A stretch of 45,376 nt of DNA, taken from positions 1-45,376 of IMG/VR virus record IMGVR_UViG_3300013104_000011. One strand, given 5' to 3'. A model generated the notes under the pieces. It ran no database searches and was not told where the DNA came from. It was given only the letters and a program-made list of their open reading frames with translations. Positions 1 through 45,376 of this stretch are shown here, piece by piece; position 1 is the first letter of the stretch, and the number at the start of each line of letters is the position of its first letter. The position numbers and the translations under genes were made by a program. This stretch comes from a virus.

Positions 1-123
1 CCATAGTTCCTACCGAAGTAGACCCCCATCGGCTTACCACTCTTATCTTTCTTAGCTACGATAAAGGCCATAGACCCCTTAGCTTCTATAGTCTTTTGCC
101 ATCCCTCAAGATACAGGGCTACC
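1..123. repeat. Terminal direct repeat, left copy (circular overlap)
   Basis: The first 123 bases are identical to the last 123 bases of the window. The repeat lies inside a coding sequence. Merging the two copies gives one uninterrupted reading frame (glutamine amidotransferase), so the likely meaning is a circular or circularly permuted molecule of about 45,253 bp cut at an arbitrary point. A true short terminal repeat of the packaged DNA is the alternative. Confidence 0.95.
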
Positions 124-536
124 TCATACAGTAGTGCCTCACTGTCATTGAAGGAGCCGTCTCTCTGTTCTGACACGTACTCAACTCCAAACTTTTTATG
201 CTTAGTGCGCAATTCTTCGTCATTATAGATAACTCCGTTGTGGATTAACACGTAGTTATTTTCGAAGAAGTCTTTAGTACTATAGGGATGACATCCCGTC
301 CTCACGTTAAGCGTAGAGGTCGGCAATCGGTGATGGAACATTATCTCATCCGCCTTACTTCGTTTCAGTAGTTTGAGAATCCGCCCCTCTCTAGTATTGT
401 GGGTCAGTCTATTCTCCTGGGGGGCATAAAAGCCGAAGCCGTCAATTCCCCGGCTCCTCTGTGCTTTGTACCTCTTGAAAATAGTCTTGTTTACAGGTCT
501 ACCCGTAAAATCCTTGGAATATATAATTCCGCACAT
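1..536 (-). CDS. Class II glutamine amidotransferase, N-terminal part (continues across the circular junction)
   Basis: The frame opens at ATG 536 behind a strong AAAGGAG site. It encodes an N-terminal nucleophile (Ntn) amidotransferase domain like the one in GlmS. Met-Cys-Gly-Ile-Ile places the catalytic cysteine at position 2 after Met removal. RGIDGFGFY, HHRLPTST, HNGVIYND and a later ND-SE stretch match the glutamine-binding motifs of the family. These enzymes release ammonia from glutamine and pass it to a partner synthase. No sugar-isomerase domain follows. The frame is cut by the window start and resumes at the right end, giving 388 residues with an unknown C-terminal half. It is the last of a run that includes the amidoligase gene, with which phage-type GATases are known to associate. 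Ammonia or amide transfer together with the amidoligase is inferred. Confidence 0.9.
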   Translation of the reverse strand, partial: MCGIIYSKDFTGRPVNKTIFKRYKAQRSRGIDGFGFYAPQENRLTHNTREGRILKLLKRSKADEIMFHHRLPTSTLNVRTGCHPYSTKDFFENNYVLIHNGVIYNDEELRTKHKKFGVEYVSEQRDGSFNDSEALLYEVALYLEGWQKTIEAKGSMAFIVAKKDKSGKPMGVYFGRNY

Positions 537-539
537 AGG

Positions 540-749
540 CTAATCTCCTTTCTGTTGAATTAATTTAACTGTATGTTTAGCCACTATCTCAATCAGTTCA
601 TCAGCAAAAGCCAATTCGCTAAAATCAATACTATAATCGTCATCATCACTGAAGGTGGCTACTTCATTGTCCAGTAACCGATGTAGGGACTTTTTGACTG
701 TCCTTAACAGTATCTCATCCGGGTTGATAGGGGCTATAGCTGTTTTCAC
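540..749 (-). CDS. Small acidic helical protein of unknown function
   Basis: A 69-residue protein starting at GTG 749 behind GAAAGGAC. It has a central DDDD stretch flanked by predicted helices and no recognisable domain. It sits four bases ahead of the glutamine amidotransferase start and 13 bases behind the amidoligase stop, so it is co-transcribed and probably part of the same pathway or complex. A CACGTG palindrome (745-754) overlaps its start codon. I do not recognise a family. Confidence 0.6.
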   Translation of the reverse strand: MKTAIAPINPDEILLRTVKKSLHRLLDNEVATFSDDDDYSIDFSELAFADELIEIVAKHTVKLIQQKGD

Positions 750-754
750 GTGAA
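745..754. promoter_or_regulatory. TTCACGTGAA palindrome (site 1 of a cluster)
   Basis: A perfect 10-bp palindrome with the CACGTG core of bacterial parS sites, overlapping the GTG start of the 69-aa gene. Related sites are at 1339-1348, 3907-3918, 4071-4084 and 4309-4322. The match to full parS is only partial, so an operator for an unknown regulator is equally possible. Confidence 0.4.
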
Positions 755-762
755 GTCCTTTC

Positions 763-2028
763 TTATACTGTTACCATATTATTTATCTCACGACTGGTGT
801 TTCTAGACACAAAATTTTCAAACGTACCCAGTGGCTCTAGATTCTTGGCTCGCAGAAGAGCCATATCCGGGCTTCTTCCGAACTCTGTGATGTTAAAGTC
901 ATACTCTCTCTGTTGTTCTCTGGTTAGAGGTTGACACATTATACTGTGCCAATTATTTATATACATCCCCCACTCCCTGCGTAGACGGGACATTCTGATT
1001 TTTTCATCTGTGGTCAACTCTTTGATGGTATATTTTAACCCTCTATCCTCTTTAAGCTTCTTAAAGCTCTTGTCCTTTGGCTTAATCTCCTTGATAGTAG
1101 AATTAAGTATCCTTAGCTGTTCTGGCGTATCGTAAAATCTAGCTATAGAGCCACTCCCATCACTAAATCCGAATCTCTTGCCTAATTCCTTAACGGTCAG
1201 CCGAGCGTCCTTATAGAACTTTAGCGTCTTAGCAATCGCCTGGATGTACTCGTACACCGCATCCGGCCTATTGTAGCAGGTTTCAAACAGCCTATACTCT
1301 ATACACCTTCCGCCTTGAGTATAGATTGCCGAATACTTTTCACGTGAACTAATCTGAGGCTGTCTGTAGCCAAGTCCTCTCGATTGATGACCGGCACTAG
1401 CGATAAAGAACAATGCTGGTAATAGTTTAGAAACCTCTCTGGTAAAGTTAGCCAGCTTGGCTCTAGGTAGGAGTGTCTGTGCGTTAAAGTCGCCACCCCT
1501 CAGGAGTGTTATATGCATACCTGCTCCGTGTACATCTATAGAACTGTTGCATTCTTCCTCGGCTAAAGCCTTGAACGCCTTAACCCAGTGGTGAAAGTCA
1601 TCTAGGTTATCTACCGGGAAAGTACAGGTAAACTCTGAGTCAACAGAGCCATCCTCATAGAAGTGGGCATGTGTCAACCTCTGACGTACTTCTACCGGGA
1701 CATAGCTTTTCATAAAGCTATCACAGGTTTCTTCGTCGTAGTAACTACCCGATGTCCCCTCTCCTCCACAGTTGCCACAAGTCATTGTTCCTTCTCCTGA
1801 GCAGTGGTTGCACTCGGTCAGAACTGGGTCTCCAGATATTCTGGTGGTATTATCGCTTTCGCTGAAGCCTTCGCCCTCGCACCAGTGACAGTCTACGCTC
1901 CCATGCCCCTCGCACTCTTCGCACCGTCTATCCCCGTCTCTACCAATATCACCCTCAAGTTCAAACTTGATGTGAGTGAAACCGCACCCCTTAATGAACT
2001 CTATCGCCTCTTTAGTAGCAGATGTCAT
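763..2028 (-). CDS. Putative amidoligase (COOH-NH2 ligase, ATP-grasp type) with inserted DnaJ-type zinc finger
   Basis: A 421-residue protein starting at ATG 2028 behind GGGGATAG. The scaffold matches Amidoligase_2-type enzymes, which use ATP to join a carboxylate to an amine. FELEGD (22-27) is the family's early strand, DGS lies at 126-128, a GxHITL strand with His168 and His172 at 167-175, and the characteristic IEYRLFE at 243-249 is followed by a helix. Between the first strand and DGS sit four CxxCxGxG-like units (cysteines 36/39, 47/50, 73/76, 84/87), the pattern of the DnaJ cysteine-rich domain that binds two zinc ions. That fold is not standard in amidoligases and may bind a protein or RNA substrate. 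The gene lies between a metallophosphoesterase and a glutamine amidotransferase gene. The family call rests on motifs read by eye; the substrate is unknown. Confidence 0.75.
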   Translation of the reverse strand: MTSATKEAIEFIKGCGFTHIKFELEGDIGRDGDRRCEECEGHGSVDCHWCEGEGFSESDNTTRISGDPVLTECNHCSGEGTMTCGNCGGEGTSGSYYDEETCDSFMKSYVPVEVRQRLTHAHFYEDGSVDSEFTCTFPVDNLDDFHHWVKAFKALAEEECNSSIDVHGAGMHITLLRGGDFNAQTLLPRAKLANFTREVSKLLPALFFIASAGHQSRGLGYRQPQISSREKYSAIYTQGGRCIEYRLFETCYNRPDAVYEYIQAIAKTLKFYKDARLTVKELGKRFGFSDGSGSIARFYDTPEQLRILNSTIKEIKPKDKSFKKLKEDRGLKYTIKELTTDEKIRMSRLRREWGMYINNWHSIMCQPLTREQQREYDFNITEFGRSPDMALLRAKNLEPLGTFENFVSRNTSREINNMVTV

Positions 2029-2085
2029 ATCTATCCCCCTATTGACACCTTAAAGTTAATATTGTCTAACCGAACTGTGGTTTCC

Positions 2086-2613
2086 TTATAGGCTTACTCC
2101 CCCTATTAACTTTTGACTCAACATCACCGGCGATAAGCCGGTCTTTTCTAAAGCTATCTCAATGTGATAGCTGTGGTCGTAGAAAGGCTTAATCTCCTCA
2201 TCCCTGTGTAGGTCTCCATGAGTGTGACCGTGTATATTTATCTCGGTATACGGATAGTGACTGTGGTCTTTAGGTATATGGGAAAACAGAACACGCTTGC
2301 CAAAATACTTACCAATAAACGAACTACAAACGAAGTCCCAACCTCTCTCGTAATACCAGCTATCAGACTTGTTATCGTGATTACCTCTGACTAACACCTT
2401 TCGTCTAGGTGGTGTTGTCTCTGTAAAAGCCCTGTGCCAGTAATCATCAGTACCGATACAGAAGTCACCCAGATGTATCAGAGTGCTATCCTCTGGTAAG
2501 CTTGCCAGCTTGTCAAATATCTGTTGCTCAAACCCTTTCGGTCTGATACCGAACTTAGAGGACATCATCTCGTGTCCGAAGTGTGTATCAGTTATCAGAT
2601 GTATAGGCTTCAT
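2086..2613 (-). CDS. Calcineurin-like metallophosphoesterase
   Basis: A 175-residue protein. ATG 2613 is chosen because GAGGAG lies eight bases upstream; a longer frame from 2628 is open but lacks this. All metal-binding motifs of the family are present: DTH (Asp9, His11), GD (Asp50), GNHD (78-80), SH (His112) and GHTH (129-132). These enzymes hydrolyse phosphomono- or diesters with two metal ions. The start overlaps the upstream nucleotidyltransferase gene by about 26 bases, so the two are translationally coupled. Phages often pair such an enzyme with an RlaP-type nucleotidyltransferase. The substrate here, nucleotide, RNA end or modified metabolite, cannot be read from the sequence. Confidence 0.88.
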   Translation of the reverse strand: MKPIHLITDTHFGHEMMSSKFGIRPKGFEQQIFDKLASLPEDSTLIHLGDFCIGTDDYWHRAFTETTPPRRKVLVRGNHDNKSDSWYYERGWDFVCSSFIGKYFGKRVLFSHIPKDHSHYPYTEINIHGHTHGDLHRDEEIKPFYDHSYHIEIALEKTGLSPVMLSQKLIGGVSL

Positions 2614-3277
2614 AGATGAACTCCTCAATCCAGTCTATATCTGGTTTTAATTTATCGGCTTTGGCATACGCCTCTGTTAAACGACCCTGCATTATCTGAA
2701 ACATCTCTGTCAGTTTAGGTATGTGTCTCTGTATCTCTGCTACAGTCAACGGCTTAATCATCAATAAGAACTCTCTAATATCAGGCTCGTCTATCTGACA
2801 GTGGAATTGTCCTGTCTCTAAAAACTTAGAGGCTTGCCATAGGACTCTGATATAGGCTACCGCAAACTTCGATGTTCGCTCTTGCCCCTTGACTCCTTGA
2901 CTCTCAAACAGATTCATCTTGTTATATTGGTTATGGGCATAGCCCCTAGAAGCCTCAACGAACCTGTCCGTATCTATGAACTTCTGCCAGTTGGCCCTCA
3001 TCTTATCGGCTATCGGCGTTGTCTCTGTTATTTGATTGCTAAAGAACACCTCTAAAATAGTGGCGTTACCTTGAACCGCCAATTTACAGAAGTCGGCCAG
3101 CTCGTAGCTGGTGTTATCTTCATCGCCCTCTATCCAGCTAGTGTTTTGAATCCTCCGAAAAGGTGATAGCACTTCTTTCAACGGGTGGATATGAATACCC
3201 CTATAATCGTAATCTGAATTAGGGTTATCTAAGCCGTGTAATCTTGAACCTACTACAACTTTGGTCAATATCTTCAT
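2588..3277 (-). CDS. RlaP-family nucleotidyltransferase-like protein
   Basis: A 229-residue protein starting at ATG 3277 behind GAGGTG. The N-terminus carries GSRLHGL (10-16) followed by DYD (Asp22, Asp24), the pol-beta nucleotidyltransferase signature in the form seen in predicted RNA-ligase-associated nucleotidyltransferases, common in phages. The rest is helical. Known members are proposed to act on RNA or nucleotides, but few are characterised. It overlaps the phosphoesterase gene downstream and the 72-aa gene upstream, and is downstream of a transcript region containing a tRNA-like fold, so an RNA substrate is a reasonable inference. Confidence 0.8.
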   Translation of the reverse strand: MKILTKVVVGSRLHGLDNPNSDYDYRGIHIHPLKEVLSPFRRIQNTSWIEGDEDNTSYELADFCKLAVQGNATILEVFFSNQITETTPIADKMRANWQKFIDTDRFVEASRGYAHNQYNKMNLFESQGVKGQERTSKFAVAYIRVLWQASKFLETGQFHCQIDEPDIREFLLMIKPLTVAEIQRHIPKLTEMFQIMQGRLTEAYAKADKLKPDIDWIEEFIYEAYTSDN

Positions 3278-3492
3278 CTCTGCACCTCAAACTCTTTATC
3301 GTCAAACACTATCCGAAAAACACCTGTGGCATTATCACAGTCTATAAATATCCGCTTGCCATTCTTAGGGTAGAGCCAGATACCATCTCGGCTATTTCTG
3401 TCTCCGTCAAACTGCAAATCACCAGACTTCTCAATCTCTCTCCAGCCAGATGAATGCTTCCGCCTCGTGGCCTTAAACTTAATCTCCGACAT
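3274..3492 (-). CDS. Small protein of unknown function, first gene after the RNA leader
   Basis: 72 residues, starting at ATG 3492 with GGGGGAACAG just upstream. It is rich in charged residues and beta-prone (GIWLYPKNGKRIFIDCDN), with no recognised motif. The stop overlaps the start of the nucleotidyltransferase gene (ATGA), showing coupling. It is the first translated gene after the long non-coding leader that begins near 4.78 kb. Confidence 0.65.
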   Translation of the reverse strand: MSEIKFKATRRKHSSGWREIEKSGDLQFDGDRNSRDGIWLYPKNGKRIFIDCDNATGVFRIVFDDKEFEVQR

Positions 3493-3626
3493 CTGTTCCC
3501 CCTATCCTTAAGTTTATGGCTACCAGCTCGCCGCCAGCCCCTCAATCCCCGAACATACTCTGTTCTTTCATAAGAGTTCCTGTTTTGCCCCGACAGCTAG
3601 GGAGTTACACCCTTCTGACGGCTCAC

Positions 3627-3713
3627 TGGTGGCGTGACTAGGTACTGCCCCTAGCGAATCACAATGATACCTGTTTTACGGACAGGTCGGCTTCTTTAGC
3701 CGGTTATCACGCC
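3627..3713 (-). tRNA. tRNA-Tyr(GUA)-like element with non-canonical D and T loops
   Basis: On the minus strand an 87-nt segment folds as a type II cloverleaf. The acceptor stem is GGCGTGA paired with TCACGCC, followed by A and an encoded CCA. The anticodon arm is CCTGT-CCGTAAA-ACAGG with anticodon GTA. A TATCATTGTGAT variable arm and a 5-7-5 T-position arm (CTAGG-GGCAGTA-CCTAG) follow. G1-C72, A73, GUA and a long variable arm are the known bacterial TyrRS identity features. However, U33 is C, the T loop lacks TTC and the D loop (TAAAGAA) lacks GG, with four rather than two bases before the D stem. It may be a degenerate tRNA or a mimic rather than a working elongator tRNA. Confidence 0.5.
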
Positions 3714-3720
3714 ATAAAGA

Positions 3721-3803
3721 GTATCAATCAGTTATATTTATAACCATCACACCTCGATTGTACGAGAATCCTACGCTAAGAACGCCGGTGTCACGATTGA
3801 TAC
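3721..3803 (-). ncRNA. Structured RNA unit closed by a 9-bp stem
   Basis: GTATCAATC at one end and GATTGATAC at the other form a perfect 9-bp closing stem around a tRNA-sized interior. Inside are hairpins GTTAT-AAAT-ATAAC and TCTCG-TACAAT-CGAGG and a 5-bp ACACC/GGTGT helix. It starts seven bases from the tRNA-Tyr-like element. It lacks an encoded CCA and a recognisable anticodon arm, so I do not call it a tRNA. Confidence 0.4.
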
Positions 3804-3804
3804 C

Positions 3805-3881
3805 CCTAAACTGCCCACAACCCCATGTCTAGATGACGACATTGCCAGATGAGGCTGTTACCTAGTTATGGACAGTTTAGG
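3805..3881 (-). ncRNA. Structured RNA unit closed by a 9-bp stem
   Basis: CCTAAACTG and CAGTTTAGG form a perfect 9-bp closing stem one base from the previous unit, with an internal ATGTC/GACAT hairpin. The 77-nt length is tRNA-like, but no T arm, D arm or anticodon arm fits. Which strand is functional is inferred from the leftward promoter upstream. Confidence 0.35.
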
Positions 3882-3906
3882 TAGCACGGAGTTAGCAGAG
3901 CAAGCC

Positions 3907-3918
3907 TTTCACGTGAAA
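3907..3918. promoter_or_regulatory. TTTCACGTGAAA palindrome
   Basis: A perfect 12-bp palindrome containing the parS core CACGTG, in the non-coding leader. A second, parS-like variant (GTTTCATGTGAAAC) lies at 4071-4084 and a half-preserved copy at 4309-4322. No ParB is encoded in the window, so any ParB would have to come from the host. Confidence 0.45.
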
Positions 3919-4070
3919 ACTAAGCCCCAGATATATGAAGGCCACAATGATGACAGAAGCCATCAAAGCTACTAAAGCTGTGTTCGCACTCCATTAGCTC
4001 ACTACCTGATTATTTTTTATCGCACTCAGAACTATATCGAGATTGACTTCTTTCGATACTAATTTGCGCT

Positions 4071-4084
4071 GTTTCATGTGAAAC
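4071..4084. promoter_or_regulatory. parS-like site (14 of 16 with one flank)
   Basis: With flanks the minus-strand 16-mer GGTTTCACATGAAACA differs from the common parS sequence TGTTTCACGTGAAACA at two positions. It is the closest of five related sites in the first 4.4 kb. Binding by a host ParB is possible but unproven. Confidence 0.45.
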
Positions 4085-4087
4085 CCC

Positions 4088-4177
4088 CTAGACCACTTGA
4101 TACGTTAAAGCTGTGTCATTGTCAAGACCCAGTTCGCAGTAAATATCGCTAATTGCCCTTGATTCTTCTATTGACAT
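4088..4177 (-). CDS. Possible 29-residue peptide
   Basis: A short frame from ATG 4177, preceded by AAGGGGGCAAG, a fair ribosome site. The product is an acidic helical peptide (MSIEESRAISDIYCELG...). The frame stays open upstream to 4348 with only GTG starts lacking ribosome sites. It lies inside a leader otherwise devoid of genes, so it may be a leader peptide or chance. Confidence 0.3.
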   Translation of the reverse strand: MSIEESRAISDIYCELGLDNDTALTYQVV

Positions 4178-4787
4178 CTTGCCCCCTTTTGACGCACTTA
4201 TAGCTTGCCCTATTAACTCCGTACTATCCCTTGAGTGGGATATTGCCAACACTAGCCGACAATATCCGCCCGGACGCACCTCTCTCTCAATCGCTCTTCG
4301 CTGTAATGTTTCCACGTGAAAATAGCTAGCTACTCGATAGCCTAACACGCAGGTATAGATTGACCACTAGAGGATAATCCTTTCTCCTAATTTTTAAGGT
4401 ACTCTGGACAAGACAAACACTGTGTGTTCGATATTACCCCTAAAGCCGTAACTAGAGCTTTAGAATATCAAGACTAATAAGTACTGTCTGAGCCTCGGCT
4501 ATTGCTACGTCTTACTGATATATAAGTTAGTTACTCCTATACCTGTAGACTAATAGTTTCAGTCATCAAGATGACCTAACAGTTCAACACTTTAGACCTC
4601 TGTTATTAGGAGTAGCAGAACTGCTCCTCTAATATTAGCTAGCCTAAAGAACATCCCTGTAATAGCTGTACTTTTTGAATACTACGCTTTACCTTGCCAG
4701 ATTGTCGTCCCTGTTACACCCTTGTTAACTTCTCCGCTGTCAAAAATATGTGACTCGCTGGATGATGTGGCTGAGTGAACTGTATCC

Positions 4788-4816
4788 ATTGTATCAAACG
4801 CTTACGGCATTGTCAA
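4788..4816 (-). promoter_or_regulatory. Sigma70-type promoter, leftward operon
   Basis: TTGACA (4811-4816) and TACAAT (4788-4793) on the minus strand, separated by 17 bases. Transcription would begin near 4781 and run into the structured leader and then the nucleotidyltransferase-phosphoesterase-amidoligase-amidotransferase genes. Unlike the leaderless promoters elsewhere, it is about 1.3 kb from the first robust gene. Confidence 0.8.
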
Positions 4817-4959
4817 CTAGATTTTTCAGAGCTTTGATGTTTTAATATCGTTGACCCCGGTTGACCTGATTGATTTAACCTGTTGCGCCTGATTGTTAAG
4901 GATAATCACCACTATTAATGATGATACAAGTTATTATATAGTAATGCTTATGGCTTGTA

Positions 4960-4975
4960 TGTGATATTCATCACA
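4960..4975. promoter_or_regulatory. CRP/FNR-like palindrome upstream of small terminase
   Basis: TGTGATATTCATCACA fits the TGTGA-N6-TCACA pattern of CRP-family sites. Its centre is about 85 bases upstream of the predicted start of the terminase transcript. A near-identical copy with the same preceding GTA and following AA is at 6048-6063. The binding protein is unknown; none is encoded in the window that I recognise. Confidence 0.5.
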
Positions 4976-5017
4976 AACTTGAAAAGAAATTGATTATATT
5001 GTTTGGCTATCATAAAG

Positions 5018-5046
5018 TTGACATCCTAACAAATAACTGGGATAAT
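5018..5046 (+). promoter_or_regulatory. Sigma70-type promoter giving a leaderless small-terminase mRNA
   Basis: TTGACA (5018-5023), 17-base spacer, GATAAT (5041-5046), then seven bases to ATG 5054. The expected transcription start coincides with the start codon, and there is no Shine-Dalgarno sequence between. Confidence 0.8.
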
Positions 5047-5053
5047 TAATTAC

Positions 5054-5491
5054 ATGGCAACAGAATTGACAGTAAGTAAAAAAGCTGGCAGAAAACCCTT
5101 AGATAGACCTAAAGTTGACACTAAGCCAAATCAATGGGTTAGTAATCCTAAGCAGGAAACTTTCATGTTCCACTATCTTGACCCCACGTCAAAAACCTTC
5201 GGTAATATCTATCAGTCAGGGCTATTAGCCGGGTATAGTGACAGCTACGCAAAAAAGTTGGCTAGTAAGTCTATAGCTAATCAATGGATTGGCGATTACG
5301 TAAATAAGATGGTCTTACAACCCGACCACATAGTACAGGGCATCCAAAAACTTGCTATAACATCTATTAGGGATTCTGACAAACTTAGGGCATACGAGCT
5401 TTTAGCTAAGATGCAAGGTATGCTAATTGACAGAAGCGCAAATCTAACGGCTAATGTATCACTAGAACAGTTAATTGATGGCTTGAAATAA
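5054..5491 (+). CDS. terS: Terminase small subunit
   Basis: A 145-residue protein. A basic N-terminus (KKAGRKPLDR) is followed by NPKQETFMFHY, TFGNIYQSGLLAGYSDSYAKKLAS and a helical C-terminal part ending in an LRAYELLAKMQGM element. This order is typical of phage small terminases with a helix-turn-helix DNA-recognition part and an oligomerisation region. It recognises the packaging site and loads the large subunit. It stands alone under its own promoter and is followed by a hairpin terminator at 5523-5550. The large subunit gene is 3.2 kb away, an unusual separation, with the gene-poor region 5.5-6.4 kb between them. No other start fits; initiation looks leaderless. Confidence 0.82.
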   Translation: MATELTVSKKAGRKPLDRPKVDTKPNQWVSNPKQETFMFHYLDPTSKTFGNIYQSGLLAGYSDSYAKKLASKSIANQWIGDYVNKMVLQPDHIVQGIQKLAITSIRDSDKLRAYELLAKMQGMLIDRSANLTANVSLEQLIDGLK

Positions 5492-5522
5492 TTATGTTCT
5501 AGTAAACCTACTAGATAATAAA

Positions 5523-5550
5523 AAAGAGGCTAGTCAATGCCAGCCTCTTT
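5523..5550. terminator. Hairpin terminator after small terminase
   Basis: AAAGAGGCT and AGCCTCTTT form a perfect 9-bp stem. The A-run just before it (5518-5525) makes a U-tract for leftward transcripts, so it best serves the minus-strand gene at 5566-5670, and it also ends the terminase transcript. Confidence 0.75.
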
Positions 5551-5565
5551 AACACCCCTGTAAAC

Positions 5566-5670
5566 TTAACCCCAGAACACTACAGACCAGATAACCGCAC
5601 AGATGACAACCCAGAGGATATATTGTCTTGTATCCCTTGATAGCCATCGACCAGTCTTCTCATATTCCAT
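5566..5670 (-). CDS. Small single-span membrane protein
   Basis: A 34-residue protein from ATG 5670 with AAAGGAT seven bases upstream. A charged N-terminus (MEYEKTGRWLSRDTRQ) is followed by one hydrophobic span (YILWVVICAVIWSVVFW). The terminator hairpin lies 16 bases past its stop with a U-tract in this direction. Function unknown; such mini membrane proteins in phages are often host-takeover or lysis modulators. Confidence 0.55.
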   Translation of the reverse strand: MEYEKTGRWLSRDTRQYILWVVICAVIWSVVFWG

Positions 5671-6047
5671 AACATTTATCCTTTCTTGTCAACTTCCCCG
5701 CTGATTTTGATTGTCCAAGATTGTCTTAAACCCTAACAACCTTAGTTACTTTGTAGTAATGTGCTAAGTGCTTAGCGAACTCAAGCCCGGTATTGTGATA
5801 GTCCATAGCGACTCCTTAATCTTATAGTGACTTAATTGCCACCTGTAGGAGCCGTTAAATCGGCTCGAACAGCTAGTAACTAAATGCTCAGAAACACGTA
5901 AGCCCGAGCAGCATCCTTGCTACAATTTACCAGGCAAGCAGTACCGATTATCCGAACTCTGGTAGTTAGTTTATTCCGCTTCATTTACTTATCCCTTCTT
6001 AATTATTAATGAACTACTATAAGCATACCATAGGCAGAATCCGTGTA

Positions 6048-6063
6048 TGTGATATTAATCACA
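6048..6063. promoter_or_regulatory. CRP/FNR-like perfect palindrome
   Basis: TGTGATATTAATCACA is a perfect palindrome and differs by one base from the site at 4960-4975. It is eleven bases from a consensus DnaA box, so it could be an origin-associated protein site as well as a transcriptional operator. Confidence 0.5.
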
Positions 6064-6073
6064 AAACTAAGAC

Positions 6074-6082
6074 TTATCCACA
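6074..6082 (+). promoter_or_regulatory. Consensus DnaA box
   Basis: TTATCCACA matches the TTWTNCACA DnaA box exactly. It is followed by an AT-rich stretch (6107-6130) suited to unwinding. With no phage initiator, helicase or polymerase recognisable, recruitment of host DnaA is a reasonable inference, although one box alone is weak evidence. Confidence 0.5.
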
Positions 6083-6301
6083 GTAACAGGGGTGAGCTAC
6101 AGAAAACATGTTATAATATGTTTTTATACCCACTACTGTTAAGGATGTCAAAAACACGGGATTATATAAAGGCTTCAAAGAGCTTATTGACATGCTGTCA
6201 AGTATATGATGTAGTATACTACTAACACCTTATAGTGGTACCTATTACTAATAGATGTTCTAATAAGTTATTAAGCAGAAAGCTTGACGATTTGTCGAAA
6301 A

Positions 6302-6323
6302 GGGTTCGGGGGGTGGGGGTGGG
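6302..6323 (+). other. G-quadruplex-type tract inside a short inverted repeat
   Basis: Runs of 3, 6, 5 and 3 G residues separated by TTC, T and T satisfy the intramolecular quadruplex pattern. TTTGTC (6291-6296) and GACAAA (6323-6328) pair around it. Nothing else in the window is as G-rich. Its place between the two terminase genes suggests a cos/pac element or replication pause site. Confidence 0.6.
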
Positions 6324-6399
6324 ACAAACAAGGCGCACGACTAACACACGTACACGCTAAACAGGATACTTCTTGTCTCTCTCTTCGCCAGTCCTGGGT

Positions 6400-6428
6400 T
6401 TGACTTTGTATACACAATCTGGTAAGAT
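6400..6428 (+). promoter_or_regulatory. Sigma70-type promoter giving a leaderless mRNA
   Basis: TTGACT (6400-6405), 17-base spacer, TAAGAT (6423-6428), six bases, then ATG 6435. It heads the rightward small-gene operon that leads toward the large terminase. Confidence 0.78.
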
Positions 6429-6434
6429 AGGATA

Positions 6435-6596
6435 ATGGAAAAGTTACCGGACGAAGCCATAGAGGTAGAGATTGAAGTCGGCAAATTAGCTACTAAATTC
6501 CTATTAAGTGAGGCTCCTTTAGAGTTCTGGTGGGTGAAGGATGAGACTTCAGAGATTCCAAGATTTGGGAGTGAAAACCTGGGAGCAGAATTTTAA
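6435..6596 (+). CDS. Small acidic protein, leaderless
   Basis: 53 residues, too short for most gene finders. It is strongly acidic (MEKLPDEAIEVEIEVG...) with a WW pair, and unrelated to any family I know. Its ATG lies six bases from the -10 element, so translation probably starts at the mRNA 5' end. The stop TAA shares its last A with the next ATG, the same coupling used along this operon. Confidence 0.6.
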   Translation: MEKLPDEAIEVEIEVGKLATKFLLSEAPLEFWWVKDETSEIPRFGSENLGAEF

Positions 6597-6769
6597 TGAG
6601 TGACAAGATAGCCAGTAAAGTAGCTAAGATACTTCCCCGGAAGGTTAAATTCTTCGCTGGAGTTTATCTGCTCACCTACTCTACTACCGGGAAATACTCT
6701 GAGACTGTAGTTCCCAAGATAACTGCTCTAGAAACCCTAGACCGCTTTCACAAGGATTTGCTAAAATAA
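6596..6769 (+). CDS. Small basic protein of unknown function
   Basis: 57 residues starting inside the stop of the previous gene (TAATG). It is basic, with the stretch KVAKILPRKVKFFAG followed by a beta-prone YLLTYSTTGKYSETVV. No family recognised. Coupled start and codon use like its neighbours support a real gene. Confidence 0.55.
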   Translation: MSDKIASKVAKILPRKVKFFAGVYLLTYSTTGKYSETVVPKITALETLDRFHKDLLK

Positions 6770-6802
6770 GGGTATGCCAGACCATATAACTAAAGGAGCC
6801 TG

Positions 6803-7183
6803 ATGGATTTAAGGAAGATAGTTGAAGCTTACGTAGACAAAGCTATAGACGGGACAATCAACTATTCCGGGGAGGATAAGGATGCCAATAGGCACATCTG
6901 GGTGCAATTAATAACCGACAGGATTATCGGAAGCTTTATGGGCGTCCTTCCAGACCCGATTGATATAGAGGCTAAGTATGAGGCTGACCCCAGTAGAGGC
7001 TTGACGGTTAGACTGAAGCCCGAGGATGATGAGTGGAACGAACTTCAGATAGAACAGATGGCCCACTACGCCTCTGATAGAGGCTATAATGATTACCGCT
7101 TCGAGGTTGAAAATATAATAATGAAGCCGTATAATTTGCAGAAGGCAGAAAAGTCTGCTAAACTAATCTCAGGAGAGAAATAA
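6803..7183 (+). CDS. Unknown protein of the pre-terminase operon
   Basis: 126 residues, ATG 6803 preceded by AAAGGAG. Soluble, mixed alpha/beta, acidic, with no recognised motif. Its stop overlaps the next start (TAATG). Its place just before the packaging genes suggests a head or packaging accessory, but nothing in the sequence shows a function. Confidence 0.65.
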   Translation: MDLRKIVEAYVDKAIDGTINYSGEDKDANRHIWVQLITDRIIGSFMGVLPDPIDIEAKYEADPSRGLTVRLKPEDDEWNELQIEQMAHYASDRGYNDYRFEVENIIMKPYNLQKAEKSAKLISGEK

Positions 7184-7407
7184 TGGCACAAGCAGGATTT
7201 AATAACGACCAATCATACGTCCCCGAAATTAAGGATAAGGCTATCCACGTACGGAAAGTCCCAGTCCCTAGTTCGGCCGACTTAAACCAAGTTAATGATA
7301 ATGACGCTACCATGACACCAGGTAGCAACGACAGTTCAACTTACGCACCGAAGTCTAATAGGACGGCGGCAAGCTACCAGAATGGCACCAATATGGGGAG
7401 CAAATAA
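7183..7407 (+). CDS. Small disordered protein
   Basis: 74 residues, rich in Asn, Ser, Asp and Pro and poor in hydrophobic residues, so probably unstructured. Ribosome site GGAG at 7172-7175. Both ends overlap neighbours by TAATG. A virion-associated or assembly role is possible. Confidence 0.6.
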   Translation: MAQAGFNNDQSYVPEIKDKAIHVRKVPVPSSADLNQVNDNDATMTPGSNDSSTYAPKSNRTAASYQNGTNMGSK

Positions 7408-8045
7408 TGGCACGAGCACATAAGCAGAACGTAGAGGTAGCTTCCAACCAAGGCGGAGAGGCTACTAACGGCACCGCACAGGACGGCAACGACAAGCCGC
7501 TGGAGAACACCAGCTCTGTCCCTCAGAATGACCAGGACAGTGTAGAAACCACTCCTGCAGAAAACGAAACAGCTAAGGAAGCTGATGAGCGACGCACAAA
7601 GGAAGAGTTTAAGTTTGCGGACGAATCTAACCCGAATCAGAAAGCCCGTAATGCTGGTGCAGAGGATGAGTTTGACCAAGACGGTAATCCTCGTACTGGA
7701 GGGTATTCTTATGGGGTTGCTCCTGACGATACTCGTGGTACTGTTCCTGAGCCAGCTAATAGAGGCTCTGCGCCTAACGAGGCGTCTGTAAACTCCGTAC
7801 CAGCCGAAGACCGACTAGTCAACCTTAATGGCAACCAGAATGCCGCCGAGTGGAGTGATAAAGACCAGAGGAAGCTTGAAAAGGAGCTATCTACCCCGGA
7901 AAAGGGTATCATGGCCCGAGTCACCACCAGCGTAGGTGACTACGTAAAGGTGAAGTTCTTCAAAAATAATAAGCCGATGGGCACCTACACCTCACGCAAG
8001 TTCGACAAACAAAATGCTAAAAAGCACCTGAAAAATCTACAGTAG
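7407..8045 (+). CDS. Acidic low-complexity protein with basic C-terminus
   Basis: 212 residues. The first 150 are rich in Asn, Glu, Asp, Gln and Pro with little hydrophobic content, while the last 45 (VTTSVGDYVKVKFFKNNKPMGTY and a Lys-rich tail) could form a small folded nucleic-acid-binding part. Ribosome site GGGGAG before ATG 7407. Possibly a virion or scaffold-like factor; no family recognised. A terminator-like hairpin follows. Confidence 0.6.
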   Translation: MARAHKQNVEVASNQGGEATNGTAQDGNDKPLENTSSVPQNDQDSVETTPAENETAKEADERRTKEEFKFADESNPNQKARNAGAEDEFDQDGNPRTGGYSYGVAPDDTRGTVPEPANRGSAPNEASVNSVPAEDRLVNLNGNQNAAEWSDKDQRKLEKELSTPEKGIMARVTTSVGDYVKVKFFKNNKPMGTYTSRKFDKQNAKKHLKNLQ

Positions 8046-8065
8046 TCTCTAGAAGAGCCTCTTCG

Positions 8066-8106
8066 CCAGCCCACTTGCCTTTCGTGAGTTGACGTGGGGG
8101 CTTTTC
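8066..8106 (+). terminator. Probable terminator overlapping the next promoter
   Basis: AGCCCAC (8068-8074) pairs with GTGGGGGCT (8094-8102, two bulged G), followed by TTTTCT. The following promoter's -35 element lies in this hairpin. A similar hairpin followed by TTTTCTAGTA precedes the promoter at 41877. Confidence 0.5.
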
Positions 8107-8117
8107 TAGTATATACT
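8089..8117 (+). promoter_or_regulatory. Sigma70-type promoter giving a leaderless mRNA
   Basis: TTGACG (8089-8094), 17-base spacer, TATACT (8112-8117), then TATCCT and ATG 8124. It probably drives the terminase-portal-capsid genes. Confidence 0.8.
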
Positions 8118-8123
8118 TATCCT

Positions 8124-8369
8124 ATGCTTAACTTCAGTTCTAGGGCAACAGAAACGGAGAAGATTTTCGAGGTAAAATTCCCTATCGACGGTCTCCTCAG
8201 TATCTCTTGGGAACCTAAAGAGCTGAAGAAGCTCCAGAAACTTGATAAATCTGAGCTAGCCTCTGACCAACTAAAGATGTTGTCAATGCTGGCAAAGAAG
8301 ATGGAGCTTGGGAGTGAAGAGCAAATAAGTTATAAGACAGGAGATAAGAGTGAGCACGAGCAAGAATAA
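8124..8369 (+). CDS. Small protein upstream of large terminase
   Basis: 81 residues from ATG 8124, chosen over the in-frame GTG at 8094 because that codon lies inside the promoter. The middle is Lys/Leu-rich and helical (ELKKLQKLDKSELAS). No family recognised. Its end overlaps the next gene's start. A packaging or head accessory role is possible by position only. Confidence 0.65.
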   Translation: MLNFSSRATETEKIFEVKFPIDGLLSISWEPKELKKLQKLDKSELASDQLKMLSMLAKKMELGSEEQISYKTGDKSEHEQE

Positions 8370-8673
8370 ACGGATGATTTATATATGGGACGAGCACCTG
8401 GAGTTTTACGACACCCTAGAAAATAAGTCAGACTTCATTAACAGACAGATTTCGTCTGCCAAAGAGGCTGAGCTGAGCGAGAGAGACTTTCGTGAAAAGA
8501 ATGACGCCTGGGCCAAAGACCAGAACGCCGACAAAGTACCCAAACTAGAGGGGATTGACGACCCATCACACCCAGACTGGCACCCAGACCCAAGGATACG
8601 AGAAACTCGCAAGCAAATATCAGCAATGAACGAACGAGACACAGAGAATCTGCGAAAGTCTCGTGGACTATGA
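8350..8673 (+). CDS. Unknown protein preceding terminase
   Basis: 107 residues from GTG 8350 behind AGGAGATAAGA. Charged and mostly helical, with a proline/aspartate-rich middle (DDPSHPDWHPDPR). It overlaps the genes on both sides (20 and 11 bases), consistent with tight coupling to the large terminase. No family recognised. Confidence 0.62.
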   Translation: MSTSKNKRMIYIWDEHLEFYDTLENKSDFINRQISSAKEAELSERDFREKNDAWAKDQNADKVPKLEGIDDPSHPDWHPDPRIRETRKQISAMNERDTENLRKSRGL

Positions 8674-10369
8674 ATTAGACCCCAAAGCTAGACAGAAAAT
8701 CCTGGATATATCTAGGGATTTCTATAGGTTTGCTGAAAATAACCTCTGGATAAGGGATAAGGACGGGGCAATAGTTAAATTTGTCCCCAATAAGGCCCAG
8801 AAGGCTCTAATTGACCGTGTATTGGAGCTTTTACGTGAAGGTAAGCCGGTACGCCTTATTGTCTTAAAAGCCCGTCAGATGGGCTTATCTACGGCCATAG
8901 AGGCCCTTATATACTGGTGGACAACCACCCATAAGAATATTACGGCTATGATTGTGGGTCACGAAGACGATAGCTCCAAAAACCTCTACAATATGTTTAA
9001 GCGGTACTACGAACACTCTAATCCAGTCTTTCAGCCAACTCGAAAGTATAACACTAGGAACGACTTAGTGTTTGATGTTGATGATAGGGTCAAGGAGGAG
9101 TATAGGAGAAGTGGCAGAGAGAGCCCTGGACTCGGGAGTGTTATTAAAACCTCTACTGCCAACAATACCGCTATAGGTCGGTCGGATACGGTTCAGATAA
9201 TACACGGCTCCGAGATTGGTGAGTGGAGTAATGGTGAGGAACTGGTGGCCTCACTGCTTCAAACGGTTCCCCTTCGGCCCAATACTATGATTTTTCTAGA
9301 ATCTACCGCCAAGGGAATGGGCAATTATTTCCACAAGGAGTGGGAAAACTCTCAGAAGGGTGATGGAATCTTTGAACCTTTCTTCTTTCCGTGGTGGCAA
9401 CACGACGAGTATGAATTAGAGGGGGTTAATTTTGAGCTTACAGACGAAGAAGAGGCTATAGCTCTTCTTATGAGACAGGCTAATATACCCGAGAATAAAG
9501 TAATCCCGAAGCTTAACTTCAGACGTTACAAGCAGAGAGAATTTAAGTCAGACCCCATGCTTCTTTACCAGGAGTACCCTTCTACCGACTACGAAGCATT
9601 CCTGGCTTCCGGTCGACCACGTTTCCACATCCCAACCCTGGTCAAGATGAGGGTGAAGGCTGAAGATACCCCAGTTAAGACTTACGACTTGGCTCAGGAT
9701 GCGGATAGAACACTGGAGGCGATTGAAGTTCCGGACACTCCTTTAAAAATCTGGCAAATGCCTAAACCGGGTGGAGAATATGTGATAGGAGCTGATGTAG
9801 CCGAAGGAGTAAATGGCGGAGACTATTCTGTAGCTGATATAATAGATATAAAAAGTCTCCAAACAGTAGCTCGTTGGCGAGGGCAAGTTGACCCTGATAT
9901 ATTCGGTCACATCCTAGATAAGTTGGGAAGATTCTATAACAATGCTCTGGTAGGATGTGAGATTAATAATCACGGTCTAGCTGTAGTTCAGAGACTAAGA
10001 GACCTGTTCTACTTCAATCTCTATCATAGGGAAACGGGGATTGATGAAAGTTTTGAGGAACCAACAGCTAAATTGGGTTGGAAGACGGACATGAGGACTA
10101 AACCACTTATGATTGACTACTTGGCAGAAGCAATCCGTGAGCAGATAATAACAGATTACGACCCGGTATTCGTGAGAGAGGCAATGACCTACGTAGTGGA
10201 CGATAATGGCCGTACGAACGCCGAGGAAGGAGCTTTTGACGACACGGTTATAGCTAAGGCTATTGCTCTACAGATGTTTCAGTGGTCTAATAATAAATAT
10301 GGGGAGCTATCAGTTCATAAACCTGCTTCAGTTGTCAATAGGAAAAAACAGCATAAGGTGATAAGATAG
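8663..10369 (+). CDS. terL: Terminase large subunit (ATPase-nuclease)
   Basis: 568 residues, GTG start. The motor that pumps DNA into the procapsid and cuts it. LKARQMGLST at 68-77 is the Walker A-like element, and IIHGSEIGEW and IFLESTAKGMG cover the Walker B and coupling region. The C-terminal RNase H-like nuclease shows IGADVAEGVNGGDYSV, a conserved acidic strand GCEINNHG, and GAFDDTVIAKAIAL with the last acidic pair. Length is usual for the family. The portal gene follows six bases after the stop, the classical order. The small subunit gene is far upstream at 5.05 kb. Confidence 0.93.
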   Translation: MDYELDPKARQKILDISRDFYRFAENNLWIRDKDGAIVKFVPNKAQKALIDRVLELLREGKPVRLIVLKARQMGLSTAIEALIYWWTTTHKNITAMIVGHEDDSSKNLYNMFKRYYEHSNPVFQPTRKYNTRNDLVFDVDDRVKEEYRRSGRESPGLGSVIKTSTANNTAIGRSDTVQIIHGSEIGEWSNGEELVASLLQTVPLRPNTMIFLESTAKGMGNYFHKEWENSQKGDGIFEPFFFPWWQHDEYELEGVNFELTDEEEAIALLMRQANIPENKVIPKLNFRRYKQREFKSDPMLLYQEYPSTDYEAFLASGRPRFHIPTLVKMRVKAEDTPVKTYDLAQDADRTLEAIEVPDTPLKIWQMPKPGGEYVIGADVAEGVNGGDYSVADIIDIKSLQTVARWRGQVDPDIFGHILDKLGRFYNNALVGCEINNHGLAVVQRLRDLFYFNLYHRETGIDESFEEPTAKLGWKTDMRTKPLMIDYLAEAIREQIITDYDPVFVREAMTYVVDDNGRTNAEEGAFDDTVIAKAIALQMFQWSNNKYGELSVHKPASVVNRKKQHKVIR

Positions 10370-10375
10370 AAGAAT

Positions 10376-12493
10376 ATGGCTGACCAAAGAAAAGTTTTGA
10401 CCTCCTACGATTCAGGTGGGAACAATACCGCTACTAAAGCCCCGGGCGTTAAGAATACAGGAGACTGGGGTAATGATACTCCGGAAAATTCACCTCCAGA
10501 CAACCAGGACGACGACGTGCTTAAGCTGGTAATGGATGACTTCAAGATAGCTAGGGATTACGTGAAGGACAATTACCAGAATGACTGGAACGACTACTGG
10601 AAGTGCTACAATTTGATTCGTACTCGTAGGGGATATGAGGGAGTTTCAGATACCTTTGTGCCAGAAAGCTTCACGATAATTGAATCCGTGAAGGCAAATA
10701 TTGCTGGTGGTAAGCCTAAATTCCGCTTCACAGCCATGAACGACAAGCAAGAGCAAGATACCGGGGTCATTAATCAGCTCTGTGATTATTATTGGGAAAA
10801 GAACAGTATGACTATCAAAGCAGTTAACTGGGTTAATGACATGCTAATCTACGGGAATGGCGTTTTGTATATTTCCTGGGAGAATGATGCCCCCTGCACT
10901 TACAATATCCCCCTATCAGACTTCTTCGTGGACCCGACCGCAACCCAGATGACCAATCCGGAAGAGAAGGGGTATCCTAGATACGCCGGATACCGTTATT
11001 TGACTGACCGTGACACGCTACAGAAGAGGAATATTATAAATGTGGATAGCGGTGCCTATGAAGACTACTACAAGAACTTGAACGATATCCCCAATTACGA
11101 TGGTAAGTGGGATGAGATGGACAAAGATGTTAAAGAGGGCTTTTTGGGTTCCACTTTGGGCCGCAAAGCAGTGGATAAACAGGTTGAATGTATAGTCTAC
11201 TTCACTAAAAAGAAGAAAATTGTCATAGCTAATCGCCAGACAATCATCTACGATGACCAAAACCCCTATTATCGTAACGCTGGTACCAGAACTATACAGA
11301 TGACCGACCCCGAAACTGGTCAAGTGCCCATTGATAAGCTTACCGGACAGCCGGTAGTAGACCCAGCTACAGGACAACCCCCTGCAAAACAACTAACAAT
11401 AGAGAAAATTGAGCCGTTCTTGCCATTTGCTGTTCTAAGGAACTACGTGGACAGCTCTCTATTCTACGCAAAGGGTGACATGGCAATATTAATTGACCAG
11501 CAGGAGCGTCTAAACGACCTATCTAACCAGCAAGAAGACAACGTGACGTTCGTTAACATGAATATGTGGCAAATCGACCCACAATTTGCCCACCTGAAAG
11601 ACCAAATAGAGTCCGTTCCGGGTGCGGTTTTCCCAATACCCAGAGGTGCTCTGACTCCTATCGAAAAAGGTACTGTGGGAAGCGAAATCGACACTCAAAT
11701 AGACCGAATTAAAGAGGATATGCGTAGGGCGACTGCTGCTGATGAAATAATTCAAGGAGCTTCTACTACAACTGGCAGACAGACTGCTACAGAGGTTACT
11801 GCGACAGTTAATCAGGCTAATCAGCGGTTTACTACTAAGTTAAATATCTTAGAGAACGAAGGATACAAGCAGTTAGCTAATCTTTGGTTTAAGATGGTGC
11901 AGATTTTCGTGAATGAGCCTATGGCCGTACGGATTGTCGGTCCAGAAGGCACTCAGTTCACATCATTTGACCCAGACCGATATGGTGGGATGTATGAACC
12001 TCGAGTGACCCTAGATAGTACCAGCAAGCAGATGAGTGTAGAAGAAGGCCAGAAGTACCTTCAGATACATGAGCTGTACGGTGGTTCTTTACTTATTAAC
12101 CAGCAGGAGTTCGCTAAGATTTACCTCGGAAGAGTTCTACAGCTACCAGAGGAGCAGATTAATGACCTACTTAATGTAGACCCCAACGCCACGCTCCCAA
12201 TGCCTCAGCCGAACATCCGCCTGAACCTGGCCGGACAACTCCAGCCAGACCAACTAGCTCAAATATTAGCCAAAGAGGGTATTCAATCAAGCCAAGCGGA
12301 CCTAATGTTAGGTGCTGGAATACCTCCAGAAGATATCGCTCGGAACTCCCAGACACCCCCGGGTGCCCCAGCGGTACCAGCATCACCCGATGTTCCCCCG
12401 GGAATGTTACGGGCACATGAAGCTGGTCTAAAGCCACCAGGTAATGCTGGTCCGGACGCCCAGCCATCTCATCAGGGTGAGGGAGCTAAGTAA
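10376..12493 (+). CDS. Portal protein (podovirus type)
   Basis: 705 residues, as long as P22-class portals. After a disordered N-terminus, the motifs FVPESFTIIESVKANI, NWVNDMLIYGNGVLYISW and a long helix around QQERLNDLSNQQEDN are typical of portals. The C-terminal region is Pro/Gln-rich. It forms the dodecameric ring at the capsid vertex through which DNA passes. It lies between the large terminase and the scaffold. A TAAGAT followed by eight bases precedes the ATG, possibly an internal promoter. The stop overlaps the next start. Confidence 0.9.
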   Translation: MADQRKVLTSYDSGGNNTATKAPGVKNTGDWGNDTPENSPPDNQDDDVLKLVMDDFKIARDYVKDNYQNDWNDYWKCYNLIRTRRGYEGVSDTFVPESFTIIESVKANIAGGKPKFRFTAMNDKQEQDTGVINQLCDYYWEKNSMTIKAVNWVNDMLIYGNGVLYISWENDAPCTYNIPLSDFFVDPTATQMTNPEEKGYPRYAGYRYLTDRDTLQKRNIINVDSGAYEDYYKNLNDIPNYDGKWDEMDKDVKEGFLGSTLGRKAVDKQVECIVYFTKKKKIVIANRQTIIYDDQNPYYRNAGTRTIQMTDPETGQVPIDKLTGQPVVDPATGQPPAKQLTIEKIEPFLPFAVLRNYVDSSLFYAKGDMAILIDQQERLNDLSNQQEDNVTFVNMNMWQIDPQFAHLKDQIESVPGAVFPIPRGALTPIEKGTVGSEIDTQIDRIKEDMRRATAADEIIQGASTTTGRQTATEVTATVNQANQRFTTKLNILENEGYKQLANLWFKMVQIFVNEPMAVRIVGPEGTQFTSFDPDRYGGMYEPRVTLDSTSKQMSVEEGQKYLQIHELYGGSLLINQQEFAKIYLGRVLQLPEEQINDLLNVDPNATLPMPQPNIRLNLAGQLQPDQLAQILAKEGIQSSQADLMLGAGIPPEDIARNSQTPPGAPAVPASPDVPPGMLRAHEAGLKPPGNAGPDAQPSHQGEGAK

Positions 12494-12780
12494 TGGCTCT
12501 AACTGAACAAGAAAAAATAGTTAAACAGTGGAAGAGCTTTGCCACTATTTCCGGTAAAGATGCTTACAAGGATTTAATGGAATACATAGACGCACAAATG
12601 GCGATGTACTTAAAGTACTGCGAGGACCAGGCCATGCCTCATCCCCGTAATACCGAGCAAGTTGTACCCCTTAGCAATGACATGATTTCGACGCTCTTGC
12701 AAAACAGAAGAGGATTAGGTATAGTAAAGACATACATCCAGTCCCGTGTGGAATCGGATGTCGCACAATCAACTAAGTAA
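12493..12780 (+). CDS. Small protein between portal and scaffold
   Basis: 95 residues, start overlapping the portal stop (TAATG). Helical, with EKIVKQWKSFATISGKDAYKDLMEYIDAQM and a Met-rich middle. The pattern recalls small phage head proteins found next to portals, but I cannot name it. A head-assembly role is inferred from position. Confidence 0.65.
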   Translation: MALTEQEKIVKQWKSFATISGKDAYKDLMEYIDAQMAMYLKYCEDQAMPHPRNTEQVVPLSNDMISTLLQNRRGLGIVKTYIQSRVESDVAQSTK

Positions 12781-12791
12781 TAGGAGTATCT

Positions 12792-13628
12792 ATGGCAGAA
12801 GCCCCTACAGATGGTTCTGGTGAACCAGCAGGCTCTTCAGATGAAGATTTACCTGCAGAAAACCAAAACGACCAATCTGCGGCTGGACATACTGATACTA
12901 CAACTGGCGGTGATACGCCTGATGTAGACCAGACTTCGGATGATGAGCCCCAACACGGGACTACTCAAGACACCGAAGGTTCAGACGAAGATGAAGGTCT
13001 AACAAAGTTCGCAAAAGCTCAGGGTTTTGACCCTGATAATCTTACCGATGGTGAGAAAAAGGCTCTTAAGCTGGCTCGAGACAATCAGAAAGCGTATCGT
13101 GAATCCACTCAGCAAAGGAGTGAGGAAACTCAGAGAGCTATCACCGAGGCAAACACGCTCGATGATGAAGAAACTGAGGAACTTACACCTGAGCAAGAGT
13201 GGCAGGCTGGCGTCGAGGCTAGACAGGCTCGTATCGAGTCCAGTTTACGGCTAAATGAGTTCTATTCCAAGAACCCAGAGGCTCGTGAATTAGATAAAGA
13301 GATGGGTGAACTTGTCCTCGAGGAAGCTGAACGAAACGGGAAACCGGCCGCTAGGTATCTTGCCTCTGACCTTAATCGTCTCTACATACTTGCTAAGGCA
13401 AGACGAGGAGAAAACGAATCTTCTGTTATCGCAGAGAAGGCCAGAAAAGAAGAGCGAGAACGGCTTAGGAAAGCACAAGAAGCTGGTTCCGATGGCTCAC
13501 AAGCCACCAACTCGCACTCTAGCACCCAAAAGGTGACTAAGGAGTGGGTTGACAAGGAATACGACCCGTCAAACGCCGAACACCGTAAAATGGTGGATGA
13601 GGCAATTCAGCGTGGCGACTTGTACTAG
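12792..13628 (+). CDS. Capsid scaffolding-like protein
   Basis: 278 residues from ATG 12792 behind TAGGAG. Very acidic and low complexity over the first 70 residues, then long charged helices (LARDNQKAYRESTQQRS, KARKEERERLRKAQEAG). No catalytic motifs. Composition, length and position directly before the coat gene are those of a scaffold that guides procapsid assembly. Sequence alone cannot prove it. Confidence 0.78.
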   Translation: MAEAPTDGSGEPAGSSDEDLPAENQNDQSAAGHTDTTTGGDTPDVDQTSDDEPQHGTTQDTEGSDEDEGLTKFAKAQGFDPDNLTDGEKKALKLARDNQKAYRESTQQRSEETQRAITEANTLDDEETEELTPEQEWQAGVEARQARIESSLRLNEFYSKNPEARELDKEMGELVLEEAERNGKPAARYLASDLNRLYILAKARRGENESSVIAEKARKEERERLRKAQEAGSDGSQATNSHSSTQKVTKEWVDKEYDPSNAEHRKMVDEAIQRGDLY

Positions 13629-13664
13629 ATTGTGAAATACCAACTTTAATTTGAGGTTTAGTTA

Positions 13665-14504
13665 ATGGCTACAATGACCCCGACAACGGGCGCAGTCTTT
13701 ATCCCAGAAGTATGGGCTAAAGATGTGTTGATGGCTAGGCGTAATAAACTGGTGATGGCTAATTTAGTCGACCACCAGTACGAGAATGACCTTACCTATG
13801 GTGACACTGTTCACATCACCTCCATTGCGGAGATGACTGCGGATACAATTACCCCTGGTACGGCTCTCGTCCCTGTCGCACCGACTGAAACTGAGCAAAC
13901 CCTGGTGATAGACCAATACGTTGGTAAAGCTATCGAAATCCAGGACATGCTTAAGCGTCAGTCCATGTACGACTTGAGGGCCCCCTACGCTGATGTCATC
14001 GGGTTTGCGATTGCTAAAGCTATCGATGCTAAGTTACTAGCTCAGTACGCCAATGTTGCCGCTGGCAACAAAATGACGGCTGTGGCTAACTTGACATTCG
14101 ATGGTATAGTAGACGCTTACACCCTGCTAGACGCCGCTAATGTCCCCGCTAATGACCGAGCTATAGTGGTCAACGCCCAGGGCTTAGGAGACTTGCGAAA
14201 GCTTCCTGAGTTTGAAAGCTACGACTCCACTGGTCAGCCCGGCACTAAGGAGACTACGCTAGGTATTCAAGGAACCATTTATGGTGCTCCTGTCTATCTG
14301 ACGAATGCGGTTGCGAACGATGGAACTGATTACCAGTTCTTGCTGTTCCATAAGTCAGCATTTGCCGCCGCTATCCAAATGGCCCCAGAGATGGAATCAG
14401 ACCGAGATATCTTGAAAAAGACCGACCTGCTTTCCGGCTCTACCCTGTTTGGTGTGAAGACGGTACGTCCCGACCACGCTGTCCTGATACGACGCACGAT
14501 GTAG
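13665..14504 (+). CDS. Major capsid (coat) protein
   Basis: 279 residues from ATG 13665 with TTGAGG upstream. FIPEVWAKDVLMARRNKLVMANL, GDTVHI, a central IEIQDMLKRQS and a C-terminal LFGVKTVRPDHAVLIRRTM follow the plan of short HK97-fold coat proteins of podovirus-like phages. It is alone between the scaffold and a strong terminator at 14557-14587, as expected for a highly expressed coat gene. Codon use looks tuned, with frequent GCT/GAC/ATC codons. Confidence 0.9.
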   Translation: MATMTPTTGAVFIPEVWAKDVLMARRNKLVMANLVDHQYENDLTYGDTVHITSIAEMTADTITPGTALVPVAPTETEQTLVIDQYVGKAIEIQDMLKRQSMYDLRAPYADVIGFAIAKAIDAKLLAQYANVAAGNKMTAVANLTFDGIVDAYTLLDAANVPANDRAIVVNAQGLGDLRKLPEFESYDSTGQPGTKETTLGIQGTIYGAPVYLTNAVANDGTDYQFLLFHKSAFAAAIQMAPEMESDRDILKKTDLLSGSTLFGVKTVRPDHAVLIRRTM

Positions 14505-14556
14505 TCCACCGAGAGTGGGGAACCTTCTAGAGATAGAAGACGAGACCACAAGGACT

Positions 14557-14587
14557 AGAAGAGCCCCTTTACCGGGGCTCTTCTTTA
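14557..14587 (+). terminator. Strong terminator after coat gene
   Basis: AGAAGAGCCCC and GGGGCTCTTCT form an 11-bp perfect stem with a 6-base loop, followed by TTAT. This fits a factor-independent terminator that isolates the coat transcript. Confidence 0.85.
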
Positions 14588-14598
14588 TGGTAGAATAT

Positions 14599-14626
14599 TT
14601 GCATTAGGCATTAAATAGTGTAGAAT
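14599..14626 (+). promoter_or_regulatory. Probable promoter with leaderless mini-ORF
   Basis: TTGCAT (14599-14604) and TAGAAT (14621-14626), spacer 16. Eight bases later ATG 14635 opens a nine-residue frame whose TAG stop is immediately followed by ATG 14665 of the next gene. The mini-ORF may couple leaderless initiation to the structural gene. Confidence 0.5.
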
Positions 14627-14634
14627 AGGAATAT

Positions 14635-14664
14635 ATGAACAAGATAGACGGGACAAAGATTTAG
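14635..14664 (+). CDS. Possible nine-residue leader peptide
   Basis: ATG to TAG, encoding MNKIDGTKI, placed eight bases after a -10 element and abutting the next start codon (TAGATG). The gene after it lacks a good ribosome site, so re-initiation after this leader is a plausible way to translate it. Confidence 0.35.
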   Translation: MNKIDGTKI

Positions 14665-15216
14665 ATGGCCGCTACTTTTGAATTCGAGGAAGATAATGGG
14701 GCCGCAGCAGGCTCTCCCGCTAAGGGTACTACCCGCACAGCGGCCCGTACCGAGGTTAACTGGAAGAATATTGATGACAGTACTACTGCCTACAGCTCTA
14801 GTCCGATAACAGCAGGTAATAATAGCTACCAGAAGAATCAGTTTGGTCACTTCTCGGGAACCTTTAACCAGATAAGTGCTGGACTTTTTGCCCACACTGC
14901 AACAGCTTTCGGAACAGGACTAACATTAAAGGGTGTACCTGCCTGTACTACAAGTGCTGGTCCTTACACCTATGTCACTCCTTCAACGACCGCTGATACT
15001 GGCCTGACCACTGATATGACCTCAGCAATAGCTATCGGCTCAGGCGTGGCTGTCTGGTTCGGTGCTACCGGCCCGGAAGCTACAGGTAAAGCCGCTTCAA
15101 TGACCACTAACCCCTGTTACACCAACTGGTTAACGACCCAGTTACAGACTACTGGCTCTGCGGCCGCTGGTGATACCGCTCAAGTAACCTTAACGCTTCA
15201 GTACAACGAGAACTAA
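14665..15216 (+). CDS. Probable virion structural protein
   Basis: 183 residues, rich in Thr, Ala, Gly and Ser and beta-prone throughout, with no charged helices, like capsid decoration or minor structural proteins. Located directly after the coat gene under its own promoter. No family recognised. It ends with a QVTLTLQYNEN strand. Confidence 0.6.
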   Translation: MAATFEFEEDNGAAAGSPAKGTTRTAARTEVNWKNIDDSTTAYSSSPITAGNNSYQKNQFGHFSGTFNQISAGLFAHTATAFGTGLTLKGVPACTTSAGPYTYVTPSTTADTGLTTDMTSAIAIGSGVAVWFGATGPEATGKAASMTTNPCYTNWLTTQLQTTGSAAAGDTAQVTLTLQYNEN

Positions 15217-15222
15217 GGAGAT

Positions 15223-15534
15223 ATGATGAAAGTATTTAACGCACGAGCTCACGAAGAACAAGAAGTAGAATGGTCAGTAGACCAGAACGGTGAGTTAGTA
15301 GCTACTTTTGAGGATAATCACTTTCTGAAATTCCCGGGCGATATTACTGAGGGAGAATTAAATAAGTACCTCAAGGAACACAATGAAGCCCACCAAGACC
15401 AAGAGGTCATCACTCCTGAGGTGGAAGCCCAGCGAAGCAAAGAATTAGAAAAAGTCACTAAATTAGCTGACAAACTTAATGGCGGTACGCCAAAGGGAGA
15501 CAAAACCAATGCCCCTTCGCAAACCAACCAATAA
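15223..15534 (+). CDS. Small structural-region protein
   Basis: 103 residues from ATG 15223 behind AAGGAG. A beta-rich N-terminus (EVEWSVDQNGELVATFEDN) and a charged helical C-terminal half. Overlaps the next gene by 26 bases. Position suggests a head or tail accessory; no family recognised. Confidence 0.62.
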   Translation: MMKVFNARAHEEQEVEWSVDQNGELVATFEDNHFLKFPGDITEGELNKYLKEHNEAHQDQEVITPEVEAQRSKELEKVTKLADKLNGGTPKGDKTNAPSQTNQ

Positions 15535-15997
15535 GATAGAGTTGGGCAAACCACAGTTGGACTGGCTCTTCGTAGCCAATTTCAGTGATGGTTCCCAGAT
15601 AAAGCAGACCCACGAGGATAAATCAGCGACCCGCAAGGACGGTACTGGTTCTGCTTTTAGTGACGTTTTAGATAGGGAGGGCGAGTTGATTGGTTTCGGG
15701 CTTGAGCACACTGATGGCAAGCAGTGGGTATTCGTAGACCTTGTTTCGGGAAACTTTATGGTTAACGGCACTCCCGTTCAGCTCCATAACCAGAACTTTG
15801 AGGCCCATAAATATCCTCTGGGACTAGTCTATTTCCGAGAAACCCGGGCAGAAAGAGATATGAGTGGTACGGTTCAGGATGATTTATCTGTAGACTATCA
15901 GAACACAGACAACAGACATTACGTTAATAAGTACTTTATCGGCTGGAAAACCGAGGTAAACGGCAAGCAGAAACAAGTTACTCTAGCGGTGGGTTAA
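15509..15997 (+). CDS. Structural-region protein of unknown function
   Basis: 162 residues. ATG 15509 is preferred over the open frame at 15479 because GGGAG lies upstream and the overlap with the previous gene is short. Beta-rich with alternating polar and hydrophobic residues (DWLFVANFSDGSQIKQTHED, KQWVFVDLVSGNFMVNG). Probably a virion protein; unrecognised. Confidence 0.62.
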   Translation: MPLRKPTNKIELGKPQLDWLFVANFSDGSQIKQTHEDKSATRKDGTGSAFSDVLDREGELIGFGLEHTDGKQWVFVDLVSGNFMVNGTPVQLHNQNFEAHKYPLGLVYFRETRAERDMSGTVQDDLSVDYQNTDNRHYVNKYFIGWKTEVNGKQKQVTLAVG

Positions 15998-16033
15998 AGT
16001 GATAGCTCCTATCTCTAATTTAGAGGGGGTGTG

Positions 16034-16231
16034 ATGGACAGATATTTAGTCTGGCATGGACGCTACTGGATGTTCCAGTTTTCACCAAGAATCTTTTTAT
16101 CCTTTGGCGTACATATAGATTTCGAATTAAAATATGTCGACTTTCATCTGGGGGCGGTGATTCTTACGTTTGGGGATATGGAGCGACAGTACACTGAATA
16201 CCGAAGCTGGGCTTCGTCTAGGGAGAAATAA
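16034..16231 (+). CDS. Small aromatic-rich protein
   Basis: 65 residues from ATG 16034 just after AGAGGGGG. Rich in Trp, Tyr and Phe (WHGRYWMFQFSPRIF, GVHIDFELKYVDFH), predicted beta. The stop overlaps the start of the 1530-residue repeat protein, so it may assist that protein. Confidence 0.58.
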   Translation: MDRYLVWHGRYWMFQFSPRIFLSFGVHIDFELKYVDFHLGAVILTFGDMERQYTEYRSWASSREK

Positions 16232-19200
16232 TGGCAACAGTAACAAAATTCGCCAATGCCAACACAGTAGTCACTACCGGCTGGACAAGCCCGACTAATG
16301 CTTACGCCGACGATGGTTCATATGCTACGGCGGCACCCGGCAAGAACTCTTCAGTAACTACTGACTACGGGTTCCCAGCCTTCACTACCTCAGATATACC
16401 CTCTGGCTCGACGATTAACTCAGTCACTGCGGAGTTCCAATATAAGACCTCAGCTACCGGAGTTACGGGTGAGCTGGTTGGCATTCAATTAAATAATAAT
16501 GGAACTTTGCTTGATTCCGAGTCGACTTTTACGCCAGCCACAGGCGACACAACCTCCACCCTGTCTAATATCACAGCTGTTGCCCAAGCCGATCTACAGA
16601 CCGCAAATCAGTTCAAAGTCAGAGTTAGAAGCGCCAAGGGCAATACCAACACCTCCGTAACTCACAGTGTCGATTATGTAAAGCTGACGGTTGACTATAA
16701 TGCTCCGCCCAACGCCCCAACCCTATCCTCTCCTGCTGATATCGCAACCGGAGTCTCCACCACCCCGGAACTAGACTTCTCGGCCACCGACCCTGATTCA
16801 GATGCTATCTCTTATGAAGTCCAAGTAGATACGGTTAATACGTTTGATAGCCAAGCGGGTAGCACAATAGACAGTTATAGTGAGACAAATCAAAGTAGTG
16901 AGACTGCGAGCTTAGGCACCATCGATACAGGGGAAGGGCAATCTTTTACGGGCAACGGCAGTGTGTTAGGTTCTGCGAAGTGGTACCTTCGAAAGACTAC
17001 ATCTGCGACAGGTAATGCAGTTGCTAAAATATACGCTCATACGGGAACTTTTGGTAGTGGCGGCACCCCGACTGGCGCTGCACTAGCTGTCTCCGGAAAT
17101 TTTGACGTTTCGACTCTCACCAGCTCGCTTCAACTCATAACTTTTACTTTTTCTGGCGCTAACCAAATCGTATTGGCTAATGGCACTCATTATTTTCTGA
17201 CGATAGAATATGGTGGAAGTGGCTTCCCCATCATTGTCGGTAAGGACACCACATCTCCAACTGCCACGGGCAACGGCGCGTTTCTGTCTGGGGGAACATG
17301 GAGCAGCGCAACAGAGGACAACTGTTTCTATGTTGTTGGGACATCGGCTCCCCTCATCGACAAACTCTCCGCCTCCGATACTGGCTTTGTTGATGTAACC
17401 AACGGAGCCGATACCGACCCCTTCGCTTCCGGTGACCAGATACAATATTTCACTGGAGTGGGTCTAGACACATATTATTTTAATGCTTCTATATCTGGCC
17501 CGACTGATGCTCAAGGAGTTTGGACTAATATTGCAAATGCTTTTGATGGCTCTACATCAACTTCGGCCACCACAAGCACGGTAGTGTCCGGCACTAGTAA
17601 CTATTTGGTGGGGACTGGGACAACTGCACCCACTTCCGGTGGAACGATAATATGGGTAAGGGCACGGGTATTTGCTGATGCTGGAACGGGTGCCACTTGG
17701 AGTAGCTACACTACTCTTTTCGTCCCCACTGGAGGCTGGACGTGGAGCAAAGTAAATGGTTTAACCGCCAAAATACGTAAGAACACTAGTGTAGGACCAA
17801 GTACAAATGTTGGGCCAGAAATATATGATGGTGCAACGCTTTTAGGAATACCTGTAAATGCAGCTTCTGGTAATAATACTGTTGCGGTTTATAGGTTAGA
17901 AGTAGAGGTAGCCTCATCTGGTGGCAGTGGGTCAACGTCACTCTCATCCGGCACTACTTATTACTGGCGAGTCAGAGGTAAAGACCCTTCGGGAAGTAAT
18001 ACTTTTGGGAGCTGGAGTTCGATTAAGAGTTTTACTACGGCTGCTGGTGGAGCTACCACAACTCAAACTATTCAGGGACTAGCCAGAATTGCTCTTATTA
18101 CTTCTAAAACTCAATTAGGCAAAGCGAGAATAACTGCTACTACCCTTAAAACCCAACTTGGTAAATCCCGTATAGGTCTAATCACCACTAAACTCCAGCA
18201 AGGGTTAGCACGAATAACAGTTCAGGCGGCCAGAACCCAACCAGGAGTTTCCCGGGTAACTGCGACCACTACAAAAACGCAAACGGGTAAAGCTTCTGTC
18301 CTTCGGACTACTTCTCAGACCCAAACAGGTAAATCTAGAATAATGATTGTAACCCAGAAGACTCAACAGGGCTTATCTCGCATCACCGCCTCTACTACGA
18401 GAACCGTACAAGGGTTGTCTCGGATTGCTGTCACTACTCTCCGCACTATTCAAGGGCTTTCACGGATTACGGCCTCTGCGACAAAGACTCAGGCCGGTAA
18501 ATCCAGGATTACGGCTACAACCCTAAGAACAACTTTAGGTAAATCAAACATTCTTAGAACTGTAACTCAGGACATAACTGGTTTAGCCCACATCAATCCA
18601 TCGACAAGCAATCTAGACACCTTAACAGATGATTTCAACGACAACTCTCTCGATTCTAGTAAATGGACTTCTGATGAGTCGGGCGGGATAACGATAGCTG
18701 AAGCTAATCAGGAAATAGAGTTCACCGTAACTACCAGTCCGGGACTCGCTGACCTCTATTCGGTAGATAACTATCAACTCTACAACTCTTATGGGTCTTT
18801 CAAGGTAGTCGATGCTGGGAATCAGAGCCTTACCGCACTAGACTTCTTCTACCAGCTGACCCCTGACGGCCTAACTAATGCTTTGTACTGGTGGATAAAT
18901 TCAGGAACTATCGAAGCTCACACCATCATAGATAACGCCGATAGCCCGATAGCCAGCGATACTTACGACTCTTCTACTATGAAGTATCTGCGTATCAGAG
19001 AATCCGGCGGTACTACTTATTGGGACTACTCACCGGATGGGGTTTCTTGGACTACCTTTGCTAGCGTAGCGAATCCGATAGACCTGTCGGCTCTACAGGT
19101 TATTGTTACGGTTGATACCTCTACTACCACTCCGTCCGGAACAGTGGTGAAGATTGATAACTTTAATCTCATTACTTCTACTCAAACTCAGCTAGGAAAA

Positions 19201-20823
19201 GCTGATATCTTAAATACTACTTCCCAAACTCTTTTGGGTAGAGCACGATTAACGGTCACCACAGTTAAGACGATTCTAGGTAAAGCTAATGTTGGAGCAA
19301 GTGCTGTTCAGAGAACAGTTACCGGATTAGCGAGAATACAGTTAACTACTATCCGAACAGTTCTAGGTAGAGCCAGGATTCAAGTTACTTCTGCTCAGAC
19401 AACTTTTGGTAAGGCTAGGATACAGTTAATAACCTCAAGGACTCAACCTGGTCAGTCTCGCATAACTGCCAGTACTACTAGAGTTCAGTTAGGACAAGCT
19501 AGAGTAACTGCTACTACTCTTAAAATCCAGGTAGGTAAGGCGGCAGTCCTCCGCACCACCTCTCAGGCTATCCCGGGGCTAGCTAGAATTACACGAACCG
19601 TAACCCAAACTATCTTAGGTAGGGCTAGGGTTCAGATTACTTCCGTAAAGACGCAGTTGGGTAGAGCACGAGTAGCTCTAATAACCTCTCAGACTATCCT
19701 GGGCCACTCTAGGATAACGGCTTCTACAAGTAAGATTCAGTTGGGCCAAGCCCGTGTAACTGCAAGCACATCCAGGACTATACAGGGTATAACCCGAGTG
19801 ACGGCTTCAGCCACTAGGACAATCTTAGGTAAAGCTTCTATTGCCTCCCTGCAGACCAAGACTATAGCTGGTACCTCCAGAGTAACCACAGTAGTTACTA
19901 AGACTACCTCTGGTAAGGCTGACATTATCAAGTCCGCCGCTAGAACTATTCTCGGTATCTCTAGGATACAACTAATCACCAGCAGGACAATACGGGGTGT
20001 TTCTCGGATAACAATCACTTCTTCCAGAACTCAACAGGGTAAATCCTTAATAACCGCCACCACTACCAGGGTACAACTTGGTAGGGCAGACATCCTAGAG
20101 GCGACCAGCAGAACTCAAACTGGTCTTTCCAGGGTCTCCCAAATCGTTAATGAGACCATCCAGGGTCTCTCAAGGCTTACAATAACTAATTCTAGGACAC
20201 AACTAGGTAGGTCCCGTGTAGAAATCGTCTCCACACGCACACAGACGGGTCTAGGACGGGTTTTGCGTACAGTTGCGTCTACCACACTGGGTCGAGCTAG
20301 AATAACGATTGTAGGGGTTCAGAATGCGTTAGGACGGGCCAGAATAACCGCAATAACCGCCCAAACCATAACTGGTAAGGCTTTTGTGGGTGCTCAGACA
20401 TCCAGAACCCAGTTAGGAAAAGCCAGGGTACAGATTAGCTCTACCCATATTCAGCTAGGAAAAGCCCGAATAGGCAAGAATATCCTGCAGGTTGTCTTGG
20501 GTAGGGCCAGGGTGACGGTAAAAAATATTAAGACTACTCTGGGTAGGGCGGCTATAGTCAACCAGGCAACCAGAATTATCCAGGGTAAAGGCTCTATAAA
20601 GAGAACTATATCCTATAGCGTGATAGGAAGAGCTAGGATAGTCCTCCCATTCCCGGCCGCTTCGCCAGTTGCCTCTGGGGTATTAGAAGGTAGAGTAGTC
20701 CCTGCCGGTAATATATCTCAGGGGCAACTACCAGGCTTCCTGCAATTTGAGGGACGCTCTCGCTTGTCGGGAAGCTTCGAGGAGGGAGACCCTGGCGAAT
20801 CCGGTAGCTTTGGAGCCCTATAA
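16231..20823 (+). CDS. Giant repeat protein, probable tail or host-contact fibre
   Basis: 1530 residues. An N-terminal beta-sandwich (1-160) is followed by a fibronectin-III-like part starting PPNAPTLSSPAD, then two further beta domains to about 605. About 13 copies of a 14-residue repeat follow (610-790; consensus [KR]TxxGx[AS]RIxxxT), then a jelly-roll domain opening DDFNDNSLDSSKW (about 797-980), then about 35 more repeats to about 1470 and a short C-terminal tail. The repeats are strictly phased at 42 bases. Such a rod of short beta repeats could form a long fibre or stalk for surface attachment. Ribosome site GGGAG. Virion role inferred from position between capsid and tail-adaptor genes. 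Confidence 0.8.
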   Translation: MATVTKFANANTVVTTGWTSPTNAYADDGSYATAAPGKNSSVTTDYGFPAFTTSDIPSGSTINSVTAEFQYKTSATGVTGELVGIQLNNNGTLLDSESTFTPATGDTTSTLSNITAVAQADLQTANQFKVRVRSAKGNTNTSVTHSVDYVKLTVDYNAPPNAPTLSSPADIATGVSTTPELDFSATDPDSDAISYEVQVDTVNTFDSQAGSTIDSYSETNQSSETASLGTIDTGEGQSFTGNGSVLGSAKWYLRKTTSATGNAVAKIYAHTGTFGSGGTPTGAALAVSGNFDVSTLTSSLQLITFTFSGANQIVLANGTHYFLTIEYGGSGFPIIVGKDTTSPTATGNGAFLSGGTWSSATEDNCFYVVGTSAPLIDKLSASDTGFVDVTNGADTDPFASGDQIQYFTGVGLDTYYFNASISGPTDAQGVWTNIANAFDGSTSTSATTSTVVSGTSNYLVGTGTTAPTSGGTIIWVRARVFADAGTGATWSSYTTLFVPTGGWTWSKVNGLTAKIRKNTSVGPSTNVGPEIYDGATLLGIPVNAASGNNTVAVYRLEVEVASSGGSGSTSLSSGTTYYWRVRGKDPSGSNTFGSWSSIKSFTTAAGGATTTQTIQGLARIALITSKTQLGKARITATTLKTQLGKSRIGLITTKLQQGLARITVQAARTQPGVSRVTATTTKTQTGKASVLRTTSQTQTGKSRIMIVTQKTQQGLSRITASTTRTVQGLSRIAVTTLRTIQGLSRITASATKTQAGKSRITATTLRTTLGKSNILRTVTQDITGLAHINPSTSNLDTLTDDFNDNSLDSSKWTSDESGGITIAEANQEIEFTVTTSPGLADLYSVDNYQLYNSYGSFKVVDAGNQSLTALDFFYQLTPDGLTNALYWWINSGTIEAHTIIDNADSPIASDTYDSSTMKYLRIRESGGTTYWDYSPDGVSWTTFASVANPIDLSALQVIVTVDTSTTTPSGTVVKIDNFNLITSTQTQLGKADILNTTSQTLLGRARLTVTTVKTILGKANVGASAVQRTVTGLARIQLTTIRTVLGRARIQVTSAQTTFGKARIQLITSRTQPGQSRITASTTRVQLGQARVTATTLKIQVGKAAVLRTTSQAIPGLARITRTVTQTILGRARVQITSVKTQLGRARVALITSQTILGHSRITASTSKIQLGQARVTASTSRTIQGITRVTASATRTILGKASIASLQTKTIAGTSRVTTVVTKTTSGKADIIKSAARTILGISRIQLITSRTIRGVSRITITSSRTQQGKSLITATTTRVQLGRADILEATSRTQTGLSRVSQIVNETIQGLSRLTITNSRTQLGRSRVEIVSTRTQTGLGRVLRTVASTTLGRARITIVGVQNALGRARITAITAQTITGKAFVGAQTSRTQLGKARVQISSTHIQLGKARIGKNILQVVLGRARVTVKNIKTTLGRAAIVNQATRIIQGKGSIKRTISYSVIGRARIVLPFPAASPVASGVLEGRVVPAGNISQGQLPGFLQFEGRSRLSGSFEEGDPGESGSFGAL
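18061..18600 (+). repeat. Coding tandem repeat, block 1 (about 13 x 42 bp)
   Basis: Degenerate 42-base units encoding the [KR]TxxGx[AS]RIxxxT motif. Codons differ strongly between units while the peptide pattern is kept, so the array is old and under protein-level selection. Confidence 0.8.
19177..20640 (+). repeat. Coding tandem repeat, block 2 (about 35 x 42 bp)
   Basis: Same 14-residue unit as block 1, in phase and without frameshifts. The unit length is constant apart from a few short insertions such as near SAVQRTVTGLARI. Confidence 0.8.
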
Positions 20824-20841
20824 GTGGTATAGTAGTAAAAT

Positions 20842-21516
20842 ATGGCGTACGACTTAGTTACTCTCAGGAATCGGGTGATGAACGATAAGCTGGATGATAC
20901 CAGTTATGACACTTCTATAATTGACCGCTTTATCAATGACACTCAACGAGAGATTTTTAATACCTATGAGCTCCCTTTCCAGGAAAAGGTATTTGCTGGT
21001 AGCCTACCATCCGGGGCTTATATTTTTACTCTGCCCTCCGATTATCAGATGACACAATCAATGGTGCTAACTAACGAAGGTTTCAGGAAAGATTTATCAC
21101 ATCAGTATGTGGACTTTAGAGACTTTAATGCCTGGTACCCCACTCCGTCTGAATATGTGGCTGGCCCCCCGGATGTCTGGACGCTTTATGGCAACCAACT
21201 CTACTTCACCCGCCCCACAGATGACGCCTACACTATAAGTCTGTTCTATTTAAAGACAGCCAAAGAACTGACGGGAGACACAGATGTCCCCGAAATCCCG
21301 GAAGCCTGGGGAGAAATATTAGTATTAGGTGCCTATTACCGAGTTCTAGAGAGAAATGAAGACTTTGACCAGGCGGCCTTTATACGAGATGGAGACTATG
21401 CGGATATGGTTGACTTAATGGTGGCTAGGTTGAGCCAGAGGCAATCTGCTTCACCATCGACAATTAGGCAGACAATGAGAAGCCAGCGTGGCAGGATACA
21501 TAGGAGTAGACGATAA
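20842..21516 (+). CDS. Tail adaptor / head-completion protein
   Basis: 224 residues. LVTLRNRVMNDKLDDTSYDTSIIDRFINDTQREIFNTYEL and the GAYYRVLERNEDFDQAAF region follow the layout of gp4/gp6-like adaptors that join portal to tail in short-tailed phages. TATAGT lies eight bases before the ATG, suggesting a promoter and near-leaderless mRNA. The C-terminal tail is basic. The stop overlaps the next start (TAATG). The next genes are the usual neighbours of such an adaptor. Confidence 0.78.
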   Translation: MAYDLVTLRNRVMNDKLDDTSYDTSIIDRFINDTQREIFNTYELPFQEKVFAGSLPSGAYIFTLPSDYQMTQSMVLTNEGFRKDLSHQYVDFRDFNAWYPTPSEYVAGPPDVWTLYGNQLYFTRPTDDAYTISLFYLKTAKELTGDTDVPEIPEAWGEILVLGAYYRVLERNEDFDQAAFIRDGDYADMVDLMVARLSQRQSASPSTIRQTMRSQRGRIHRSRR

Positions 21517-21659
21517 TGGCCCCATTTAGGTCGAAAGCCCAGCAACGATATATGTTCGCCAAACATCCGAAGATAGCTAAGCGGTGGTCTAAGATTACTA
21601 ATTTCAAGAGATTGCCTAAGCGTGTAAGAGGTGCTAAAGGCCGAAGAAAGAAGGGATAA
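21516..21659 (+). CDS. Small basic phage protein
   Basis: 47 residues, a third of them Lys or Arg: MAPFRSKAQQRYMFAKHP then an Arg/Lys-rich tail. The FRSKAQQRYMFAKHP pattern recurs in many tailed phages as a short protein of unknown role in the structural region. It starts inside the previous stop and ends one base before the next ATG. Nucleic-acid or virion binding is inferred from charge. Confidence 0.7.
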   Translation: MAPFRSKAQQRYMFAKHPKIAKRWSKITNFKRLPKRVRGAKGRRKKG

Positions 21660-23678
21660 ATGCCCTTTAGGTCAACCTTTGCTAATAGACGCCGAGTAAA
21701 GGCACCTGCTACGCAGAGTGCCACTCCTGAGGTTAAACTTGACTTAAGGGGTCTAGATTTAGTTTCCTCATACGACACAATAGTCAAGGGTAGGACTCCT
21801 TTTGCACACGATTTCCGTCTGTTCGCCCAGGAGGCCGAAGACCGCAGGGTTGCGGTTTCTTCCAGAAAAGGTTCTAGTAAGTATCTAACACCAGTAGGCC
21901 AGGCTGTATCAGTCCAAAACATCTCCACGGCTGGAGCCTCTGACCAACTAATAGGGATTAGTGATAAATGGTTGGCGATGAAGTTTATCCCCACCTCAAC
22001 TGCTCCCTTAACTCGCATAGACCTTAATCTAAAGTCTAATAACGCTTCGGGGCCACTCATAGTGGAGATTTATAATGATAGTTCTGGCTCACCCGGGACT
22101 CTATTAGCCAGTTCGGGAATTTTAAACTCCTCTATTACTTCATCGGCGGCCTATGTGGCCGCCCGTTTCGTGGAAGCTCCTAGCTTGACAAGTGGCTCTA
22201 GTTATTGGGTAGTGGTACACATGCAAGATGATGGGAGCGGCAACTATATATGGACTTCTACCACAGCTTTAACCACGGCTATGACTTCAAATAGCGGGGG
22301 ACTGTCATGGACAGCCACGACTTTCGGTCTTAACTACACAGCTTACCAGTCCGCAACCAGTTCTATACTGGGGTTGGCTCGCTTCACACCTGACACCTCG
22401 TCTAACAAAACCCTAGTGCCGATTGGCACGGGCATGTACGTGGGTAATGATGTCGCAGGTACTATGTCCACTATCGCCACATCTTTATCGGTAAACGCTA
22501 CTAATTATTACTTTGATGAAGCTGATGGTAAGATTTTCTGGGTTAATGGGTTCGATAATCCTAAATACTGGGACGGCACCACCGTCACAACCATGACTTT
22601 TACCAATCTTCCGGTTCTTAAATTAATGTGTTTCCACCAGAACTTAATGTTTGGTATCTCCGCCACCGAACCCAACAAACTGGTCTATTCAGAGGCTCCC
22701 GGCAACGATGATGGTGCAGGTAATCTATGGTATAATGCTTGGCTATCTACTTCCTTCATCTATATCCCCCATCCGAAGGCCAATGACCCAATAACGGCCA
22801 TCGTTCCCTTCCAGAATAACCTGTATATTTTTACTCGTACTGGTAAATGGACACTATTCGGCTCTGACCCGGGCTCATTCGCTCTACGAGAGGCTACTGG
22901 TCACAAGGGAGCCGTATCACAGAATGCTGTCTATGCTGACGAGAATTACATCTACTTTGTAGCCCCTGATGGAATTTACCGCTTCAACGGGAGCTCTGAT
23001 GAGAAAATCTCAGACACCGGGACTTATGGAATCCAACCAGAGTTTTCTGATATGGGCAACCTTAATAACTGCTTTGTGACCAAATGGAAAGGTTTAATTA
23101 GGATTTACTACACGCCTTCTGGTGGCTCCTACAACTCTAAGTGTCTACTGTGGCACACAACCTTCGAGGAATGGATGATAGACAATGACTCATATACCAG
23201 GTTTGCCCTGCCGTTGACAGATGGAGATGACCCGGATGCTCTACTAGAAGCGTCTTCGACCTCTCCGGCCGTTCACTATGGTGAGGTTGGCTACGATAAT
23301 ATGGGCAAGGCGATTGATTTCGAGTATGACTGCAACTATGATAATTTTGGCAACCCGGCACAGAAGAAGAGAATCCAACGTTTCTATCCCCTGCTCGAGG
23401 GAGAAGACCATGACTACACAGTCCAAGTGGGGATTGATAAAGACAGGGAAAATAACCCTGTTTATAGCGACTTTGCCTTAACGGCTACCGGCCCCAAGAT
23501 AGGCCACTTCCAGATAGGCGATGGAACTGAACTTGGCTCTTTTAACCAGTTCTCGCCCCGCCGGTTAAGAACTACGGGATTTGCCTACTACTGGCAGATA
23601 AGGATAAAGAGAAAAGCTATCAATAACCCGATACGCTTTGTTGGTTACGTGATGACCTTTAAGGGAAAGCGACTATGA
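21660..23678 (+). CDS. Tail nozzle-like protein
   Basis: 672 residues, beta-propeller-like, with repeats such as YYFDEADGKIFWVNGFDNPKYWDG, NNLYIFTRTGKWTLFGSDPG and ENYIYFVAPDGIYRFNGSSDEKI. This pattern, with a basic N-terminus and position after the adaptor, resembles the gp10/gp12-type nozzle of podovirus tails. An inserted carbohydrate-binding-like beta domain (residues about 85-235, PLIVEIYNDSSGSPGTLLAS) is also seen in the giant repeat protein (GKW...AKIYAHTGTFGSGG). It ends four bases inside the next gene. Confidence 0.75.
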   Translation: MPFRSTFANRRRVKAPATQSATPEVKLDLRGLDLVSSYDTIVKGRTPFAHDFRLFAQEAEDRRVAVSSRKGSSKYLTPVGQAVSVQNISTAGASDQLIGISDKWLAMKFIPTSTAPLTRIDLNLKSNNASGPLIVEIYNDSSGSPGTLLASSGILNSSITSSAAYVAARFVEAPSLTSGSSYWVVVHMQDDGSGNYIWTSTTALTTAMTSNSGGLSWTATTFGLNYTAYQSATSSILGLARFTPDTSSNKTLVPIGTGMYVGNDVAGTMSTIATSLSVNATNYYFDEADGKIFWVNGFDNPKYWDGTTVTTMTFTNLPVLKLMCFHQNLMFGISATEPNKLVYSEAPGNDDGAGNLWYNAWLSTSFIYIPHPKANDPITAIVPFQNNLYIFTRTGKWTLFGSDPGSFALREATGHKGAVSQNAVYADENYIYFVAPDGIYRFNGSSDEKISDTGTYGIQPEFSDMGNLNNCFVTKWKGLIRIYYTPSGGSYNSKCLLWHTTFEEWMIDNDSYTRFALPLTDGDDPDALLEASSTSPAVHYGEVGYDNMGKAIDFEYDCNYDNFGNPAQKKRIQRFYPLLEGEDHDYTVQVGIDKDRENNPVYSDFALTATGPKIGHFQIGDGTELGSFNQFSPRRLRTTGFAYYWQIRIKRKAINNPIRFVGYVMTFKGKRL

Positions 23679-25294
23679 CGCTTTTGAATCTTACTGACAT
23701 CCAAGAGGATGCTGACGCCACACCCGAGTTGTTTAATAGTCGGTTTGACGCTATTGCTAATGTAATTAATGGGCACATAGACTCGTCTAATCTGGCCGAC
23801 GGTGCTGTGACCACTTCCAAAATTGCTGATGGAGCAGTTACTCTATCTAAGCTGGATACCGTTACTGCCGGTAATGCTACCGGGGGCTGGTTGCCCCTAT
23901 CTGCCGCTCCCGGAACTGTGACAGCTAATGGAAACCATTCCTATTCCGTACTATTTAATAATACCGACCTGACCTCTTCTTTGACTAAGGGTATGAGGTT
24001 AAAGTTTACTAGAAGCGTGGCCGCTCCTACTCAATGTACGTCCCTAAACGGAACGACACAGTATTACTCTAAGACCTCACCTTCAGGGATGACGTTTACC
24101 GATGACTTTGTTGTTAGTGCGTGGGTAAAGCTGACAAGTTATAACGGTGCAATTAATCAAATTGCATCGAGATACAACAACACAAGTGGCTGGCAGTTTC
24201 GTATAAGTACTAGTGGACAAGTAGAGATGTATGGCTTTAATGCAAGCGGTTCTAACTTTAGTGGCGTGAGTTCATACCAATCCATCCCCCTCAATAAATG
24301 GGTGCACGTTACTGCACAACTTGATATGTCCGCCTTCACGGCAACTACAACAACAAGTTACATAATGATTGACGGGGTCGATGTTCCCGTTACAGTGGCG
24401 AGAGCTGGAACAAATCCGACAGCCTTAATCCAGGCTGGCAACCTTGAAATAGGGGGCACGAATGGTGGCACTCTACCCTTTAACGGCAAAATCGCCCAAG
24501 TCGCTATCTATTCAGCTAAAGTCACCCAGGCTACTATCCTAGCGTCTATGAACCAGACATTAAGTGGTTCAGAAACCTCGCTCGTATCGGCCTATTCCTT
24601 CAATAACTCTATAAACGACCTAAACGCTAATGCTAACAACCTAACAGCTAATGGCACAGCCGTGGCTACGAACGCCGACTCCCCCTTCAGTAATGATACC
24701 GCAGGACAACTAAATTACGGGATAGTCCAGGCTATTACCTACTCCCCCCCTAACACCACAGTAGTTGTCCAAACCCCAGAACAGGGTTCTCTACCTACTA
24801 GTGGGACTATAAGTTCTGTTAGTTATTCGGGACAAAAAGTACCCTACGGTTTCCCATCACAGAAGATTAAATGGTCTGTAGAAAGCTGGTCGTATTCGGC
24901 TAGAAGCGTTGCTATTGGCAGTGTGTCTCACTGGACATCTTCCTTATTGACTGTATCGGTTCCGATTGGAGCTTGGAAGATAGGATATATCCAAAACTCA
25001 GACTTTATATCGACTGTATCAGGCTCACGTAATGGCTCCTGGGTATTGGGCGATAGCACCTATCTTAGTGCCGGAACGGGCGGTAATACTATCCATCCGT
25101 TAGTCACACACCAATTCACGGCTGGCTCTACTGATGGGATTGGGTCAACGAGTAGTAATACTGATATTGAAATCCCCACATCATCCGTTTTCACCCTATA
25201 TGGTCAGATATATTCCGCCACTGGCTCAGAATCATTTACTGTTAGCCCAAACAATAACCCAACAAGACTATTCGCCGAGAATGCCTACTTATAA
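23675..25294 (+). CDS. Tail fibre-like protein with LamG-type domain
   Basis: 539 residues. The N-terminal 40 residues (DADATPELFNSRFDAIANVIN) are shared with the protein at 25309-25776, so they may be a common virion-attachment module. Next come GAVT-S-K repeats as in many fibres, then a concanavalin/LamG-like domain (about 110-300; YYSKTSPSGMTFTDDFVVSAW, KWVHVTAQLD, IGGTNGG) that probably binds glycans. The start overlaps the nozzle gene stop (ATGA). Host recognition is inferred. Confidence 0.78.
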   Translation: MTLLNLTDIQEDADATPELFNSRFDAIANVINGHIDSSNLADGAVTTSKIADGAVTLSKLDTVTAGNATGGWLPLSAAPGTVTANGNHSYSVLFNNTDLTSSLTKGMRLKFTRSVAAPTQCTSLNGTTQYYSKTSPSGMTFTDDFVVSAWVKLTSYNGAINQIASRYNNTSGWQFRISTSGQVEMYGFNASGSNFSGVSSYQSIPLNKWVHVTAQLDMSAFTATTTTSYIMIDGVDVPVTVARAGTNPTALIQAGNLEIGGTNGGTLPFNGKIAQVAIYSAKVTQATILASMNQTLSGSETSLVSAYSFNNSINDLNANANNLTANGTAVATNADSPFSNDTAGQLNYGIVQAITYSPPNTTVVVQTPEQGSLPTSGTISSVSYSGQKVPYGFPSQKIKWSVESWSYSARSVAIGSVSHWTSSLLTVSVPIGAWKIGYIQNSDFISTVSGSRNGSWVLGDSTYLSAGTGGNTIHPLVTHQFTAGSTDGIGSTSSNTDIEIPTSSVFTLYGQIYSATGSESFTVSPNNNPTRLFAENAYL

Positions 25295-25296
25295 GG

Positions 25297-25302
25297 TATA
25301 AT
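25297..25302 (+). promoter_or_regulatory. -10 element of a leaderless promoter
   Basis: Consensus TATAAT, then GTAGAT and ATG 25309. The -35 region is poor. Spacing is the same as at 6435, 8124 and 41567. Confidence 0.6.
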
Positions 25303-25308
25303 GTAGAT

Positions 25309-25776
25309 ATGTTAGTAAACGTACCCAACATAAACCAGGATGACGATGCCACTCCCGAACTGTTCAACAGTAGATTTGCTGATATCGTTAATGTCCTAAA
25401 CGGCAACATAGACGCCTCTAACATCCAGGACAACTCAGTCACCTATAGCAAGATGGCACTAGACGACGCTGATATCCCGATAGCTAAGTTGGATTTAACT
25501 CCTGGTACCTCATCTGGGGCAACCAGAGACCAGGGCTCGATAAAAATTGGCACATTTTTACTTCAATGGGGGGAATCTGATATTGCCAACTCCGGCACAA
25601 CCGTCACCTTCACCCAAGCCTATGCCACCAATCCCACCGTCATCCTAACTATAAAAGACCCCAACTCCCAGCAACCGTGGTTGACCGCAAAGTCCACTAC
25701 TACCTTCACCGCCAAACAACCCTTTGTGACCACTCCTCTATCCGTGGAATGGGTAGCTATAGGAAAGGCCGCCTAA
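25309..25776 (+). CDS. Second fibre-like protein sharing the N-terminal module
   Basis: 155 residues. DDDATPELFNSRFADIVNVLNG matches the module at the start of the preceding fibre. The remainder is a beta-rich tip (FLLQWGESDIANSGTTVTFTQAY, NPTVILTIKD) like the knob domains that end many short fibres. The paralogy suggests duplication of the anchor with different tips. No ribosome site; leaderless start. The stop overlaps the next gene. Confidence 0.72.
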   Translation: MLVNVPNINQDDDATPELFNSRFADIVNVLNGNIDASNIQDNSVTYSKMALDDADIPIAKLDLTPGTSSGATRDQGSIKIGTFLLQWGESDIANSGTTVTFTQAYATNPTVILTIKDPNSQQPWLTAKSTTTFTAKQPFVTTPLSVEWVAIGKAA

Positions 25777-25943
25777 TGAGTTTATCGACTATTACACTTT
25801 CACCCAACATGAGTTACGCAGACCTGATTAATGCCCTTAACCAGAACTTTTCGCTACTAGAGAACGCTAATCGGACACTAATTATCAGGGACAATACGGG
25901 TACACCTCGAATAGTAATCGGTTATCTCCAAAATGGGTTTTAG
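25776..25943 (+). CDS. Small protein between fibre genes
   Basis: 55 residues from ATG 25776 (TAATG overlap). A longer frame from 25677 is open but would lie within the fibre gene. Sequence SYADLINALNQNFSLLENANRTLIIRDNTG resembles the neck of other fibre N-termini, so it may be an assembly partner or a detached module. It ends directly before the next ATG. Confidence 0.6.
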   Translation: MSLSTITLSPNMSYADLINALNQNFSLLENANRTLIIRDNTGTPRIVIGYLQNGF

Positions 25944-26750
25944 ATGGTCAGGACAGACAATTCTGACTACGGGTTCCTAGTATCCCAACTTGGCGTAGAC
26001 GTAACTTCGGCGGCTGACCAACAGCTTATAACGGCCTCCTCGTGGAAGAATATGATGATTCACTCCACCGGGACTGTTTCGGTGCCGTTCGGTTCGACGG
26101 TTGATATTGAACACGACCTGGGCTATCCGCCAATGTGGTTAGTGTGGCAGGTAAACTCGGGAGAGTCCCATCTTATTAACACTACCGTTTCCGAAGCCAG
26201 GATGACCTCCACGGAACTTTCCCTGACTAACGACTTCCTATCAACTGGCCCCGTTACTTTGAGATATTACATCTACCGCATACCCATTAATCAGAACTTC
26301 ACCGCACCGATATATAAGACCTCAGAGATAGACTATCTACAGAAGGACAAGGATATAGGTATTAAGGTTATGAAGCCGGGCAAGAAATACACCTCTACCG
26401 ACCTACGGGACTACAACTATCATTCGGGTACCCGTTCTCCAATGATTCATTCTGTTACTTACGGGGCTACGACTAATCAAACTTTCACCGACCCGTCAGG
26501 GGGCTCCAGAAGTGGTAATTTCCTAAGATACACCAATAATCTAGGCTATGTACCCATATTCTTCGGCTTCTACAGCGGTGATAATCAGATTTGGACTTCT
26601 CTGTTTGGCCCGGAACAGTCACCACCAAAGCTTTTCGTCTTCAACAATGGCGATATGGCTATCCAAACAATCTCCGCAGGCCAGTACGGAAGTATTGTAG
26701 CCTTTAAAGACCCTTATTCCGTGGGTGATGTGCAGGAGATAACGGTATGA
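25944..26750 (+). CDS. Virion-associated beta-rich protein
   Basis: 268 residues starting directly after the previous TAG. SVPFGSTVDIEHDLGYPPMWLVWQV and a later NNLGYVPIFFGFYSGDNQIW show a duplicated HxLGYxP motif within the protein, also echoed in the next gene (INHGYTYRPASFVH). This suggests two or three copies of one beta domain. Likely tail or fibre component; unrecognised family. Confidence 0.62.
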   Translation: MVRTDNSDYGFLVSQLGVDVTSAADQQLITASSWKNMMIHSTGTVSVPFGSTVDIEHDLGYPPMWLVWQVNSGESHLINTTVSEARMTSTELSLTNDFLSTGPVTLRYYIYRIPINQNFTAPIYKTSEIDYLQKDKDIGIKVMKPGKKYTSTDLRDYNYHSGTRSPMIHSVTYGATTNQTFTDPSGGSRSGNFLRYTNNLGYVPIFFGFYSGDNQIWTSLFGPEQSPPKLFVFNNGDMAIQTISAGQYGSIVAFKDPYSVGDVQEITV

Positions 26751-27178
26751 GCGAAAACTGGGGGATAAAGATTTCTCTACCGGGGATAGATGTTACAAAG
26801 GCTACCCCCGAACAGTGTGTCATTCACTCTCAGTATGATACCCACAAGATTAATGACCACGCCTCTCCGGCTCACTATGGGGTGATTCATGTCACCGTTC
26901 AGAATGAACCAGCTACTAACAGTACCACTAACGTCCTAAAAATAAACCACGGGTATACCTATCGTCCGGCTTCCTTCGTGCATATAAATGACCCGCTTCA
27001 AGGGTCGTCACCATACGGATTAACTGGCTCATACTTTATAGGAGGTGGTAACTTCTTGAACGCCTACACTACAGGCACCCAGTTCAGGGTTGATTTAGTC
27101 AAGGGGGGATTCGGAGTGCCTATGGTCGGGGAACAGTTTACTATCCGTTACTATCTCTTTGCGGAAGAGGCAACTTAA
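26747..27178 (+). CDS. Virion-associated protein related to the preceding gene
   Basis: 143 residues, start overlapping the previous stop (ATGA). The segment TNVLKINHGYTYRPASFVHIND corresponds to the HxLGYxP motif of the gene before, so the two may be paralogous beta domains. Last gene of the fibre cluster before a new promoter. Confidence 0.6.
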   Translation: MSENWGIKISLPGIDVTKATPEQCVIHSQYDTHKINDHASPAHYGVIHVTVQNEPATNSTTNVLKINHGYTYRPASFVHINDPLQGSSPYGLTGSYFIGGGNFLNAYTTGTQFRVDLVKGGFGVPMVGEQFTIRYYLFAEEAT

Positions 27179-27187
27179 TGGTATTAT
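27159..27187 (+). promoter_or_regulatory. Promoter of the ejection-protein genes
   Basis: TTGCGG (27159-27164), 17-base spacer, TATTAT (27182-27187), eight bases to ATG 27196. Predicted leader is at most one or two bases. Confidence 0.55.
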
Positions 27188-27195
27188 AGGTCTAT

Positions 27196-27927
27196 ATGCC
27201 AGCTCCAGTAGTACAGAATCTAGATGATATCCTCGCATCCTTGTCTCCGGCCTACTCGGGTCAGGAGCAAGTTATCGGTCAGCAACAGGCCGCTCTTCCC
27301 GGTAAATATGATGCTGAAAGACAAGCACTTGGAGCTGAAAAGACCAATACGTTCCGAGACATAAACACTGGGGCTAACTCTAAGGGACTGGCTTTTTCGG
27401 GAATCCCAGAGGCCGAACAAGCTCGTTATTTGGGCGAGAAGTACCTTCCCGGTCTTACTAATCTGACAACTCAGCAGAATACTGAAGGTCTTACCCTATC
27501 CGGTCAGCTTGCCTCTCTGGAGAGTGATAAGCGTTTAAGGGCGTTAGATACTCAGAATACTCAGCAAAAAGCTCTGTCCGACTGGCAGAACGCTCAGGAG
27601 CTACAGCAAGAACAGGAAGCCTTCGATAAATGGAAGACTGCCAACGACCAGGCATTCCAGTTGAAGCTGGAGGGTATGAAAGAGTCCTATGGTGCCTCCC
27701 AGGCGGCCGCTTCTCCCCTTACGCAGACCCAGACTGCGGCGGCTATACGCTCTGAGCTTGAAAGGGTTAAGGGCTCGGACGGACACGTTGCACCTTCTGA
27801 TTTGGCTACAGCTTACAATGACTGGGTTGGCTCGGGCTATGACCCGAATAGTTTCTGGAAAAACTTCCAGGGATACTGGAATCCTAAGCAGGGCAACTAC
27901 AAGCAACAGTTTAATGCGGCGAGGTAA
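27196..27927 (+). CDS. Internal virion (ejection-type) helical protein
   Basis: 243 residues, Gln/Ala/Glu-rich, almost wholly helical or coiled coil (QQQAALPGKYDAERQALGA, ALSDWQNAQELQQEQEAFD). It directly precedes the 1050-residue protein, the arrangement seen for internal core proteins of short-tailed phages that are ejected with DNA. No catalytic motif. Function is inferred from composition and position. Confidence 0.62.
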   Translation: MPAPVVQNLDDILASLSPAYSGQEQVIGQQQAALPGKYDAERQALGAEKTNTFRDINTGANSKGLAFSGIPEAEQARYLGEKYLPGLTNLTTQQNTEGLTLSGQLASLESDKRLRALDTQNTQQKALSDWQNAQELQQEQEAFDKWKTANDQAFQLKLEGMKESYGASQAAASPLTQTQTAAAIRSELERVKGSDGHVAPSDLATAYNDWVGSGYDPNSFWKNFQGYWNPKQGNYKQQFNAAR

Positions 27928-27929
27928 TC

Positions 27930-30900
27930 ATGCCGTATCAATCAATTTTTGGAGCTAACCGTCCGGCCGGACAGAGCCCTAACCTTACCCGAGTTTTAAA
28001 AGGCAAGACAAATCCTTTTGACGCTGATTTCCACCCACGAACACCACAGGAGATAGCTAGCGATAGGGCAGTTATTAATGCTAGGGTTGCAAAAATGCCC
28101 AAACCCAAGTTGAGCGATGTCCAACAGTCTATAACTAATGCTAAAATGCCCCAGGCTCATAAGAGCCTTCTCCAACACGCACTTAGCGTGGTACATGGAG
28201 CCGGTAGCGTTGGTACAGCAGTTGGTAGAGAGTTCGAGCGTTCAGCCGGACGAGTAGGTGTATCCTTAATCGCCAACCCACTTCTACATGTCACTGGTCA
28301 TTCAGCGGTTAGCGAACAGGACTTAACGAAAATCCCTGGCGGCAGGAAGATTTTTGGGTCTGAACCTATTCAAAGTTATCAGGCTGAGATGAAACAACAT
28401 GGTGGCGGCCCAAAGGGAACAGCGGCAGTCCTAGCATCTCTCACAGGAGATGTGTCTAATGTGGTCGGTCCGGGGGCTATAGTCAAGAGCGCAAAAGCAG
28501 TGAAGGGTATAAAAACTGCCCGAACCGCAAAGGAAGCCGCAACGGCCGCTCGTGAGGCTAAAGCCGCCCAAGAAGCCAATAAGATTACCAATCCTTCCAG
28601 GATGCTTAATACGGCAAAGGGCAATAAGCTGACTTTTCACCAGTCCAGATATAATGATTTAGAAAAAGAGAAGCAGAACATCCTCAAGAATCCTACCGTC
28701 CATAAAACCAATCTCCCCACCGGTGAAGGTACCACACCTCAATTAATGGGTGATACTAAGTTTGCGGCAAACCGTGAGTCTAGACAAGTTAGAGTCAAAA
28801 CAGGAACTACTAGGGAGACGGAGGCCTCTATCGCTGTATCAAGGGTTCCTAGATTACGGGAAATAATGAGGGAGCAGAGATTCCTAAAACAGCATATAGG
28901 GGAACTAAAGATAGCTAACCCATCGGAGTCAAAGGACATAGCTAAAGAAGCTGAAAAAATATCTCCCACCCTTAATACTAAGACCGGGGTCAATGAACAT
29001 GAGGCCATACAGTCCTTAGACGAAATTGGTGGTAGGCCCAGTAATCAGGGCGGTAGAGTAGCCCGTGCCAAGCAAGGCTTAGCCGCTGGGCTCGGTACTA
29101 AAGTGACTGCCATACGCAAAATAGGCACTAAATCAGCTCAAGAGCTTGCTGATAGGGTTGAGGCGATACGTAACACCCATCAGGGTCTCCGGGCTGACTA
29201 TGAACGGGCTATACCTAATGTCCTCGAACTTAAAAAGAATGAGGTAGGTAATTTCTTTGACCACGTAGAAAAAGGCGTAGCTCCTATTAATGATAAGGTC
29301 AGGAAAGCTGGTGAGGAGTGGAAAGCTCTGTCGCCTACAATCCGCCAGGACGCCCTAAATGCTAATGTTAAAGTAGGCCATCAGATGAACTTCCTACCAC
29401 ATTCCTATGATTGGAACGCTATTGAGAAAAATCCAGAAAAATACGATAAAATCTTACGGCAAGTTGTTAAGAATGGTGACGCCAAGAATGTCACGGAAGC
29501 CAGGGATTTGGTTGATAGCTTTCGTAATACTACTGGTGGCCCGAATAGGTTTGGACACTTCGAGTTATCCAGGAAACTGAATGTGGATGGCTACTCGAAA
29601 GACCTGCACTCTATCAGAAACTACATAGACCTGGCCGCAAAGCGAACGGCTGAAGCGACTCATCTAGGTGCCAAGAATGAACATGCGGTTCAGTTGATTA
29701 ATGGTATACGTAAAGAAAAGGGCAACTTCATCACGGCCCGGGACGCTGTTAGGAACTTTCTACACAATCCCGACCAGTCTGGAACTATCGCTAGAGGTTC
29801 TGGCAAGGTGAGAGCAGTTTACGGTGCCGCTCGTCTTCCAACTGCCGCTATAGCCCACTTAGCCCAACCTACTAACATAGCCGTTAGGACTAACACGGTT
29901 AAAGCGGCCCGGGCTCTATTCACCAGTCTCAGCAAGAAAAGCAGACAGTTCGCTAAAGAATCTGGAGTAATCCATCCTTCTGAACTCCATGGCCTAAAAG
30001 AACAAACGACTGGCGTAGAGGGTAAATTTGGGAAAGTCACTGCTCCGGGGTTAATCCATGTAATGCGGTGGGGTAGAACCGTAGCCGCTAATGCTGGTAG
30101 GCATTATGGTAACGCTCTGGCAAAGGCCGGGAAAGTTGATGAGCTACGTAAGTTGGGGGTAAAGGGTGATATAGGCAAACAACTCACTAAGGAACAGGAA
30201 TACCAAGCCGCTCGAGGAGTAGTCAATGATACCTACTTCAGTCGTTCCCGAGCCGAAACTCCGATTAAAGCTGAAACTACTGCCGGTAGAAACATCGGAC
30301 AGTACCGCCTCGCTTATGCATACAGACAGACAGGCTTTATCTACAAACACGTAATCCAGGAAGCTAAGAATGGTAACATTCGTCCCTTAATCAGATACCT
30401 GGGAGTATCTGCTCCTATTGGAGCGGCAACAACAGTTGCTAGACGCAAGATAGGTGGTTCTAAAGAAGATACTAAAGGCACACTTATAGACGCTATCGGA
30501 GCTCTAGGTGGGCTCCCAGGTGAGACAGCTATGCAGGTTGCCAGGTACGGCTCACACCTAACTACGGCTCCTGGTAGACAGCAAGCGGCCCAGACTGTGG
30601 CCGGAGTTGTGGCCCCGGTAGCCGGTGAGGCTGTGAGAGCTTATGAAGCCCTGGGCAGCAGAAAGAAGACAAATCAGTATGCGGCAGGACTCATCCCGGT
30701 AGGCGGTAAACAGGTGGCTAATGCCGCTTTCCCGACAGGTTCCAAGAGCAGTAGGTATGTTAAAGCTGAAAATCCTGCGGTTGATAAAGAACTCAAAAGA
30801 TTAAAGGAGAATATTGACGATACCGCTATTACTGGTGCTTCAACTTCTCGGGCCAAGAAACTCAGCAAGCAAGACTATGAACTGTATACTCATGCCTCAG

Positions 30901-31082
30901 CTGGCTTGTTCGCAGACAGGATGTCGGAACACCTCAACGACCCCAACTACACCAAAATGAGTGACGCTGATAAAAAAGCTAAAGTAAAGGCTACCCTCAG
31001 ACAGGCTCGGGCTGATGTACTAGACCACTTTCTCGGCAAGCCTCAGCACAAAAAAGGCACAACGATAGAGGGATATAAGTGA
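27930..31082 (+). CDS. Large internal virion / ejection-type protein
   Basis: 1050 residues from ATG 27930 behind GAGGTAATC. Long helical segments, an Ala/Lys-rich stretch (about 185-215), and a hydrophobic Gly/Ala-rich part about 800-900 (YLGVSAPIGAATTVARR, GALGGLPGETAMQVARYG) that could insert in a membrane. Size, helical content and last position among virion genes resemble the large internal proteins that form a channel for DNA entry. No lytic transglycosylase motif was found. The stop overlaps the next GTG start. Confidence 0.68.
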   Translation: MPYQSIFGANRPAGQSPNLTRVLKGKTNPFDADFHPRTPQEIASDRAVINARVAKMPKPKLSDVQQSITNAKMPQAHKSLLQHALSVVHGAGSVGTAVGREFERSAGRVGVSLIANPLLHVTGHSAVSEQDLTKIPGGRKIFGSEPIQSYQAEMKQHGGGPKGTAAVLASLTGDVSNVVGPGAIVKSAKAVKGIKTARTAKEAATAAREAKAAQEANKITNPSRMLNTAKGNKLTFHQSRYNDLEKEKQNILKNPTVHKTNLPTGEGTTPQLMGDTKFAANRESRQVRVKTGTTRETEASIAVSRVPRLREIMREQRFLKQHIGELKIANPSESKDIAKEAEKISPTLNTKTGVNEHEAIQSLDEIGGRPSNQGGRVARAKQGLAAGLGTKVTAIRKIGTKSAQELADRVEAIRNTHQGLRADYERAIPNVLELKKNEVGNFFDHVEKGVAPINDKVRKAGEEWKALSPTIRQDALNANVKVGHQMNFLPHSYDWNAIEKNPEKYDKILRQVVKNGDAKNVTEARDLVDSFRNTTGGPNRFGHFELSRKLNVDGYSKDLHSIRNYIDLAAKRTAEATHLGAKNEHAVQLINGIRKEKGNFITARDAVRNFLHNPDQSGTIARGSGKVRAVYGAARLPTAAIAHLAQPTNIAVRTNTVKAARALFTSLSKKSRQFAKESGVIHPSELHGLKEQTTGVEGKFGKVTAPGLIHVMRWGRTVAANAGRHYGNALAKAGKVDELRKLGVKGDIGKQLTKEQEYQAARGVVNDTYFSRSRAETPIKAETTAGRNIGQYRLAYAYRQTGFIYKHVIQEAKNGNIRPLIRYLGVSAPIGAATTVARRKIGGSKEDTKGTLIDAIGALGGLPGETAMQVARYGSHLTTAPGRQQAAQTVAGVVAPVAGEAVRAYEALGSRKKTNQYAAGLIPVGGKQVANAAFPTGSKSSRYVKAENPAVDKELKRLKENIDDTAITGASTSRAKKLSKQDYELYTHASAGLFADRMSEHLNDPNYTKMSDADKKAKVKATLRQARADVLDHFLGKPQHKKGTTIEGYK

Positions 31083-31525
31083 ATTTAAAACAACTACACC
31101 CCTACCTTAACGCCCGGGTTAGGCTTAAAGGCACTGTCAATATTTTACTGGGGCTTTCTCTACTTCTATCAGACCATCTTCCCGGTGGTTTGTCAACTAG
31201 CACAGCGCAGTCCAGCCTGTTAGGGGAGTTTATATCTTTTGACGTGTGGGGGTCGATTTTTCTTATCCTTGGCCTGGGAATAATGTATGGAATACATAGG
31301 GGCAGAGAAGGTTTTCCCCTAACCAGATGGTTTCTAAGGATGTCCCTGTTATACTCTTTCTTCTGGTTCGTGGTACTCATACTAACAGTAATTACGGGTG
31401 AAACAAGAACATCCGCTGTGATGATTCTCTGGGGATATTGGGTCTGGAACCAGTGGCTAGTATCAACCGACCCCGGTTGGGGAGCCCTACCGATAATAAA
31501 GAAGGCGATAGAAAATGGACGCTAG
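31079..31525 (+). CDS. Four-span membrane protein
   Basis: 148 residues from GTG 31079 (GTGA overlap). Four hydrophobic segments: INILLGLSLLL-type at about 20-32, WGSIFLILGLGIMYGIH, SLLYSFFWFVVLILTV and TSAVMILWGYWVWNQWLV. It is the first of the lysis-region genes. It may be a holin or a membrane protein for superinfection control; unrecognised. Confidence 0.65.
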   Translation: MNLKQLHPYLNARVRLKGTVNILLGLSLLLSDHLPGGLSTSTAQSSLLGEFISFDVWGSIFLILGLGIMYGIHRGREGFPLTRWFLRMSLLYSFFWFVVLILTVITGETRTSAVMILWGYWVWNQWLVSTDPGWGALPIIKKAIENGR

Positions 31526-31919
31526 GATATGGGTACCCATTTTAGGTGTTATAATAACTGGGATATTCTCGGTATTTGTAGCCTACATAAATCGGCAGAA
31601 TAAACCAGTTCGAGATATCCTTAAAAATACCAGAATAAAAGGCGACGGCAGTCTAATAGAGGCAATAAGCGTTTTGCAGAAGCAGAGAGAAAAGGACCAA
31701 AAGATATTCGATGAACAGTTGGAGTTTTATCGTAATGAGGTAATTTCTGCTAGAAACGAGGTGAGGAGATGCAAGACCCACATTGATTACTTGGAAAGGC
31801 AGGTGGAGGAACTTAAAGATAGGCTATCACAACATGACGTACAGCTTAAGCAGGATAGACAGAAAGCCAGAGACTACACCAAGGCTGAGAATAAGGCCAG
31901 AATAGACAGTGAAAGATAA
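31515..31919 (+). CDS. Membrane-anchored coiled-coil protein
   Basis: 134 residues. One N-terminal span (WVPILGVIITGIFSVFVAYI) and then a long coiled coil (HIDYLERQVEELKDRLSQHD) with a basic/acidic C-terminus. Similar small proteins occur beside lysin genes in phages of Gram-positive bacteria. Overlaps its upstream neighbour by 11 bases. A lysis accessory role is inferred. Confidence 0.65.
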   Translation: MDARIWVPILGVIITGIFSVFVAYINRQNKPVRDILKNTRIKGDGSLIEAISVLQKQREKDQKIFDEQLEFYRNEVISARNEVRRCKTHIDYLERQVEELKDRLSQHDVQLKQDRQKARDYTKAENKARIDSER

Positions 31920-31963
31920 GATTCTAATTAGTAGCTGGCAAGCCTCCAGGGCAGAGGTCAAGA

Positions 31964-31991
31964 TTGACAAAGAGTCTGGAACTGATACACT
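31964..31991 (+). promoter_or_regulatory. Promoter of the muramidase gene
   Basis: TTGACA (31964-31969), 16-base spacer, TACACT (31986-31991), seven bases to ATG 31999. Again compatible with leaderless initiation. A TATAGT closer to the ATG could be an alternative -10. Confidence 0.6.
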
Positions 31992-31998
31992 ATAGTAA

Positions 31999-32832
31999 AT
32001 GGCACACTTAGAATTTATTGATGTTTCACAGTGGCAGGGAATTATAAATTGGCAAGCGGTTAAAAGTGCTGGCATAGTTGGAGCTGTGGTGAAGATTTCC
32101 GGTGGCGACAGCGGACTTTATTACGATTCACAGGCTTCGGCTAATTACTATGGTGCCAAAAACGCCGGACTGGCAGTAGGTGGTTATCACTTTGCCGGAG
32201 GGGGCAATGCGATTGATGAAGCTAATTATTTCGTAGCTGGTATGAAACCGTTCGCCGAGAATGATGTATTCGTCCTAGACTGGGAAGTCCAACACGCCGA
32301 CCCAGTAGGATGGTGTGACGCCTTCACTCGCAGAGTCCACGACTTAACAGGAGTTTGGCCTATAGTTTATATGAATGGAGCCACCCGCAACGCTTATGAC
32401 TGGACGAGAGTTGCGAAGAACTGTGGTTTCTGGATTGCTTGGTGGGGCCAAGACCCAGAACAGGATTTGCCAGTTTCAGGAGTTTATATAATGCACCAGT
32501 ACACGGATGTAGGTTCAGTCCCCGGTGTTTCCGGGCACGTGGACAGGGATGCCTGGTACTTTGATATTGATACTTGGAATAAATATGGCTGGCATTCACC
32601 AGCTCCCGCCCCTGCTCCAACTCCAACCCCAGTCCCCACACCCGAACCAACCCCGGCACCAGAGCCTCAGCCTACTCCGGAGCCTACCCCTGAACCAATC
32701 CCTACACCAGAACCTAAGCCTGAGCCACAGCCAACCCCAACTCCCGGATTAGATTGGAAACACTTAGTAGCAACTTTGATTGCCGCAATAGCGGCTATAG
32801 TAGCTGCTGTGGGTGTATGGATTCACAGTTAA
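31999..32832 (+). CDS. GH25 muramidase endolysin with proline-rich linker and C-terminal membrane anchor
   Basis: 277 residues. A GH25 lysozyme domain (1-198) shows FIDVSQWQG with Asp8, GGYHF, and FVLDWE with the catalytic pair Asp94 and Glu96. GH25 enzymes cut between N-acetylmuramic acid and N-acetylglucosamine. A Pro/Thr/Glu linker (about 200-250) follows, then a hydrophobic span LVATLIAAIAAIVAAVGVW ending WIHS. There is no wall-binding repeat. A C-terminal membrane anchor is unusual for an endolysin and suggests a virion- or membrane-tethered enzyme or timed release. Confidence 0.92.
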   Translation: MAHLEFIDVSQWQGIINWQAVKSAGIVGAVVKISGGDSGLYYDSQASANYYGAKNAGLAVGGYHFAGGGNAIDEANYFVAGMKPFAENDVFVLDWEVQHADPVGWCDAFTRRVHDLTGVWPIVYMNGATRNAYDWTRVAKNCGFWIAWWGQDPEQDLPVSGVYIMHQYTDVGSVPGVSGHVDRDAWYFDIDTWNKYGWHSPAPAPAPTPTPVPTPEPTPAPEPQPTPEPTPEPIPTPEPKPEPQPTPTPGLDWKHLVATLIAAIAAIVAAVGVWIHS

Positions 32833-33485
32833 GACCTCGGCTTGACCGAAAAGTCTCGTTTGATGAGAGGTCACGCCAGTTTCCCATACGTGCCGTCCTT
32901 CCATCTAAAACCCCACGTTCGTACTCCTGGCGTACAAATGCCTGGCTAGACCAGGGTTCGGAAGGTGCTTGCGTGGGGTTTGGGTGGTCTCATTTTCTAG
33001 CCGGCCGCCCTAAGGAAGAGCCTAATATCACTAATTCCTTTGCTCAGAAGCTTTATAACGATGCCAAAAAGGTTGATGAGTGGCCCGGAGAAGATTATGA
33101 CGGCACTTCGGTGTTAGCTGGAGCCAAGACCACTCTCTCTGACAGCTACATCAAAGAGTACCGCTGGTCGTTCAGCTTTGATGACCTTATATTAACACTC
33201 GGACATGTGTCCCCGGTTGTTCTGGGCATAGATTGGTATGAAGATATGTTTAATCCAGACCCCAAGACTGGTATCATCACGGCTACCGGGTCTTTAGCTG
33301 GTGGTCATTGTATCCTAGCTAACGGGGTTAATATTAAAAAGAAGCTTGTCCGACTTCATAACTCCTGGGGAAAGGACTGGGGTAAGAATGGGGAGTGCTA
33401 CATCTCCTTTGATGACCTACAGACACTCCTCAGTCAGGATGGAGAGGGTTGCGTACCACTAAATAAAGTGCTAAAATCTTCATAG
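32817..33485 (+). CDS. Papain-like (C1) cysteine protease
   Basis: 222 residues from ATG 32817, which overlaps the muramidase end; an upstream in-frame ATG at 32754 would lie inside the muramidase anchor. The papain catalytic set is visible: Gln47 and Cys52 in DQGSEGACVGFG, His164 in GGHCILANG and Asn182 in NSWGKDWG. No signal peptide. Placed between muramidase and holin genes, it may cleave cell-surface proteins or cell-wall peptides, mature another phage protein, or act on host targets. It lacks a propeptide inhibitor domain. Confidence 0.9.
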   Translation: MDSQLRPRLDRKVSFDERSRQFPIRAVLPSKTPRSYSWRTNAWLDQGSEGACVGFGWSHFLAGRPKEEPNITNSFAQKLYNDAKKVDEWPGEDYDGTSVLAGAKTTLSDSYIKEYRWSFSFDDLILTLGHVSPVVLGIDWYEDMFNPDPKTGIITATGSLAGGHCILANGVNIKKKLVRLHNSWGKDWGKNGECYISFDDLQTLLSQDGEGCVPLNKVLKSS

Positions 33486-33495
33486 GAGGAAAATA

Positions 33496-33753
33496 ATGGA
33501 TAATGTTTTTATAGTTACATCGGTTGTGGCCGCAACAGAGTTTCTGAGGCGTGTACACGTAACTGACTGGTATGGAGCTATCACGATTGTCGTAGCTGGC
33601 TTAATCGGCTTCGTGGCCGGTATTCTGGGTGCGCCTGGAGTAGGCGACGCCTGGAGTGGTATTGTGGCAGGTTTAGGTGCCTCTGGTATTGTAACCGTAG
33701 CCCAAAAGATAAACCAGGGAACAACCACTATAGGAAAGACAGGTAGTCGCTAG
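33496..33753 (+). CDS. Holin-like membrane protein
   Basis: 85 residues behind the strongest ribosome site of the window (AGGAGGAAAATA before ATG). Two hydrophobic segments (AITIVVAGLIGFVAGILGA and SGIVAGLGASGIVTVA) and a short charged C-terminus. Size and place after lysin genes fit a small holin that permeabilises the membrane. The stop overlaps the next start (TAGTG). Confidence 0.7.
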   Translation: MDNVFIVTSVVAATEFLRRVHVTDWYGAITIVVAGLIGFVAGILGAPGVGDAWSGIVAGLGASGIVTVAQKINQGTTTIGKTGSR

Positions 33754-33908
33754 TGGGTATTTTACTAAGACTTTTAATCGCTATCGTAGTTGGGGTAGTG
33801 GTCGCTTGGGTCGTAGGCTTAGTCCTAGCCCAATGGTTGGCTGACCTTATCGGCCTAATCGTCGGTGGAGTCATCTTTCTGGGTGGCGGATTTGACAGAA
33901 CCTACTGA
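33753..33908 (+). CDS. Small two-span membrane protein, possible holin partner
   Basis: 51 residues from GTG 33753. Very hydrophobic: LLRLLIAIVVGVVVAWVVGL then LIGLIVGGVIFLGGGF. Coupled to the holin-like gene. Could be an antiholin or second holin. The -35 element of a further promoter lies in its last codons. Confidence 0.62.
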   Translation: MGILLRLLIAIVVGVVVAWVVGLVLAQWLADLIGLIVGGVIFLGGGFDRTY

Positions 33909-33920
33909 ATCTGATACTAT
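33892..33920 (+). promoter_or_regulatory. Sigma70-type promoter of a short transcript
   Basis: TTGACA (33892-33897), 17-base spacer, TACTAT (33915-33920). The transcript would start near 33927 and stop at the terminator ending near 34006, with no gene between. Confidence 0.65.
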
Positions 33921-33926
33921 AGTTTA

Positions 33927-34006
33927 GTCTCCCTGGACACCCTACTCGTTTGCCTCCTACGCTTACGAGAGAAAAACCCTCCGGTTTAGGTCTGGAGGGT
34001 TTTTCT
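33927..34006 (+). ncRNA. Possible 80-nt small RNA
   Basis: Bounded by a consensus promoter and a strong terminator, with no start codon in a useful frame. It holds a CTCGT/ACGAG hairpin before the terminator stem. The terminator half is complementary to the 3' end of the leftward transcript, so antisense pairing is possible. Confidence 0.45.
33970..34006. terminator. Strong bidirectional terminator between convergent operons
   Basis: AGAAAAACCCTCC and GGAGGGTTTTTCT form a 13-bp perfect stem with an 11-base loop and U-tracts in both directions. It overlaps the last codons of the leftward gene ending at 33986. Confidence 0.9.
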
Positions 34007-34210
34007 GTTGGCTAGGTATGATTTAATTAATCCCTCGCCGAAGGCTTGCTCGATTCTAAGCTCTGAGATGGCCTGTGCTATACCATCAATGACCATCTGG
34101 TCTACCACACTCCTTTCGGGTGAAAACGTCTCTAAGGTACCCGTACGTACGTCTGAGGGCAAATTAGGGTGAGTCTCCATTTGAAGTTGGTCTGGATTAT
34201 TCTTAATCAC
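33986..34210 (-). CDS. Small protein, last gene of the leftward operon
   Basis: 74 residues from GTG 34210, chosen because GAGGGAG is at the right distance and the start overlaps the zinc-ribbon gene stop; a GTG at 34225 is also in frame. The C-terminal half is helical (SVVDQMVIDGIAQAISELR). Its stop lies in the terminator hairpin. Function unknown. Confidence 0.58.
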   Translation of the reverse strand: MIKNNPDQLQMETHPNLPSDVRTGTLETFSPERSVVDQMVIDGIAQAISELRIEQAFGEGLIKSYLANRKTLQT

Positions 34211-34310
34211 ACAGTTCTCCCTCACAGCATTTAGTTTTATAGCCGCACTCAGGGCATTTAAAATGAGCGTGTTCTGGCAACATCAGTTGTCCGCAGTTAT
34301 CGCAAGTCAT
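34203..34310 (-). CDS. Small zinc-ribbon protein
   Basis: 35 residues: MTCDNCG then FKCPECGYKTKCC. Two CxxC pairs about 16 residues apart form a zinc ribbon, with a further CC and C near the end. No strong ribosome site. It ends inside the start of the next gene. A protein- or nucleic-acid-binding role is likely from the fold, not more. Confidence 0.55.
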   Translation of the reverse strand: MTCDNCGQLMLPEHAHFKCPECGYKTKCCEGELCD

Positions 34311-34389
34311 AGTAATGGTGGAGAAGGGGGCAGTTAAGCCCCGTGCCTCTGTGTTAAAAACAGACGGTCAAATCTATTCTTCCCCATAT

Positions 34390-34590
34390 CTATTTTACTT
34401 CAATTTGGTCTTTTAGGGTATAGAGATAGACCAACTGGTCTATGGCTTCATCTATTGCCATGTCTATTAGTCCCTCTTTCTCCCACAGGTTCCCACCATG
34501 CTCCCTTACCCCGTTAACGTATTTCTTAGCCATCCGTAGAACAACCTTTTCCTGGATGCTCTCTAGGTGCCTATTGTGCTCCTCAGTCAT
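34390..34590 (-). CDS. Small all-helical protein, possibly MazG-like
   Basis: 66 residues. MAKKYVNGVREHGGNLWEKEGLIDMAIDEAIDQLVYLYTLKDQ resembles the short phage NTP-pyrophosphohydrolase-like proteins in which Glu/Asp on a helix hold magnesium (here E-D--DEAID). If so it would limit a nucleotide pool. The domain is at the small end of the family, so the call is tentative. It overlaps its upstream neighbour by eight bases. Confidence 0.5.
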   Translation of the reverse strand: MTEEHNRHLESIQEKVVLRMAKKYVNGVREHGGNLWEKEGLIDMAIDEAIDQLVYLYTLKDQIEVK

Positions 34591-34789
34591 TACGTCTCCT
34601 TTCTAAGGCTTCCGTCCGCCGAGTGATTTCCTTCTCCTGGCGTTTTATGTGCCTGTCTTCCCAGGCGTCTGTCTCGAAGATTGGGGTATAGAATTTCTGG
34701 TACTTGGTTTTTACGGACTTTCTCTCCGCCGCTGTCCTCATCTTGCGAGCCATTTTCTGTTTTTGTCGGTGCGATAATCTCGAACTCAT
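34583..34789 (-). CDS. Small basic helical protein
   Basis: 68 residues, rich in Arg and Lys (SHRQKQKMARKMRTAAERK). A second open frame (start ATG 34808) overlaps almost completely; this one is preferred because it overlaps its downstream neighbour in the style of the operon and has a regular helical pattern. Nucleic-acid binding is plausible from charge. Function unknown. Confidence 0.45.
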   Translation of the reverse strand: MSSRLSHRQKQKMARKMRTAAERKSVKTKYQKFYTPIFETDAWEDRHIKRQEKEITRRTEALERRRND

Positions 34790-34844
34790 CTTCTCTAGGT
34801 TCCTCCATATAAAAACTATTAATGTATAGTTCAGTCCAGTACAT

Positions 34845-35048
34845 CTACGGTACCTTTAGAACCTCTCCGCATTTAAGACATCTTTTCTCAATTCTGTCAA
34901 GGTCTGGGCGTATCTTCTGGCCTCCGATTGATTCAGGCTTGGCAAAAAACTCTGTATGGCTGAAACATGGCTTACTCATCCTCACTCTGTGGAACTTCTG
35001 TCCGACGAAAGGGCTTATGTGAAACCCTAGAATTATTCGCTTACCCAT
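34845..35048 (-). CDS. Small cysteine/histidine-containing protein
   Basis: 67 residues, ATG overlapping the glycosyltransferase stop (TAATG). A CLKCGEVLKVP element at the C-terminus could be half of a zinc site; His and Cys residues near 33-36 (PCFSH) may supply the rest. No family recognised. Confidence 0.55.
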   Translation of the reverse strand: MGKRIILGFHISPFVGQKFHRVRMSKPCFSHTEFFAKPESIGGQKIRPDLDRIEKRCLKCGEVLKVP

Positions 35049-35530
35049 TAGTGCCTCACGTGGTAGGTAATATACGGCGAGAAGTGTATCTTCTTACCGG
35101 CTTCTACCATTTCTTTAACTTGTATCCAGTCCTCGTTCCTGACAGATTTGAATGGGAACTGTTTGGCTACCTCTGTTTTGACAGAGTAGGCTATCCCGAT
35201 ATTCCCCCACTCAACTGTCGGCCACGCCGGAATAATAGTGCCTCTTAGCCAATACTGCCTAAAGTGGATTATGTCGGCCTCGGGGTGAGCTTTTATTTCC
35301 TCCTGTAGCCGTTTTACATAGTCTTCCGTCACGGTATCATCGTCATCTAAGAATGATACCCAGGGAGTAGTAACCCAATTAATGAGCCGGTTACGGGTTT
35401 CCGATTCTCCGACTCTGGGTAGGTCATCATATCCTACAAGGTACTGGGCGTCCTTAATAGAATTGATTGCTCTTTTGAGCGTATCCCTCCTTATGGATGG
35501 GATTATGAAGGTTGTTAAATCAAGATTCAT
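35048..35530 (-). CDS. Family 2-type glycosyltransferase
   Basis: 160 residues from ATG 35530 behind AAGGAG. TTFIIPSIRRDTLKRAINSI is the nucleotide-sugar-binding start of a GT-A fold, and SFLDDDDTV (60-67) is the DxD-type metal motif. A C-terminal SVRNEDWIQVKEM corresponds to the acceptor/catalytic ED motif. It is short but complete for a minimal GT2. It could glycosylate phage DNA, a virion protein or host surface glycans; no modified-base pathway is seen nearby, so a protein or glycan target is as likely. Confidence 0.82.
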   Translation of the reverse strand: MNLDLTTFIIPSIRRDTLKRAINSIKDAQYLVGYDDLPRVGESETRNRLINWVTTPWVSFLDDDDTVTEDYVKRLQEEIKAHPEADIIHFRQYWLRGTIIPAWPTVEWGNIGIAYSVKTEVAKQFPFKSVRNEDWIQVKEMVEAGKKIHFSPYITYHVRH

Positions 35531-35675
35531 CTTTTCTCCTTACCGGAAAGTCTGGGCTAGTTTGAGTATACTGGAATCCATGGTATGAGACTAGATGCCG
35601 TTTAACAAAGTTTCTGGGCATCCTTCGGTGGCACTCAGGACATTCACTTATCTGAAACTTATACCCTCTCTTCAT
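35520..35675 (-). CDS. Small C2H2 zinc-finger protein
   Basis: 51 residues. CPECHRRMPRNFVKRHLVSYH gives C-x2-C-x12-H-x4-H, the classical C2H2 finger, and this type is found in small phage and archaeal proteins. ATG 35675 overlaps the exonuclease stop (ATGA), and the stop overlaps the glycosyltransferase start region, so it is firmly inside the operon. DNA or RNA binding is likely. Confidence 0.65.
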   Translation of the reverse strand: MKRGYKFQISECPECHRRMPRNFVKRHLVSYHGFQYTQTSPDFPVRRKDES

Positions 35676-36433
35676 ACGTAATCCGGTTTTTCTACCCCGT
35701 ACTCGGGGATTCGTGACTTATGCGTAGCACCGCATTCCACGCACCTGAAGTACTGATATAGGTTGGTGTTGGTAGCTCGGTATTTCGTACCGGCGTATAA
35801 GGTAGTTGCCCCGCAATTTCTACAGGAGTCAGGTTTACCATCCAGAACATTAAGTGCCGGATGATTGCCAATCCAGGGTAATAACCTCTTATATAGTTGC
35901 TCCAACAGAACAACGTCCTGTTTATTGTAGCGTTTCATCTTTGCCCAAGCAGAGCTGTCACCTGCCAGGCACCCCTCCCAGACCTTGAACCCGCCCGATT
36001 CTAGCTTCTGTCCCAACTCTAGACTCTTTCCTAAGTCGTCTAGTTTGTTAGACGTGAATCTAGCATATTTTCTGGCTACGAGCCTGGTGTCTATCTGAGC
36101 GTATGGCTCTGGAGGTGGTAGTCCATGTACCATCATTCTGGCTTGCGATAGCTTCTGGTCGAATGAGTTCCCGTTATGGGCTATGACAATATCGGCTTCA
36201 TTGAATAAGTCCCATAAAGCCCCTACTACATTCTTGTCATCATTTTCCCCGGGCTTATAGCTTTCGAAGTCGTCTTGTCCCACGACCTTGACACCCCTAT
36301 CGCCATCCCACTTGTATGCAAAGCATAGTATCTGGGAATCCTTGATTACCTTAATGGCATTTACATCATATATACCCCACGCATACGTGATTAATGGGCT
36401 CGTCTCTAGGTCGTAGAAAAGCTTCCTTGCCAT
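35672..36433 (-). CDS. DnaQ-like DEDD 3'-5' exonuclease with C-terminal zinc ribbon
   Basis: 253 residues from ATG 36433 behind GGGGGAG. FYDLETSP (Asp8, Glu10), IAHNGNSFD (Asp92) and YNKQDVVLLE (Asp173) are the ExoI, II and III motifs of the RNase H-like exonuclease of family B polymerases. After these, CRNC (204/207) and CVEC (231/234) make a zinc ribbon. No polymerase domain is attached or encoded elsewhere in the window. It may process DNA ends during recombination or degrade host DNA. Confidence 0.85.
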   Translation of the reverse strand: MARKLFYDLETSPLITYAWGIYDVNAIKVIKDSQILCFAYKWDGDRGVKVVGQDDFESYKPGENDDKNVVGALWDLFNEADIVIAHNGNSFDQKLSQARMMVHGLPPPEPYAQIDTRLVARKYARFTSNKLDDLGKSLELGQKLESGGFKVWEGCLAGDSSAWAKMKRYNKQDVVLLEQLYKRLLPWIGNHPALNVLDGKPDSCRNCGATTLYAGTKYRATNTNLYQYFRCVECGATHKSRIPEYGVEKPDYV

Positions 36434-36448
36434 GTCTCCCCCTTAAAT

Positions 36449-37075
36449 TTACCACCAGCCGTAGGCTAGTTCGTGTTGCCAAACCTGGGCCCAACTACGT
36501 CCATCAGTCTTATTAGCTTGGAACCAAGCTATCTGACAGGTTGGGTCTCCGCCACAGGCGAATTTTAATGGGTCGCCAGGACAAGCTTGCAGAAGTCCAA
36601 AACAACCACCTGGGTTAGTCGCACAGCTATTACCACCACTCTCAAAGCGGATTATATTATCCAGATAATAGTCACCCGACCAGTACGTTTGACATCCTCC
36701 AGAGCTAGGCTGGTATCCTAGTGAGGTCTGGCTTATCTGAGGAATAGGTGCTGGAACTACCACTTGGGTCTGTTCTGCTAGTGTCTGGGCTTCTTTTTTA
36801 GCCTGTAGCTGTTTGTTAAGGTCATCTATCTGCTTCTGCAGTTCTGACTCATGTTGAACTTGCTGTTGAAGCTGTTGCTGAGTTTGGACTTTTTCTTTGT
36901 CAACTTTTTTAAGTTGAACCTGTTTAACGTGAATTGTCTTTTGAAGTAGCTGGGCGTGTTCTGTCTGTGACTGAGCTGTTATCACCCATCCGAAGAACAT
37001 AACTGCTACTAGGGCGGAAAGCCCAGCATATATTGCTCTACGTTGGTTCCGCTTCTTGTTAAATGTCTTTTTCAA
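36449..37075 (-). CDS. Membrane-anchored lysozyme-like protein with coiled coil
   Basis: 208 residues if started at TTG 37075; the frame is open upstream to about 37186 with a basic stretch and no ATG, and an ATT at 37171 lies ten bases after AAGGA, so the start is uncertain. N-terminal span (YAGLSALVAVMFFGWVITA), Gln/Lys coiled coil (40-95), then a lysozyme/transglycosylase-like domain with IIRFESGG (probable catalytic Glu), GCFGLLQACPGDP, four cysteines and a WW end. The Cys-rich ESGG...GLLQ pattern resembles secreted proteins I associate with Saccharibacteria. It would cut or remodel peptidoglycan from the membrane side. Confidence 0.75.
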   Translation of the reverse strand: MKKTFNKKRNQRRAIYAGLSALVAVMFFGWVITAQSQTEHAQLLQKTIHVKQVQLKKVDKEKVQTQQQLQQQVQHESELQKQIDDLNKQLQAKKEAQTLAEQTQVVVPAPIPQISQTSLGYQPSSGGCQTYWSGDYYLDNIIRFESGGNSCATNPGGCFGLLQACPGDPLKFACGGDPTCQIAWFQANKTDGRSWAQVWQHELAYGWW

Positions 37076-37197
37076 ACCGGACTTGATTTTTAGGCTTTTC
37101 TTTTTAAGAAACTTACCTATGGTTTTACTGTCGTTCCTAAGAGCGAGAGCTACCCAAGTTCTACGTTTAATATGGCATTTCCTTGTTTAACTTAATT

Positions 37198-37226
37198 AGA
37201 GTATCAAATGGCTTCCCGTCCGTCAA
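37198..37226 (-). promoter_or_regulatory. Sigma70-type promoter, leftward
   Basis: TTGACG (37221-37226) and TACTCT (37198-37203) on the minus strand, spacer 17. It begins just after the resolvase stop and drives the lysozyme-like protein. The transcript would contain AAGGAA followed by a three-codon frame ATG CCA TAT TAA. Confidence 0.65.
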
Positions 37227-37570
37227 TACTCCTCGACCTCTATCCGCCCTTGCTCAGACCAGTACTTTTCAGCCCTAACAGCGTAAACGTACTTATCGTC
37301 TGAGCAGAGAGCGTCTAAAAATGCTTTGACTAGATTATCTATGTCTGGTCGCTGTTTGTGAGGCCTACCCGTTTCCGAGACTCGTTTCTTCTTCGACCAA
37401 GAGTTAGGCATTGGGAGATAAAACCGAACAAACAGTTTATCGGGAACTACATAGCCCCGAGAGGCTTCCCTAAGTGCGTTGGCGTACTCATAATACGCTT
37501 GTGCCTGTTTAGACCACTTCCCTCGATAGGTAATTCGTGGCTTTCTCTGCGGCGTTATCTCCAGAATCAT
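37223..37570 (-). CDS. rusA: RusA-family Holliday junction resolvase
   Basis: 115 residues, the usual RusA size. PMPNSWSKKKR, then GRPHKQRPDIDNLVKAFLDAL carrying catalytic Asp76 and Asp78, and DD at 91-92. RusA dimers cut four-way junctions symmetrically. In phages it resolves recombination or replication intermediates before packaging. Genes for SSB-like and RecB-like proteins are in the same operon. ATG 37570 has no strong ribosome site. Confidence 0.88.
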   Translation of the reverse strand: MILEITPQRKPRITYRGKWSKQAQAYYEYANALREASRGYVVPDKLFVRFYLPMPNSWSKKKRVSETGRPHKQRPDIDNLVKAFLDALCSDDKYVYAVRAEKYWSEQGRIEVEEY

Positions 37571-37586
37571 ATAATGGTTCTAATAT

Positions 37587-37907
37587 TCATAGTCCTAGTT
37601 TTTTCCTTACTTCATACTCACTCGGGGTTATCTTAGATTGCACCCTTCGACTACCCTTAATTCTGTTGCAGGAAAAATGTGTTGGTTGCAGGTTTGTGGA
37701 ATCAGCAAACGACTCTGGGTTTCCACTCCTGGGGTTAATATGGTCTAACTCCATATCGCCTATGCTCACCGCCCTACCACATAGACCGCACACGTATTGA
37801 CCCTCGTGAGTCGGGGGGTTGTTAGCCACCCAACTTGCCCGTACTTTCCGCCACTCGGCGGTCTTTTTCCCGTACTTCTTCGGCACACTTTGTTTCAATA
37901 CGTGCAA
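37587..37907 (-). CDS. HNH endonuclease
   Basis: About 106 residues. CGLC (40/43), ELDHI (Asp55-His56), NLQPTHFSCNRIKG with Asn72 and Cys80 define the zinc-supported beta-beta-alpha metal nuclease. Two TTG codons (37907, 37898) are the only plausible starts, the second behind AAGGG. HNH proteins of this size can assist terminase cutting at cos sites or act as homing nucleases. The latter would fit the structured RNA and small gene just upstream. Confidence 0.85.
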   Translation of the reverse strand: MHVLKQSVPKKYGKKTAEWRKVRASWVANNPPTHEGQYVCGLCGRAVSIGDMELDHINPRSGNPESFADSTNLQPTHFSCNRIKGSRRVQSKITPSEYEVRKKLGL

Positions 37908-37915
37908 CCCTTTAT

Positions 37916-38134
37916 TTACTTATCTTTTTGTTTTTTAGCTTCCCGGAGCTGTTTAGCAACACCTACAACGTGTTCCTTCAGCTCTGGGTCATTATGAAAC
38001 AGGTGGTCTAAAACGACCTTCCGTCCCTCTTTAGTCAAAGCACCACTGGGATAGGTGAATCCTTCGCTAATTAAAGCCTTGTCATCATCACTCCTGGTGA
38101 GTGCTCTAACTCTTTGACGTAATGTTTTTCCCAT
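37916..38134 (-). CDS. Small basic protein upstream of HNH gene
   Basis: 72 residues from ATG 38134 behind AGGAAG. Helical; the C-terminus is Lys-rich (KQLREAKKQKDK). LTKEGRKVVLDHLFHNDPELKEHV could be a small helix-turn-helix, but no family is recognised. It lies between the structured RNA and the HNH gene. Confidence 0.6.
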   Translation of the reverse strand: MGKTLRQRVRALTRSDDDKALISEGFTYPSGALTKEGRKVVLDHLFHNDPELKEHVVGVAKQLREAKKQKDK

Positions 38135-38153
38135 AGTCTTCCTTTCTTATTGG

Positions 38154-38300
38154 TGATAGAAGTAGGGGGTAGCCTTCGGCCTGCAAGGAGTGTCATCGTC
38201 CTGGCTAAGGCATTGGTGCTCTTGCCGGACTGATTCCTTACCGTTAACTCAAGACCGTCCATCCCCTTTCGGGTTAATGGTCGCCCCCCTACTTCTATCA
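38154..38300 (-). ncRNA. 147-nt structured RNA candidate closed by a 16-bp perfect stem
   Basis: TGATAGAAGTAGGGGG at one end is the exact reverse complement of the other end. Read leftward, the interior has CCAT-TAA-CCC-GAAA-GGGG-ATGG (a GNRA-capped hairpin), GTCC/GGAC closing GGCA/TGCC, and a GCC-GAA-GGC hairpin just before the 3' arm. It overlaps the last codons of the KGG-motif gene. Compact multi-helix form next to a small gene and an HNH gene recalls HNH-associated RNAs, but I cannot assign a family. Confidence 0.6.
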
Positions 38301-38521
38301 ATCCTTGCTTTTACCCAACGAGCTGTACCTGCGGCACTAGCACGTTTTATTCTCTCCTCCGGTGGTAATGTAGCAGTTCCTTTAGGAACTTTTACCTTAC
38401 CACCACGACTAGATGCCTCTAGGTGCTTCTCTTTGGGGAAGGAGGCAAAACCTCTTGTCTTAGTAGACACTAGATTCTCTCCTTTCACTCTGAAGATGGA
38501 TGAGCCTAGACTTGATACCAT
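38249..38521 (-). CDS. KGG-motif small basic protein
   Basis: Up to 90 residues. TRGFASFPKEKHLEASSRGGKVKVPKGTA and ERIKRASAAGTARW match the repeated GFAS/xxGGK pattern of the KGG (stress-protein-type) motif found in many phage proteins. The true start may be a GTG some 17 codons in (VSTKTRGFAS), preceded by GGAGA. Probably DNA-associated; function not established. The last codons lie in the RNA candidate's 5' arm. Confidence 0.6.
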   Translation of the reverse strand: MVSSLGSSIFRVKGENLVSTKTRGFASFPKEKHLEASSRGGKVKVPKGTATLPPEERIKRASAAGTARWVKARIDRSRGATINPKGDGRS

Positions 38522-38879
38522 CTATCAAATCGTGGCAGTCGCTATGCAGAGTTGATATACGCTCATAGTTATATTTTGCCTCATTTAAGGCCACGAAAGC
38601 GTCGTGTGCGTCTATGCGTTTCAACTCTGAAGCGTCTGTAGAACCTTTGCCGTCATCACGTAATTGGGAGTACGACTCAGCCCGAACCAAGTCATAGCTG
38701 GCTTCGGCTTCCCAGACTCTATTACGAGCCTCAGCCACGTGCTCACCTAAACTAGCCTTGTAGGAAGCTAACTTCACGGCTAGGCGAGACAAAGTATCCC
38801 CCGACAGGTTACTGAGTTCTGTCTCGCTAAGTGTTCTAACGACGGTAAGTATTTCTTTGACCAAACTATCTACGCTCAT
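38460..38879 (-). CDS. Coiled-coil protein of the recombination operon
   Basis: 139 residues, ATG 38879 behind AGGAGATAAT. Entirely helical (LKRIDAHDAFVALNEAKYNYERI) with no catalytic motif. It lies just after the SSB-like gene, where recombination mediators often sit, but there is no sequence proof. It overlaps the next gene by about 60 bases in the long reading of that gene, another hint that the next gene starts later. Confidence 0.6.
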   Translation of the reverse strand: MSVDSLVKEILTVVRTLSETELSNLSGDTLSRLAVKLASYKASLGEHVAEARNRVWEAEASYDLVRAESYSQLRDDGKGSTDASELKRIDAHDAFVALNEAKYNYERISTLHSDCHDLIDGIKSRLIHLQSERRESSVY

Positions 38880-38887
38880 ATTATCTC

Positions 38888-39283
38888 CTATAGGTCTGGG
38901 AACGGGTCAGAAAATTCATCTGCCTGGCCTACGTCATTACTCGGCTTAATACCGGCTAATTGCTCTAGAATCTCTATTGCATATTCTAGTCGTTGCTCTA
39001 GCCTTGTTAAGTCTCCTGAGCCACTTCTGGCACCCGACATATTGGGGTTTTCTTTCTTGAAAGCCCTGTATGATTCTCCGTTGGATGAGGTTTTATTCTC
39101 AATCCTTCCCTCGATGGTTTGACCTACTGTGGGCTGTGGGGTGGTTATCTTCTGGGTCAGTTTTATCCAACCCTGTTCTCCATCAAGAGCTATAGCCCAA
39201 TCCACCATGTCGTTCTCTGGAGAAGTAGCGTATCTTGACCGCCACTCTCCTCTACGATTGACATTTTTGATGGTATATTGCAT
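38888..39283 (-). CDS. SSB-like OB-fold protein with acidic C-terminal tip
   Basis: 131 residues. ATG 39283 is chosen for its AAAGGAG site; an in-frame GTG-type start at 39319 overlaps the previous gene. The N-terminal half is a compact beta pattern (YTIKNVNRRGEWRSRYATS, GEQGWIKLTQKI, VGQTIEGRIENK) like small OB folds, followed by a flexible part and a coiled segment. The acidic end ...ADEFSDPFPDL resembles the SSB tip that recruits repair and replication proteins. It lies between a winged-helix gene and a coiled-coil gene. Confidence 0.68.
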   Translation of the reverse strand: MQYTIKNVNRRGEWRSRYATSPENDMVDWAIALDGEQGWIKLTQKITTPQPTVGQTIEGRIENKTSSNGESYRAFKKENPNMSGARSGSGDLTRLEQRLEYAIEILEQLAGIKPSNDVGQADEFSDPFPDL

Positions 39284-39285
39284 AG

Positions 39286-39990
39286 CTACTCCTTTGGGGA
39301 CATTCCCATCTCCAACCACGTCAAGAAGGCTAGTACATCAGTGCTTCTAGTCTGGCGTATGAATTGCCAAACAAGGCTGTTTATGGCCTGATAGAGTTCC
39401 TGATTAAGCCTCTGCTGTTCCTCACTATTTGAGACACGGCTTTCCTCATCTGTCTGTAAATGAGCATTTGGACTGTCATTTACCTGATAGCGGGTGCCTA
39501 AATGTGCTGGTTCGGACTTTACGATAATCCCCTCTTTCACAAGGTCTCTTAGAGCTCTACTCACTTGCGGTTGAGTAACACCTGAACCTCGTGCGACTTC
39601 CTCTTGAGTTATGAACTTCTCCTGGTTACGGGTGAGATAATTTAACACTTTCTCTTTAACCTCAGACTTTCTTTGTCTGGGAGCCCTTGTACGCACTTCT
39701 GGTGTGGTCACTGTGTATGAGTAGTGGTTCTTTCCCCCATGGCGGATAACTTCCTTATTGGCAATAAGGTCAGCTATAATCCTACTTGCCTGGGCTGTTG
39801 ATATCTTCATATCATCGGCAATCTCCGTAAGGTTTATTTCCTCATCCTGTCTCTCTGACAGGTATGCCTTGAAAATGGTGTATCTTTCGGCTTTGTGCAT
39901 GTAGGTTCGCTTGGGGTCTAAGAATCTTTCTACTTCGTAGTCCATTGCCTGTTCGACTGGCTTTGTCCTACTACGTATTTTCTCAAACAT
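39286..39990 (-). CDS. Double winged-helix DNA-binding protein
   Basis: 234 residues from ATG 39990 behind GAGGAGGT. Two winged helix-turn-helix domains: INLTEIADDMKISTAQASRIIADLI (about 55-80) and ITQEEVARGSGVTQPQVSRALRDLV (about 130-155), the second with a following beta wing. The C-terminus is helical. It could be a transcription regulator or replication initiator. The place beside a nuclease and SSB-like gene favours a replication/recombination role; in the absence of a helicase or primase an initiator that recruits host proteins is attractive but unproven. Confidence 0.75.
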   Translation of the reverse strand: MFEKIRSRTKPVEQAMDYEVERFLDPKRTYMHKAERYTIFKAYLSERQDEEINLTEIADDMKISTAQASRIIADLIANKEVIRHGGKNHYSYTVTTPEVRTRAPRQRKSEVKEKVLNYLTRNQEKFITQEEVARGSGVTQPQVSRALRDLVKEGIIVKSEPAHLGTRYQVNDSPNAHLQTDEESRVSNSEEQQRLNQELYQAINSLVWQFIRQTRSTDVLAFLTWLEMGMSPKE

Positions 39991-40001
39991 CTTACCTCCT
40001 C

Positions 40002-41102
40002 TTACTTACTTGCTTGCTCGGAATCGACCTTACTCTGAGCTGGATTTAAAATACTTGACATTCTAGCGTCCGATAACATCGGCTTGACATGGCCTAGCCA
40101 GTCATTCAGTCGGATTGCGAAAGCGAACGCTCTTTGGCAATCATCATTCTCTAGTCCTAAGTCTTTGGCAGTAGCTACGTTCAGCCTACCATCTTTTCCG
40201 ACACGGATTATCCCCATATCGTAAATCTGGTTCCCCGTCTCCTCTTTGTAGGCGTAAGCGTACGCCCCTAACTGTAGAAACATCTCTGGATAAATTCCCA
40301 TCGGGGCTGAGCTACTGGCGTTGGTAGTCTTTATGTCGAATAGATAGGTCTTTCGGTTAACGCCTCTCCCGAGCTTTATCAGCAGGTCAAACGTACCGGC
40401 ATATCTCATCTGCCGGGAGTATACAGTTCTTTCAATATCTATGATTTCTGGGTCTTCTAGACCGGCAAACCACTTCTGGAAAGCTTCTAGTGATTTACAG
40501 GCCATGTCTAGGTTCTCATCCTGTGCGTCTTCGGGGAAGGTAATTTCCTCGTCCCTTAGCCACTGCTCAATGGCATTGTGGGCTAAAGTACCAACGTCCT
40601 TGCCTTTATCGCTCTTAAGCGTTGACTGACGGCTACCCTCCATCATAATCTCATGTAGGGTCTCGTCATCATACTCTACTCCGGGTTTTATCAGAGCCTT
40701 AGACCAGTCGTGGTCATACTCTTTAGTTTTACTGTCGAACTTTGCCCCGAATATAGCCATATTGGACATATTAAGAGCCCAGGTTCTAAGACTAGGCTTG
40801 TCTAAAACATCTCCGATTGCCGAAGTAACCCCTCGGACTACTTTATCCACAAGCCCTAACTCATGGTCGGTAACTTTATACCTCCCTTGAGCTACATCCG
40901 GCCTGAATATTAGGCGAACTTTTCCACCGTAAAGGTTTATAAGCTTTGCCCCTTCTGGGATATTAGGTTTTTCTTGCACCACGGTCGCTCCTAGTGGCAT
41001 GGTTGTTCCTGTTTGTATGGTTGCTCCCGTACTTACTGCCGTTGCTAGGCCCATCTGCCATACCGCTTCCGGTGTGAATGTGTAATTTTGTTGTGTTGGC
41101 AT
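40002..41102 (-). CDS. PD-(D/E)xK nuclease (RecB/Cas4-like exonuclease)
   Basis: 366 residues. GTLAHNAIE (His175), AGTFDLLI (Asp239), YLFDIKTT (Asp256-x-Lys258) and a QLGAYAYAY element after it are motifs I-IV of the RecB-family nuclease fold used by phage recombination exonucleases. The first 90 residues are of unknown fold. ATG 41102 has AAAGGAAC but lies 140 bases inside the previous gene; ATG 41000 (AGGAAC upstream) would cut the overlap to 38 bases. It would resect DNA ends for annealing with the SSB-like protein. Confidence 0.85.
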   Translation of the reverse strand: MPTQQNYTFTPEAVWQMGLATAVSTGATIQTGTTMPLGATVVQEKPNIPEGAKLINLYGGKVRLIFRPDVAQGRYKVTDHELGLVDKVVRGVTSAIGDVLDKPSLRTWALNMSNMAIFGAKFDSKTKEYDHDWSKALIKPGVEYDDETLHEIMMEGSRQSTLKSDKGKDVGTLAHNAIEQWLRDEEITFPEDAQDENLDMACKSLEAFQKWFAGLEDPEIIDIERTVYSRQMRYAGTFDLLIKLGRGVNRKTYLFDIKTTNASSSAPMGIYPEMFLQLGAYAYAYKEETGNQIYDMGIIRVGKDGRLNVATAKDLGLENDDCQRAFAFAIRLNDWLGHVKPMLSDARMSSILNPAQSKVDSEQASK

Positions 41103-41355
41103 ATTGTTCCTTTCTAAAAATCTCTTTAAGTTTTTCTACGTAGGGTCTTGGGTCGAGAATCTGTCCCTTCCTACCTATTGCGTTCCAACTGTCCCTCTGG
41201 AATTTATTAAGGAAGTTAATCAGCTCTATATCTGGGTCGGGTATTTTAGCCTTTTCTGGGCTTCTGGTACCACGTGTTTTATGCCGGTCAAACTCCTTGG
41301 TGAAGTCTTTACCGAACTTCTTACTATAAATTTCCCTGATATCCCAATCGCTCAT
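40963..41355 (-). CDS. Protein of unknown function with long overlap into the nuclease gene
   Basis: 130 residues, ATG 41355 overlapping the previous stop (ATGA). A charged helical body (EIYSKKFGKDFTKEFDRHK, NKFQRDSWNAIGRKGQ) and a low-complexity Asn/Gly/Ser/His/Arg tail. The tail is encoded in the region shared with the start of the nuclease gene in another frame, which is unusually long for overlapping phage genes. Function unknown. Confidence 0.6.
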   Translation of the reverse strand: MSDWDIREIYSKKFGKDFTKEFDRHKTRGTRSPEKAKIPDPDIELINFLNKFQRDSWNAIGRKGQILDPRPYVEKLKEIFRKEQYANTTKLHIHTGSGMADGPSNGSKYGSNHTNRNNHATRSDRGARKT

Positions 41356-41567
41356 CTGCGATTCCGTCTTTCTCTGGCCTTTTCTCGCTCAGTTTCTTTG
41401 CGAGCGTTCTCAAACTGTGTCATCAGTGTCGAAAGGTGAACTGAGGATATTTTCCCAGTAGTCCTATCCTTGAAGTTGATGATAGACGGAGTTGATAACT
41501 GTGGAATTGCGTTATTTCTCTCTGCCCACATTCCGATTGCCTTATACTGTCTATTCGTGTAACTCAC
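41352..41567 (-). CDS. Small protein, head of the leftward operon, leaderless GTG start
   Basis: 71 residues from GTG 41567, six bases after a consensus -10 element, so the mRNA probably begins at the start codon. SYTNRQYKAIGMWAERN and a helical basic C-terminus (ARKETEREKARERRNRR). Possibly nucleic-acid-binding. First gene of the recombination operon. Confidence 0.65.
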   Translation of the reverse strand: MSYTNRQYKAIGMWAERNNAIPQLSTPSIINFKDRTTGKISSVHLSTLMTQFENARKETEREKARERRNRR

Positions 41568-41573
41568 TAGTCC

Positions 41574-41602
41574 ATTATACAGTATGGTTACGGTCTTGTC
41601 AA
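41574..41602 (-). promoter_or_regulatory. Consensus sigma70 promoter giving a leaderless mRNA with GTG start
   Basis: TTGACA (41597-41602) and TATAAT (41574-41579) on the minus strand with a 17-base spacer: a perfect consensus. Six bases separate the -10 from GTG 41567. It drives the recombination operon. Confidence 0.9.
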
Positions 41603-41606
41603 TACA

Positions 41607-41786
41607 TTATCTCAATTTCCACAACATATATCCGACAGCCCCTATAGCTATCAAGAATACTGCTACGAATCCCCTAATCCAAAAATAGAACAGGGCTATT
41701 CCGGCAATATCAAGCACTACCGCCGATATAACTAAGGCTAGGATAATGACTATTACCCACTCTACTATAATTCTAATTATTTTCAC
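41607..41786 (-). CDS. Small two-span membrane protein
   Basis: 59 residues from GTG 41786 with GAGGAG nine bases upstream. Two hydrophobic segments: WVIVIILALVISAVVLDIAGIALFYF-type at about 10-35 and FVAVFLIAIGAVGYML near the end, with a WIRG link. It ends just before the operon promoter, so it has its own transcript. Function unknown. Confidence 0.6.
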   Translation of the reverse strand: MKIIRIIVEWVIVIILALVISAVVLDIAGIALFYFWIRGFVAVFLIAIGAVGYMLWKLR

Positions 41787-41846
41787 TTGACAAATCTCCT
41801 CTACTGTGCTATTATGTACTTGAACTTAATACGGTATTCCTAGACT

Positions 41847-41872
41847 AGCCACTCGCAAGGGTGGCTTTTCTA
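41847..41872 (+). terminator. Hairpin terminator upstream of the glutaredoxin promoter
   Basis: AGCCAC and GTGGCT pair around TCGCAAGG, followed by TTTTCTAG. It shields the following promoter from rightward read-through. The same arrangement, hairpin then TTTTCTAGTA then promoter, is seen at 8066-8117. Confidence 0.65.
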
Positions 41873-41876
41873 GTAC

Positions 41877-41905
41877 TTGACTTTTTATTAAAAGTTTGCT
41901 ATACT
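41877..41905 (+). promoter_or_regulatory. Sigma70-type promoter of glutaredoxin leader
   Basis: TTGACT (41877-41882), 17-base AT-rich spacer, TATACT (41900-41905). Transcription would start near 41912, giving a leader of about 300 nt, in contrast to the leaderless transcripts elsewhere. Confidence 0.8.
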
Positions 41906-41911
41906 CTTAGT

Positions 41912-42216
41912 AATACTTTACCGTATTCGTAAACCCTTAAAAGTCCAATGCGTTAATGTGGGCTTCCTCCAAAACCGAACGCTCAGGCGACAGGTTACGG
42001 CAAGGGCTAGAAACAAGGTTTGACTATAGCGAACCTTCATCAACAGAGAAGCCTCCCACAAGGCCTAGTTTCTAGTTCCTTAAATATGTTCTGTTCCTTA
42101 ATTTTACAGCTCTCACCCCACAACCCTCCAACCCACCACTAAGCTCTAGGTTAGGCAAGGGTAAAAAAACAAAAAAATTAATAGAACTAAATAACTTAAT
42201 AGAACTAGGAGTAAAG
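41912..42216 (+). ncRNA. Structured 5' leader RNA of glutaredoxin (riboswitch-like)
   Basis: About 300 nt between promoter and ATG. GTGGGCTTC (41958-41966) pairs with GAAG-CCT-CCCAC (42048-42059), enclosing a hairpin AAGGTT/AACCTT (42015-42036). CTAGAAAC (42007-42014) inside it is exactly complementary to GTTTCTAG (42068-42075) outside, giving a pseudoknot or an alternative fold. A C-rich stretch and an A-rich stretch precede the AGGAG ribosome site. It looks like a regulatory leader or an independent ncRNA; no known class was recognised. Confidence 0.5.
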
Positions 42217-42459
42217 ATGACTAAGGTAACAGTGTTTTCCACAAGTACCTGTGGCTTCTGTGGACAACTCAAGCGGTTCTTAGATTATAAGAACATAAAA
42301 TACACTTCTGTCAACTTAGATGATGACATTGAGGGAATGAAGACCCTTGAAAGGCTCTCAGGAGCCACGACCGTTCCCCAGACTATCATTGAGAAGGACG
42401 GAGAAGCTCCGAAAGTAGTGGTCGGCTATAACCTTCCTCAACTAATGGCGGTCTTGTGA
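42217..42459 (+). CDS. Glutaredoxin-like protein (NrdH type)
   Basis: 80 residues. VTVFSTSTCGFCGQLKRFL has the redox pair Cys12/Cys15, and TVPQTII holds the cis-proline loop; a GY near the end follows. These proteins pass electrons to reductases, often ribonucleotide reductase, though no reductase gene is in the window. ATG 42217 is behind AGGAGTAAAG. It follows the long structured leader. The stop overlaps the next GTG. Confidence 0.88.
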   Translation: MTKVTVFSTSTCGFCGQLKRFLDYKNIKYTSVNLDDDIEGMKTLERLSGATTVPQTIIEKDGEAPKVVVGYNLPQLMAVL

Positions 42460-42740
42460 GAATCCTAAAGCTTCTATCAGGCGAGGAGTTTCCTATCTCT
42501 GAGGAACATGAGGAAAAGCTCACCCAATTAATCCGGCAGAAGAAGGACTTCACCATAAACCTTAAAGGAACTAAGATAAAGTCCTCTGACATACTAGGCT
42601 TTACAGACCCCCCTGAGAATATGCCCTCAGAGCCACGTACAAGCCCTGTGAGAGGCTTTTCGCAGTTTCGTGAGGTAGTAACCAGCTCGGAATGGTACAA
42701 GCGGTCTAAGAACCTTGAGGTGGAACGAGCTTCTCATTAA
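42456..42740 (+). CDS. Unknown protein coupled to glutaredoxin
   Basis: 94 residues from GTG 42456 (GTGA overlap). The first half is helical and charged (EEHEEKLTQLIRQKKDFTINLKG), the second Pro/Ser-rich. No family recognised. Its end overlaps the convergent gene by 35 bases. Confidence 0.6.
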   Translation: MRILKLLSGEEFPISEEHEEKLTQLIRQKKDFTINLKGTKIKSSDILGFTDPPENMPSEPRTSPVRGFSQFREVVTSSEWYKRSKNLEVERASH

Positions 42741-42915
42741 TCCGTTCCAGGGTTTTCTTAACCACCATACACAATTCAGCGAAGTTATCTGGTGCCTCTG
42801 TAACCATCAAGGCTGAGTTTAAGGCCTTAGCCTGCTCATACCTTAACTGACCAGTGGCGTAGGCTACCGCAATAGGGATACTGACTATCCCAGTACCAAT
42901 ATCATTGTCCATCAT
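42706..42915 (-). CDS. Small protein with duplicated translation start region
   Basis: 69 residues from ATG 42915 behind AAGGAGTAA. Moderately hydrophobic N-terminus (GTGIVSIPIAVAYATGQLRYEQA) and an acidic helix. Its leader and first codons are part of a 36-bp exact repeat also found at the gene ending 42947. It ends in an overlap with the convergent gene. Function unknown. Confidence 0.58.
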   Translation of the reverse strand: MMDNDIGTGIVSIPIAVAYATGQLRYEQAKALNSALMVTEAPDNFAELCMVVKKTLERINEKLVPPQGS

Positions 42916-42945
42916 TTACTCCTTATCTTATTTAGTGAAGGCTCT
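42910..42945. repeat. 36-bp direct repeat, copy 1
   Basis: Identical to 43244-43279, 334 bases away. Each copy spans the ribosome site and start codon of a small leftward gene, so it duplicates a translation start region. Recombination between the copies would delete exactly one gene. Confidence 0.95.
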
Positions 42946-42946
42946 G

Positions 42947-43249
42947 TCATAGCTTAGCCTTTTTGGGGGCGCTTGAAATAGCTGTATATTCTTCGTAACT
43001 AACATCTAGTAGGGGTAGATTTTGACCTTCGGGGACTTTTTCAAAACTTTCGTGACCATAGACAAAGTTAAGCCCATAACTCTCTGGCGAATAAAATGCA
43101 GTGATAAACAAAGCATCTATCGGCAACCCTAAAACTTTAACTCCGTGTTTAGGGGTAATTAGGTGCTGTGCCATAACTTCAATAGCAACAGGGACAACGC
43201 CCAATCGCCTCTCCTTCTTAAGTTCAGTATATCGTTTATCTGACATCAT
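42947..43249 (-). CDS. Unknown protein with duplicated translation start region
   Basis: 100 residues from ATG 43249 behind AAGGAGTAA. Mixed alpha/beta: RLGVVPVAIEVMAQHLITP, GLPIDALFITAFYSPES and a C-terminal DVSYEEYTAISS. No family recognised. It begins in the second copy of the 36-bp repeat. Confidence 0.6.
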   Translation of the reverse strand: MMSDKRYTELKKERRLGVVPVAIEVMAQHLITPKHGVKVLGLPIDALFITAFYSPESYGLNFVYGHESFEKVPEGQNLPLLDVSYEEYTAISSAPKKAKL

Positions 43250-43279
43250 TTACTCCTTATCTTATTTAGTGAAGGCTCT
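43244..43279. repeat. 36-bp direct repeat, copy 2
   Basis: Exact copy of 42910-42945, covering the ribosome site and first codons of the 100-aa gene. Confidence 0.95.
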
Positions 43280-43289
43280 TGTGGGGTAT

Positions 43290-43376
43290 TCATTCTAAAC
43301 CCCAGTCCTTAGGCCAGCCGATTAAATCTATGCACGCTTGTTTTTCTTCGTCAGTTAAAACGCAACATTTACTCAT
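43290..43376 (-). CDS. Possible 28-residue peptide
   Basis: ATG 43376 with AAGGAGG six bases upstream, inside the end of the previous gene (stop and start overlap). Product MSKCCVLTDEEKQACIDLIG... has three cysteines. The strong ribosome site and overlap favour a real gene despite its size. Confidence 0.5.
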   Translation of the reverse strand: MSKCCVLTDEEKQACIDLIGWPKDWGLE

Positions 43377-43560
43377 CTAAATCCTCCTTATCTATCTTAT
43401 ATTCTATACCCCCGACATTGACCGTTTTAATATGGCCGGAATTTTCGAGTATCTGATTCTGTATCTCAGACTTCCTGATTAACTTCTTCTTCTCTAACAG
43501 CACCACAATAGCCTCTAGGACTTGTCCCAATGATGCTGACTGTTTCTTGCGTCTAAACAT
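43369..43560 (-). CDS. Small protein of the amidoligase-operon tail
   Basis: 63 residues from ATG 43560 behind GGGAGGAG. Basic N-terminus MFRRKKQSASLGQ, helical middle (VLEAIVVLLEKKKLIRKSEIQNQIL) and acidic end. It overlaps its upstream neighbour. Function unknown. Confidence 0.6.
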   Translation of the reverse strand: MFRRKKQSASLGQVLEAIVVLLEKKKLIRKSEIQNQILENSGHIKTVNVGGIEYKIDKEDLDE

Positions 43561-44095
43561 AAGGCTCCTCCCGTTCTTGAGCTACTTGTGTTGAATAACC
43601 CCAGTAGCTATTTGAAAGGTACCCCAACGACCCCTCTCTAGTAAAATTATCTCGGATATGGTCAACCATTTGTAAGTAATCCAAATTCTGCGAATTTAAC
43701 ATAACAGCTTCTAGGTGCTTGAACTCCTCGATATTCCTAAGAACCTGACTTCTTAATATTATTCTCGCAGAATCCCTGTATCGTCCCAGACTACCTGATG
43801 GAATCCTTGATATTCTGTACTGTCCCCAACCTTCAATTCTACCCTTGAAAATATGGGCGTATTTAGAATTAGGGCGGTATCTGATTATCAACTCGTTATC
43901 TCTCTTTCTCACCACAGCAATCACGTTATCTGATACGCCATTATAGATAACCCATCCCCGGTTGTGCCTAGCGTCATAAAAGGCACCAAACTTATATTGG
44001 AACAGGTTATCCGCCAGCCTATCCCTAGTAAATCCCAGGTCTTTTAGCAGATGGCGTAGGGCAGTATTACTGTCTCCCCAGTCTCCTCTAGTCAT
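43553..44095 (-). CDS. Unknown conserved-looking partner protein
   Basis: 180 residues from ATG 44095 behind GGAGGCAAT. An N-terminal mixed alpha/beta domain (LRHLLKDLGFTRDRLADNLFQY, GAFYDARHNRGWVIYNGVSDNVIAVVRKRDN) and a helical C-terminal half. Third gene after the glutamine amidotransferase if the circle is closed, and so a candidate component of the same pathway. No family recognised. Confidence 0.65.
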   Translation of the reverse strand: MTRGDWGDSNTALRHLLKDLGFTRDRLADNLFQYKFGAFYDARHNRGWVIYNGVSDNVIAVVRKRDNELIIRYRPNSKYAHIFKGRIEGWGQYRISRIPSGSLGRYRDSARIILRSQVLRNIEEFKHLEAVMLNSQNLDYLQMVDHIRDNFTREGSLGYLSNSYWGYSTQVAQEREEPYV

Positions 44096-44107
44096 ATTGC
44101 CTCCTTT

Positions 44108-44599
44108 CTAAAATGGCACATCTCTTGTTTCTAGTTCTTGGTCTCTACTTAACTGTGGTATGGGGAAGTTACTGTCTCTGGCCTCATACTCTGGTGGCTC
44201 GTCACTTTCAACCAGAACCTTAGTGAACGGAGTGTTTGTATCAAGTGCCTCATATAGTTTACCGAATACCGGCATAGCTCCCGACCTCTTGAATGGCTCC
44301 TGCCACAGCTTTACCCAGTGACTTCTTAAATTATATTCACCTACTATCACAGGATAAGACCCCTCTCCTGCCTTTAGGACTATCTGCCAATTCCTGTTCT
44401 GCTGTGCCAGACTTCTTTGATAGTTCCTCCTGAACTCTCCTCTCACCGGGGTCTTTTGCAGGAAAAACTCCCATCTATCCCCCTCATCCGTTAGAAGGGG
44501 GGAGGAGTAGTTTAACGCCGGTAGATTCAAGTCCTTTAGAGGAAGAATTATCGAGGTGTAAATGTACGTCTCTAGTTCCCTGAAGCTCTTGATTTTCAC
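44108..44599 (-). CDS. Unknown protein downstream of glutamine amidotransferase
   Basis: 163 residues from GTG 44599 behind GGAGAG. FRELETYIYTSIILPLKDLNLPALNYSSPLLTDEG and NWQIVLKAGEGSYPVIVGEYNLRSHWVKLWQEPF suggest one alpha/beta domain; the C-terminal 30 residues are disordered. Directly after the amidotransferase stop (about 20 bases), so likely in the same pathway. No family recognised. Confidence 0.65.
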   Translation of the reverse strand: MKIKSFRELETYIYTSIILPLKDLNLPALNYSSPLLTDEGDRWEFFLQKTPVRGEFRRNYQRSLAQQNRNWQIVLKAGEGSYPVIVGEYNLRSHWVKLWQEPFKRSGAMPVFGKLYEALDTNTPFTKVLVESDEPPEYEARDSNFPIPQLSRDQELETRDVPF

Positions 44600-44622
44600 T
44601 GTATCTCTCCTTCAATATCTTA

Positions 44623-45376
44623 TTAATGGATTGGGGTAATCGCTCTAGCTTTCCCCGACTCGTTAACCGATACGTTGGGGATGTGAAAAAACTCCTGTTC
44701 GCGTTGAACAGAAGCCTCTCTTTCTAGCTCCTGTATTGCCAGCCCTATATAGTATATCTTGTCGGGAATAGACATTAATTCATCCACATCATCGTCCATG
44801 ATTAACCCGCTGTGCGTCAGATTTTCCAACACACCCTCACGCTTTTTAAGCTGTTCAATCTCGTACTCTCCAGACACAACGGCATCAAAGGGATTCTCAT
44901 AGTTATCATAGAGTAGCTGCTCTTTAATTCTCCTAACCCTATTACTCTCTATCCTGTGCATGTCCCACTTGCGTAAGATTTTCTCTACATCCCTATCACT
45001 TCTGGCACCCTTTAAGCCGGAGAACTCGTTATCACTCTCCCACTCCTCCCTAGACTGGAAACCAAACCCCATACCACCGTAGTAATTGGTGGAGTATTCG
45101 TAAGTCCCTCCTGTGGGGAAAGTACAAGCCTCTGAGGTTATTTTATGCGTCCGGTAGTCATAGAAGTGCATCTTATGAGGCTCTACGTCCTCACCTTTGC
45201 CCTCTGAGGCAAGTGTTAGGCTGAAGGCTGTTTCCTTGATTTTCAATGGATTACCATAGTTCCTACCGAAGTAGACCCCCATCGGCTTACCACTCTTATC
45301 TTTCTTAGCTACGATAAAGGCCATAGACCCCTTAGCTTCTATAGTCTTTTGCCATCCCTCAAGATACAGGGCTACC
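44623..45376 (-). CDS. Class II glutamine amidotransferase, C-terminal part (starts at 536 across the junction)
   Basis: Continuation of the frame starting at ATG 536: in circular coordinates the gene runs from 536 through position 1 into this segment and stops at 44623, 388 codons in all. This part holds the end of the Ntn domain (AFIVAKKDKSGKPMGVYFGRNYGNP) and an unassigned C-terminal region with helical, charged segments (KILRKWDMHRIESNRVRRIK). Reading it as a separate 233-aa gene from ATG 45324 would be an artefact of the window edge. Confidence 0.9.
   Translation of the reverse strand, partial: VALYLEGWQKTIEAKGSMAFIVAKKDKSGKPMGVYFGRNYGNPLKIKETAFSLTLASEGKGEDVEPHKMHFYDYRTHKITSEACTFPTGGTYEYSTNYYGGMGFGFQSREEWESDNEFSGLKGARSDRDVEKILRKWDMHRIESNRVRRIKEQLLYDNYENPFDAVVSGEYEIEQLKKREGVLENLTHSGLIMDDDVDELMSIPDKIYYIGLAIQELEREASVQREQEFFHIPNVSVNESGKARAITPIH
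45254..45376. repeat. Terminal direct repeat, right copy (circular overlap)
   Basis: Identical to bases 1-123. See the left copy; the unique genome length would be 45,253 bp. Confidence 0.95.

Follow-up and report, generated by a model that had tools for sequence, protein, structure and literature searches.

A previously unrecognised branch of the phage amidoligase and glutamine amidotransferase cassette at the circular junction of a virus record

Genes for a putative amidoligase (AL) and for part of a glutamine amidotransferase (GATase) lie at the start of the window, the whole 45,376-bp virus record analysed here, and the remainder of the GATase lies at its far end. This arrangement raises the question of whether the two ends belong to one operon and, if so, whether that operon is a new kind of system or a form of a known one. 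The window ends carry an exact 123-bp direct repeat, and removal of one copy followed by joining of the ends yields a single minus-strand open reading frame (ORF) of 388 aa that starts with MCGIIYSK (Table 1). GATase homology is collinear through the junction, with 78 of 137 positions identical before the repeat, 17 of 41 inside it, and 14 of 58 after it when the window is compared with L073. Since the alignment with GATase homologues of other phages keeps its collinear order through the junction, the end-joining is judged to be biologically right. This collinearity, an argument from sequence, also serves as independent support for the circularity of the window, and the repeat is best read as a circular overlap or permutation point and not as a physical end between genes. 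The repeat, the intact joined ORF, and the collinear homologues together bear out the circular junction proposed in the initial annotation, whose gene order and sizes (388, 69, 163, and 180 aa plus the amidoligase) are correct according to the ORF list and the end-joining. Shine-Dalgarno-like stretches occur upstream of the operon genes, the GATase included.

Table 1. Features of the operon and of the window ends.
Feature	Position	Strand	Basis
Joined GATase ORF, 388 aa	536 to 1, then 45253 to 44623	-	End-joining
GATase N-terminal part, Ntn domain with Cys2, residues 1-178; runs across the junction to 45253	1..536	-	Joined ORF, GATase_6
GATase C-terminal part, residues 179-388; last 123 bp duplicate 1-123	44623..45376	-	Joined ORF, collinear homology
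Terminal direct repeat, copy of 45254-45376 (circular overlap)	1..123	.	Exact match
69-aa protein, between AL and GATase	540..749	-	ORF list
AL, predicted divergent GS-fold amidoligase, 421 aa	763..2028	-	AF2 model, Foldseek, hhalign
DnaJ-type CxxCxGxG zinc-finger module of AL (putative), residues about 36-92	1753..1923	-	PF00684, motif count, model
X1, 163 aa, directly downstream of GATase	44108..44599	-	Homologues in related phages
X2, 180 aa	43553..44095	-	Homologous domain in related phages

The joined ORF matches the Pfam GATase_6 model (E=8.9e-9, above the Pfam cut-off) as well as the glmS, asparagine synthase (asn_synth), and purF models of NCBIfam. Cys2, R29, R70, H83, and N100-G101 are invariant in all 42 members of the GATase subfamily, and D131 is retained in 40 of them. 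Since these residues are invariant or nearly so among the homologues, the window GATase is predicted to possess the full class II (Ntn) catalytic set. With the GATase_6 match, this substantiates the earlier description of the 388-aa protein as an Ntn amidotransferase. The same class II catalytic residues are common to the glutaminase domains of GlmS, AsnB, and PurF. Unlike those enzymes, the window GATase is a stand-alone protein without a synthase domain of its own, and its C-terminal half is unassigned to any domain.

For the window AL, no amidoligase model (PF12224 included) was matched in Pfam, PHROGs, or NCBIfam, where mainly DnaJ-type zinc-finger models were hit, and at the Pfam gathering score PF12224 (Amidoligase_2) matched neither the window AL nor five relatives. 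No close relatives turned up when the AL and GATase sequences were searched by themselves. Relatives were gathered by a scan for the GATase motif HHRxPTST, written as a degenerate DNA pattern, and AL homologues lay beside nine of the GATases. Nine ALs were aligned for motif and profile comparison. In this alignment, the invariant residues include E23 and E25 (ExE), D126 and E132 (DGSVD..E), H172 (AGMHI), I235 (KYsAI), and E244 and R246 (EYR). The AL family thus has all of the ordered motifs of GS-like amidoligases, namely ExE, DxS..E, G.H, KYxxI, and E(F/Y)R. The second His of the HxH is absent from the family, its place being taken by Ser, Thr, or Ala (H172-I-T in the window; HIS, HIA, HLS, or HMA in relatives). 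Comparison of the AL alignment by hhalign gave a probability of 80% with a podovirus Amidoligase_2 set and of 91% with a merged set, and the motifs from DGS onward (DGS..E, AGMHI, KYsAI, and (I/L)E(Y/F)R) fell in register with Amidoligase_2. Against the GATase-linked classical ALs alone (ALB), only Cys-rich stretches of the AL profile were aligned, and the profile evidence is taken from the podovirus and merged sets, not from this comparison.

An AlphaFold (AF2) model of AL reached a pLDDT of 81. All 50 matches listed for this model by Foldseek in the PDB are glutamine synthetases or gamma-glutamylmethylamide synthetase; the best has E=6.6e-6 and prob 1.0, with a TM of only about 0.4 and a large rmsd. 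In BFVD, the top matches are phage models named 'Amidoligase enzyme'. AL shares the predicted fold and the ExE, His, and E-x-R type motifs with glutamine synthetase and gamma-glutamylmethylamide synthetase. It differs from them in sequence, with identity of about 10-15%, and in that it would work beside a separate glutaminase. Because the predicted fold and the motifs agree, the amidoligase label given in the initial annotation is accepted, though it is absent from the family libraries. The lack of a PF12224 match and the replaced second His mark the family as divergent, and AL is placed, on sequence and model grounds, within the GS-like amidoligase superfamily as a divergent family. An alcohol-dehydrogenase-like gene, the single tblastn match when the zinc-free AL was searched against phages, was rejected as a relative and regarded as a chance hit.

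The window AL carries four CxxCxGxG repeats after the ExE strand, inserted before the DGSVD..E motif. PF00684 is matched over its full profile (1-65/65) with E=6.8e-5, below the Pfam curated cut-off, and the AL model has short strands at residues 44-83. The number of CxxC pairs per family member ranges from 0 to 8. Since three members (L074, L134, and L135) are without it, the putative zinc module is common but dispensable, and not essential to AL chemistry. Another Cys-rich module is found in classical amidoligases (L086, L069, L075, L100, L063, and L089), which have about six N-terminal CxxC pairs with regular, LIM-like spacing. This N-terminal series, borne by classical ALs paired with the same GATase subfamily, differs in spacing from the window module. 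The attachment of Cys-rich modules to ALs at two different positions suggests a recurring docking role for these putative zinc modules.

Scans with an alignment of AL only recovered 17 relatives, of which 15 are viral loci and the other 2 are contigs of bacterial MAGs. A GATase lies just downstream of AL in all 17, and because nine of these relatives were unseen in the GATase-motif scan, the pairing amounts to an independent test. On the fragment L096, a 145-aa gene lies between AL and GATase. For almost every remaining GATase of the subfamily, the gene immediately upstream is a classical Amidoligase_2, and the gap mostly measures about -13 to +30 bp. Pairwise distances of AL and GATase are correlated both among 18 divergent pairs (Mantel r=0.92) and among 24 classical pairs (r=0.81), shared phage ancestry contributing to each value. 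The GATases that partner the divergent AL form one clade (support 99/97), except those of L140 and L141. The contigs with these two AL-GATase pairs were binned into Nitrosomonas and KSB1 MAGs. Two AL-GATase pairs are present in one phage in L063 (9745-13925, in tandem) and likewise on the contig of L072 and L077, which suggests duplication and diversification.

Homologues of X1 directly follow the GATase in seven phages (L126, L129, L130, L131, L133, L134, and L135), with blastp E-values of 1.2e-5 for L133 and 4.8e-4 for L126; the AF2 model of X1 has a pLDDT of only 57. A domain homologous to X2 lies downstream in six phages (L126, L128, L129, L130, L131, and L133), in several of them within a longer protein. 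Besides the window, five phages have the full order AL–GATase–X1–X2, namely L126, L129, L130, L131, and L133, with L129-L131 being close relatives of each other. Because X1 and X2 keep their order in all of these phages, AL–GATase–X1–X2 is regarded, from comparison of sequences, as a real conserved module. No homologue of the 69-aa protein was found in related operons, and PADLOC gave no match to known defence systems for AL, GATase, X1, or X2. The operon postulated earlier, with the 163- and 180-aa genes as members, is thereby upheld. Far from never co-occurring, AL and GATase are linked in the window and in every one of the 17 relatives from the AL-only scans.

The cassette is wider in many relatives. 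Of 14 related virus records, 10 encode a γ-glutamyl cyclotransferase (GGCT, PF06094), whose gene often lies immediately upstream of AL, and 5 encode a RimK-type ATP-grasp. Both are absent from 20 comparison phage records, which are relatives of the nucleotidyltransferase or terminase of the window (0/20 each; Fisher p 8e-6 for GGCT and 0.007 for ATP-grasp). Neither gene was found in the window itself by Pfam search, and for this reason the product of the window operon may be simpler than that of its relatives.

Cassettes of amidoligase and GATase are well known in podoviruses (PMC3890496, PMC5498523, PMC10580990). The set of AL, GATase, ATP-grasp, and GGCT occurs in phiEco32-, LUZ24-, and RIO-1-like podoviruses, and modification of the host wall and exclusion of other phages have been predicted as its role (PMC3890496, PMC5498523, PMC10580990). 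PMC5498523 and PMC10580990 credit the original proposal to Iyer et al. 2009. Direct inspection covered the cassettes of UFV-P2, CW02, SU7, O4, Vibrio phage 275E43-1, KZY1, a Rhizobium phage, and Asterion. Those of phiEco32, LUZ24, tf, UFV-P2, PA11, CW02, and RIO-1/PSA-HP1 share the amidoligase and class II GATase with the window, and the ATP-grasp and GGCT with relatives of the window branch. Of the features of a phiEco32-type cassette, the window has the AL and GATase linkage and, unlike the podovirus cassettes, lacks the ATP-grasp and GGCT. The window AL further differs from the podovirus amidoligases in being unmatched by PF12224, in its inserted DnaJ-type putative zinc module, and in its position just upstream of the GATase. 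The window branch has X1 and X2, whereas the podovirus cassettes have a gene of roughly 190 aa and a COOH-NH2 ligase instead. Profile comparison gave no support to either X1 or X2 being the roughly 190-aa gene. A COOH-NH2-ligase-like gene is also located close to the classical AL-GATase pair in L060, L062, L066, L087, L088, L090, L092, and L099. The description of the operon as undescribed holds only in part: cassettes of this kind are well known, and the novelty lies in the branch, in the zinc module inserted into its AL, and in the pair of accessory genes. The window operon thus represents a branch, not recognised before, of a phage cassette of known kind and is not a new kind of system. Phage amidoligases are widespread, with 316 phage records matched by one UFV-P2 query, and no characterised product for them was found in the literature consulted.

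The operon is likely to specify a glutamine-dependent amide ligase made up of two components, along with two accessory proteins. This reading builds on genes, a fold, motifs, a pairing, and a conserved gene order that were established by computation, and the enzyme chemistry would follow from the protein families. The N-terminal cysteine of the GATase (Cys2 after removal of Met) would split glutamine into glutamate and ammonia. AL would use ATP to convert a carboxylate, perhaps that of a wall precursor, to an acyl phosphate and then capture the ammonia passed to it, or another amine, to form an amide or gamma-glutamyl-type bond. The probable role of X1, of X2, and of the zinc module of AL is to hold the substrate or to bring the partners together. 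For the relatives, further processing of the product by the RimK-type ATP-grasp peptide ligases and the gamma-glutamyl cyclotransferase is probable, and the presence of these enzymes suggests a product that is gamma-glutamyl or peptide-like, or else a precursor of the host wall peptide. The purpose may be a wall modification that limits superinfection. A functional analogy, and only that, is offered by GatD and MurT, a class I-type amidotransferase and a Mur-ligase-fold protein, respectively, which are unrelated to GATase and AL. Their amidation of peptidoglycan may be likened to the AL/GATase reaction in being a two-protein, glutamine-fed carboxylate amidation (PMC3267633).

Several targets may be considered for such a ligase. 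It is possible, if short of probable, that the host peptidoglycan stem peptide is modified by amidation of D-Glu or mDAP or by gamma-glutamyl capping, blocking superinfecting phages or tuning lysis as for phiEco32-like cassettes. This would accord with the GGCT and ATP-grasp carried by relatives of the window operon and with the wall role already proposed for podovirus AL/GATase/ATP-grasp/GGCT cassettes (PMC5498523, PMC10580990). However, GATase and AL suit soluble metabolites equally well, and direct evidence for a peptidoglycan target was found neither here nor in the literature consulted. The product could, more tentatively, be a soluble gamma-glutamyl or amide metabolite that serves phage or host in nitrogen recycling or auxiliary metabolism. 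The GGCT family acts on soluble gamma-glutamyl amines, a known function that fits a metabolite of this type. In keeping with such a product, host growth with nitrate or ammonium is reported to be promoted by a phage that carries genes for an amidoligase, a GATase, a glutathione-synthase-like protein, and a GGCT, the tie between the growth effect and these genes being speculation by the authors (PMC10945688). Against it, the window is without GGCT and ATP-grasp, and the putative zinc modules give a hint that the docked partner is larger than a metabolite.

In a rather unlikely view, a previously unrecognised family of zinc-finger-bearing amidoligases, together with a GATase and two small proteins dedicated to it, would place amides or glutamyl groups onto a macromolecule docked by the zinc module, as a covalent modification system of the phage. 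It is judged improbable that the target is a macromolecule, either nucleic acid or a protein of host or phage, which the zinc module would recruit, with AL amidating Glu/Asp side chains or adding glutamyl units so that host protein activity is altered. This reading draws on the two different types of Cys-rich module at two AL positions in this GATase family and on the ability of RimK-like ATP-grasp enzymes to modify proteins. A similar protein-modification proposal has been made for another ATP-grasp clade (PMC4431377). The absence of the zinc module from some members of the AL family argues against a macromolecular target.

The initial annotation had also drawn the neighbouring nucleotidyltransferase and phosphoesterase into the pathway. 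The former is RlaP by Pfam (E=4.3e-21), and its gene overlaps that of the calcineurin-like phosphoesterase (2086-3277, minus strand). RlaP has been described as an RNA-repair enzyme (PMC7824862). A polynucleotide kinase is encoded near 17 of 19 viral relatives of the nucleotidyltransferase and a nucleic-acid ligase near some, all three genes being together in MW202692. RlaP and the phosphoesterase thus resemble a module for RNA end repair, with the phosphoesterase perhaps standing in for the kinase. A single pathway for all of these genes is highly improbable: the genes are adjacent and co-directional, but RlaP occurs in none of the 14 AL-family virus records, the kinase accompanies its relatives, and a search without a positive control gave no AL match in 18 virus records and one phage record carrying nucleotidyltransferase or terminase relatives. 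The phosphoesterase is less firmly excluded than the nucleotidyltransferase, since one homologue lies near a classical AL-GATase pair in L075.

Elsewhere in the window, a short glycosyltransferase family 2 domain protein (E=4e-9) is encoded at 35048-35530 on the minus strand. At 31999-33485 on the plus strand, the gene for a GH25 muramidase precedes one for a papain-like (C1) peptidase-like protein, and the two form a possible lysis or wall-degrading pair. About 1.5 kb at 3493-5053 contains few ORFs (one of 86 aa) and gave no tRNA or Rfam match.

As a branch of the phage cassette, the window operon adds a predicted amidoligase family that Pfam, PHROGs, and NCBIfam fail to recognise. Its consistent AL–GATase core and two dedicated small genes make it a small system to express and assay.
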